The notes under the pieces were generated by a model. The model had not been told where the DNA came from, did not search any database, and saw nothing but the letters and a program-made list of their open reading frames with translations. A program made the position numbers and the translations under genes. From the NCBI GenBank assembly GCA_022779165.1, contig JALFTO010000012.1:1-41737 (forward strand): DNA of 41,737 nucleotides, written 5' to 3'. Source of the stretch: Lachnospiraceae bacterium. GTDB lineage: Bacteria; Bacillota; Clostridia; Lachnospirales; Lachnospiraceae. Shown piece after piece: positions 1 to 41,737 of the stretch. Position 1 is the first letter of the stretch, and every line of letters starts with the position of its first letter.

Positions 1-1
1 A

Positions 2-121
2 GTTGACTGGAGAGCGGTAAGAATTATTGTATGTGTAGATGTATCATTTTTTATGCATATATTTATTATGATGCTTTTCGTTGTAAAAAATATTTATTTT
101 TCGTTTTGGAAATCTAAATAA
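2..121 (+). CDS. C-terminal tail of a membrane protein (5' end outside window)
   Basis: Frame 2 is open from the window edge to TAA at 119-121 and gives about 39 residues. They contain a hydrophobic run (FFMHIFIMMLFVV) followed by a short basic end (WKSK). That looks like a last transmembrane helix with a cytoplasmic tail. A good rho-independent terminator follows about 25 bases later, which supports a real gene end here. The family cannot be recognised from so little sequence. Confidence 0.4.
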   Translation, partial: VDWRAVRIIVCVDVSFFMHIFIMMLFVVKNIYFSFWKSK

Positions 122-145
122 TTAGGATGATATATCATAAACGAT

Positions 146-173
146 AGAGCTGCTTTATGGCAGCTCTTTTTTT
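146..173 (+). terminator. Rho-independent terminator
   Basis: The stem agagctgc / gcagctct has a six-base loop and runs into a T tract. It closes the transcription unit entering from the left edge. Confidence 0.8.
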
Positions 174-256
174 ATGTAGATTTTTCTTGGGAAAAGTATT
201 ATAATCTATTCAGACACATCTAACATATCTATCACACATATCGAAAGGACAAATCT

Positions 257-418
257 ATGGAATCTTGTATCGTATTCTTTGAATCTCAGTTAGCTTATCT
301 CATGTACCGTACAATTATCGACAAATATCATGTGAAAATCCATCCGTGTTATGGAATGCTGATCACGGAGAAGATGATGGCAGATGCACTAAGCAAGGTA
401 ATCGATACAAATTGTTAA
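257..418 (+). CDS. Small ORF of 53 aa with a good ribosome site, unknown function
   Basis: An ATG at 257 sits seven bases after AAAGGAC, a plausible Shine-Dalgarno sequence. The frame stays open for 53 codons to TAA at 416-418. A TATAAT-like -10 lies at 200-205, but no convincing -35 precedes it. The ORF is below the track's size cut-off. It overlaps the first 70 bases of the M23-like ORF in another frame. It may be the original start region of that peptidase gene, now out of frame, or an unrelated small protein. I recognise no family. The N-terminus (ESCIVFFES) is mildly hydrophobic but is not a signal peptide. Confidence 0.35.
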   Translation: MESCIVFFESQLAYLMYRTIIDKYHVKIHPCYGMLITEKMMADALSKVIDTNC

Positions 419-915
419 GCTATCAATATTATATTCTGATCGGTACGCCAATCATCGCGATCGAGTCCGGCTATGTGGAGGCGCTTGGGTGGAATCAGTA
501 CGGTGGATGGCGGATCGGCATCCGGAGCTTTGACAAAAAACGCTACTATTATTATGCGCATCTGCGGCAGAATTTTCCGTATAGCAAACAGCTGAAAGAA
601 GGCAGCGTGGTGACGGCGGGCGATGTGATCGGTTATATGGGGCATACGGGCTACAGCAGCAGGGAGAATGTCAACAATATCAAGACGACACATCTGCACT
701 GGGGACTGCAGCTTATTTTTGATGAGTCGCAGAAAGACAGCAATAACGAGATCTGGGTGGACTGCTATCAGCTGACACGTTTCCTCTATAAAAACCGGTG
801 CGAGACGCAGAAAGAGGAGAGCACGAAAGAATGGCACCGCATTTATCAGATGGAGGATCCGGCGGTGGAGGAGTACAAGAGAGGAATCCTTTCACAGCAT
901 GGCCTGATGCGATAA
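346..915 (+). pseudogene. M23 (LytM-like) peptidase remnant lacking the first zinc motif
   Basis: The conserved core of M23 endopeptidases is clear from about residue 33: GTPIIAIESGYVEALGW, GGWRIGIRS, YYYYAHL, a G..V..GD.IGYMG.TGYS segment, then HLHWG. These form the barrel and the second metal/catalytic motif (HxH) of enzymes that cut peptidoglycan cross-links. The upstream HxxxD zinc motif, normally just before the GTPI strand, is absent in every frame, and no signal peptide or membrane segment precedes the domain. The only start in frame is GTG 346 with no ribosome site, while a well-placed ATG (257) lies in a different frame. I read this as a frameshifted, decayed gene. A non-catalytic LytM protein is the alternative, but lack of an export signal argues against it. 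Confidence 0.6.
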
Positions 916-958
916 ACATTTTTTTACAAAAACTTCACAGTTGAAATCCTGAAAATCG

Positions 959-987
959 TTGCAAAAAGAAAAGGGCTATGATACAAT
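959..987 (+). promoter_or_regulatory. SigA promoter of the butyrate operon
   Basis: TTGCAA (959-964) and TACAAT (982-987) are 17 bases apart. TG at 979-980, one base before the -10, makes it an extended -10 promoter. It lies about 85 bases before the thlA start. This strength fits a highly expressed central fermentation operon. Confidence 0.75.
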
Positions 988-1072
988 GAAAACAATGACA
1001 ATGATAAAAAAATAACAATCATTGAAAAGCCCCGAAAATCAGGGATATCAAAAAAATATGGAGGAAAAAAGA

Positions 1073-2254
1073 ATGGCAAAGAAAGTAGTTTTAGCAGGCG
1101 CATGCCGTACCGCTATCGGAACCATGGGCGGCGGCTTAAGCACAACTCCCGCACCGGTACTCGGTTCGATCGTGATCAAGGAGGCTCTGAACAGAGCAGG
1201 TGTAGATCCTAAGGAAGTGGATCATGTATACATGGGCTGTGTTATCCAGGCAGGTCTTGGACAGAATGTGGCACGTCAGGCTTCCATCAAGGCAGGACTT
1301 CCCATCGAGACACCCGCTGTTACGGTGAACGTTGTGTGCGGTTCCGGTCTGAACTGTGTCAACATGGCAGCACAGATGATCCTTGCAGGCGATGCTGATA
1401 TCGTTGTTGCAGGTGGTATGGAGAATATGTCCATGGCTCCTTATGCTATTCCTCAGGGACGTTACGGATATAGAATGAACAATGGTGTTCTGGTAGATAC
1501 CATGGTAAATGATGCACTCTGGGATGCATTCAATAACTATCATATGATTAAGACAGCAGACAATATCTGCGAAGAGTGGGGACTGACAAGAGAAGAACTT
1601 GACGAGTTCGCATTAAAGAGCCAGTTGAAGGCTGAGGCTGCTCAGAAGGCAGGCGCTTTTGACAAAGAGATCGTACCTGTTGAGGTAAAGAAGAAGAAAG
1701 AGATCGTTGAATTTAAGGTAGATGAGGGACCTCGTCACGGCTCTACCATCGAGGGACTTCAGAAGCTTCGCCCGATCAATCCGAACGGCTTCGTTACTGC
1801 AGGAAATGCTTCCGGTATCAACGACGGTGCGGCAGCGATTGTTGTGATGAGCGAGGAGAAGGCGAAAGAACTCGGCGTGAAGCCTATGGCTACATGGGTA
1901 GCAGGCGCACTCGCAGGCGTGAGACCTGAGGTTATGGGTATCGGACCTGTTGCTTCCACAAAGAAGGTTATGGCTAAGGCAGGCTACAAGATCGAGGACT
2001 TCGACATTATCGAGGCAAACGAGGCATTTGCAGCACAGTCTGTTGCAGTCGGCAAGGATCTGGGCATTGACGTGGACAAACAGCTCAACCCGAACGGAGG
2101 CGCAATCGCACTCGGACATCCTGTAGGAGCTTCCGGATGCCGTATTCTGGTAACTCTGCTTCATGAGATGCAGGCAAAGGGTGCTAAGAAAGGTCTTGCA
2201 ACACTTTGTATCGGCGGCGGCATGGGCTGCTCCACAATCGTAGAGATGGACTAA
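1073..2254 (+). CDS. thlA: Acetyl-CoA acetyltransferase (thiolase)
   Basis: Condenses two acetyl-CoA to acetoacetyl-CoA, the first step of butyrate synthesis. The 393-residue length is typical for biosynthetic thiolases. The nucleophile Cys89 lies in VVCGSGL, the catalytic His349 in [15 protein letters not shown], and the second Cys379 in [10 protein letters not shown] start it at ATG 1073, which follows GGAGG with good spacing and gives the usual [10 protein letters not shown]-terminus. The ORF track's start at 1022 adds 17 residues with no ribosome site. It is first gene of thlA-crt-hbd-bcd-etfB-etfA, all on one strand with gaps of 17-88 bases, so co-transcription from the promoter at 959 is expected. 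Confidence 0.96.
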
Positions 2255-2287
2255 GTCCGGACGATTCATTTCAAAGGAGATATCATC

Positions 2288-3073
2288 ATGGAATTTATTT
2301 TATATGAGACAAAAGGTGCGGTCGGCATCATCACGATCAACCGCGAGAAAGCGCTGAATGCGCTGAACTCTACAGTTCTGGATGAACTGAATGCCACACT
2401 GGACGCAGTAAATTTGGACGAGATCAGATGTCTGATCCTCACAGGCGCAGGACAGAAATCTTTCGTAGCCGGCGCAGACATCGGAGAGATGAGCACACTG
2501 ACAAAGGCTGAGGGAGAGGCATTCGGCAAGAAGGGTAATGATGTGTTCCGCAAGCTGGAGACATTCCCGATCCCCGTTATCGCAGCAGTGAACGGCTTCG
2601 CTCTGGGCGGCGGCTGCGAGATCTCCATGAGCTGTGACATCAGGATCTGCTCCGACAATGCAGTGTTCGGACAGCCTGAGGTAGGCCTCGGCATCACACC
2701 CGGCTTTGGCGGTACACAGAGACTGGCACGTCTGGTCGGCGCAGGCATGGCAAAGCAGATGATCTACACAGCGCGCAACATCAAGGCTGACGAGGCGCTC
2801 AGAATCGGTCTTGTCAATGCGGTATATCCTCAGGAAGAGCTTCTTCCCGCAGCGGAGAAGATGGCTGCAGGCATCGCAAAGAATGCTCCCATCGCTGTCC
2901 GCAACTGCAAGAAAGCAATCAACGAAGGGCTTGATGTAGATATGGATCAGGCGATCGTGATCGAGGAGAAGCTGTTTGGTGACTGCTTCGAGACAGAGGA
3001 TCAGAAATACGGCATGGCATTTTTCCTTGACAAGAACAAGGAGAAGGTAAAAGAGCCGTTCAAGAACTGCTAA
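2288..3073 (+). CDS. crt: 3-hydroxybutyryl-CoA dehydratase (crotonase)
   Basis: Removes water from 3-hydroxybutyryl-CoA to give crotonyl-CoA. This is a 261-residue crotonase-fold protein. The oxyanion-hole segment FVAGADIGEM is at about 59-68. The two catalytic glutamates of the family are present, Glu111 in GGGCE and Glu131 in FGQPEVGLG, followed by TPGFGGTQRL. The start ATG 2288 follows AAAGGAGA. Position directly after thlA and before hbd fits the short-chain reaction rather than fatty-acid degradation. Confidence 0.95.
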   Translation: MEFILYETKGAVGIITINREKALNALNSTVLDELNATLDAVNLDEIRCLILTGAGQKSFVAGADIGEMSTLTKAEGEAFGKKGNDVFRKLETFPIPVIAAVNGFALGGGCEISMSCDIRICSDNAVFGQPEVGLGITPGFGGTQRLARLVGAGMAKQMIYTARNIKADEALRIGLVNAVYPQEELLPAAEKMAAGIAKNAPIAVRNCKKAINEGLDVDMDQAIVIEEKLFGDCFETEDQKYGMAFFLDKNKEKVKEPFKNC

Positions 3074-3090
3074 TATTATGTAAACTATAT

Positions 3091-3121
3091 GCTGTCGGGC
3101 TCCGATTCCGGGGCCCGGCTG
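3091..3121 (+). other. Intercistronic hairpin between crt and hbd
   Basis: A GC-rich imperfect stem (gtcgggctccg / cggggcccggc, with G-U pairs) sits in the widest gap of the operon. The T run at 3140-3147 is about 20 bases away, so it is not a classical terminator. It may protect or process the mRNA and set different levels for thlA-crt and hbd-bcd-etf. Confidence 0.5.
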
Positions 3122-3161
3122 TAAGCATGTTTATCAACAATTTTTTTAAGGAGGACTTATC

Positions 3162-4001
3162 ATGAAGGTAGGTATTATCGGTGCAGGTACTATGGGTTCC
3201 GGAATCGCGCAGGCATTTGCAATGACAGACGGTTATGAGGTATGCCTCTGCGACATCAAGACAGAGTTCGCGGAAAGCGGCAAAGCTAAGATTCAGAAGA
3301 ATCTCAATTTCCTGGTAGGCAAGGGAAAGATGGAGCAGGCAAAGGCTGACGCTATCATCGCAAAGGTACAGACAGGTCTGAAAGAGATCTGTACAGACTG
3401 TGATCTGGTGATCGAGGTTTGCCCTGAGAAAATGGAGATCAAGAAGCAGACATTTGCAGAGCTGCAGAACATCGTAAAGAAGGATTGCATCTTCGCTTCC
3501 AACACATCTTCTCTTTCCATCACAGAGATGGGCGCAGGACTGGATCGTCCGCTGATCGGTATGCACTTCTTCAATCCTGCTGACAGAATGAAGCTGGTAG
3601 AGGTAATTGCCGGTGCAAACACACCTGCAGAGCTTGTGACAAAGATCAAAGACATCTCCAAAGAGATCGGCAAGACACCTGTAGAGGTAAATGAGGCAGC
3701 AGGCTTCGTGGTAAACAGAATCCTGGTTCCCATGATCAATGAAGCGATCAACGTATACGCAGCAGGCGTTGCATCCGTTGAGGATATCGACGTAGCAATG
3801 CAGCTCGGTGCAAATCATCCTATGGGACCGCTGGCTCTCGGCGATTACATCGGACTGGATATCGTGCTTGCGATCATGGAAGTTCTCTATGCAGAGACAG
3901 GCGATTCCAAGTACGCTCCTTCACCTCTTCTTCGCAAGATGGTTCGCGCAGGCAAGCTTGGTAAGAAGACAGGTATTGGTTTCTACGATTACTCAAAATA
4001 A
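3162..4001 (+). CDS. hbd: 3-hydroxybutyryl-CoA dehydrogenase
   Basis: Reduces acetoacetyl-CoA to (S)-3-hydroxybutyryl-CoA with NAD(P)H. The 279-residue length is usual for the single-domain clostridial enzyme. The Rossmann motif GIIGAGTMGSGIAQAFA is at the N-terminus. SNTSSLSITEM and the catalytic-His segment GMHFFNPADRM lie mid-protein, and the family glutamate is in VNEAAGFVVNRIL. The C-terminal dimerisation domain ends in GKKTGIGFYDYSK. The start ATG 3162 follows AAGGAGG. Genes follow the order thl-crt-hbd, although the reaction order is thl-hbd-crt. Confidence 0.96.
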   Translation: MKVGIIGAGTMGSGIAQAFAMTDGYEVCLCDIKTEFAESGKAKIQKNLNFLVGKGKMEQAKADAIIAKVQTGLKEICTDCDLVIEVCPEKMEIKKQTFAELQNIVKKDCIFASNTSSLSITEMGAGLDRPLIGMHFFNPADRMKLVEVIAGANTPAELVTKIKDISKEIGKTPVEVNEAAGFVVNRILVPMINEAINVYAAGVASVEDIDVAMQLGANHPMGPLALGDYIGLDIVLAIMEVLYAETGDSKYAPSPLLRKMVRAGKLGKKTGIGFYDYSK

Positions 4002-4031
4002 GTAAAAATAAATTTATGGAGGAATAAGATC

Positions 4032-5198
4032 ATGGATTTTACTTTATCTAAAAAACATGAGATGGCGAGACAGCTGTTCAAAGATTTCGCTGAAAATGAA
4101 GTAAAGCCTCTGGCGCAGGAAGTTGATGAGACAGAAAGTTTCCCCAGAGCAACAGTTGAGAAAATGGCAAAATACGGCTTCTTAGGAATTCCGGTTCCGA
4201 AGGAGTACGGCGGACAGGGATGTGACATCCTGACATATGCTATGTGTGTTGAGGAGCTTTCCAAGGTTTGCGGCACCACAGGCGTTATCGTTTCCGCACA
4301 TACCTCTCTCTGCATCGACCCGATCCTTACGTATGGTACGGAAGAGCAGAAACAGAAATATATCCCGGATCTTGCTTCCGGCAAGAAGCTCGGTGCTTTC
4401 GGTCTGACAGAGCCCGGTGCAGGTACAGACGCTCAGGGACAGCAGACAAAGGCTGTTCTGGATGGAGATGAGTGGGTTCTGAACGGATCCAAGTGCTTCA
4501 TCACAAACGGTAAAGAGGCTGATGTCTACATCGTGATCGCTGTTACAGGCAAGGTCGAGAAGCGCGGCCGTATGCAGAAAGAGATTTCCGCATTTATCGT
4601 AGAGAAGGGAACACCCGGATTTACATTCGGTACCAAAGAGAAGAAGATGGGTATCCGCGGATCATCCACATACGAGCTGATCTTCACAGACTGCCGTATC
4701 CCGAAGGAGAATCTCCTTGGTGCAAAGGGCAAAGGCTTTGCGATTGCAATGCATACTCTGGACGGCGGACGTATCGGTATCGCTGCTCAGGCACTCGGTC
4801 TTGCAGAGGGCGCTCTTGAGACAACCATCAACTATGTAAAAGAGAGAAAACAGTTCGGTCGTTCCATTGCTCAGTTCCAGAATACACAGTTCCAGCTTGC
4901 TGACATGGCTACCAAGGTTGAGGCTGCCAAGATGTTAGTGTACAAGGCTGCACGCAAGAAGGACGAGTTCAAGACCAATCCTAAGATCTCCTATTCCGTA
5001 GAGGCAGCTCAGGCGAAGCTTTACGCAGCTGAGGTTGCTATGGAAGTTACCACAAAGGCTGTACAGCTTCAGGGTGGTTACGGATATATCAGAGAGTACG
5101 ATGTTGAGCGTATGATGCGTGATGCTAAGATCACAGAGATCTACGAAGGAACATCTGAGGTTCAGAGAATGGTTATCTCCGGTGCACTGCTGAAATAG
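4032..5198 (+). CDS. bcd: Butyryl-CoA dehydrogenase
   Basis: Acyl-CoA dehydrogenase family flavoprotein of 388 residues that reduces crotonyl-CoA to butyryl-CoA using electrons from EtfAB. The FAD-contact motif FGLTEPGAGTDA is near residues 119-130. RKQFGRSIAQFQ and LQGGYGYIREY are typical. The catalytic base is Glu372 in IYEGTSEVQR. Adjacent etfB and etfA support the clostridial Bcd-Etf complex, which in studied members couples crotonyl-CoA reduction to ferredoxin reduction by electron bifurcation. That coupling is family knowledge, not visible in the sequence. The start ATG 4032 follows GGAGGAA. Confidence 0.95.
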   Translation: MDFTLSKKHEMARQLFKDFAENEVKPLAQEVDETESFPRATVEKMAKYGFLGIPVPKEYGGQGCDILTYAMCVEELSKVCGTTGVIVSAHTSLCIDPILTYGTEEQKQKYIPDLASGKKLGAFGLTEPGAGTDAQGQQTKAVLDGDEWVLNGSKCFITNGKEADVYIVIAVTGKVEKRGRMQKEISAFIVEKGTPGFTFGTKEKKMGIRGSSTYELIFTDCRIPKENLLGAKGKGFAIAMHTLDGGRIGIAAQALGLAEGALETTINYVKERKQFGRSIAQFQNTQFQLADMATKVEAAKMLVYKAARKKDEFKTNPKISYSVEAAQAKLYAAEVAMEVTTKAVQLQGGYGYIREYDVERMMRDAKITEIYEGTSEVQRMVISGALLK

Positions 5199-5237
5199 GC
5201 CGGATAAATTCAAAATATGATAAGGAGAGAAAATACA

Positions 5238-6023
5238 ATGAAAATTGTTGTTTGTATTAAACAGGTGCCTGATACAAAGGGCGGCGTTAAAATTAATCCA
5301 GACGGAACTCTTGACAGAGGCTCAATGCTTGCCATCATGAACCCTGATGACAAGGCAGGTCTGGAAGCAGCACTGAGATTAAAGGATCAGTACGGCGCAG
5401 AGGTTACCGTACTTACCATGGGCCTTCCCAAGGCAGCAGATGTGCTCCGTGAGGCGATCGCTATGGGCGCAGACAAGGGAATCCTTGTAACAGACAGAGT
5501 ACTCGGCGGTGCTGATACATGGGCAACATCCACAACGATCGCGGGCGCACTGAGAAATCTGGAGTATGATCTTGTGATCACAGGACGTCAGGCGATCGAC
5601 GGTGATACCGCTCAGGTTGGTCCTCAGATTGCTGAGCATCTCGGACTTCCTGTTATTTCCTATGCACAGGATATCAAGATTGACGGAGACAAGGTGATCG
5701 TTCAGAGACAGTATGATGACAGATATCATGTACTGGAAGCTAAGATGCCCTGCCTGATCACAGCTCTTTCCGAGCTGAATGATCCTCGTTACATGACACC
5801 CGGCGGAATCTTTGACGCATGTGAAGCAGAGATTACCACATGGGGCAGAGCAGATCTGAAAGATGTAGAGGACTGCAACCTCGGTCTTGCCGGATCTCCT
5901 ACAAAGATTGCAAAAGCATCTGATAAAGTCCGCAAGGGTGCAGGCGAGAAGATCGTTGCCGATTCACCTGAGGATGGCGTAAATTACATTATCGGTAAAT
6001 TCAAAGAGAAACATGTAATCTAG
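5238..6023 (+). CDS. etfB: Electron transfer flavoprotein, beta subunit
   Basis: The 261-residue protein starts MKIVVCIKQVPDT, the classic EtfB opening, and has the nucleotide-binding segment GRQAIDGDTAQVGPQIAEHLGLP. It pairs with EtfA to pass electrons from NADH to Bcd and, in clostridial complexes, to ferredoxin. I start at ATG 5238, eight bases after AAGGAGA. The track's start at 5217 lacks a ribosome site. It lies 39 bases after bcd and 17 before etfA. Confidence 0.95.
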   Translation: MKIVVCIKQVPDTKGGVKINPDGTLDRGSMLAIMNPDDKAGLEAALRLKDQYGAEVTVLTMGLPKAADVLREAIAMGADKGILVTDRVLGGADTWATSTTIAGALRNLEYDLVITGRQAIDGDTAQVGPQIAEHLGLPVISYAQDIKIDGDKVIVQRQYDDRYHVLEAKMPCLITALSELNDPRYMTPGGIFDACEAEITTWGRADLKDVEDCNLGLAGSPTKIAKASDKVRKGAGEKIVADSPEDGVNYIIGKFKEKHVI

Positions 6024-6040
6024 TAAAGGTGGTGACAAGA

Positions 6041-7090
6041 ATGAATTTAGAAGAATATAAAGGCGTATACGTGTTTGCCCAGCAGGTAGACAACGAAATC
6101 AGCGGTATCGCATTTGAGTTACTTGGAAAAGGAAAAGAACTGGCAAAGGATCTGGATACAGACGTAACTGCTGTCCTGATCGGTTCCGGCGTAAAAGGTC
6201 TTGCCGACCAGCTTGCTGAGTACGGTGCAGACAAGGTAATCGTGGTAGACGATCCTGAGCTGAAGGATTACAGGACAGAGCCCTATGCACATGCACTGGC
6301 ATCTGTCATTAACAAATACAAACCTGACATCATGCTGGTAGGTGCTACGGCAATCGGCCGTGACCTTGGTCCTACCGTATCCGCAAGAGTGGCAACAGGT
6401 CTGACAGCAGACTGTACCGTACTTGAGATCGGTGATTTCCCGCTCGTTCCGGTTCCCGGCAAAGAGGCTGAGCAGAAGCACAAACAGCTCCTTATGACAC
6501 GTCCTGCATTCGGTGGCAACACGATCGCTACGATCGCATGCCCGAACAACCGTCCTCAGATGGCTACCGTTCGTCCCGGCGTTATGCAGAAGATCGAGCC
6601 GATCAAGGGCGCAAAGGCTGTTGTGGAAGAGTTCAATCCCGGCTTCACACCGAACAACAAATATGTTGAGATCAAAGAGGTTGTCAAGGCAGTATCTGAT
6701 GTCGTAGACATTATGGACGCTAAGGTTCTGGTATCCGGCGGACGTGGCGTTGGCAGCGCAGAGAACTTCAAGATCCTTGAGGATCTGGCAGAGGTACTCG
6801 GCGGTACCGTATCCTGCTCACGTGCCGTTGTAGATTCCGGCTGGAAGCCGAAGGATCTGCAGGTAGGCCAGACAGGTAAGACTGTTCGTCCTAACATCTA
6901 CTTTGCAATCGGTATCTCCGGAGCCATCCAGCACGTAGCAGGTATGGAAGAGTCCGACATCATCGTTGCGATCAACAAGGATGAGGACGCTCCGATCTTT
7001 GATGTGGCTGACTACGGTGTAGTTGGAGATCTGAACAAGATCGTTCCCGCACTGACCGCGGCTCTGAAGGCTGAGATCGCTGCAAAATAA
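6041..7090 (+). CDS. etfA: Electron transfer flavoprotein, alpha subunit
   Basis: The 349-residue EtfA has an N-terminal domain ([19 protein letters not shown]) and a C-terminal FAD domain. The FAD domain carries [42 protein letters not shown] and [15 protein letters not shown], the canonical FAD-binding signatures. I start at ATG 6041 after AAAGGTGG; the track's GTG at 6029 overlaps that ribosome site. It is the last gene of the butyrate operon and a strong terminator follows. Confidence 0.95.
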
Positions 7091-7129
7091 ATTGTGATTG
7101 ATAAATTGCAGACAGAAGTTTAAATAAAA

Positions 7130-7195
7130 AAGAAAGCTGTTGCGTTGTGCAGCAGCTTTCTTTTTTGAGGCTTCCAACATTATGCCGGAAGCCTC
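7130..7195 (+). terminator. Tandem hairpins ending the butyrate operon
   Basis: The stem aagaaagctgttgc / gcagcagctttctt is flanked by A and T runs, so it can act on both strands. A second perfect stem, gaggcttcc / ggaagcctc, follows at 7167-7195. Confidence 0.88.
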
Positions 7196-7277
7196 ATACT
7201 AATTTGCATTTAACTGTTTTCAGAGAATTGTTACAAGAGTAAATCATTTTTGCTATGTTGTTTCGGTGTAAAAACTC

Positions 7278-7306
7278 TTGCGGAAATGCGTATTTTGAGA
7301 TATGAT
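7278..7306 (+). promoter_or_regulatory. SigA promoter of the nucleoside ABC importer
   Basis: TTGCGG (7278-7283) and TATGAT (7301-7306) with a 17-base spacer, about 50 bases before the lipoprotein start. Confidence 0.65.
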
Positions 7307-7355
7307 GAAATCTATAGCACGTATTGCTACATATTTTTTATTTAGGAGGGTAATT

Positions 7356-8522
7356 ATGAAAAGCAAACTGATCAGCGCAGTATTATGCGTAAGTATGGTT
7401 GCAACCATGCTGGTTGGATGCGGAGCAAAAGAAGAGCCCGCAGCACCGGCAGCTGAGGAGACAGCTACAGAAGCTGCAGACACAGCAGAGACAGAGGCAC
7501 CGCAGGCTACCGCTTCCGAAGCAAATGCAGAGGGCGGCTATGAGTTGGCACTGGTGACAGACCTTGGTACGATCGACGACAAGTCCTTCAACCAGGGTGC
7601 ATGGGAAGGCATGAAGAAATACGCAGAGGAGAACGGTATCTCCTACAAGTATTATCAGCCGCAGGAAGGCACAACAGACGCTTATGTTGAGACCATCGGT
7701 CTTGCAGTAGAGGGTGGCGCCAAACTTGTTGTTTGTCCCGGATTCCTGTTCGAGGAGCCTGTATTTATCGTTCAGGATCAGTATCCTGATGTTCACTTTA
7801 TCCTGCTGGATGGTGAGCCTCACAACGGCGACTACAGTGAGTTTAAGACAAACGACACCGTTATGCCGATCCTGTTCCAGGAGGATCAGGCAGGATACCT
7901 TGCAGGTTATGCAGCAGTTAAGGATGGCATGACAAAGCTTGGATTCATGGGCGGTATGGCAGTTCCCGCAGTTATCCGTTACGGTTACGGTTTCGTACAG
8001 GGTGCTGACGCAGCAGCCAAAGAGCTTGGTGTAAACGTTGAGGTTATGTACAATTACACAGGTGCATTTGCAGCGACTCCTGAGGCACAGGCTATGGCAG
8101 CAAGCTGGTATCAGAACGGAACAGAGGTTGTATTTGGCTGCGGTGGTGCAGTAGGAAACTCTGTTATGGCAGCAGCTGAGGAGGCAGGCGCTAAGGTGAT
8201 TGGTGTTGACGTTGACCAGTCCGGCGAGTCCGATACCGTTATCACATCTGCAATGAAGATGTTAAGCAATTCCGTATATGATGGTGTTAAGGCATTCTAC
8301 GACGGAAGCTTCCCGGGTGGACAGACATCTGTATTTACAGCTGAGAATGATGGTGTAGGTCTTCCGATGGAGACATCCAAATTTGAGTCCTTCACACAGG
8401 CTGATTATGATGCACTTTTCGCAGATATGAAAGCAGGAAAGATCACGATCAACAACAACACAGAGGACAGCACAACTGCAGACCTTACACTTTCCAATAC
8501 AAAAGTAAGCTTTGTAGAGTAA
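7356..8522 (+). CDS. BMP-family nucleoside-binding lipoprotein of an ABC importer
   Basis: The 388-residue protein has a lipoprotein signal (MKSKLISAVLCVSMVATMLVGC) with lipidated Cys in LVGCG, then an Ala/Glu-rich linker to about residue 60. The mature part has BMP/PnrA features: ALVTDLGTIDDKSFNQGAWEG near the start, GFMGGMAVPAVIRYGYGFVQG mid-way, and GVDVDQSGES later. Relatives bind purine or other nucleosides outside the membrane. The downstream double ATPase and two permeases match the BmpA-NupABC arrangement. The start ATG 7356 follows TAGGAGGG; the track start at 7302 falls in the -10 box. Confidence 0.92.
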   Translation: MKSKLISAVLCVSMVATMLVGCGAKEEPAAPAAEETATEAADTAETEAPQATASEANAEGGYELALVTDLGTIDDKSFNQGAWEGMKKYAEENGISYKYYQPQEGTTDAYVETIGLAVEGGAKLVVCPGFLFEEPVFIVQDQYPDVHFILLDGEPHNGDYSEFKTNDTVMPILFQEDQAGYLAGYAAVKDGMTKLGFMGGMAVPAVIRYGYGFVQGADAAAKELGVNVEVMYNYTGAFAATPEAQAMAASWYQNGTEVVFGCGGAVGNSVMAAAEEAGAKVIGVDVDQSGESDTVITSAMKMLSNSVYDGVKAFYDGSFPGGQTSVFTAENDGVGLPMETSKFESFTQADYDALFADMKAGKITINNNTEDSTTADLTLSNTKVSFVE

Positions 8523-8537
8523 AACGAAAGTTTAGTA

Positions 8538-8604
8538 GGGGTGCCGAAAGGCACCCCATTCTAATTCATGACAATAGAAAGTTCGCAGGGCGTGCTTTCT
8601 ATTG
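8538..8604 (+). other. Two hairpins between the binding protein and ATPase genes
   Basis: A perfect 8-bp stem ggggtgcc / ggcacccc capped by GAAA (8538-8557) is followed by a 10-bp stem caatagaaag / ctttctattg (8572-8604). No real T tract follows either. Such structures usually lower expression of the membrane genes relative to the binding protein, by partial termination or 3' end protection. Confidence 0.65.
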
Positions 8605-8623
8605 TATATTACGGGGGTTTAGA

Positions 8624-10162
8624 ATGGATTACGTAATTGAAATGTTAAACATCACAAAGGAATTTCCCGGTATCATTGCGAATGATGACATTACACTGCG
8701 TTTAAAGCAGGGCGAGATCCATGCACTGCTGGGAGAGAACGGTGCAGGAAAATCCACTCTGATGAGTGTGCTTTTTGGCCTGTATCAGCCGGAAAAGGGC
8801 GTAATCAAGGTAAAGGGAAAAGAAGTGAAGATCAGGGGGCCGTTGGATGCCAACGCGCTTGGGATCGGTATGGTTCACCAGCATTTTAAACTGGTGCATA
8901 ATTTTACGGTATTGCAGAATATCGTTCTTGGCATGGAGACCACAAAGGGTGGGATCATCCAGATGGCGGATGCCAGGAAAAAAGTAGTGGAACTGAGTGA
9001 GAAGTACAATCTTCTGGTAGATCCCGATGCGATCATTTCTGACATCACTGTCGGAATGCAACAGAGGGTGGAAATCTTGAAAATGTTATATCGTGACAAC
9101 GATATTTTAATATTTGATGAGCCGACAGCGGTGCTGACACCGCAGGAGATCGATGAACTGATGCGGATCATGAAGGATCTCACCGCAGAGGGAAAATCAA
9201 TCCTGTTCATCACACATAAATTGAATGAGATCAAACAGGTGGCAGACCGGTGTACGGTACTGCGCCGCGGCAAATATATCGGTACGGTTGATGTGACGGA
9301 TACGGACAAAGAGCAGATGTCAGAGATGATGGTCGGCCGCAAGGTCAATCTCACTGTGGAAAAGAGTGAGGCAAAGCCCGGTGAGGTGGTCATGGAGGTG
9401 AAGGATCTCTGTGTGAAATCCGTCAGAGAAGGTCACACCAAAAATGTAGTGGATCATGTGAACTTTCAGGTGCGCAAGGGTGAGATCGTCTGCATTGCCG
9501 GTATCGACGGCAACGGGCAGACGGAACTGGTACATGCCATCACGGGAATCGGGAATATGAGCGAGGGACAGATTCTGATTAATGGCGAGGATGTGACGAA
9601 GAAGCCGATTCGTTATAAGAATACCCATGGCATGTCACATATTCCGGAGGACAGACATAAGCATGGCCTCGTGCTTGACTATAATCTGGCATACAATCTG
9701 GTTCTGCAACAGTATTTTGAACCGAGATTCAGCAAGGGCGGCTTCTTAAAAAAGAAGGAGATCAATGAATATGCGGATCTTTTGATCGAGAAATATGACA
9801 TCAGGAGTGGGCAGGGCAAGGAAACGATTACCCGGAGTATGTCGGGTGGAAACCAGCAGAAGGCAATCGTTGCGAGGGAGATCATGAAGAACCCTGATAT
9901 CCTGCTGGCGGTACAGCCCACCAGAGGTCTGGATGTCGGAGCTATCGAGTATATCCACAACCAGCTTGTGGCACAGCGCGATTCCGGCAGTGCGATCCTG
10001 CTTGTATCATTGGAACTCGATGAAGTGATGAACCTGAGTGACCGTATCCTCGTGATCTATGAGGGCGCCATCGTGGCGGATCTTGATCCGAAGCAAGTGA
10101 CGGTGCAGGAACTTGGACTGTATATGGCAGGATCCAAGAGAAAGGAGGCAGACCATGCTTAA
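8624..10162 (+). CDS. Nucleoside/sugar-type ABC importer ATPase (two fused NBDs)
   Basis: The 512-residue protein has two ABC domains in tandem. The first has Walker A GENGAGKST at about 40, signature VGMQQRVEIL and Walker B ILIFDEPTAVLT. The second has the degenerate Walker A AGIDGNGQTEL, signature MSGGNQQKAIVAREI and LLAVQPTRGLDVGA. This double arrangement, with a degenerate second P-loop, is typical of RbsA/NupA-type importers. It powers the import of the ligand captured by the upstream lipoprotein. ATG 8624 follows ACGGGGGTTT. The gene overlaps the next permease by 8 bases, indicating translational coupling. Confidence 0.93.
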   Translation: MDYVIEMLNITKEFPGIIANDDITLRLKQGEIHALLGENGAGKSTLMSVLFGLYQPEKGVIKVKGKEVKIRGPLDANALGIGMVHQHFKLVHNFTVLQNIVLGMETTKGGIIQMADARKKVVELSEKYNLLVDPDAIISDITVGMQQRVEILKMLYRDNDILIFDEPTAVLTPQEIDELMRIMKDLTAEGKSILFITHKLNEIKQVADRCTVLRRGKYIGTVDVTDTDKEQMSEMMVGRKVNLTVEKSEAKPGEVVMEVKDLCVKSVREGHTKNVVDHVNFQVRKGEIVCIAGIDGNGQTELVHAITGIGNMSEGQILINGEDVTKKPIRYKNTHGMSHIPEDRHKHGLVLDYNLAYNLVLQQYFEPRFSKGGFLKKKEINEYADLLIEKYDIRSGQGKETITRSMSGGNQQKAIVAREIMKNPDILLAVQPTRGLDVGAIEYIHNQLVAQRDSGSAILLVSLELDEVMNLSDRILVIYEGAIVADLDPKQVTVQELGLYMAGSKRKEADHA

Positions 10163-11291
10163 GAAAAAGAAATTTGACTATACGGGCGTTCTGTCCTCTG
10201 TGTTTGCAATCCTGATCGGTCTGCTGATGGGATTTGTGATCCTGTTGCTTTGTAATCCGTCTCAGGCAGTACCCGGTTTCTTTACGATCCTGACCGGTGC
10301 ATTTACACACGGTGCGAAAGGTGTCGGACAGGTATTCTATTACTCTACAACGATCATCCTGACAGGTCTTTCCGTAGGGTTTGCGTTTAAGACGGGACTT
10401 TTTAACATCGGAGCCAGCGGACAGTTTATTGTCGGCGGATTCGGGGCTGTGTATGTCGGCATCATGTGCAAAAATCTGGGCAGTATCCACTGGGTAGTGG
10501 CCCTGCTCACGGGGGTGGTGCTGGGAGCGCTCTGGGGCATGATTCCCGGACTCCTGAAAGCATTTTTCAATGTGAATGAAGTTATTTCCGCCATCATGAT
10601 GAACTATATCGGCATGTACGGTGTGAACTGGTTTGTAAAGAGCTATAAACCGATTTTTAACAATATCAGAAATGAGAGTAAGCCGGTGCTGGAAACGGCC
10701 AATATCCCGAAGATGGGGCTTGATAAGCTGTTTCCGGAGTCCAGTATCAACGGCGGTTTCCTGATTGCGGTACTGGTAGTGATCCTTGTTTATATCGTTC
10801 TTGACAAGACGACCTTCGGCTATGAGCTGAAGGCAGTGGGCTACAACAGAGACGCCAGCCGGTATGCCGGTATCAATGAGAAAAAGAGTATCGTGCTCTC
10901 CATGGTGATCGCGGGAGCGATCGCCGGACTTGCAGGGGCTTGCCTCTATCTGGCAGGGACAGGCAAACACATTGAGATTGTGGATGTCATTGCAGATGAA
11001 GGCTTTACCGGTATTTCGGTTGCGTTATTAGGCTTGTGTCATCCGATCGGTGTGCTGTTTGCAGGTATTTTTATCGCATATCTGACGGCAGGCGGATTCT
11101 ATCTGCAGCTGTTTGAGTTCTCAGTTGAGATCATTGATATCATCGTGGCGATCATCATCTATTTCAGTGCCTTTGCATTGATGGTGAAGCTGCTTCTCGG
11201 TAAACTGGAGAAGAAAAAAGGAATGGCGGATCAGGTGAACAAAACGCCTCCGAATGATCCGAAACAGGAGAAAGGAGGAGAAGAAGCATGA
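10155..11291 (+). CDS. Nucleoside ABC importer permease, first subunit
   Basis: The 378-residue integral membrane protein has about nine hydrophobic segments. Family signatures are FAFKTGLFNIGASGQF, NEVISAIMMNYIGMYGVNW, and AVGYNRDASRYAGIN in the coupling loop. These match the BPD_transp_2 family (RbsC/NupB). I start at ATG 10155 after AAAGGAGG, overlapping the ATPase stop. The start at 10113 in the track lies well inside the ATPase gene. The C-terminal tail is charged and cytoplasmic. Confidence 0.9.
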   Translation: MLKKKKFDYTGVLSSVFAILIGLLMGFVILLLCNPSQAVPGFFTILTGAFTHGAKGVGQVFYYSTTIILTGLSVGFAFKTGLFNIGASGQFIVGGFGAVYVGIMCKNLGSIHWVVALLTGVVLGALWGMIPGLLKAFFNVNEVISAIMMNYIGMYGVNWFVKSYKPIFNNIRNESKPVLETANIPKMGLDKLFPESSINGGFLIAVLVVILVYIVLDKTTFGYELKAVGYNRDASRYAGINEKKSIVLSMVIAGAIAGLAGACLYLAGTGKHIEIVDVIADEGFTGISVALLGLCHPIGVLFAGIFIAYLTAGGFYLQLFEFSVEIIDIIVAIIIYFSAFALMVKLLLGKLEKKKGMADQVNKTPPNDPKQEKGGEEA

Positions 11292-12241
11292 GTGTAGTTT
11301 ATTTTATTTTTCAGCAGACAATGTTTTTCTCGATTCCGCTTTTGATCGTGGCGCTTGGCGGTATGTTTTCGGAGCGAAGCGGCGTAGTCAATATCGCACT
11401 TGAGGGTATTATGACGATGGGCGCGTTTACGAGTATCCTGTTTATCAATCTGACCGGAAACAGTATGAGCGGTCAGGGACAGCTGCTGATCGCGATCGTC
11501 ATTGCGATGGTGACGGGAGTTGTATTTTCCCTGTTCCACGCGTATGCGGCGATTAACATGAAAGCAGACCAGACCATCAGCGGTACGGCGCTCAATATGT
11601 TTGCACCTGCGTTTGCGATCTTTGTGGCAAGAATCATTCAGGGTGTACAGCAGATCCAGTTCAACAATACGTTCCGGATTGAGAGTGTGCCCGTGCTTGG
11701 AAGCATTCCCGTGATCGGTGACCTGTTCTTTAAAAACACTTATATCACAACTTATATCGGAATTGCGATCCTGATCCTATCGACGATTGTGCTGTACAAG
11801 ACAAGATTCGGACTTAGGCTCCGTGCCTGCGGCGAGCATCCTCAGGCAGCAGATGCAGCTGGTGTCAACGTGTACCGGATGCAGTATGCGGGTGTCATGA
11901 TCTCAGGTGCACTGGCAGGACTTGGCGGTCTGGTGTTCGTCGTTCCGACTTCCACGAACTTCAATGCATCTGTTGCCGGATACGGTTTCCTGGCGCTGGC
12001 AGTGCTGATCTTCGGTCAGTGGAAGCCGATCAGGATCATGTGGGCATCGCTGTTCTTTGGATTGACCAAAGCGGTCGCGGCAGCTTATTCGGGTATTCCG
12101 TTCCTCAATAACATGGGGATTCCGAGTTACCTGTACAAGATGATCCCGTATATTGCAACACTGATCGTACTGATCTTTACGTCCAAGAATTCCCAGGCTC
12201 CGAGAGCCAGCGGCGTTCCTTACGACAAAGGTGCGAGATAA
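11288..12241 (+). CDS. Nucleoside ABC importer permease, second subunit
   Basis: The 317-residue membrane protein pairs with the preceding permease. The ATGA overlap (start 11288 within the previous stop) indicates coupled translation. Signatures are MFSERSGVVNIALEGIMTMGAF, ADQTISGTALNMFAPA and LRACGEHPQAADAAGVNVYRMQ, all typical of the NupC-like second permease. About eight membrane segments are visible. A terminator follows at once, making this the last gene of the importer operon. Confidence 0.9.
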   Translation: MSVVYFIFQQTMFFSIPLLIVALGGMFSERSGVVNIALEGIMTMGAFTSILFINLTGNSMSGQGQLLIAIVIAMVTGVVFSLFHAYAAINMKADQTISGTALNMFAPAFAIFVARIIQGVQQIQFNNTFRIESVPVLGSIPVIGDLFFKNTYITTYIGIAILILSTIVLYKTRFGLRLRACGEHPQAADAAGVNVYRMQYAGVMISGALAGLGGLVFVVPTSTNFNASVAGYGFLALAVLIFGQWKPIRIMWASLFFGLTKAVAAAYSGIPFLNNMGIPSYLYKMIPYIATLIVLIFTSKNSQAPRASGVPYDKGAR

Positions 12242-12246
12242 AGTCT

Positions 12247-12270
12247 GCCGTGCTGACACGGCATTGTTTT
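12247..12270 (+). terminator. Rho-independent terminator of the importer operon
   Basis: The perfect stem gccgtg / cacggc with a four-base loop is followed by attgtttt. Confidence 0.7.
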
Positions 12271-12294
12271 AGATATTTCATGATTGATGATACA

Positions 12295-12336
12295 AAAAGC
12301 AACTGACACTTTGAGGACGTGGTCAGTTGCTTTTGT
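12295..12336. terminator. Bidirectional terminator-like hairpin before the lyase gene
   Basis: A perfect 13-bp stem (aaaagcaactgac / gtcagttgctttt) has A and T runs on its sides. Only about 30 bases separate it from the next start codon, and I see no good promoter after it. It may attenuate rather than fully stop transcription into the lyase gene. Confidence 0.65.
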
Positions 12337-12364
12337 ATGCAGAGATGCAGGGAGGAGTGGAAAA

Positions 12365-13390
12365 ATGTTATCGTTTGAATGTGATTATGCGGAAGGGGCG
12401 CATGAGAAGATCATGCAGCGCCTGATAGAGACGAACCGGGAGCAGAAGCCCGGTTATGGTGTTGACGGCTACTGTGACAGGGCAAAGAACAAGATCCGCG
12501 CGGCGTGCGGATGTCCCGAGGCGGAGGTTCACTTCCTGGTAGGCGGGACACAGACGAATCAGATCGTGATCGACAGCATGCTCCAGAGTTACGAAGGGGT
12601 TGTTGCGGTCCGGACCGGACATGTCAACGGACATGAAGCGGGAGCGATCGAGTATACGGGACACAAGGTGCTTGCACTTCCCCATAAGGAAGGAAAACTT
12701 GAGGCAGCACTTTTGCGTACCTATCTGAAAGGGTTCTATGAAGATTCCAGTTATGACCATATGGTCTTTCCGGGAATGGTGTATATCACACATCCGACCG
12801 AATACGGGACACTGTATACAAAGCGGGAACTTCTGGAGATCAAGGCTGTGTGCACAGAGTATCAAATCCCGCTGTATCTGGATGGAGCGCGGCTCGGCTA
12901 TGGTCTGGGGACGGATGGCACAGATGTGACATTAAAGGATATCGCCGATATCTGTGATGCCTTCTACATCGGAGGAACCAAACTCGGCGCATTGTTCGGG
13001 GAGGCAGTTGTGTTTCCGAAAGGAAATGCGCCCAAACACTTTTTTACAAGGATCAAGCAGCATGGCGGACTGCTGGCTAAGGGATGGCTTTTGGGACTTC
13101 AGTTTGATACATTTTTTACGGATGATCTGTATGTGGAGATCGGCAGACATGCCGTACGGATGGCAGACCGGATCCGGGCGGCACTGCGTGGAAAAGGCTA
13201 CACATTCTACATGGATTCCCCTACCAATCAGATTTTTATTGTGCTTCCAAATGACGGACTGGAGCAGCTGCAGCATAAGGTAGTTCTGAGTGTGTGGGAG
13301 AAGCCGGATGAAGATCATACCGTGGTACGTATCACGACGAGCTGGGCGACCACGGAGGAGATGGTACGGGAACTGACGGATATTTTGTAA
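12365..13390 (+). CDS. PLP-dependent beta-eliminating lyase / low-specificity threonine aldolase-like
   Basis: The 341-residue fold-type I PLP enzyme starts at ATG 12365 after GGAGGAG. The track start at 12284 would read through the terminator hairpin. FLVGGTQTNQIV is near 60-70, an active-site HxxxxE-A pair is in HVNGHEAGAIEYTGHKV, and the PLP-holding LDGARLGYGL precedes the Schiff-base lysine in YIGGTKLGALFGEAV. These match the family that cleaves L-threonine or allo-threonine to glycine and acetaldehyde. The exact substrate is not deducible, and other beta-eliminating lyases share these motifs. Confidence 0.85.
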   Translation: MLSFECDYAEGAHEKIMQRLIETNREQKPGYGVDGYCDRAKNKIRAACGCPEAEVHFLVGGTQTNQIVIDSMLQSYEGVVAVRTGHVNGHEAGAIEYTGHKVLALPHKEGKLEAALLRTYLKGFYEDSSYDHMVFPGMVYITHPTEYGTLYTKRELLEIKAVCTEYQIPLYLDGARLGYGLGTDGTDVTLKDIADICDAFYIGGTKLGALFGEAVVFPKGNAPKHFFTRIKQHGGLLAKGWLLGLQFDTFFTDDLYVEIGRHAVRMADRIRAALRGKGYTFYMDSPTNQIFIVLPNDGLEQLQHKVVLSVWEKPDEDHTVVRITTSWATTEEMVRELTDIL

Positions 13391-13460
13391 TATTGACCGT
13401 AATGGTCACAAGTTGGCTGCAGATGCAGGATAACGGATTTTGCGGGAAAGGAAGAGAACA

Positions 13461-13949
13461 ATGGCAAAGAATAAGGAAGTCAAGACAAATGCCATGAGGA
13501 TACTTGATAAATTAAAGATTCCCTATGAGCATCATACATACGAGTGCGATGAGTTCATAAGCGGCATTCAGATTGCTGATAAATTGGAGTTGCCGCACGA
13601 GCTGGTGTACAAGACGCTGGTGACGATAGGAAACAGCAGAAATTATTATGTGTTTGTGATTCCCATTGAGCGTGAGATCGATCTGAAAAAGGCGGCACGC
13701 GAGGTCGGTGAGAAGTCCCTTGCGATGATCCCGGTGAAAGAGATCAATGCGGTGACGGGATATATCCGCGGTGGCTGTACGGCGATCGGCATGAAGAAGC
13801 AGTATCCCGTCAGGATCCAGAAAGAAGCGCAGACGTTGTCCAAAATCATAGTCAGTGGTGGGCGGATCGGCTCACAGCTGGAGCTAAGGCCTGAGGATCT
13901 GAGACGCGCAGCGGATGCAGAGTTTACGGATGTTTGTGTGGATTGGTAG
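13461..13949 (+). CDS. ybaK: YbaK/EbsC-type Cys-tRNA(Pro) deacylase
   Basis: The 162-residue trans-editing protein hydrolyses mischarged tRNA, typically Cys-tRNA(Pro). Family marks are LPHELVYKTLVT, containing the key lysine, then KKAAREVGEKSLAMIP, the glycine loop GYIRGGCTAIGMKK, and SGGRIGSQLEL. Start ATG 13461 follows GGAAAGGAAG; the track's 13440 start would overlap that site. It lies 70 bases after the lyase gene and could share its transcript. A short hairpin (tgacc / ggtca) lies in that gap. Confidence 0.9.
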   Translation: MAKNKEVKTNAMRILDKLKIPYEHHTYECDEFISGIQIADKLELPHELVYKTLVTIGNSRNYYVFVIPIEREIDLKKAAREVGEKSLAMIPVKEINAVTGYIRGGCTAIGMKKQYPVRIQKEAQTLSKIIVSGGRIGSQLELRPEDLRRAADAEFTDVCVDW

Positions 13950-14001
13950 TGGAGGGAGCTCTTTTTTTGGAAAGAAATGCAACCGAATATTCAGCCTGAT
14001 A

Positions 14002-14170
14002 AGTATCTATACAGAAAAAATCATTTTAGGGAATCCCTTTGATATATGCAAATACTATTATTAATATGGTATATACAAAGTACAGGTATCCATAGGAAAA
14101 AAGTTCCTTTCTCGATCCCTTTTTCTGAAAAATAGGGATTCTCTTTTTGGAATTATTATGTATAGATACT
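14002..14170. repeat. Short AT-rich inverted-repeat element (MITE-like)
   Basis: The 348-base gap after ybaK holds no gene. Its ends at 14002-14012 (agtatctatac) and 14160-14170 (gtatagatact) are perfect 11-bp inverted repeats. Similarity continues inward, with gggaatccc on the left against gggattctc on the right. A hairpin with T-rich 3' side (14114-14148) inside it could terminate ybaK. I see no ORF and no clear target duplication. It could be a small mobile element or a structured regulatory region. Confidence 0.45.
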
Positions 14171-14202
14171 CAAATGTTGTTTAATTTAAAATTTTTTTAG
14201 TT

Positions 14203-14242
14203 TTAAAAAAAGTGGCTCTGGGATATAAATCCCAGAGCCACT
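14203..14242 (-). terminator. Terminator of the ptb-buk operon
   Basis: Read on the minus strand, a perfect 13-bp stem (agtggctctggga / tcccagagccact) is followed by a run of seven T. It lies 55 bases past the buk stop. Confidence 0.92.
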
Positions 14243-14297
14243 ATGTCTACACTTGAAGCGGCAGCTCCGTTCTCGATTCTGATGAAATAATCCGGAA

Positions 14298-15365
14298 TTA
14301 GTATTCCATCGCCTTCTCTTCGCCGTTTAAGACACGTAAGCCACCCTGAACGAGAGCCAGCAGCTCATCCTCGCCGGGATATACGGTCACAGGTGCGATC
14401 CAGCCTGCACGCTCTTTCAGCTGGCTGACTACATATTTGTCATAAGCGATACCGCCTGTGATGATGATCTGGTCAACCTTTCCTTCCAGCACACATGCCA
14501 TGGAGCCCATATCCTTTGCAACCTGGAGAATAAATGCGTCACGAACCAGCTTTGCATGCTCATCGCCGCCGTCAACCATCTTTGCAACATCACGCATGTC
14601 ATTTGTGTTCACATAAGCGTTGAAGCCGCCGTTTCCGCAGATCTTCTTATAAATCTCTTTCTCACTGTATTTGCCGGAGAAGCACAGTTTGATAAGTGCG
14701 CCGCTCGGTACACCGCCCGCTCTCTCGGGAGAGAAAGCGCCGTCGCCGTCAAGGGCGTTAAATACATCGATAACCTTGCCTGCCTTGTGTGCACCGACAG
14801 ATACACCGCCGCCCATGTGAACGACGATCAGGTTCAGGGAGTCATAAGCCTTGCCGGCTTCCTTGGCATATCTCTTGGCAACAGCCTTCTGATTCAACGC
14901 ATGGAAGACACTGATACGGGGAAGCTCCGGTACACCGGAGAGCCTTGCCTCGGGCATCAGCTCGTCAACAACAACGGGATCTACGATATAAGAGGGTACA
15001 CCGATGGAATCACCGATCTCTCTTGCCAGAATACCGCCCAGATTGGAAGCGTGCTGACCCTGTACACCGATCTTCAGATCCTCAAGCAAGGCATCTGATA
15101 CCGCATAAGTGCCTCCGGGAATCGGCTTTAACATACCGCCGCGTCCCACGATCATGTTCAGGGAGTTGATGTCGAAATCTTTTTCCTTCAACAGATTGAT
15201 AATGATATTTTTGCGGAAATCCTTTTGATCCACAATGGAAGCATACTGCGCGATCTCCTCGGTGGAGTGACGCAAAGTTTCCTCAAATAAAAGTGTCTCA
15301 TCTTCAAATACACCGATTTTGGTGGATGTGGAACCGGGATTGATAATTAAACTTTTGATAGACAT
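14298..15365 (-). CDS. buk: Butyrate kinase
   Basis: Transfers phosphate from butyryl-phosphate to ADP, giving butyrate and ATP. The 355-residue ASKHA-fold kinase has the phosphate-1 motif [14 protein letters not shown] at the N-terminus, [18 protein letters not shown] mid-protein, and the adenosine segment [11 protein letters not shown] near the end. These separate it from acetate kinase. Start ATG (complement of 15363-15365) follows GAGG; the track adds eight residues without a site. It lies 56 bases downstream of ptb. Its presence indicates the kinase route to butyrate rather than only the butyryl-CoA:acetate CoA-transferase. Confidence 0.95.
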
Positions 15366-15380
15366 AATAACCTCATTTCT

Positions 15381-15409
15381 GCGCATTTTGCGCTTCGGAC
15401 AAAAGTCCG
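15381..15409 (-). other. Paired small hairpins between ptb and buk
   Basis: Two perfect short stems lie back to back, gcgca / tgcgc and cggac / gtccg, without a T tract. They fill the ptb-buk gap and may tune relative expression. Confidence 0.45.
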
Positions 15410-15421
15410 GTAAATTCTGGA

Positions 15422-16339
15422 TTAGTTGTTCTTCATGGATTCTGCTACTACTGCAGCAAGAGCGATGGAGTTTACCTTAACCTCGAAGCTGTCGGAACGG
15501 GAGGTAAGGATAACGGGTGCCTTGGTACCTGTGAGCATATTGCCGTTCTTTACCTCTGCGGTATGTACCAGCGCTTTGTATACCAGATTGCCTGCGTGGA
15601 TATCAGGGAAAAGAAGGATATCCGCATCGCCCTGGATGGCACGGTCGGTTGCTCCCTTATGCTTTGCGGCCTCGGGATCGATGGAGAGGTCTAAGGAAAG
15701 AGGACCGTCCACGATACATCCTGTAATCTTGCCGTCCCTGTTCATCTGTGTCAGCTCTGCGGCTTCCACAGTTACAGGCATCTTGGGATTTACCACCTCA
15801 ACGGCAGCAAGAGGAGCTACCTTGGGATTCTCGATGCCGCATGCCTTTGTAATCTGAAGGGTGTTTTCGATGATGCTCACCTTATCTTCCAGAGTGGGAT
15901 AAGGCATAAAAGCTACGTCTGTCAGGAATAACAGGTGGTCGATTCCTTTGATCTCGAATACGCATACATGGGAAAGTGCCTTGCCGGTACGGAGGCCGAC
16001 TTCTTTGTTCAGCACACTCTTTAAGAAATCTTTTGTAGGAAGAAGTCCTTTCATGTACATGTCAGCTTTGCCGTCATGCACCAGCTTCACGGCTGTGAGG
16101 GATGCCTCAATGTCATCAGCTACATGAATGATCTCAAAATCACTGATGTCAACATTCATCTCATCGGCTACCTTCCGGATCTTGTCCTTGTCACCGACCA
16201 GAATGGCATCTGCAATCTTGCGGTCCTTGGCAGCTCTGACTGCTTCCAGTACTGCGGAATCCTGTGCAACGGCAACGGAGACCTTTTTCATCTCCATTTC
16301 ATTGACCTTTGCAATCAATTCATCGAAAGTTTTGCTCAT
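15422..16339 (-). CDS. ptb: Phosphate butyryltransferase
   Basis: Converts butyryl-CoA and phosphate to butyryl-phosphate. The 305-residue length matches Ptb rather than the longer phosphotransacetylases. Family features are [35 protein letters not shown] and [15 protein letters not shown], and the C-terminal segment [16 protein letters not shown] start at the ATG complementary to 16337-16339, which follows GAGGTG. The track's 27-residue extension has no site. It is first gene of ptb-buk, divergent from secA. Confidence 0.95.
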
Positions 16340-16458
16340 TTGTCTACACCTCATATTCTTTGATTTTCCGCGGGCAATAAGCCGAGCGGATTCGCCCGCT
16401 ATATGTCTCGGAAACGGCATTTTTTAAGGTTTCCGGGGCGGTTTTTGTTATCGTTAAA

Positions 16459-16487
16459 ATAATAACACTTATAATAAAGAAGGTCAA
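16459..16487 (-). promoter_or_regulatory. SigA promoter of ptb-buk
   Basis: On the minus strand, TTGACC (complement of 16482-16487) and TATTAT (complement of 16459-16464) are 17 bases apart. The roughly 110-base leader before ptb contains a gcgggc / gcccgc inverted repeat around 16370-16400. Confidence 0.7.
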
Positions 16488-16498
16488 GACGCCAAAGG

Positions 16499-16527
16499 TT
16501 GAACTTGACGCATAAATCTGTTACAAT
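16499..16527 (+). promoter_or_regulatory. SigA promoter of secA
   Basis: TTGAAC (16499-16504) and TACAAT (16522-16527) have a 17-base spacer. It is divergent from the ptb promoter; the two -35 boxes are only 11 bases apart. Confidence 0.7.
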
Positions 16528-16598
16528 ACTACTTAGGCTTTTTAAGAGGAAAAGTTTGATTTCGATGGAATCATTTCAAAAACGGGAGTAGGAATTGT

Positions 16599-19169
16599 AT
16601 GAGTAAAAATATCGTACAGAAACTGTTTGGAACTCACAGTGAGCGGGAACTAAAGAGGATTATGCCGATCGTTGCCAAAATAGAGGAGCTTCGTCCTTCC
16701 ATGCAGGTGCTTTCGGATGAGCAGCTGAGAGATAAAACAAAGGAATATAAGAAGAGGATTTCACAGGGAGAGACACTCGATGATCTGCTTCCGGAGGCGT
16801 TTGCAACGGTTCGTGAGGCGGCGAAGAGAGTGCTGAATATGGAGCACTATCCGGTTCAGCTCATCGGCGGTATCATCCTGCATCAGGGACGTATCGCGGA
16901 GATGCGTACCGGTGAAGGTAAGACGCTGGTGTCCACCTGTCCGGCGTATCTGAACGCACTGGAGGGCAAAGGTGTTCATATCGTCACAGTCAACGACTAT
17001 CTGGCCAAGCGTGATGCGGAGTGGATGGGACAGGTTCATGAGTTCCTGGGACTGAAGGTTGGCGTGGTGCTTAACTCCCTGAAGCCGGAAGAGCGCCGTG
17101 AGGCTTACAACTGTGATATCACATATGTGACGAACAATGAGCTGGGCTTTGATTACCTGCGTGACAACATGGTGATCTACAAGGAACAGCTTGTACTTAG
17201 AGATCTGCACTATGCGATCATTGACGAGGTTGACTCGGTGCTGATCGACGAGGCACGTACGCCTCTGATCATTTCCGGACAGAGCGGAAAGTCGACGAAG
17301 CTGTACGAGGCGTGTGACATTCTCGCCAGACAGATGAAGCGCGGTGAGGATATGGAGGATCTGTCCAAGATTGATGCCATCATGGGCGTGACGCAGGAGG
17401 AGACCGGTGATTTCATTGTCAATGAGAAGGACAAGGTGGTCAACCTTACTGCGGAAGGTGTGGCAAAGGTAGAGAAGTTTTTCCAGATTGAAAACCTGGC
17501 CGATCCGGATAACCTGGAGATCCAGCATAACATGATACTGGCGTTGCGCGCACACAATCTGATGTTCCGTGATCAGGATTATGTGGTGAAGGATGATCAG
17601 GTTCTGATCGTGGATGAGTTCACCGGGCGTATCATGCCGGGACGCCGTTATTCCGACGGTCTTCATCAGGCGATCGAGGCGAAGGAACATGTGAAGGTAA
17701 AGCGGGAGAGCAAGACGCTTGCTACGATCACGTTCCAGAATTTCTTTAACAAATTTACAAAAAAAGCAGGTATGACCGGTACTGCGCTGACGGAGGAGAA
17801 GGAGTTCCGCGATATTTACGGAATGGATGTTATCGAGATTCCCACAAACCGTCCCGTGCAGAGAATCGATCATCAGGATGCGGTATATAAGACAAAGAAA
17901 GAGAAACTCCATGCCATTGTGGAGGCAGTAAAAGAGGCGCATGCCAAGAATCAGCCGGTGCTGGTCGGCACGATCACGATTGAGGCATCGGAGGAGATCA
18001 GCAGGCTGCTGCGCAAAGAGGGTATTGAGCATAAAGTGCTGAATGCCAAGTTCCACGAGCTGGAGGCGGAGATTGTGGCGGATGCCGGTGTACACGGTGC
18101 GGTTACGATCGCGACCAACATGGCCGGACGTGGTACCGATATCAAGCTGGACGAGGAGTCGAGAGCGGCAGGCGGCCTTAAGATCATCGGTACGGAGCGT
18201 CATGAGTCAAGGCGTATCGATAATCAGCTGCGCGGACGTTCCGGACGTCAGGGAGATCCCGGTGAGTCTAAGTTCTACATTTCGCTGGAAGATGATCTGA
18301 TGCGACTGTTCGGCTCCGAGCGTCTGATCAAGATGTTTAATGCTCTGGGAATTCCGGAGAATCAGGAGATTGAGCATAAGACGCTGACGAATGCCATTGA
18401 GACGGCGCAGAAGAAGATTGAGGGCAATAACTTCGGTATTCGTAAGAACCTGCTGGAATATGATCAGGTCATGAATGAGCAGAGAGAGATCATCTATGCT
18501 GAGCGCCGCAGAGTGCTGGACGGCGAGAGCATGCGTGATGTGATTTATAAGATGATCACGGATATCGTGGAAAATACAGTGGATATGGTGATCGGTGACG
18601 ATACGGATCCGGATGACTGGAATATGCCGGAGCTGAATTCACTGCTGCTTCCGATCATTCCGCTGCAGGTGATCAACCGCGGCCGGATTCATAAGTTGAA
18701 GAAAAACAGCTTAAAGCAGCAGCTCAAGGAAGAAGCCGTGAAGCTGTATGAGAGCAAGGAGGCGGAATTCCCGCAGCCCGAGGCAATCCGTGAGCTGGAG
18801 CGTGTCATCCTGTTAAAGGTGATCGACAGACGCTGGATGGATCATATCGATGACATGGATCAGCTCCGTCAGGGAATCGGCCTGATGGCATATGGTCAGA
18901 AGGATCCTCTGGTAGAATACAAACTGAGCGGATACGAGATGTTTGACAGTATGACAGACAGTATCCGCGAGGATACCGTGAAGCTTCTCTTCCATGTGAG
19001 AGTGGAGCAGAAGGTTGAGAGAGAGCAGGTGGCTAAGGTGACGGGCACCAACAAGGACGATTCTGTCCAGAGAGGACCAGTCAAACGTGAGACCGCCAAG
19101 GTTTATCCCAACGATCCGTGTCCGTGCGGAAGCGGTAAAAAATATAAGAATTGCTGCGGCAGAAAGTAG
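16599..19169 (+). CDS. secA: Preprotein translocase ATPase SecA
   Basis: The 856-residue motor pushes unfolded preproteins through SecYEG. Walker [10 protein letters not shown] is at about 102-110 and the DEAD-type box [12 protein letters not shown] is near 208. Other SecA blocks are [37 protein letters not shown] and [11 protein letters not shown] with [12 protein letters not shown]. The C-terminus ends in the zinc-binding [13 protein letters not shown] motif used for SecB and ribosome contact. The start ATG 16599 follows GGGAGTAGG. prfB follows after 10 bases, so they are probably co-transcribed. Confidence 0.97.
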
Positions 19170-19179
19170 GTGACGTTAA

Positions 19180-20311
19180 TTGGTAGAATTTGATCAGATG
19201 AAGACAGAACTTCAGGCATACGAAACTCCATTAGCGGAAGTGAGGGATTCACTTTAACTTAGCGGATAAGGGAAAGCGGATCGAAGAATTGGAGCGGGAG
19301 ATGGAAGCACCGGGCTTCTGGGATGATCCCGATTACTCCAATCAGAAAATGAAAGAACTGAAGAACCTGAAGGATGTGGTGGAACTCTGTGACGGACTCT
19401 CACAGCAGTATGAGGATATCCAGACGCTGATCGAGATGGGTTACGAGGCGGAGGATCCTGATATGGTGCCGGAGGTACGTGAGGAACTGGATGAGTTTAT
19501 CAGACAGTTTGAGGATCTCAGGATCAGCACACTTCTTTCGGGAGAATATGATAAAAATAATGCAATCCTTAAGTTAAATGCGGGAGCAGGTGGAACGGAG
19601 AGTTGCGACTGGGCCGGAATGCTCTACCGTATGTATACCAGATGGGCGGAGAAACGTGGATTTTCCGTGGAAGTGCTCGACTATCTGGACGGGGATGAGG
19701 CGGGCATCAAGTCCGTAACCTTCCAGGTCAACGGGGAGAATGCATATGGCTACCTCAAATCAGAGAAAGGCGTGCACCGTCTGGTGCGGATTTCGCCTTT
19801 TAATGCACAGGGAAAGCGGCAGACATCCTTTGTATCGCTCGATGTCATGCCGGATATTGAGGAAGATCTTGATGTCGAGATCAACGATGATGATCTGCGC
19901 ATTGACACCTATCGAAGCAGTGGAGCCGGCGGACAGCATATCAATAAGACGTCCTCCGCGATCCGTATCACGCACCTTCCGACGGGCATCGTGGTACAGT
20001 GCCAGAATGAGCGAAGCCAGCACATGAACAAGGATAAAGCGATGCAGATGCTGAAAGCAAAGCTGTATCTCTTGAAGCAGGAGGAAAATGCACAGAAACT
20101 GTCCGGTATCAGAGGCGAAGTGAAGGAGATCGGATGGGGCAACCAGATCCGTTCCTACGTTATGCAACCCTACACGATGGTGAAGGATCACAGGACAGGA
20201 GCTGAGAGCAGTAACGTGGATGCGGTGATGGACGGGGCGATCGATCTGTTTATCAATGCGTATCTGAAATGGATCAACGACGGAGCAAAAGAGGGAAATT
20301 ATGGCGAATAA
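19180..20311 (+). CDS. prfB: Peptide chain release factor 2, programmed +1 frameshift
   Basis: Releases nascent chains at UGA and UAA. The first 25 codons run from TTG 19180 (after AGGTGA) to an in-frame TAA at 19255-19257. Translation must skip one base to enter the main frame at 19256, giving a 376-residue protein. The ORF track shows only the second part, from 19289. Key motifs are RISPFNAQGKRQTSF (stop-codon recognition, containing SPF) and SSGAGGQHINKTSSAIR (GGQ, peptidyl hydrolysis). EAPGFWDDP near the junction is typical of RF2. The stop at the shift site is UAA rather than the usual UGA. ATG 19198 is a less likely alternative start. Confidence 0.93.
19243..19258 (+). promoter_or_regulatory. 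prfB +1 frameshift site with UAA stop
   Basis: The site reads AGG GAT TCA CTT TAA C. It keeps the slippery CTT codon, the upstream purine-rich (GAGGG) pairing region at canonical spacing, and the C after the stop. The classic site is CTT TGA C. The shift gives Leu-Asn where RF2 proteins usually have Leu-Asp. Confidence 0.85.
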
Positions 20312-21482
20312 TTTTGCGTACTATACGCCTACCAGAGTGGTGTTTGGAAAAGGAACAGAAAATCAAGTGGGAGAGTTGGTAAAAGCGCAGGGAGCCACAA
20401 AAGTCTTGATTCACTATGGTGGACAGAGTGCCAGGAAATCAGGGCTGCTTGGCCGTGTTGAGACCTCACTTACAGAGGCGGGGATCACATATGTGACACT
20501 CGGCGGCGTGGTGCCGAATCCGCGGTTATCGCTTGTATATGAAGGAATCGCACTCTGTAAAAAAGAGAACGTTGATTTTATTCTTGCGGTGGGCGGAGGA
20601 AGCGTGATCGATTCTTCTAAGGCGATCGGTTATGGTACGCCCGATGACGGCGATGTGTGGGATTTTTACAGCAAAAAGAGAAAGCCTGCCTCCTGTCTTC
20701 CGATCGGTGTTGTGCTGACGATCGCCGCCGCAGGCAGCGAGATGAGCGACAGTTCGGTCATCACAAAAGAGGAGGGCTGGCTGAAACGCAGCTGCAAGTC
20801 GGACCTGGGGCGTCCCCGGTTTGCCGTGATGGATCCGGAGCTGACAATGTCCCTGCCGCCGTACCAGACGGCTTCCGGGTGTGTGGATATCATGATGCAT
20901 ACGATGGAGCGCTACTTTACGCAGGGCGGCAATATGGAGCTGACGGACGGTATTGCCGAGGCACTTTTGCGGACCGTGATGCATAATGCGGAGATCCTGA
21001 AAAAGGAGCCTGACAATTACGAGGCCAGAGCAGAAGTGATGTGGGCGGGCAGCCTTTCCCACAACGGCCTGACGGGCTGCGGCAACGATGGCGGTGACTT
21101 TGCCTCCCACGGACTGGAACATGAGATGGGCGGCATGTTTGATGTGACCCACGGCGCGGGACTGGCAGCAGTCTGGGGCAGTTGGGCAAGATATGTCTAT
21201 AAAGAGTGCCTGCCGCGCTTTGTAAAATTTGCCGTGAATGTGATGGGGGTATCCCCGGCTGCAACGGATGAGGAGACGGCGTTACAGGGAATCGAGGCGA
21301 TGGAGGACTTCTATCGTAGGATCGATATGCCGACCAATATGCGCGAACTCGGCATCACTCCGACGGATGAGCAGCTTCACACGATGGCTCGTCTGTGCAG
21401 CGAGGGAGCAGGCGGGAGGAAAGGTTCTGCCAAGGTACTCTTGGAGGAGGATATGTACCGGATTTACAAAATGGCTTTGTAG
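20301..21482 (+). CDS. Iron-containing (butanol-type) alcohol dehydrogenase
   Basis: The 393-residue group III alcohol dehydrogenase resembles YqhD/BdhA NADPH-dependent enzymes. YYTPTRVVFGKG is at the N-terminus. The dinucleotide-binding AVGGGSVIDSSKAI is near 95-108. The metal ligands fall in CVDIMMHTMERY (Asp, His) and SHGLEHEMGG....THGAGLA (two His). It reduces aldehydes such as butyraldehyde or methylglyoxal-like compounds to alcohols; the substrate is not deducible. Its ATG 20301 overlaps the last 11 bases of prfB, so translation may be coupled to release factor synthesis. The gene ends with a small aatgca / tgcatt hairpin, then a terminator 90 bases later. Confidence 0.9.
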   Translation: MANNFAYYTPTRVVFGKGTENQVGELVKAQGATKVLIHYGGQSARKSGLLGRVETSLTEAGITYVTLGGVVPNPRLSLVYEGIALCKKENVDFILAVGGGSVIDSSKAIGYGTPDDGDVWDFYSKKRKPASCLPIGVVLTIAAAGSEMSDSSVITKEEGWLKRSCKSDLGRPRFAVMDPELTMSLPPYQTASGCVDIMMHTMERYFTQGGNMELTDGIAEALLRTVMHNAEILKKEPDNYEARAEVMWAGSLSHNGLTGCGNDGGDFASHGLEHEMGGMFDVTHGAGLAAVWGSWARYVYKECLPRFVKFAVNVMGVSPAATDEETALQGIEAMEDFYRRIDMPTNMRELGITPTDEQLHTMARLCSEGAGGRKGSAKVLLEEDMYRIYKMAL

Positions 21483-21569
21483 AATGCAATTGTGCATTGT
21501 GACGAAAGAGCTTTGTGTTATTTTACTAAAAAACAGTTTGCAATTTTCAAAGTATTGTAGTAAGATTAT

Positions 21570-21600
21570 GACATCGGGCGGTCTGCCCGGTGTCATTTTT
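21570..21600 (+). terminator. Terminator after the alcohol dehydrogenase
   Basis: The stem gacatcgggc / gcccggtgtc, with G-U pairs and a five-base loop, is followed by attttt. Just upstream, TTGCAA (21538) and TAAGAT (21561) are spaced 17 bases like a promoter, which would start RNA within this hairpin. The 21483-21715 gap holds nothing else I can identify. Confidence 0.75.
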
Positions 21601-21715
21601 CATTTCTGATTATCTTTTTTTCCGGAAGAATCAAACAGAAATCAAATTCTTAACACATTCAAACTTATTTCAAGGAAATTTTCTAAAGAGAAAAAACACA
21701 GGATCGGGAGGTAAC

Positions 21716-24328
21716 ATGAAACGGAAAAACAAAATAGTGTTGAAATTTTTCGCAGTCGCACTGACGGTTTCTTTTTTGTACCCTTTTTGCAGCCTTCCGC
21801 TTAATGCGGAAGAGATGGCAGCTGCACCGGCAATGCAATCAGTGACGGAAAGCAGGCAGGAGGAAGAGCAGGAAAATGTGCCGGAAGCTGAACGGCAGGA
21901 AAGCCGGGAAACGGTGCCGGATGTTGGACAGGAAGAGGAAAGCGAAAGCGCGTCAGAAGCCGGACAGGAAGAAGGGAAAGAAAGCGCGTCAGAAACCGGA
22001 CTGAGCGGAGAAGCAATCGGGGATGCACAGACGGACGATGCACAGGAGGAAGAGATCGCGGGGAGAGAAGAAATTGATGACGCAGAACAGGAGGAGGCAG
22101 TTGCGGAGCCACAGCCGGTTGTGGGCAGGAGTCTTATGGCACTCAGATCGGTTTCCACCACAGGGATTGACGGCGATGATCCGGAGGCGGGGCAGAGTGA
22201 TACATTCGGTTACACAGGAGGAGAAGTACAGTGGACTGTTCCGGTGAGCGGCTATTATGACATCTATTGTTATGGCGCAAAGGGCGGTAGTGGTTCGGCA
22301 CATCAGAGAAATAAATATAATTCGAACAACTATGCCAGCGCTTCCGGCGGAAATCCCGGTGCTGCACGCGCGTCCAGAGTGTTTTTGCAGCAGGGAATGA
22401 GCCTGACGATGCACGCCGGAGGTGCCGGTGGAAATGGAAAATGTGATTCCTACGCAGGCAGGGATCAGGGCGGCAGCGGGGGCTACAACGATGGCGGCAG
22501 AGGCAGCGGACGCAGTACAATATGCGACAATGATGACAATCATAATGGCTCCTGCGCCTCCGGCGGAGGCGGTGGGTCATCCTATATTTTATACGGGGAA
22601 ACCAAAATTATATCGGCAGCCGGTGGAAATGGCGGCAGTGCATCGTATCGTTGCAATGATGGAAGCGGCTCCGCATCGGGAGGTTACGGAGGAGGCAGCA
22701 CGGCGTTAAACAGTACGGATGAGGTGGCATGGCAGACGGATGAGCTAAATGAGGAAAGTTACGGAGTGAACAGTGGAGATGGATATATTCAGCTGACGCT
22801 GATCAAAGTGATGCCTTTTGTTAAACTGGAGGCAGTTCCGGAAGACTGGACATGTGATGCGGTGGAATTGACCGCAACGGTTAAGTCTACAGGGAACGGT
22901 CTGGAGGATAACTATCTGTCGTGGGAAAGTGCAGAGGACGGCAGCGAAATATGGACGGATTCTCTGACATACACGGTGGATAAAAATGGAACCTATACCT
23001 GTAAGATACGCGATATTGACGGAAATACAGGGACGGCGGAAATCAGAGTGGACAACATCGATAAACTGAAACCTTCGGCAGAGATCACATCGACACAGGA
23101 GTGGACAACCGAACCGGTCACTCTGACTGTGTCTGCCGAGGATAGGGCTGCAACAGATGAATATGGCTGCAGCGGCCTCGCGGAAGCAGCATATCTGTGG
23201 GGAAAGAACGGAGAAAGGCAGGAAGAGGAAATCTGGGGTACAGATATCACATACACAGTGGATGCGAGCGGCAGCTATTTCTGCAAGGTGCGCGATCAGG
23301 CAGGCAATATACGGAAGGTGGATTACTATATCGGCTGCATTGATGTGACAGCACCGTCAGCAACGCTGACAGCTGATCAGACAAAACCGACATGGAGAGA
23401 TGTGACCCTGACAGTCACTGCAACTGATACAGGCATCGGACTGGCAGAACTGCCGTACTGCTGGGAACAGGATGAGGACGGAGAGGATATCTGGACGGCG
23501 GAGAACACACTTGTAACAGATCAAAACGGCCTCTATCACTGTAAAGTACGGGATGTGCTCGGTAATACCACAGAGGTGACTTGTCTGGTCAATAATATTG
23601 ATAAGAGCTTAAAATATAAAAGTGACAGTGATGGCGGAAGTCATTCCGGAGGCGGTGGAGGTGAAAATGAGCCGCAAAAGACAGAACAGGATCAGGTGAT
23701 GCCGGATGGGATACTGCCTGAAGAACTTGTGGAGCTGGCAGCGGAAATGCAGACGGAACAGGACGGTGATGGAGATGATGGACATCGCGGAAGAAAAATG
23801 TCCGATGTAAACAGAGATGGAGACGTTCCGGATAAACTACAGGAGCTGCTTGGCATGACAGACGGAGAACCGGAAATCATGGAGGAGGAAATTATCACGC
23901 CGATCCGGCCGACGCTGTCTCCCGAGCCATCCGATGAGAATGCACAGCACGGAACGGTTCAGAAAGAGGAAGACGGGAAACGTTTTTGGGATGATCCCGA
24001 TATCAAAACCATCATTCTGTATTCCGCATGGCTGGCGGTGATACTGTGCGGACTTGCATGGCTTCTCTTCTCCCTGCTGTTTGAGCATGTGACAGTGTAC
24101 CGCGCTGACAGGAAGGGAAGATTCCGAAAGGCAGGGCGTCTCGTGATCGTTCGTAAGAAGGATTACCGGCAGATCAACCTCACTCCTCTGCAGGAAAAGA
24201 ATGAGGACAGGAAGTATAAACTGCGTTTTTCCCGGGGATTTGCATATTTGAACAAAAAGGAAAAAATACTGATCCGGACGTATCATGGCGTGGAACTCAG
24301 GAATGTCAGCAGGGAAATCATAATGTAA
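21716..24328 (+). CDS. Membrane-anchored surface protein with glycine-rich domain and three Ig-like repeats
   Basis: The 870-residue exported protein starts at ATG 21716 after GGGAGGTAAC. The track's earlier start has no ribosome site and hides the signal peptide. Residues 1-32 form the signal peptide (FFAVALTVSFLYPFCSLPLNA). Residues 35-130 are a Glu/Gln/Ser low-complexity stalk with repeated ESASEAGQEE-like units. Residues 162-360 form a glycine-rich domain (TFGYTGGEVQWTVPVSGYYD, AGGAGGNG) like those around ALK/LTK receptors and bacterial surface proteins. Residues 366-630 hold three repeats sharing IWT..LTYTVD.NGTY.CKVRD..GN. After an acidic linker comes one membrane helix (764-788) and an 80-residue basic cytoplasmic tail. 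There is no LPXTG sorting signal. The ligand is unknown; an adhesin or sensor role is inference. Confidence 0.8.
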   Translation: MKRKNKIVLKFFAVALTVSFLYPFCSLPLNAEEMAAAPAMQSVTESRQEEEQENVPEAERQESRETVPDVGQEEESESASEAGQEEGKESASETGLSGEAIGDAQTDDAQEEEIAGREEIDDAEQEEAVAEPQPVVGRSLMALRSVSTTGIDGDDPEAGQSDTFGYTGGEVQWTVPVSGYYDIYCYGAKGGSGSAHQRNKYNSNNYASASGGNPGAARASRVFLQQGMSLTMHAGGAGGNGKCDSYAGRDQGGSGGYNDGGRGSGRSTICDNDDNHNGSCASGGGGGSSYILYGETKIISAAGGNGGSASYRCNDGSGSASGGYGGGSTALNSTDEVAWQTDELNEESYGVNSGDGYIQLTLIKVMPFVKLEAVPEDWTCDAVELTATVKSTGNGLEDNYLSWESAEDGSEIWTDSLTYTVDKNGTYTCKIRDIDGNTGTAEIRVDNIDKLKPSAEITSTQEWTTEPVTLTVSAEDRAATDEYGCSGLAEAAYLWGKNGERQEEEIWGTDITYTVDASGSYFCKVRDQAGNIRKVDYYIGCIDVTAPSATLTADQTKPTWRDVTLTVTATDTGIGLAELPYCWEQDEDGEDIWTAENTLVTDQNGLYHCKVRDVLGNTTEVTCLVNNIDKSLKYKSDSDGGSHSGGGGGENEPQKTEQDQVMPDGILPEELVELAAEMQTEQDGDGDDGHRGRKMSDVNRDGDVPDKLQELLGMTDGEPEIMEEEIITPIRPTLSPEPSDENAQHGTVQKEEDGKRFWDDPDIKTIILYSAWLAVILCGLAWLLFSLLFEHVTVYRADRKGRFRKAGRLVIVRKKDYRQINLTPLQEKNEDRKYKLRFSRGFAYLNKKEKILIRTYHGVELRNVSREIIM

Positions 24329-24358
24329 AGGCTGAGTGAAAAATATCAAAAATAATTC

Positions 24359-24387
24359 TTGCATTATTGTATACAATATGCTAACAT
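24359..24387 (+). promoter_or_regulatory. Promoter of the T-box/aspS-gatCAB unit
   Basis: TTGCAT (24359-24364) and TAACAT (24382-24387) are 17 bases apart. A short palindromic run (attgtatacaat) lies in the spacer. Confidence 0.55.
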
Positions 24388-24393
24388 AACTAT

Positions 24394-24741
24394 CAAAGTT
24401 ACGGTCAGAGGCAAAGACCGGGGAAATGCGATGAAGGAGACTCTTGTTACAGAAAGCGACAGGAATGCGGTGTCACCGACTGAGAGCACTGCTGGTGGGA
24501 AGTAATAAAGGGAACACTCCGGAGCAGATATCCTGAACAGCCGGATTGGTAAAAGTAGGGGTATACGTTGTGCGCGTTAAGCACAGAGAGTGGATAAGGC
24601 GGTCAAGCGGCTTGGGTCTGTATCGGATGAGATTTGATAACAGATAGAGCTGTCGGCTTATCAATGCGGGTGGTACCGCGGGTGATTGAACAAAAGATTT
24701 CCCGTCCCGGAATGCAGTTAATTGCGTTCCGGGATTTTTTT
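24394..24741 (+). promoter_or_regulatory. T-box leader riboswitch controlling aspS-gatCAB
   Basis: The diagnostic T-box sequence gggtggtaccgcgg is at 24668-24681, followed by a strong terminator (tcccggaatgca / tgcgttccggga plus seven T, 24705-24741). Upstream, the stem I apical region (gagag...ctggtggg) and tccggag are typical. Uncharged tRNA would stabilise the antiterminator and allow transcription. Downstream aspS suggests tRNA(Asp) or tRNA(Asn). I could not fix the specifier codon by eye; GAT or ATC within cagatatcctgaac are candidates. This leader accounts for most of the 24329-24794 gap. Confidence 0.93.
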
Positions 24742-24794
24742 ATTCCTTTTTCCAAAAGGCAGTTCCGGAATGCACCAAAGAAGGGAGAAAAGAC

Positions 24795-26543
24795 ATGAGC
24801 GCAAACATTTACAGAGACATGACATTGCAGCATATCGCGGAGAGTGATATCGGGAAGACCGTCAGGGTGGCCGGCTGGGTGGAAAACATCCGAGATCACG
24901 GCGGGGTATCCTTTATTGATCTGAGAGATATGTACGGCGTCCTTCAGGTGGTGATCCGCAAGACGGAACTGCTGAAAGGGATTGCGAAGGAGATGAGTGT
25001 ATCCATTCAGGGATTGATCGAGAAACGGGATGAGGAGACATACAATCCAAAGATCCCGACCGGAACGATTGAACTTGAGGCGCAGGAGATCACGGTGCTT
25101 GGCAAGGTCTATAAGCAGCTTCCTTTTGAGATCATGACCTCAAAGGAGACCAGGGAGGATGTCCGGTTAAAATACAGATACCTTGATCTGAGAAACCAGA
25201 AGGTAAAGGATAATATTATTTTCCGATCAAAAGTGATCGCATTCCTTCGGGAAAAGATGACAGAGATGGGATTTTTGGAGATTCAGACGCCGATCCTGTG
25301 TGCGTCCTCTCCGGAGGGGGCCAGAGACTATATTGTGCCTTCCCGCAAGTTCAAGGGCAAATTTTATGCGCTGCCCCAGGCACCGCAGCAGTATAAGCAG
25401 CTTCTGATGGTATCGGGGTTTGACAAATATTTTCAGATCGCGCCGTGTTTCCGTGATGAGGATGCAAGGGCGGACCGTTCCCCGGGAGAGTTCTATCAGC
25501 TTGATTTTGAGATGAGCTTTGCAACGCAGGAGGATGTGTTCCGTGTGGGTGAGAAGATTCTGGAGGCGACTTTCCGGAAATTTGCACCGGAGGGAGCGCA
25601 GATCACAGCGGCGCCGTTCCCTATCATCAGTTACAAGCAGGCGATGCTCGAGTTCGGGAGTGACAAGCCCGACCTGAGAAATCCGCTCAGAATTATTGAT
25701 GTGACAGAATTTTTCCAGAAATGTACCTTTAAGCCGTTCTTAAAAAAGACGGTGCGTGCGATCAAGGTTCACGCCGACATGTCAAAGGGCTTTCATGAGA
25801 AACTCCTTGATTTTGCCGTGTCCCTCGGCATGGGCGGTCTAGGCTATCTGGAAGTGGAGGAGGATCTGTCCTATAAGGGACCGATCGATAAATTTATTCC
25901 GGAGGAATATAAGAAGGAACTGGCTGAACTTGCGGGGCTTGAGGCGGGCGATACCATATTCTTTATCGCAGATAAAGAAGAACGTGCCTGCTATTATGCG
26001 GGACAGATCCGCAATGAGCTGGGAAAGAAGCTGGATCTGTACGAAAAGAATGCTTACCGTTTTTGCTATGTGAATGATTTTCCGATGTATGAGCTGGATC
26101 CGGAGACGAAGCAGTTGGGCTTCACCCACAATCCGTTCTCCATGCCGCAGGGCGGGCTGAAAGCGCTTGAGGAACAGGATCCGCTTAAGATCCTGGCTTA
26201 TCAGTATGACATCGTATGCAACGGCGTGGAGCTGTCCTCCGGCGCTGTGAGAAATCACGATATCGACATCATGGTCAAAGCGTTTGCGTTGGCAGGATAT
26301 GACGAGGAGACGCTCAAGAACAAGTTTGGCGCGCTGTATCAGGCGTTCCAGTTCGGCGCTCCGCCGCACTCAGGCATGGCACCCGGTGTGGACCGCATGA
26401 TCATGCTGCTTCGGAACGAGGAGAACATCCGCGAGGTGATCGCATTCCCGATGAACGGCAATGCGCAGGATCTGATGTGCGGCGCACCGAATGATGTGAC
26501 GGAGCAGCAGCTTCGTGAGGTGCACATCAAGGTGAGAGATTGA
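24795..26543 (+). CDS. aspS: Aspartyl-tRNA synthetase
   Basis: The 582-residue class IIc synthetase of bacterial type has an N-terminal OB-fold anticodon domain and a catalytic core. Class II motif 2 is in FRDEDARADRSPGEFYQLDFEMSF. A GAD insertion domain lies around residues 290-410. Motif 3 is near the end in GMAPGVDRMIMLL. His35 in RDHGGVSF corresponds to the histidine found in non-discriminating AspRSs that also charge tRNA(Asn). The downstream gatCAB genes, needed to amidate Asp-tRNA(Asn), support that reading. Start ATG 24795 follows AAGGGAG. Expression is under the T-box leader. Confidence 0.96.
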   Translation: MSANIYRDMTLQHIAESDIGKTVRVAGWVENIRDHGGVSFIDLRDMYGVLQVVIRKTELLKGIAKEMSVSIQGLIEKRDEETYNPKIPTGTIELEAQEITVLGKVYKQLPFEIMTSKETREDVRLKYRYLDLRNQKVKDNIIFRSKVIAFLREKMTEMGFLEIQTPILCASSPEGARDYIVPSRKFKGKFYALPQAPQQYKQLLMVSGFDKYFQIAPCFRDEDARADRSPGEFYQLDFEMSFATQEDVFRVGEKILEATFRKFAPEGAQITAAPFPIISYKQAMLEFGSDKPDLRNPLRIIDVTEFFQKCTFKPFLKKTVRAIKVHADMSKGFHEKLLDFAVSLGMGGLGYLEVEEDLSYKGPIDKFIPEEYKKELAELAGLEAGDTIFFIADKEERACYYAGQIRNELGKKLDLYEKNAYRFCYVNDFPMYELDPETKQLGFTHNPFSMPQGGLKALEEQDPLKILAYQYDIVCNGVELSSGAVRNHDIDIMVKAFALAGYDEETLKNKFGALYQAFQFGAPPHSGMAPGVDRMIMLLRNEENIREVIAFPMNGNAQDLMCGAPNDVTEQQLREVHIKVRD

Positions 26544-26555
26544 CGGAGGAAGAAA

Positions 26556-26849
26556 ATGGCAAATATCATTTCCGATGAGACAATAGAATATGTAGGCATT
26601 CTTGCCAAACTTGAACTCTCCGATGAGGAGAAGGAGCAGGCCAAGAAGGATATGGGCAGGATGCTCGATTATATCGATAAGCTGGGAGAACTGGACACGA
26701 CCGGCGTGGAACCGATGTCCCATGTTTTTCCTGTGGAGAATGTATTCCGTGAGGACGTGGTCACAAACGGAGATACCAGAGAGGAACTGTTGACAAACGC
26801 ACCGGGGGAGAAGGACGGTATGTTTATGGTGCCCCGGACATTTGAATAG
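26556..26849 (+). CDS. gatC: Asp/Glu-tRNA amidotransferase subunit C
   Basis: The 97-residue protein has the GatC pattern: [23 protein letters not shown], then [21 protein letters not shown], and the C-terminal VPRTFE. It wraps around the GatA-GatB interface and stabilises the complex. It lies 12 bases after aspS and 13 before gatA. ATG 26556 follows GACGGAGGAAG. Confidence 0.95.
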
Positions 26850-26862
26850 GAGGGCTCCCGGT

Positions 26863-28326
26863 ATGGACTTAAAACAGATGACGGCTGTAGAACTATCAGC
26901 TGCGATCAAGGACAAAAAAGTGACGGTGAGAGAGGCTGTGGAGGTTTCTCTTGACGCCATTGCAAAAAAAGAGGAAAGCCTGAACTGCTATGTGACTGTT
27001 GACAGGGAAGGCGCGTTGCAAAGAGCGGACGAAGTGCAGAAAAAAATGGATGACGGCACACTGACCGGACCGCTTGCCGGGGTGCCGGTTGCAGTCAAGG
27101 ACAATATGTGTACGAAGGGGATGCTCACGACCTGTTCCTCTAAGATACTCGGGAATTTTGTGCCCACTTTCACAGCGGATGCGGTGCTTCGGCTGGAAGA
27201 GGCGGGGGCAGTGATCCTCGGTAAGACGAATATGGATGAGTTTGCGATGGGGTCGACCACGGAGACATCCGCCTATGGTGTTACCAGGAATCCATGGAAT
27301 GAAGAGCATGTGCCGGGAGGATCTTCGGGCGGGTCGGCAGCCGCTGTGGCGGCAGGCGAATGCTTCTTTGCGCTCGGCTCCGACACCGGCGGTTCCATCA
27401 GACAGCCTGCGTCCTTCTGCGGTGTGGTGGGGATGAAGCCGACATACGGCACAGTTTCACGGTATGGATTGATCGCTTACGGTTCCTCACTCGATCAGAT
27501 CGGACCGCTCTGTAAGGATGTGACGGACTGCGCCACGATCCTGGAAGTCATTGCGGGACATGATTCCAAGGATTCCACTTCCATAAAGAGAGAGGATGCA
27601 GACTTTACTTCCGCACTGCAGGAGGATGTTACGGGGATGAAGATCGGCATTCCGAGAGACTATTTCGGAGAGGGACTTGATCCCGAGGTAAAAGCTTCCG
27701 TACTGGCAGCGGCAGAGCTTTTGAAGGCAAAGGGCGCTATGGTGGAAGAGTTTGACTTAAGCCTGGTGGATTATGCCATTCCGGCATATTATACGATCGC
27801 TGCGGCGGAGGCGAGTTCCAATCTGGAACGCTTTGACGGGATCAAATACGGTTACCGTGCCGAGGATTGTGAGGAACTCCATCAGATGTACAAGAAGACG
27901 CGCTCCCGGGGCTTCGGCGCGGAGGTCAAGCGCCGCATTATGCTGGGCTCGTTTGTTTTAAGTTCCGGTTATTACGATGCGTATTATCTGAAAGCGCTCC
28001 GTGTAAAGGCGCTGATAAAAAAGGCGTTTGATGATGCATTTTCCAAATATGACGTGATACTGGGGCCGGCGGCGCCCACGACGGCACCGGAACTCGGAAA
28101 GAGTCTACAGGATCCGATCCGGATGTATCTGGGCGATATCTATACGATATCCGTCAATCTGGCAGGACTTCCGGGAATCACAGTTCCCTGCGGTATGGAC
28201 AGCAAAGGGCTGCCGATCGGTGTACAGCTCATCGGGGACTGCTTCCAGGAGAAGAAGCTTTTGCGGATGGCATACACCTATGAGAAAGCAAGAGGACCCT
28301 TCGGTCTGGATAAGGAGGGCAGATAG
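26863..28326 (+). CDS. gatA: Asp/Glu-tRNA amidotransferase subunit A
   Basis: The 487-residue amidase releases ammonia from glutamine (or asparagine) for GatB. The Ser-cisSer-Lys triad is visible: Lys near 79 in VPVAVKDNM, and the two serines in GGSSGGSAAAVAAGE (about 153) and SDTGGSIRQPASFCG (about 178). I start at ATG 26863, after AGGAGGG, giving MDLKQMTAVEL. The track start (26842) overlaps gatC and has no ribosome site. The stop abuts the gatB start. Confidence 0.96.
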   Translation: MDLKQMTAVELSAAIKDKKVTVREAVEVSLDAIAKKEESLNCYVTVDREGALQRADEVQKKMDDGTLTGPLAGVPVAVKDNMCTKGMLTTCSSKILGNFVPTFTADAVLRLEEAGAVILGKTNMDEFAMGSTTETSAYGVTRNPWNEEHVPGGSSGGSAAAVAAGECFFALGSDTGGSIRQPASFCGVVGMKPTYGTVSRYGLIAYGSSLDQIGPLCKDVTDCATILEVIAGHDSKDSTSIKREDADFTSALQEDVTGMKIGIPRDYFGEGLDPEVKASVLAAAELLKAKGAMVEEFDLSLVDYAIPAYYTIAAAEASSNLERFDGIKYGYRAEDCEELHQMYKKTRSRGFGAEVKRRIMLGSFVLSSGYYDAYYLKALRVKALIKKAFDDAFSKYDVILGPAAPTTAPELGKSLQDPIRMYLGDIYTISVNLAGLPGITVPCGMDSKGLPIGVQLIGDCFQEKKLLRMAYTYEKARGPFGLDKEGR

Positions 28327-29763
28327 ATGGCACGAGAATATGAGACAGTGATCGGTCTGGAGGTTCATGTGGAGCTTGCGACCAAAACCAAGATTTTCTG
28401 CGGCTGCTCCACGGCGTTCGGCGGAGAGCCGAATACTCATACCTGTCCGGTCTGTACCGGTATGCCGGGATCACTTCCGGTATTAAATAAGAAGGTACTC
28501 GAATATGCCGTGGCAGTAGGTCTGGCGGCAAACTGCAAAATCACGCAGTATTGTAAATTTGACAGGAAGAATTATTTCTATCCCGACAATCCTCAGAATT
28601 ATCAGATTTCCCAACTTTATCTGCCGATCTGCCGCGACGGTTATGTGGAGATTATGACGGAGAGCGGCACCAAGAAAGTCGGCATTCATGAGATCCATAT
28701 GGAGGAGGATGCGGGCAAGCTGATTCATGACGAGTGGGAAGACTGTACACTGGTGGACTATAACCGTTCCGGTGTGCCGCTGATTGAGATCGTGTCGGAG
28801 CCGGATATGCGCAGCGCCGATGAGGTCATTGCTTATCTGGAGAAGCTGCGGCTGATGATCCAGTATCTCGGCGCTTCCGACTGCAAACTGCAAGAGGGCT
28901 CCATGCGTGCGGACGTGAATCTGTCTGTGCGTGAGGTGGGAGCAAAAGAGTTCGGAACCAGAACAGAGATGAAGAACCTGAATTCCTTCCGGGCAATCGC
29001 CAGAGCGATCGAAGACGAGAGAGCACGTCAGATCGATCTGCTTGAAGCGGGCGAGGCAGTCGTGCAGGAAACCAGGAGATGGGATGACGGCAAGGGTGTG
29101 TCTTATGCTATGCGCTCCAAGGAGGATGCGCAGGACTACCGGTATTTCCCGGATCCCGATCTGACGCCGGTGCATGTGAGCGATGAGTGGCTTGAGCAGA
29201 TCCGCGCATCACAGCCGGAATTTCGTGAGGAGAAGATAGAGCGTTATCGGCGTGAATTTGATATCCCGGATTATGACATCGAGATCATCACGGGCGCCAA
29301 GCGGATGGCGGATCTGTTCGAGGAAACGGTGGCGCTGGGAGCCGAGCCCAAGAAGGTGTCCAACTGGCTCATGGGAGAAACGATGCGTCTGATGAAAGAG
29401 ACAGAGACGGACGCAGCGGATTTGTGCTTCACACCGGGACATCTTGCGAAGCTGATCTCGCTGGTGGACGCAAAGGCAATCACCAACACCGTGGCGAAAG
29501 AGGTCTTCGAGGTGATGTTTGCAAAGGATATCGATCCCGAAAGTTACGTTGAGGAAAAGGGCTTAAAGACCGTGAATGACGAGGGCGCACTGCGGGCGAC
29601 AGTGGAGCGCGTGATTGCGGAGAATCCCCAGTCGGTTTCCGATTATCTCGGCGGCAAAGAGAAAGCCATCGGATTCCTGGTAGGGCAGACGATGAAGGCG
29701 ATGAAAGGAAAGGCTGATCCCGGATCGGTAAATACATTGTTAAAAGAACTCCTTTCCAAATAG
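28327..29763 (+). CDS. gatB: Asp/Glu-tRNA amidotransferase subunit B
   Basis: The 478-residue subunit binds and activates misacylated tRNA, then amidates it with ammonia from GatA. YETVIGLEVHVELATKTKIFCGC opens the protein. A zinc site comes from CGC and CPVCTGMPG. HMEEDAGKLIH and DYNRSGVPLIEIVSEPD are signature segments. The C-terminal YqeY-like tRNA-binding domain covers roughly residues 330-478. ATG 28327 directly follows the gatA TAG, suggesting coupled translation. Confidence 0.96.
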   Translation: MAREYETVIGLEVHVELATKTKIFCGCSTAFGGEPNTHTCPVCTGMPGSLPVLNKKVLEYAVAVGLAANCKITQYCKFDRKNYFYPDNPQNYQISQLYLPICRDGYVEIMTESGTKKVGIHEIHMEEDAGKLIHDEWEDCTLVDYNRSGVPLIEIVSEPDMRSADEVIAYLEKLRLMIQYLGASDCKLQEGSMRADVNLSVREVGAKEFGTRTEMKNLNSFRAIARAIEDERARQIDLLEAGEAVVQETRRWDDGKGVSYAMRSKEDAQDYRYFPDPDLTPVHVSDEWLEQIRASQPEFREEKIERYRREFDIPDYDIEIITGAKRMADLFEETVALGAEPKKVSNWLMGETMRLMKETETDAADLCFTPGHLAKLISLVDAKAITNTVAKEVFEVMFAKDIDPESYVEEKGLKTVNDEGALRATVERVIAENPQSVSDYLGGKEKAIGFLVGQTMKAMKGKADPGSVNTLLKELLSK

Positions 29764-29777
29764 AAGACGTAAATCGC

Positions 29778-29806
29778 TTGAATCTGCCCCTGTTTTGTAT
29801 TACTAT
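29778..29806 (+). promoter_or_regulatory. SigA promoter of the small membrane-protein gene
   Basis: TTGAAT (29778-29783) and TACTAT (29801-29806) have a 17-base spacer, 65 bases before the start codon. Confidence 0.6.
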
Positions 29807-29871
29807 AAGTATATGTGGAAGCGGAAGTTTCCGAGTGTGTACTGCGAAGCAGACGGGGAAAGGATAAACCG

Positions 29872-30357
29872 ATGGATCATACATTTATTGAAGTGCTTAT
29901 TCAGAGGAAGAGGAACGGGGCGGCAGGAATTCTGAAGATCGCGCTTGGCGCGGTGGCGGTATTGTCTCTGCTTCTGTTTTTCTACAGCTTCTTTTGCATC
30001 GTTGTGACAATAGCAGCAGGGTTGGGAGCGTATTATTTCTATCTTCAGGAATATGTGGAATATGAGTACAGTTTTCTCGACAGAGAATTGACAGTGGATA
30101 AGATCATGGCAAAGAGCGTGCGCAGGAAGCAGGGAGATTACCAGATGGACAGGCTGACTGCCGCAGCGCCGGAAGGCTCATCGAAACTGGATGGATACCG
30201 TAATGGCCGGTATAAAGTGAAAAACTATTCCGGCAACACGGAGACGCCCAGGATGATACTTTATTTTGAGGATGGACTGGAACTGATTCTGGATCGTGAT
30301 GAGGAATTGCTGCAGGCGATGCGCATGGTTGCGCCGAGCAAGGTGTCGTTGCAATAA
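29872..30357 (+). CDS. Conserved small membrane protein, possibly DUF6106-like
   Basis: The 161-residue protein starts at ATG 29872 after GGGGAAAGGA. The track start at 29815 includes the untranslated leader. The N-terminus is basic (IQRKRNGAAG). Two adjacent hydrophobic segments follow at about 20-38 and 42-58, then a hydrophilic domain of about 100 residues with VEYEYSFLDRELTVDKIMAKSVRRK. The layout suggests a two-helix membrane anchor with a cytoplasmic domain, as in small uncharacterised clostridial proteins I believe are called DUF6106. Function unknown. It has its own promoter and terminator, so it is a monocistronic unit between gatB and guaB. Confidence 0.7.
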   Translation: MDHTFIEVLIQRKRNGAAGILKIALGAVAVLSLLLFFYSFFCIVVTIAAGLGAYYFYLQEYVEYEYSFLDRELTVDKIMAKSVRRKQGDYQMDRLTAAAPEGSSKLDGYRNGRYKVKNYSGNTETPRMILYFEDGLELILDRDEELLQAMRMVAPSKVSLQ

Positions 30358-30366
30358 ATAACGGAG

Positions 30367-30395
30367 AAAAAGGCTGTTTTTTAACAGTCTTTTTT
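30367..30395 (+). terminator. Rho-independent terminator
   Basis: The stem aaaaaggctgtt / aacagtcttttt, with one G-U pair, ends in a T run. Confidence 0.85.
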
Positions 30396-30407
30396 CGGTT
30401 GGAAAGG

Positions 30408-30436
30408 TTGACACGGCAGGACAAGTTTGTTAAACT
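30408..30436 (+). promoter_or_regulatory. SigA promoter of guaB
   Basis: A perfect TTGACA (30408-30413) and TAAACT (30431-30436) have a 17-base spacer, about 45 bases before guaB. I see no purine riboswitch in the short leader. Confidence 0.75.
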
Positions 30437-30456
30437 TTCTAACAATAAATTGATAG

Positions 30457-31941
<1,485 letters not shown>

Positions 31942-31952
31942 GATGAAAAATG

Positions 31953-32310
31953 AGAACGGGGCTGCCGCATCGCGGTGGTCCCGTTTGACGTTGTGACTGT
32001 TATCAAACAAAGACTCTGAATGCATTCGAGAAGTGTCTTAGTATCAGTGATTTTCGAGAAAGACGATGAACAGTCCTCGAAGCGGCGCATATCCGCCCGT
32101 TAAAACAATAAGGAAATCCGCCGCTTGATTCCGATGTCATCAAAAGAATTGAAAACCCGGTTGCTGTGAGTTCCGCAGACGCCCTGCTATCGAACATCGT
32201 CTTTCCGAAAATCTTACTGATACTTTGACACTTTGAGAGTATTCAGAGTCTTTGATTTGATAACTTCACATAGCAAACAGGACCACCGCGATGCGGCAGT
32301 CCTGTTTTTT
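31953..32310. repeat. Long imperfect palindromic element, copy 1
   Basis: This non-coding stretch fills the convergent gap between guaB and cbpA. Its ends carry 20-bp perfect inverted repeats (31962-31981 ctgccgcatcgcggtggtcc; complement at 32280-32299). Similarity between the arms continues inward for over 100 bases, with motifs such as ttatcaaa, aaagactctgaat, agtatcagt, gattttcg and gaaagacgatg mirrored on the other side. Each end also forms a terminator-like hairpin. A related, longer copy in the opposite orientation lies at 39551-40049. No transposase or credible ORF is present. Confidence 0.85.
32276..32310 (+). terminator. Terminator formed by the right end of palindromic copy 1
   Basis: The stem aacaggac / gtcctgtt with an inner stem ccgc / gcgg is followed by six T on the plus strand. 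A similar but weaker hairpin (aacggg / cccgtt, 31955-31985) at the left end would already slow guaB transcription. The two ends therefore insulate the convergent guaB and cbpA units. Confidence 0.75.
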
Positions 32311-32320
32311 ATCTTATCTG

Positions 32321-34756
32321 TTATCCCATAATTACTTCTACCTGATACTCTGTCTTGCTGGGTTCGTAAGGAATAACACATCCTTCAACTTTTTGTCCGT
32401 CCACGATGAGAGAGGCAACTCCCTTCTGGACATGGGAAGGATTCTTCACGGTGATGTGATAAGTGCCTTCCCGGTACTTTCTGGTCAGTGTGAAGTCGCC
32501 GAAGTTCTCCGGAATGCAGGGATTGATGGAAAGTCCCTTGTGCGTGGGCGCAACACCCAGAATGTGCTGGGAGATGTTGACAAAGGTCCACGCTGCCGTA
32601 CCGGTCAGCCAGCTGTTCTTTGCCTCGCCGTGGGTTGCGGCGTCGGCGCCTGCCACCATCTGTGCGTATACATAAGGCTCAGCGCGGTGGATCTCACTGA
32701 ATTCTTCCACATATGCGGGACATGTCTTCTGATAAATTTCAAAGGCTCTGTCACCGCGTCCGATCACTGTCTCGGCGATGGATACCCAGGGGTTGTTGTG
32801 GCAGAAGATACCTGCATTTTCCTTATATCCCGGCGGGTAGGAAGAGATCTCGCCCAGCTCCAGATGATATGTGGTGTAAGCGGGCTGCAGGATCATTACG
32901 CCGTATTTTGTATCCAGACGTTCTTTTACGGAGTTGAGTGCTTTCTCTGCAAGACCTTCCTTGACACCGACACCTGCCATAACGCAGAAGCCCTGCGGCT
33001 CAATATAGATCTGCCCCTCCTCACACTCTGAGGATCCGACCTTGCGACTCTCGGCATCGTAGGCGCGGACAAACCACTCACCGTCCCAGCCGTCTGCGAG
33101 AATAGCATCATACATTTTCGATACTTCTTCCCTTGCGCGGGCTGCTTCAGCCTCGTCGCCCATCAGCTCAGCGAGCTGTGCATATTCTTCGCCATATTTT
33201 ACAAACATTCCGGCAATGAACACGGATTCTGCGACGGGTCCTTCGCTGGGGCCGAAGGTCTGGAAGGATTCGCCGGGATGCTCCGAGAAGCAGTTTAAGT
33301 TCAGACAGTCATTCCAGTCTGCCCTGCCGATCAGCGGCAGCTTGTGAGGTCCCTTGTGCTCGATGATATAATTCAGGGAACGTCTGAGGTGTTCCATCAG
33401 AGGCACAGCCTTGGAGACGTCGCTGTCAAAGGGAACCATTTCTTTCAGGATGCTCAGATCACCTGTTTCTTTAATATAAGCACTGGTTCCTGCGATGAGC
33501 CAGAGCGGATCGTCATTGAAGCCGCTGCCGATATCGGAATTACCTTTTTTTGTCAGAGGCTGATACTGGTGATAAGCGCTGCCGTCCTCGAACTGAGTGG
33601 AGGCGATATCGATGATACGCTCTCTTGCACGATCCGGGATCAGATGCACGAATCCGAGCAGATCCTGACAGGAATCGCGGAAGCCCATGCCGCGCCCGAT
33701 ACCGGATTCATAATAGGAAGCGGAGCGTGACATATTAAAGGTTACCATACACTGATACTGGTTCCAGATATTTACCATGCGGTTTACTTTGTCGTTCGAA
33801 GAAGAAACCGTATATTTGGAGAGCAGCGTATTCCAGTAATCCTTTAATGTTTCAAATGCTGCATTCACATCGCTGTCCGTGCTGTATTTCTTCAGAAGTT
33901 CTCTGGCGGGCTCTTTGTTGATCACACCTTTTCGCTCCCACTTCCGATCCTCGGGATTCTCGATGTAGGCAAGCACAAAGATGAAGGAGCGCTCCTCGCC
34001 CGGAACCAGAGACATGTTGATCTGGTGGGAAGCGATGGGAGACCATCCGTTATGGAGTTTGCCGGACAATTTGCCGTTTATCACGGCATCCGGAGTGTCG
34101 GCACCGTTGTATGCGCCCAGGAACTGATCCCTGCCGGTCTCAAAGCTGTCGATCGGAGCATTTACGGCAAACACGGCATAGTGGTTGCGGCGTTCACGGT
34201 ACTCTGTCTTGTGATAGATTGCGGAGCCCTCAACCTCCTGCTCGCCGGTGCTCAAATTACGCTGGAAATTCTTCATATCGTCATCGGCATTCCAGAGACA
34301 CCATTCTACATAGGAAAAGAGAGAAATCTTCTTTTCTTCTCTGCTGTTATTCTTTAAGGAAATCTGCATGATTTCACAGGCGTCATTCATAGGAACAAAG
34401 TGCAGCAGATCCGCGCTCAGTTCGTTTTTGGAAGAGCGGAAGCGGCTGTAGCCGAGACCATGGCGGCATTCATAGCTGTCCAGCTCCGTGCGGGTAGGCT
34501 GCCATCCGGGATTCCAGATAACGTTTTCGTCCTTTATGTAAAAATATTTTCCGTTATTGTCATAAGGTACATTATTATAGCGATACCTGGTGATGCGTAA
34601 AAGTTTCGCATCCTTGTAAAAACTGTAGCCGCCGCAGGTGTTGGAGATCAGACTGAAAAAATCCTTGCAGCCCAGGTAATTGATCCAGGGAAGCGGAGTT
34701 TTTGGCGTTGTGATCACATATTCTTTTGCGGCATCATCAAAATAACCGAATTTCAT
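32321..34756 (-). CDS. cbpA: Cellobiose phosphorylase (GH94)
   Basis: Splits cellobiose with phosphate into glucose-1-phosphate and glucose in the cytoplasm, saving ATP. The 811-residue length equals well-known cellobiose phosphorylases. The N-terminus [18 protein letters not shown] and [17 protein letters not shown] match that enzyme closely. The family catalytic Asp lies in [12 protein letters not shown] near residue 480. [15 protein letters not shown] and the C-terminal [32 protein letters not shown] fit GH94. There is no signal peptide, as expected. I start at the ATG complementary to 34754-34756, after AAGGAGA; the track adds 14 residues without support. It is divergent from the LacI gene and shares its operator region. 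Confidence 0.94.
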
Positions 34757-34830
34757 AGAGTGTCTCCTTTTCATAATACAGTATCTTCGTGTTTCCAAAA
34801 GCTTGATTTGAACTCAAGAACTAAACGAAA

Positions 34831-34845
34831 GAAAACGTTTAAGTT
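34831..34845. promoter_or_regulatory. LacI-type operator downstream of the cbpA promoter
   Basis: gaaaacgtttaagtt has a CG-centred half-palindrome (aaacgttt) as bound by LacI/GalR proteins. It falls just past the expected start of cbpA transcription, where binding would block elongation or initiation. A CcpA cre site is the alternative. Confidence 0.6.
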
Positions 34846-34853
34846 CTATTGCA

Positions 34854-34882
34854 ATAATAATAGAAGAAAAACGAAATGTAAA
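34854..34882 (-). promoter_or_regulatory. Promoter of cbpA
   Basis: On the minus strand, TTTACA (complement of 34877-34882) and TATTAT (complement of 34854-34859) are 17 bases apart. The rest of the 34757-35069 gap is A-rich spacer apart from the two promoters, two operators and a leader repeat listed here. Confidence 0.6.
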
Positions 34883-34966
34883 TGCAACAAATAGACAAAA
34901 ATGGATTATCAAACCTGTTAAAAACTAACAAAAAGAAAAAAATGACCAAAAAATTGAAATAATCTA

Positions 34967-34995
34967 TTGCAAAAGCAGGCAAGATGATGTATATT
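34967..34995 (+). promoter_or_regulatory. Promoter of the LacI regulator / transporter operon
   Basis: TTGCAA (34967-34972) and TATATT (34990-34995) have a 17-base spacer. The second operator begins about 9 bases after the -10 box. Confidence 0.7.
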
Positions 34996-35003
34996 TGAGT
35001 TAC

Positions 35004-35018
35004 GAAAACGATTAAGTT
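35004..35018. promoter_or_regulatory. LacI-type operator downstream of the regulator promoter
   Basis: gaaaacgattaagtt differs from the site at 34831 by one base and lies at the same distance from its own -10 box. This implies autoregulation and coordinated control of both divergent units. Confidence 0.6.
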
Positions 35019-35046
35019 AACAAGCGCAAAGAAAAATATTGTTAAC
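35016..35046 (+). other. Inverted repeat in the lacI leader
   Basis: gttaacaa / ttgttaac is a perfect 8-bp inverted repeat with a 15-base loop, ending 24 bases before the start codon. It could be an RNA hairpin or a further protein site. Confidence 0.45.
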
Positions 35047-35069
35047 GGAAATGCAGGAGGCTAAGCAGG

Positions 35070-36089
35070 ATGGCTTCTCTGAAAGATATCTCCAGGGTTT
35101 GTGGCGTATCGGTGGCCACGGTGAGTAAGGCACTGAACAACCACAGCGATATTGGAGAAGAGACAAAAGAGCATATTAAAAAAGTTGCGAAAGAGATGGG
35201 CTATCTGCCGAATCTTTCCGCCAGAGCTTTAAAGACAAACAAAACTCACGGAATCGGCGTCCTCTTTGTGGACGAGGCGGGAAGCGGTCTGACACATGAT
35301 TACTTCTCCAGTGTACTTGACAGTTTCAAGCGTACGGCCGAGAGCAGAGGATATGACATTACCTTTATTAATAGCTGTAAGAACAGAGAGAACAGGATGA
35401 CTTATCTGGATCACAGCAGATACAGAGGATTTGACGGTGTCGCTCTCGCATGTATCGATTTTGAGGATCCCGAGGTTGTGGAACTGGTGCAGAGTGATCT
35501 GCCGGTTGTGACGATCGACTACTTATTTAATAATAGGAACGCGGTTGTTTCCGACAATGTGTCGGGAGTCAGGGATCTGCTCGAGTACATATATGAGATG
35601 GGACACAGGAAGGTGGCATATATACACGGTGCACCTTCGGCGGTAACGACGAACCGGCTTTCCAGCTTTTACCGGACAGCCGAGAGGCTGGGAATCAAAG
35701 TGCCTGATGAATATGTGACGGAAGCGGCATACCGCGATACGGCGGCAACCTTTGAAGCGACGAATCGTCTGCTGGATCTGCCGGATCCGCCCACATGTAT
35801 TCTTTTCCCCGATGATTTTGCCGCTTTCGGCGGAATCAATGCCATCAGGGAGAGAGGTTTAAGGATTCCGGAGGATATCTCGGTAGCGGGATATGACGGG
35901 ATCAGGGCAGCCGAAATCCTGGAACCCAGGCTAACGACGGTGAAGCAGGACACGGAGCGGATCGGAAGTATGGCAGCCAGGAAACTGATCGATCTGATCG
36001 AAACACCGAAGACGACGCTGGTGGAACAGGTCATTATCCCCGGCAGCGTGTTCGAGGGAAAATCAGTCGCAAGACTTGAAACAGAATAA
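35070..36089 (+). CDS. LacI-family transcriptional regulator of the cellobiose locus
   Basis: The 339-residue regulator has the LacI helix-turn-helix at 1-25 (LKDISRVCGVSVATVSKALNNH), the hinge helix around NLSARALKT, and a periplasmic-binding-protein-like sensor domain. Ending marks of the sensor are PTCILFPDDFAAFGGI and DISVAGYDGI. It probably binds the two operators in the divergent gap and is released by a cello-oligosaccharide or sugar phosphate. Start ATG 35070 follows GCAGGAGG. The transporter genes lie downstream on the same strand. Confidence 0.92.
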   Translation: MASLKDISRVCGVSVATVSKALNNHSDIGEETKEHIKKVAKEMGYLPNLSARALKTNKTHGIGVLFVDEAGSGLTHDYFSSVLDSFKRTAESRGYDITFINSCKNRENRMTYLDHSRYRGFDGVALACIDFEDPEVVELVQSDLPVVTIDYLFNNRNAVVSDNVSGVRDLLEYIYEMGHRKVAYIHGAPSAVTTNRLSSFYRTAERLGIKVPDEYVTEAAYRDTAATFEATNRLLDLPDPPTCILFPDDFAAFGGINAIRERGLRIPEDISVAGYDGIRAAEILEPRLTTVKQDTERIGSMAARKLIDLIETPKTTLVEQVIIPGSVFEGKSVARLETE

Positions 36090-36101
36090 AATACGGTATT
36101 G

Positions 36102-36155
36102 ATACTGTCATTTGCAAAAACGTCAGGGAGGACAATAAGAAGAGGATGACAGTAT
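36102..36155 (+). other. Perfect 10-bp inverted repeat before the sugar-binding protein gene
   Basis: atactgtcat (36102-36111) and atgacagtat (36146-36155) are exact complements separated by 34 bases, between the LacI gene and the binding-protein gene. It could be an RNA stem with a large loop or a paired protein site. I see no clear promoter between it and the start at 36211. Confidence 0.45.
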
Positions 36156-36210
36156 GAATCATAGAAGTAACCAAACAAAAATCAATCATAAAAAATGGGA
36201 GGAAAAAAGA

Positions 36211-37614
36211 ATGAAAAAAAGAGTATTGAGTGCATTGCTTTCAACAGTGATGGTGATGGGACTCCTCGCAGGATGCGGCAGCAGCGCTGCAGATGCACCT
36301 GCAGCGGACACATCTGCAAAGGCGGAGACAACAGAGGCGGCTTCCGATGACGGCGCTGTAGTGGCAGCAGGAGCGGAAGGCTCTGTATTCAACATCTACT
36401 GCTGGAACGAAGAGTTCAAGAGCAGACTTACCGATCACTATCCCGGATATGAGGAAGTGGACGGCACAACAGGCAAGATCGGTGATGTTACCGTGAAGTG
36501 GAACATTACACCCAGCAAGGACAATGCATACCAGAACAATCTGGATGAGCATCTGCTTACTCAGGCTGATGCAGCGGCTGATGACAAGATCGACCTGTTC
36601 CTGATCGAAGCTGACTACGCACTGAAATATGTAGACACAGAATTTACCATGAGCCTGGCTGATCTTGGGATCACAGATGATCAGCTCGTAAATCAGTACC
36701 AGTATACAAAGGATGTTGTAACAGATTCCAACGGCAATCTCAAAGGTGCTTCTTGGCAGGGATGCCCCGGTGTCCTGATCTACAGACGTGACATTGCTAA
36801 AGAGGTATTCGGCACAGACGATCCCGCTGAGATCCAGAAGAAAGTGGCTGACTGGGATACCTACAAGGCAACTGCTCAGGAACTCAAGGATGCAGGCTAC
36901 TACATGACTTCTTCTGTTAACGATACATACAGAACCTACTCCAACAACGTTACTTCCAAGTGGGTTGTAGACGGCAAGATCAATATTGATGACAACATCA
37001 TGAAATGGGTAGAGGACTCCAAAACGATGTATGATGCAGGTCAGATCGCAAACACAACAGAGCTGTGGAGCGATGACTGGAGCAAGGGCTTCTTCCAGGA
37101 TGCAAAGGTATTCTGCTACTTCGGACCGGCATGGTTCATCGACTTCTCCATGGCTGCTGACACAGAAGGCAGTGTGGCAAATGCAGGCGGCTGGGCAGCA
37201 ACAGAGGGACCGCAGGGCTTCTTCTGGGGCGGTACATGGATCTGTGGTGCAACAGGCACAGACAACCCGAGTCTTGTGAAAGACATCATGCTGAAACTGA
37301 CAACAGATGAGACGATCATGACAGATATCGTTAAGGCAGACAACGACTTTGTAAACAATAAGCCCGCTATGGAAGCTATGGCAGCAGACGCAAACTACAA
37401 GAGTGCAGTTCTTGGTGGACAGAATCCTCTTCCTATGTTCTGCACAGGAGCAGAGAGTGTGGATCTGAGCAATCAGGGCGCATATGATCAGGGATGTAAC
37501 GAGAGCTTCCAGAACGCAATGAAGAACTACTTTGACGGAAACGCAACACTCGATGAGTCTCTTGAGATCTTCTACAGCAGCGTTGAGGAGAAATATCCTG
37601 AACTTTCACACTAA
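36211..37614 (+). CDS. Sugar ABC importer substrate-binding lipoprotein (family 1 SBP)
   Basis: The 467-residue protein has a lipoprotein signal (MKKRVLSALLSTVMVMGLLAGC) with lipidated Cys in LLAGCG, then an Ala/Thr linker to about 55. FNIYCWNEEFKSRL and DLFLIEADYALKYVD start the binding domain. AKVFCYFGPAWFIDF and GGTWICGATGTDNP resemble oligosaccharide-binding proteins near GH94 genes. Aromatic residues there probably stack on sugar. Start ATG 36211 follows GGGAGGAAAAA; the track start 36154 lies in the inverted repeat. The cellobiose or cellodextrin ligand is inferred from cbpA. Confidence 0.9.
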   Translation: MKKRVLSALLSTVMVMGLLAGCGSSAADAPAADTSAKAETTEAASDDGAVVAAGAEGSVFNIYCWNEEFKSRLTDHYPGYEEVDGTTGKIGDVTVKWNITPSKDNAYQNNLDEHLLTQADAAADDKIDLFLIEADYALKYVDTEFTMSLADLGITDDQLVNQYQYTKDVVTDSNGNLKGASWQGCPGVLIYRRDIAKEVFGTDDPAEIQKKVADWDTYKATAQELKDAGYYMTSSVNDTYRTYSNNVTSKWVVDGKINIDDNIMKWVEDSKTMYDAGQIANTTELWSDDWSKGFFQDAKVFCYFGPAWFIDFSMAADTEGSVANAGGWAATEGPQGFFWGGTWICGATGTDNPSLVKDIMLKLTTDETIMTDIVKADNDFVNNKPAMEAMAADANYKSAVLGGQNPLPMFCTGAESVDLSNQGAYDQGCNESFQNAMKNYFDGNATLDESLEIFYSSVEEKYPELSH

Positions 37615-37656
37615 TCGATGCGAAGTTGTAAGGAAACACAAATGTTTTGAATGACT

Positions 37657-37692
37657 GCTCCGCCCGTCTGCCGGACGGCAGGCGGGTGGAGC
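37657..37692 (+). other. Strong hairpin between binding-protein and permease genes
   Basis: A 16-bp stem (gctccgcccgtctgcc / ggcaggcgggtggagc, with a few G-U pairs) has a GGAC loop and only three T after it. It probably protects the binding-protein mRNA and reduces read-through to the permeases, giving the usual excess of binding protein. Confidence 0.8.
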
Positions 37693-37742
37693 TTTCCCTT
37701 TGACGGGGAGAGATGGACGAAGCGGAAACGGAGGTTTTTGGA

Positions 37743-38669
37743 ATGAAACAGAAAGCGGGCCGGGGAAACTCGAAGGCGGTCAGTTATAACAAATGGGGCT
37801 ACATATTCCTGATTCCCTTTTTTGCAGTTTTTATTGTATTTCAATTTGTCCCCCTGGTGAACACGGTATATAACAGTTTCTTTGAAAACTACCGTTCGGG
37901 CTTGATCCAGGTTGGACCGAATTTTATCGGACTCGAAAATTATAAGACGCTCTTTACCAATGGTGAATTTTTGACATATACCAAAAATACGCTGATCATG
38001 TGGGTGATGGGATTTGTTCCACAGATCGTTGTATCGCTGCTGTTGGCATCATGGTTTTCGGATCAGAGACTGCGTCTGAAGGCGACTTCCTTCTTTAAGA
38101 CAGTCATTTATCTGCCGAATCTGATCATGGCTTCCGCATTTGCAATGTTGTTCTACACACTGTTTGCAGACGGCGGACCGATCAATCTGATCCTGATGCA
38201 GCTCGGAATCCTTCAGGAGCCCTTCAAGTTTTTCTCCAGTATCTGGGGAAGCAGAGGTCTGGTTGCTCTTATGAACTTCCTGATGTGGTTCGGAAATACC
38301 ACGATCCTGCTCATGGCCGGTATGATGGGAATCGATCCGGCGCTGTTTGAGGCGGCGGAGGTGGATGGAGCGACATCCACACAGGTTTTCTGGAAGATCA
38401 CATTGCCGCTCTTGAAGCCGATCCTGTTATATGTGATGATCACATCATTGATCGGTGGTCTGCAGATGTTCGATGTGCCTCAGATCCTGACAAACGGCAA
38501 GGGTGAACCGGTTCGGTCAACCATGACGCTGATCATGTATCTGAACAATCATCTGTACAGCAAGAACTATGGCCTTGGCGGCGCATTGTCGGTATGCCTG
38601 TTTATCATTACTGCAATCCTGAGCCTGATCATCTTTAAGGTTTCCGGAAATGACAAGAAAGCGAGGTGA
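37743..38669 (+). CDS. Sugar ABC importer permease, MalF type
   Basis: The 308-residue protein has six membrane segments, beginning GYIFLIPFFAVFIVFQFVPLVNTVYNSFF. The EAA coupling motif is in EAAEVDGATSTQVFWKITLPLLKP near residue 210, which contacts the ATPase. I start at ATG 37743, eight bases after GGAGG; ATG 37713, used by the track, has a weaker GGGGAG site and is possible. It works with the following permease and the upstream lipoprotein. Confidence 0.92.
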   Translation: MKQKAGRGNSKAVSYNKWGYIFLIPFFAVFIVFQFVPLVNTVYNSFFENYRSGLIQVGPNFIGLENYKTLFTNGEFLTYTKNTLIMWVMGFVPQIVVSLLLASWFSDQRLRLKATSFFKTVIYLPNLIMASAFAMLFYTLFADGGPINLILMQLGILQEPFKFFSSIWGSRGLVALMNFLMWFGNTTILLMAGMMGIDPALFEAAEVDGATSTQVFWKITLPLLKPILLYVMITSLIGGLQMFDVPQILTNGKGEPVRSTMTLIMYLNNHLYSKNYGLGGALSVCLFIITAILSLIIFKVSGNDKKAR

Positions 38670-38673
38670 GAAC

Positions 38674-39540
38674 ATGGAACAGAATATGAATGAAAAACTT
38701 GATAAAGGTTTAAACATCAAAACAAGACGCTTAATTGCATATATCGTGTTGATCTTTCTGACATTCCTGTGTCTGTTCTGGTTCTATGTCCTCTTTATCA
38801 ATGCGACCAGATCAAACGGTGAGTTGAAAAAGGGCTTTGTTCCGATACCGAGTACTCACCTGATCGAAAACTGGAAAAATCTGCGTGCCGGAATCCTTCC
38901 GGTATGGCAGGGTATGTTTAACAGCCTGATCGTATCCACGCTGTGTGCGGTGCTGAGTACCTATTTTTCCACGATGACAGCATATGCGATCCATGCATAT
39001 GACTTCAAATTAAAGAAACCTACCTTTACGTTTATCCTGATGATCATGATGATCCCGACACAGGTGACGGCACTTGGTTTCGTGCAATTGATGGCTAAGA
39101 TGAAAATGGAAGATTCCCTGATCCCGCTGATCGTTCCGACGATCGCGGCTCCGGTTACCTTCTTCTACATGAAGCAGTATATGGAGAGCACATTGCCGCT
39201 GTCCATTGTGGAGGCGGCCAGGATCGACGGCTCAGGAGAGTTCAGGACTTTCAATCACATTGTACTGCCGTTGATGAAGCCCGCGATCGCAGTTCAGGCT
39301 ATCTTCACTTTCGTGCTGAACTGGAATAATTACTTTATTCCGGCATTGATCCTTCACAGCGACAACAAGAAGACGCTGCCGGTATTGATCGCACAACTTC
39401 GTTCCGCAGACTTCTTGAAGTTTGACATGGGTCAGGTATATATCATGATCGCGTTTTCTATCTTCCCGGTCATCATCGTGTATCTCCTTCTTTCCAAATT
39501 TATTGTACAGGGAGTTGCACTCGGCGGTGTCAAGGGATAA
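38674..39540 (+). CDS. Sugar ABC importer permease, MalG type
   Basis: The 288-residue second permease has six membrane segments and the EAA motif EAARIDGSGEFRTFNHIVLPLMKP near residue 190. It starts at ATG 38674 after AGGTGAG, four bases after the MalF-type gene. No ATPase gene follows; such CUT1 importers often use a shared MsmK-type ATPase encoded elsewhere. Its transcript runs into the second palindromic element. Confidence 0.92.
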   Translation: MEQNMNEKLDKGLNIKTRRLIAYIVLIFLTFLCLFWFYVLFINATRSNGELKKGFVPIPSTHLIENWKNLRAGILPVWQGMFNSLIVSTLCAVLSTYFSTMTAYAIHAYDFKLKKPTFTFILMIMMIPTQVTALGFVQLMAKMKMEDSLIPLIVPTIAAPVTFFYMKQYMESTLPLSIVEAARIDGSGEFRTFNHIVLPLMKPAIAVQAIFTFVLNWNNYFIPALILHSDNKKTLPVLIAQLRSADFLKFDMGQVYIMIAFSIFPVIIVYLLLSKFIVQGVALGGVKG

Positions 39541-39550
39541 TCATACAGAC

Positions 39551-40049
39551 CGAAAGAATCGGGGCTGCCGCATCGCGGTGGCCCTGTTTACTATGTGCAT
39601 TTATCAAATCAAAGCATTGGAATGCTCTCAAAGTGTCAAGTGTCAGCAGGATTTTCGGAAAGACGATGTTCGATAGCAGGGCGTCTGCGGAACTCGCATC
39701 TGCCGGTATTTCAATTCTTTGTATGACATTGGAATCAAGCGGTGGATTTCCTTATTTTTTTAACGGGCGGATATGCGCCGCTTCGAGGACTGTCTGAGCA
39801 ACGCGAGTTCCGCAGAAGCGGCACGATAAGCGGTCCGCCCGAAAACAATTAGGAAATCACCGCGAAGGTTCCGGGAATACAAAGATTTGAAAACCGGCAG
39901 TGCTCAGACAGTCCTCGCCGCCCTGTTCATCGCCTTTCTCGAAAATCGCTGATACTAAGATACTTTTCGAATGCATTCCAACGCCTTGTTTGATAATGTT
40001 CACAACGTCAAACAGAACCACCGCGATGCGGCAACCTCGATTCGTTCGA
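39551..40049. repeat. Long imperfect palindromic element, copy 2
   Basis: This is a larger version of the element at 31953-32310, in reverse orientation. A 46-base stretch (39650-39695) is identical to the reverse complement of 32168-32213. A second match, around 39757-39792, corresponds to 32070-32105. Copy 2 is itself a palindrome of about 500 bp whose arms include tgccgcatcgcggtgg near each end. It holds an inner arm segment (about 39793-39920) that copy 1 lacks. The left-end hairpin (ggggc / gccct) probably terminates the transporter operon. There is no credible ORF. Confidence 0.85.
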
Positions 40050-40078
40050 AAAGAACTCACCAAATTTTACAGATTTAC

Positions 40079-40107
40079 TTGTATATGAGAGCGGCAGCGG
40101 GTAAAAT
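40079..40107 (+). promoter_or_regulatory. Promoter of the hypothetical / DUF1700 pair
   Basis: TTGTAT (40079-40084) and TAAAAT (40102-40107) have a 17-base spacer and lie just after the palindromic element. Confidence 0.5.
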
Positions 40108-40168
40108 AAATACGTTGAAAGTCTCACACGCGGCAACAGGCTGCTGTTGACTTGCAGGAGGAGTTCCG

Positions 40169-40585
40169 GTGTTTTTGACGGAAGGGATGATGCATATGGC
40201 CGGAATTGTATATGATGCGCGCAGAGTGAAGATTTATGAAGTGATGAGGACACTGTGTGAAAGTGTCGGGCTGGGCGGTTCCTGGGCGGATGACCTCTGG
40301 ATGGAAGCACTTGCGGACGGAGCATTGATGGAGGAACTGGTCTATTTTCTGGAGCATGGGTGCCTGCTCGATCAGATGCGGATCGAAGGGTACTCGGTCG
40401 TGGATCTGTATGTGTGGCAGATGGACCGCTATAATCTGATTGCGGATTCCGGAAAGAATACAGCATCGTGCAGCAAGGATGCCATGGTGCTCAAGGCACT
40501 CGCCGCCATGGCGGATATGAAGAAACGCCCGGCTTATTATAAGAAAAGACTGGAGGAAGGTCCCGGGATGGACCGGACAATATGA
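40169..40585 (+). CDS. Hypothetical 138-aa soluble protein
   Basis: A GTG at 40169 lies seven bases after AGGAGG, and the frame gives 138 residues; ATG 40187 is an alternative. The protein is acidic and appears fully helical (VYDARRVKIYEVMRTLCESVG, EALADGALMEELVYFLEHGC). There is no membrane segment or known catalytic motif. I do not recognise the family. It ends three bases before the DUF1700-like gene, so the two are probably co-translated. Confidence 0.7.
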   Translation: MFLTEGMMHMAGIVYDARRVKIYEVMRTLCESVGLGGSWADDLWMEALADGALMEELVYFLEHGCLLDQMRIEGYSVVDLYVWQMDRYNLIADSGKNTASCSKDAMVLKALAAMADMKKRPAYYKKRLEEGPGMDRTI

Positions 40586-40588
40586 TCT

Positions 40589-41020
40589 ATGAACAGAATG
40601 GAATTTGTACAGGCGCTGCGGCGTTCCCTTTCGGGCAAGATGAGTTATCAGGAAGTGAATGAACATATCGAGTATTATGAGAATTATTTTGACACAGAAC
40701 TTGCCCATGGAAAATCGGAAAGAGAGATTCTGGAAAAGCTGGGAGATCCCAGACTGATCGCAAAGACGATTTTGCAGACTTCCGGAGACGGCACGGAGCG
40801 TGGTGACGGCGAAACGGAGAATGGGAGAAAATCCGGCAGGCGGTGGTGCAGGTTGGAAAACGGCAGAGCGTTCCATATTCCGGGCTGGCTTTTCTTTACG
40901 GTTTTTGCTGTCATCTTTTTCCTGATTTTGTGGCTGGTGGGGTCGGTTCTTTCGTTCTTTCTCCCGGTCTTACTGCCGGTACTGCTTGTCTGGCTGATTT
41001 GGAGAAACAGGAGGCAATGA
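40589..41020 (+). CDS. DUF1700-like (HAAS) membrane protein
   Basis: The 143-residue protein starts MNRMEFVQALRRSLSG, followed by YQEVNEHIEYYENYFDTELAHGKSE and EILEKLGDPRLIAKTI. This is the helical DUF1700/HAAS module that usually sits at the N-terminus of small membrane regulators, often near PadR genes. A charged linker leads to two close hydrophobic segments at about 100-137 and a basic end (WRNRRQ). There is no PadR gene visible here. Role unknown. Confidence 0.8.
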   Translation: MNRMEFVQALRRSLSGKMSYQEVNEHIEYYENYFDTELAHGKSEREILEKLGDPRLIAKTILQTSGDGTERGDGETENGRKSGRRWCRLENGRAFHIPGWLFFTVFAVIFFLILWLVGSVLSFFLPVLLPVLLVWLIWRNRRQ

Positions 41021-41053
41021 GGGTTTGGACCGGAGAATATATCAATAGACGGG

Positions 41054-41086
41054 AAAATAGCCATCAGGGGAACTGATGGCTATTTT
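41054..41086 (+). terminator. Rho-independent terminator
   Basis: The perfect 14-bp stem aaaatagccatcag / ctgatggctatttt has a five-base loop and ends in four T. The 41087-41316 stretch after it is AT-rich and holds no gene I can support. Confidence 0.88.
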
Positions 41087-41316
41087 GAGGGGAGTATAAA
41101 TAATTAATATATAAGGGTTTGCAACAGAAATGAAATCATTTCTTGCTGCTGATATTAATGTAACACACTTTTTTGGATATTGCAAGGACAATAGTCAAAT
41201 TTTTTCAAAAATTTACATTTTTATCTTTTTTCAATTGAAAGGATTTGATATGCATACTTTCCTGAAAAGAAGAAATACTAAGTCTGTAACAAAAAAACGA
41301 TCAGGAGGAATGCAAA

Positions 41317-41472
41317 ATGTCTAAGAATGATTTTAACCAGAATGAGAAACAGAAATTTGAGAACAGCTCTGACCGCAGACAGAATGACAATTGTTCCAAC
41401 AGCACAAACAGCACAGGCAGCGGACAGAGACAGAATCAGAACGAGAAGCAGAACCAGAAGAATAACTTCTAA
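41317..41472 (+). CDS. Small Asn/Gln-rich protein, 51 aa
   Basis: An ATG at 41317 lies ten bases after AGGAGG, a perfect Shine-Dalgarno sequence. It opens 51 codons to TAA at 41470-41472, below the ORF track's size limit. The product is almost entirely polar (MSKNDFNQNEKQKFENSS, ending QNQKNNF), rich in Asn, Gln, Lys and Ser, with no hydrophobic core, so it is probably disordered. Similar small Asn/Gln-rich proteins occur in clostridia, sometimes linked to spores; that link is a guess. Confidence 0.75.
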   Translation: MSKNDFNQNEKQKFENSSDRRQNDNCSNSTNSTGSGQRQNQNEKQNQKNNF

Positions 41473-41478
41473 TCAGAT

Positions 41479-41496
41479 CCCGGCATTCGTGCCGGG
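41479..41496 (+). terminator. UUCG-capped hairpin after the small protein gene
   Basis: The perfect 7-bp stem cccggca / tgccggg is closed by a TTCG tetraloop. The T run is weak and displaced, so termination may be partial. Confidence 0.6.
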
Positions 41497-41513
41497 GTAC
41501 ATAATGTTTTCGG

Positions 41514-41543
41514 TTGACACTGGATTGCTCTGTGCTTTAATAT
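41514..41543 (+). promoter_or_regulatory. Promoter of the THUMP methyltransferase, next to the start codon
   Basis: A perfect TTGACA (41514-41519) and TAATAT (41538-41543) are 18 bases apart. The start codon begins at 41550, where transcription itself is expected to start. Confidence 0.7.
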
Positions 41544-41549
41544 AGTCCT

Positions 41550-41737
41550 ATGAGAAAATTTGAACTGATTGTGCCCTGTCATTTCGGACTGGAGGCACCG
41601 TTAAAACGTGAGATAACAGAATTGGGATATGAGATCACTTCCGTGGAGGACGGGAGAGTTACTTTTTTTGGCGATGAGGAGGCCGTCTGCCGCGCCAATA
41701 TTTTTTTGCGTACGGCAGAGCGTGTGCTGATCAAGGT
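41550..41737 (+). CDS. THUMP-domain RNA methyltransferase, N-terminal part (continues beyond window)
   Basis: The first 62 residues (MRKFELIVPCHFGLEAPLKREI, YEITSVEDGRVTF, ANIFLRTAERVLIKV) match the ferredoxin-like and THUMP start of the YpsC/RlmL-type class I methyltransferases, which modify 23S rRNA guanines. The frame is open at the window edge. No ribosome site precedes the ATG, and the promoter lies directly upstream, so the mRNA is probably leaderless. Confidence 0.85.
   Translation, partial: MRKFELIVPCHFGLEAPLKREITELGYEITSVEDGRVTFFGDEEAVCRANIFLRTAERVLIK

Follow-up and report, generated by a model that had tools for sequence, protein, structure and literature searches.

Comparison with its relatives shows that, at the level of sequence, the 870-aa surface protein encoded in the window (the whole stretch of 41,737 nucleotides analysed here) consists of two evolutionarily separable modules, of which the inner one is constant. 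The inner module is a membrane helix followed by a C-terminal domain, here called the tail, and related bacteria carry the tail under differing outer parts or under almost none, which suggests that it may be the working core of the protein. That the protein would be more than a passive adhesin, as the original prediction held, is supported by the tail, which is the most conserved segment within the genus, has a confidently predicted fold, occurs under differing ectodomains and stands nearly alone in several genera.

The gene and the layout of its product

The ORF runs on the forward strand from an ATG at 21716 to a stop codon at 24326-24328, in agreement with the coordinates first proposed, and its start is preceded by GGGAGG. 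Upstream, a strong terminator (21568-21596) sits between it and a gene for an iron-type alcohol dehydrogenase, which suggests that the two may be transcribed independently of each other; as the gene has this terminator before it and a T-box leader with aspS after it, it apparently forms its own transcription unit. The T-box leader belongs to aspS and scores 70 bits against an Rfam gathering score of 93, such that a default Rfam scan overlooks it. The features are as follows:

21568-21596, forward: intrinsic terminator with a 13-pair stem, a 3-nt loop and a T-rich tail
21716-21811, forward: signal peptide, residues 1-32, MKRKNK and a hydrophobic core, with the hydrophobic segment starting at residue 6
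21812-22129, forward: acidic low-complexity stalk, residues 33-138, 35 D/E against 6 K/R in 106 residues
22163-22813, forward: glycine-rich domain of the ALK/LTK GRD type, residues about 150-366 (Pfam PF12810; ectodomain model against 7lir, 7nx1 and 7nwz)
22814-23068, forward: Ig-like repeat 1, residues 367-451 (repeat self-comparison; beta-rich in the model)
23069-23353, forward: Ig-like repeat 2, residues 452-546 (Pfam Ig_2, 29.4 bits; repeat self-comparison)
23354-23611, forward: Ig-like repeat 3, residues 547-632 (repeat self-comparison)
23612-24004, forward: low-complexity linker, residues 633-763, the least conserved part (mostly 4-17% identity to five non-sister orthologs)
24005-24079, forward: membrane helix, residues 764-788, strongly conserved (hydropathy; block 769-798 is 69% identical)
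24080-24325, forward: conserved basic tail domain, residues 789-870, predicted to be cytoplasmic (AlphaFold2 model, family homologs, dN/dS)
24422-24712, forward: T-box leader of the downstream aspS, thus belonging to the next gene (Rfam RF00230, 70 bits, E 3.2e-15)

The acidic stalk of the original prediction is plainly visible in the composition of residues 33-138, and so is its single membrane helix, as hydropathy gives only one hydrophobic segment, near residue 762, beyond the signal peptide. The tail is basic, with 23 K/R against 9 D/E. From the signal peptide, the one helix and the excess of K/R after it, we infer a topology with the N-terminus outside and the tail inside the cell. No LPXTG motif precedes the membrane helix in the protein sequence, and the helix is followed by 82 residues rather than by a short basic end, so that the protein departs from sortase-anchored (LPXTG) adhesins on both counts.

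When the gene is compared with its sister ortholog (L031), dS is no more than 0.05-0.08 over the stretch for signal peptide and stalk (21716-22129) but about 0.35-1.6 over the remaining gene; this low value suggests that the 5' end of the gene may be a recent recombination tract.

The outer part is built of known kinds of domains

In Pfam and NCBIfam scans of the full-length protein the glycine-rich domain was not detected. With the stalk omitted, Pfam PF12810 (ALK_LTK_GRD) matched at 32.6 bits (cut-off 24.5, E 1.1e-7) and PF13895 (Ig_2) at 29.4 bits (cut-off 27), and in one ortholog ALK_LTK_GRD reached 61 bits over the full-length sequence. The three repeats are mutually homologous (phmmer E about 1e-12 to 1e-20), and Ig-type profiles matched at E<=0.01 in 7 of 10 orthologous ectodomains. 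The ectodomain model (pLDDT 86) was matched to crystal structures of the ALK/LTK GRD (7lir, E 4.4e-6; 7nx1, E 5.5e-6; both with probability 1.00; also 7nwz), a score that may owe something to the Ig part as well. Both the glycine-rich domain of the ALK/LTK type and the three Ig-like repeats were thus recognised correctly from the letters alone, and the outer domains are of known kinds. Congeners have extra paralogs of the glycine-rich or Ig kind (L043, L033 and L035), whose C-termini are divergent or different, unlike the window genome, in which the 870-aa protein gave a single match.

The same ectodomain model also matches bacterial giant adhesins (GhpA, SiiE and an ice-binding adhesin) with E down to 1.9e-8. 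From this side the protein could be read as an ordinary variable surface adhesin, whose ectodomain would bind a host, mucus or food-particle ligand and whose helix and tail would be a mere anchor, since the ectodomain resembles these adhesins as well as ALK and Ig-like repeats are a common stalk. We nevertheless consider this reading rather unlikely, because a passive anchor needs no folded 82-aa domain that is conserved above the ectodomain, and because helix and tail are kept without an ectodomain in several genera.

Conservation and predicted fold of the tail

Relatives were found in nine congeners. In a comparison with five non-sister orthologs, identity per 30-residue block is 49-69% in the helix and tail (residues 769-870) and 4-53% in the other parts, the glycine-rich domain and the repeats lying mostly at 26-53%. 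Relative to the sister ortholog, the tail has a dN/dS of 0.063, the repeats 0.098, the glycine-rich domain 0.136 and the linker 0.21, the value for the tail being imprecise as its dS of 1.6 is near saturation. Judged by these substitution rates, the tail is under purifying selection. The original prediction had called the tail conserved-looking and had named a non-conserved one as the outcome that would speak against it; the tail is in fact conserved, and helix and tail are the best-conserved segment among the congeners.

An AlphaFold2 model of the tail built with 30 homologs (pLDDT 94.8, pTM 0.82) is a compact all-β domain of seven strands and one short helix. Searched against PDB sequences, the tail profile reached no better than E 0.11, and the best hit of a PDB fold search, transthyretin (E 0.18, TM 0.39), is not meaningful; a viral fold library returned nothing at E<=0.001. 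No Pfam, NCBIfam or PHROG family matched more than 2 of 30 tail members, all weakly, and these matches of single members were treated as due to chance. Searches of the openly accessible literature found no paper on the tail family. By comparison with Pfam, NCBIfam, PHROGs, the PDB and the viral fold library, the family, like its modular distribution, appears to be uncatalogued. As an alternative to a role in docking, discussed below, a folded basic tail could simply bind membrane lipids.

Distribution of the tail and exchange of its outer parts

With an enlarged profile HMM, which matches window positions 24080-24325 with E 2.4e-27, homologs of the tail were detected in 34 of 397 genomes sampled from the family (about 9%) and in 28 of the 319 genomes of good quality. 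Gene content suggests that this family is probably Lachnospiraceae. An order-level sample added two matches outside the family, with E 2.6e-5 and E 0.004, the latter with an internal stop; match L098 was judged spurious and excluded. Tails from the window genus and from the rest of the family align with E 1.3e-12 over 81 columns (hhalign) and are, by this alignment, homologous. The window protein itself has the mark of the family, a homologous C-terminal domain of about 82 aa right after the membrane helix.

Across the relatives, the outer part that accompanies the tail is of no fewer than four kinds. In the window genus it lies under the glycine-rich and Ig ectodomain; elsewhere it follows His/Cys 'HxHxG...GGxCY' segments with Ig repeats, Ig repeats only, List_Bact-like repeats or short disordered stretches. 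About 10 genes encode barely more than the helix and tail (L080, L083, L089, L090, L092, L093, L097, L132, L137 and L140), L089 as called being without a helix and of uncertain start. In L093 the helix-tail gene is separated from prfB by 232 bp and from hisC by 49 bp, and in L140 only 3 bp separate it from the preceding gene; with flanking genes so close, these two loci conceal no remnant of an ectodomain. A survey of the tail on other surface proteins, which had been proposed as a check, thus gave an answer in two parts: the tail does recur under different ectodomains, but it is not spread freely over many proteins, being mostly present in one copy per genome and at a preferred locus.

The separation also occurs in the other direction. 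In two congeners (L038 and L046) the gene at the corresponding locus still encodes the ectodomain, but its product closes with a short KRKKRN in place of the tail, which has been lost. The tail is therefore not always needed and the ectodomain can exist without it; in some lineages, on this sequence evidence, the ectodomain may function alone. These two congeners speak for the adhesin reading, as only a short basic end follows the helix in them.

His/Cys-rich starts resembling 'HxHxG...GGxCY' occur in many relatives (L047, L049, L079, L081, L082 and L086). These stretches are possibly metal-binding; three members were scanned and no Pfam family exceeded its cut-off.

The locus of the tail genes

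Of 44 distinct tail genes, 35 have prfB, aspS or hisC nearby in their contig stretch. The order in the window genus is secA-prfB-tail gene-aspS-gatA-gatB, into which the alcohol dehydrogenase gene is inserted in the window genome, and outside that genus it is tail gene-hisC-...-SAM methyltransferase-hslO-nadE. L085 and L093 bridge both arrangements with secA-prfB-tail gene-hisC. The preferred locus and the joining of the two arrangements in L085 and L093 point to vertical inheritance at what would be an old locus, rather than to a mobile adhesin cassette. Phage records gave no match, and the plasmid matches lay over the repeats and stopped before the helix. The gene hisC by itself does not predict the tail, as only 3 of 30 hisC loci examined had a match to the tail HMM within about 1.5 kb. 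The suspicion that the relatives lie in a Tad-pilus operon was rejected, as their neighbours are hisC, hslO, nadE, secA, prfB, aspS and gat genes.

Three tail-like proteins (L133, L142 and L144) are encoded away from the preferred locus. They neighbour, respectively, a 1874-aa ORF, a topoisomerase gene whose region also has transposase-like genes, and a 1327-aa secreted-looking protein.

Among the neighbours, a TPR-type family 2 glycosyltransferase was considered as a protein that the tail would recruit to the membrane. Its gene is on the same strand and directly adjacent at several loci, for example 3 bp apart in L140, and is near the tail gene elsewhere; at E<=1e-60 the enzyme was found in 28 of 31 tail-bearing genomes outside the window genus, against 10 of 40 tail-less genomes. 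However, none of the 8 tail-bearing genomes of the window's own genus has it, which refutes it as a general partner, and at least one genome in which no tail was detected has it beside hisC. As the tail-bearing genomes may be close relatives, the correlation itself may reflect ancestry, and we regard recruitment of this enzyme as highly improbable.

Proposed role of the inner module

We propose, at about an even chance, that the helix and tail dock a partner and in this way set or couple the outer module at a site of the envelope. In this proposal the lineage-specific outer module, which runs from the signal peptide through the stalk, the glycine-rich domain and the Ig-like repeats to the linker, would span the cell wall, and the membrane helix with the 82-aa folded basic all-beta domain is the constant core. 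By docking a cytoplasmic or membrane partner, the inner module would place or couple the outer one at one specific envelope site.

A second way of giving the tail a function is that of a transmembrane receptor, in which a ligand outside would alter the state of the tail and the tail would act on a cytoplasmic regulator, with a logic like that of the RsgI-type biomass sensors. A constant inner domain with exchangeable outer domains is a layout that sensor families share, the conserved helix would suit the passage of a signal or oligomerisation, and in ALK/LTK the glycine-rich region is part of the extracellular portion of a receptor (PMC10605310). Against this, the forms without an ectodomain would be unable to sense an outer ligand, no regulator gene is constantly adjacent across the tail loci, and RsgI_N (no match up to E 10 in Pfam), kinase or other known signalling domains were not found in the Pfam and NCBIfam scans. 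On balance, a receptor seems to us quite unlikely. The standalone helix-tail genes argue both against a pure anchor and against a pure ligand sensor. The signalling or coupling to an inner partner that was first suggested stays at the level of a prediction: these scans gave no known signalling domain, and the comparison of neighbourhoods of the tail loci yielded no general partner.

Taken further, the docking proposal leads us, tentatively and with the chances somewhat against it, to an as yet uncatalogued class of bacterial transmembrane adaptors, in which a constant core of helix and beta-domain would couple a cytoplasmic machine to exchangeable surface domains, including the ALK-type glycine-rich one, and would work without an outer part too.

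Surface proteins of gut-type anaerobes are usually interpreted through their outer domains. In this protein it is the inner part that stays constant; none of Pfam, NCBIfam, PHROGs and the PDB holds a convincing match to it, and it is kept when the outer part is missing. If the tail docks a cytoplasmic partner, there would be a coupling between cell surface and interior that escapes annotation, and the tail would be a clear handle for identifying that partner.

Comparison with known systems

The RsgI-type transmembrane anti-sigma factors of Clostridium thermocellum have an N-terminal inner domain that acts on a sigma factor (PMC12203970). The comparison with the window protein concerns only the way of working, that is, a small inner domain, one helix and exchangeable outer sensing domains (PMC12203970); the inner domain of the window protein is, by contrast, C-terminal and its N-terminus is a signal peptide.

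The glycine-rich region of the ALK/LTK receptors belongs to their extracellular part (PMC10605310). The window ectodomain likewise holds a PF12810 domain, and the window protein would share with these receptors a single membrane pass with the N-terminus outside. However, the window protein is bacterial, has no kinase, MAM, LDLa or EGF domain, and carries Ig-like repeats between the glycine-rich domain and the membrane. Its inner part is an unrelated beta-domain of 82 aa without a Pfam match, and with no tyrosine kinase domain (Pfam) in this part the protein falls outside the receptor tyrosine kinases.

With Ig-like repeat surface proteins and giant adhesins such as GhpA and SiiE, the window protein shares a signal peptide, a low-complexity stalk, Ig-like repeats and the fold of the ectodomain. 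It differs from them in that it carries no LPXTG and in that its helix is followed by a conserved, folded inner domain.
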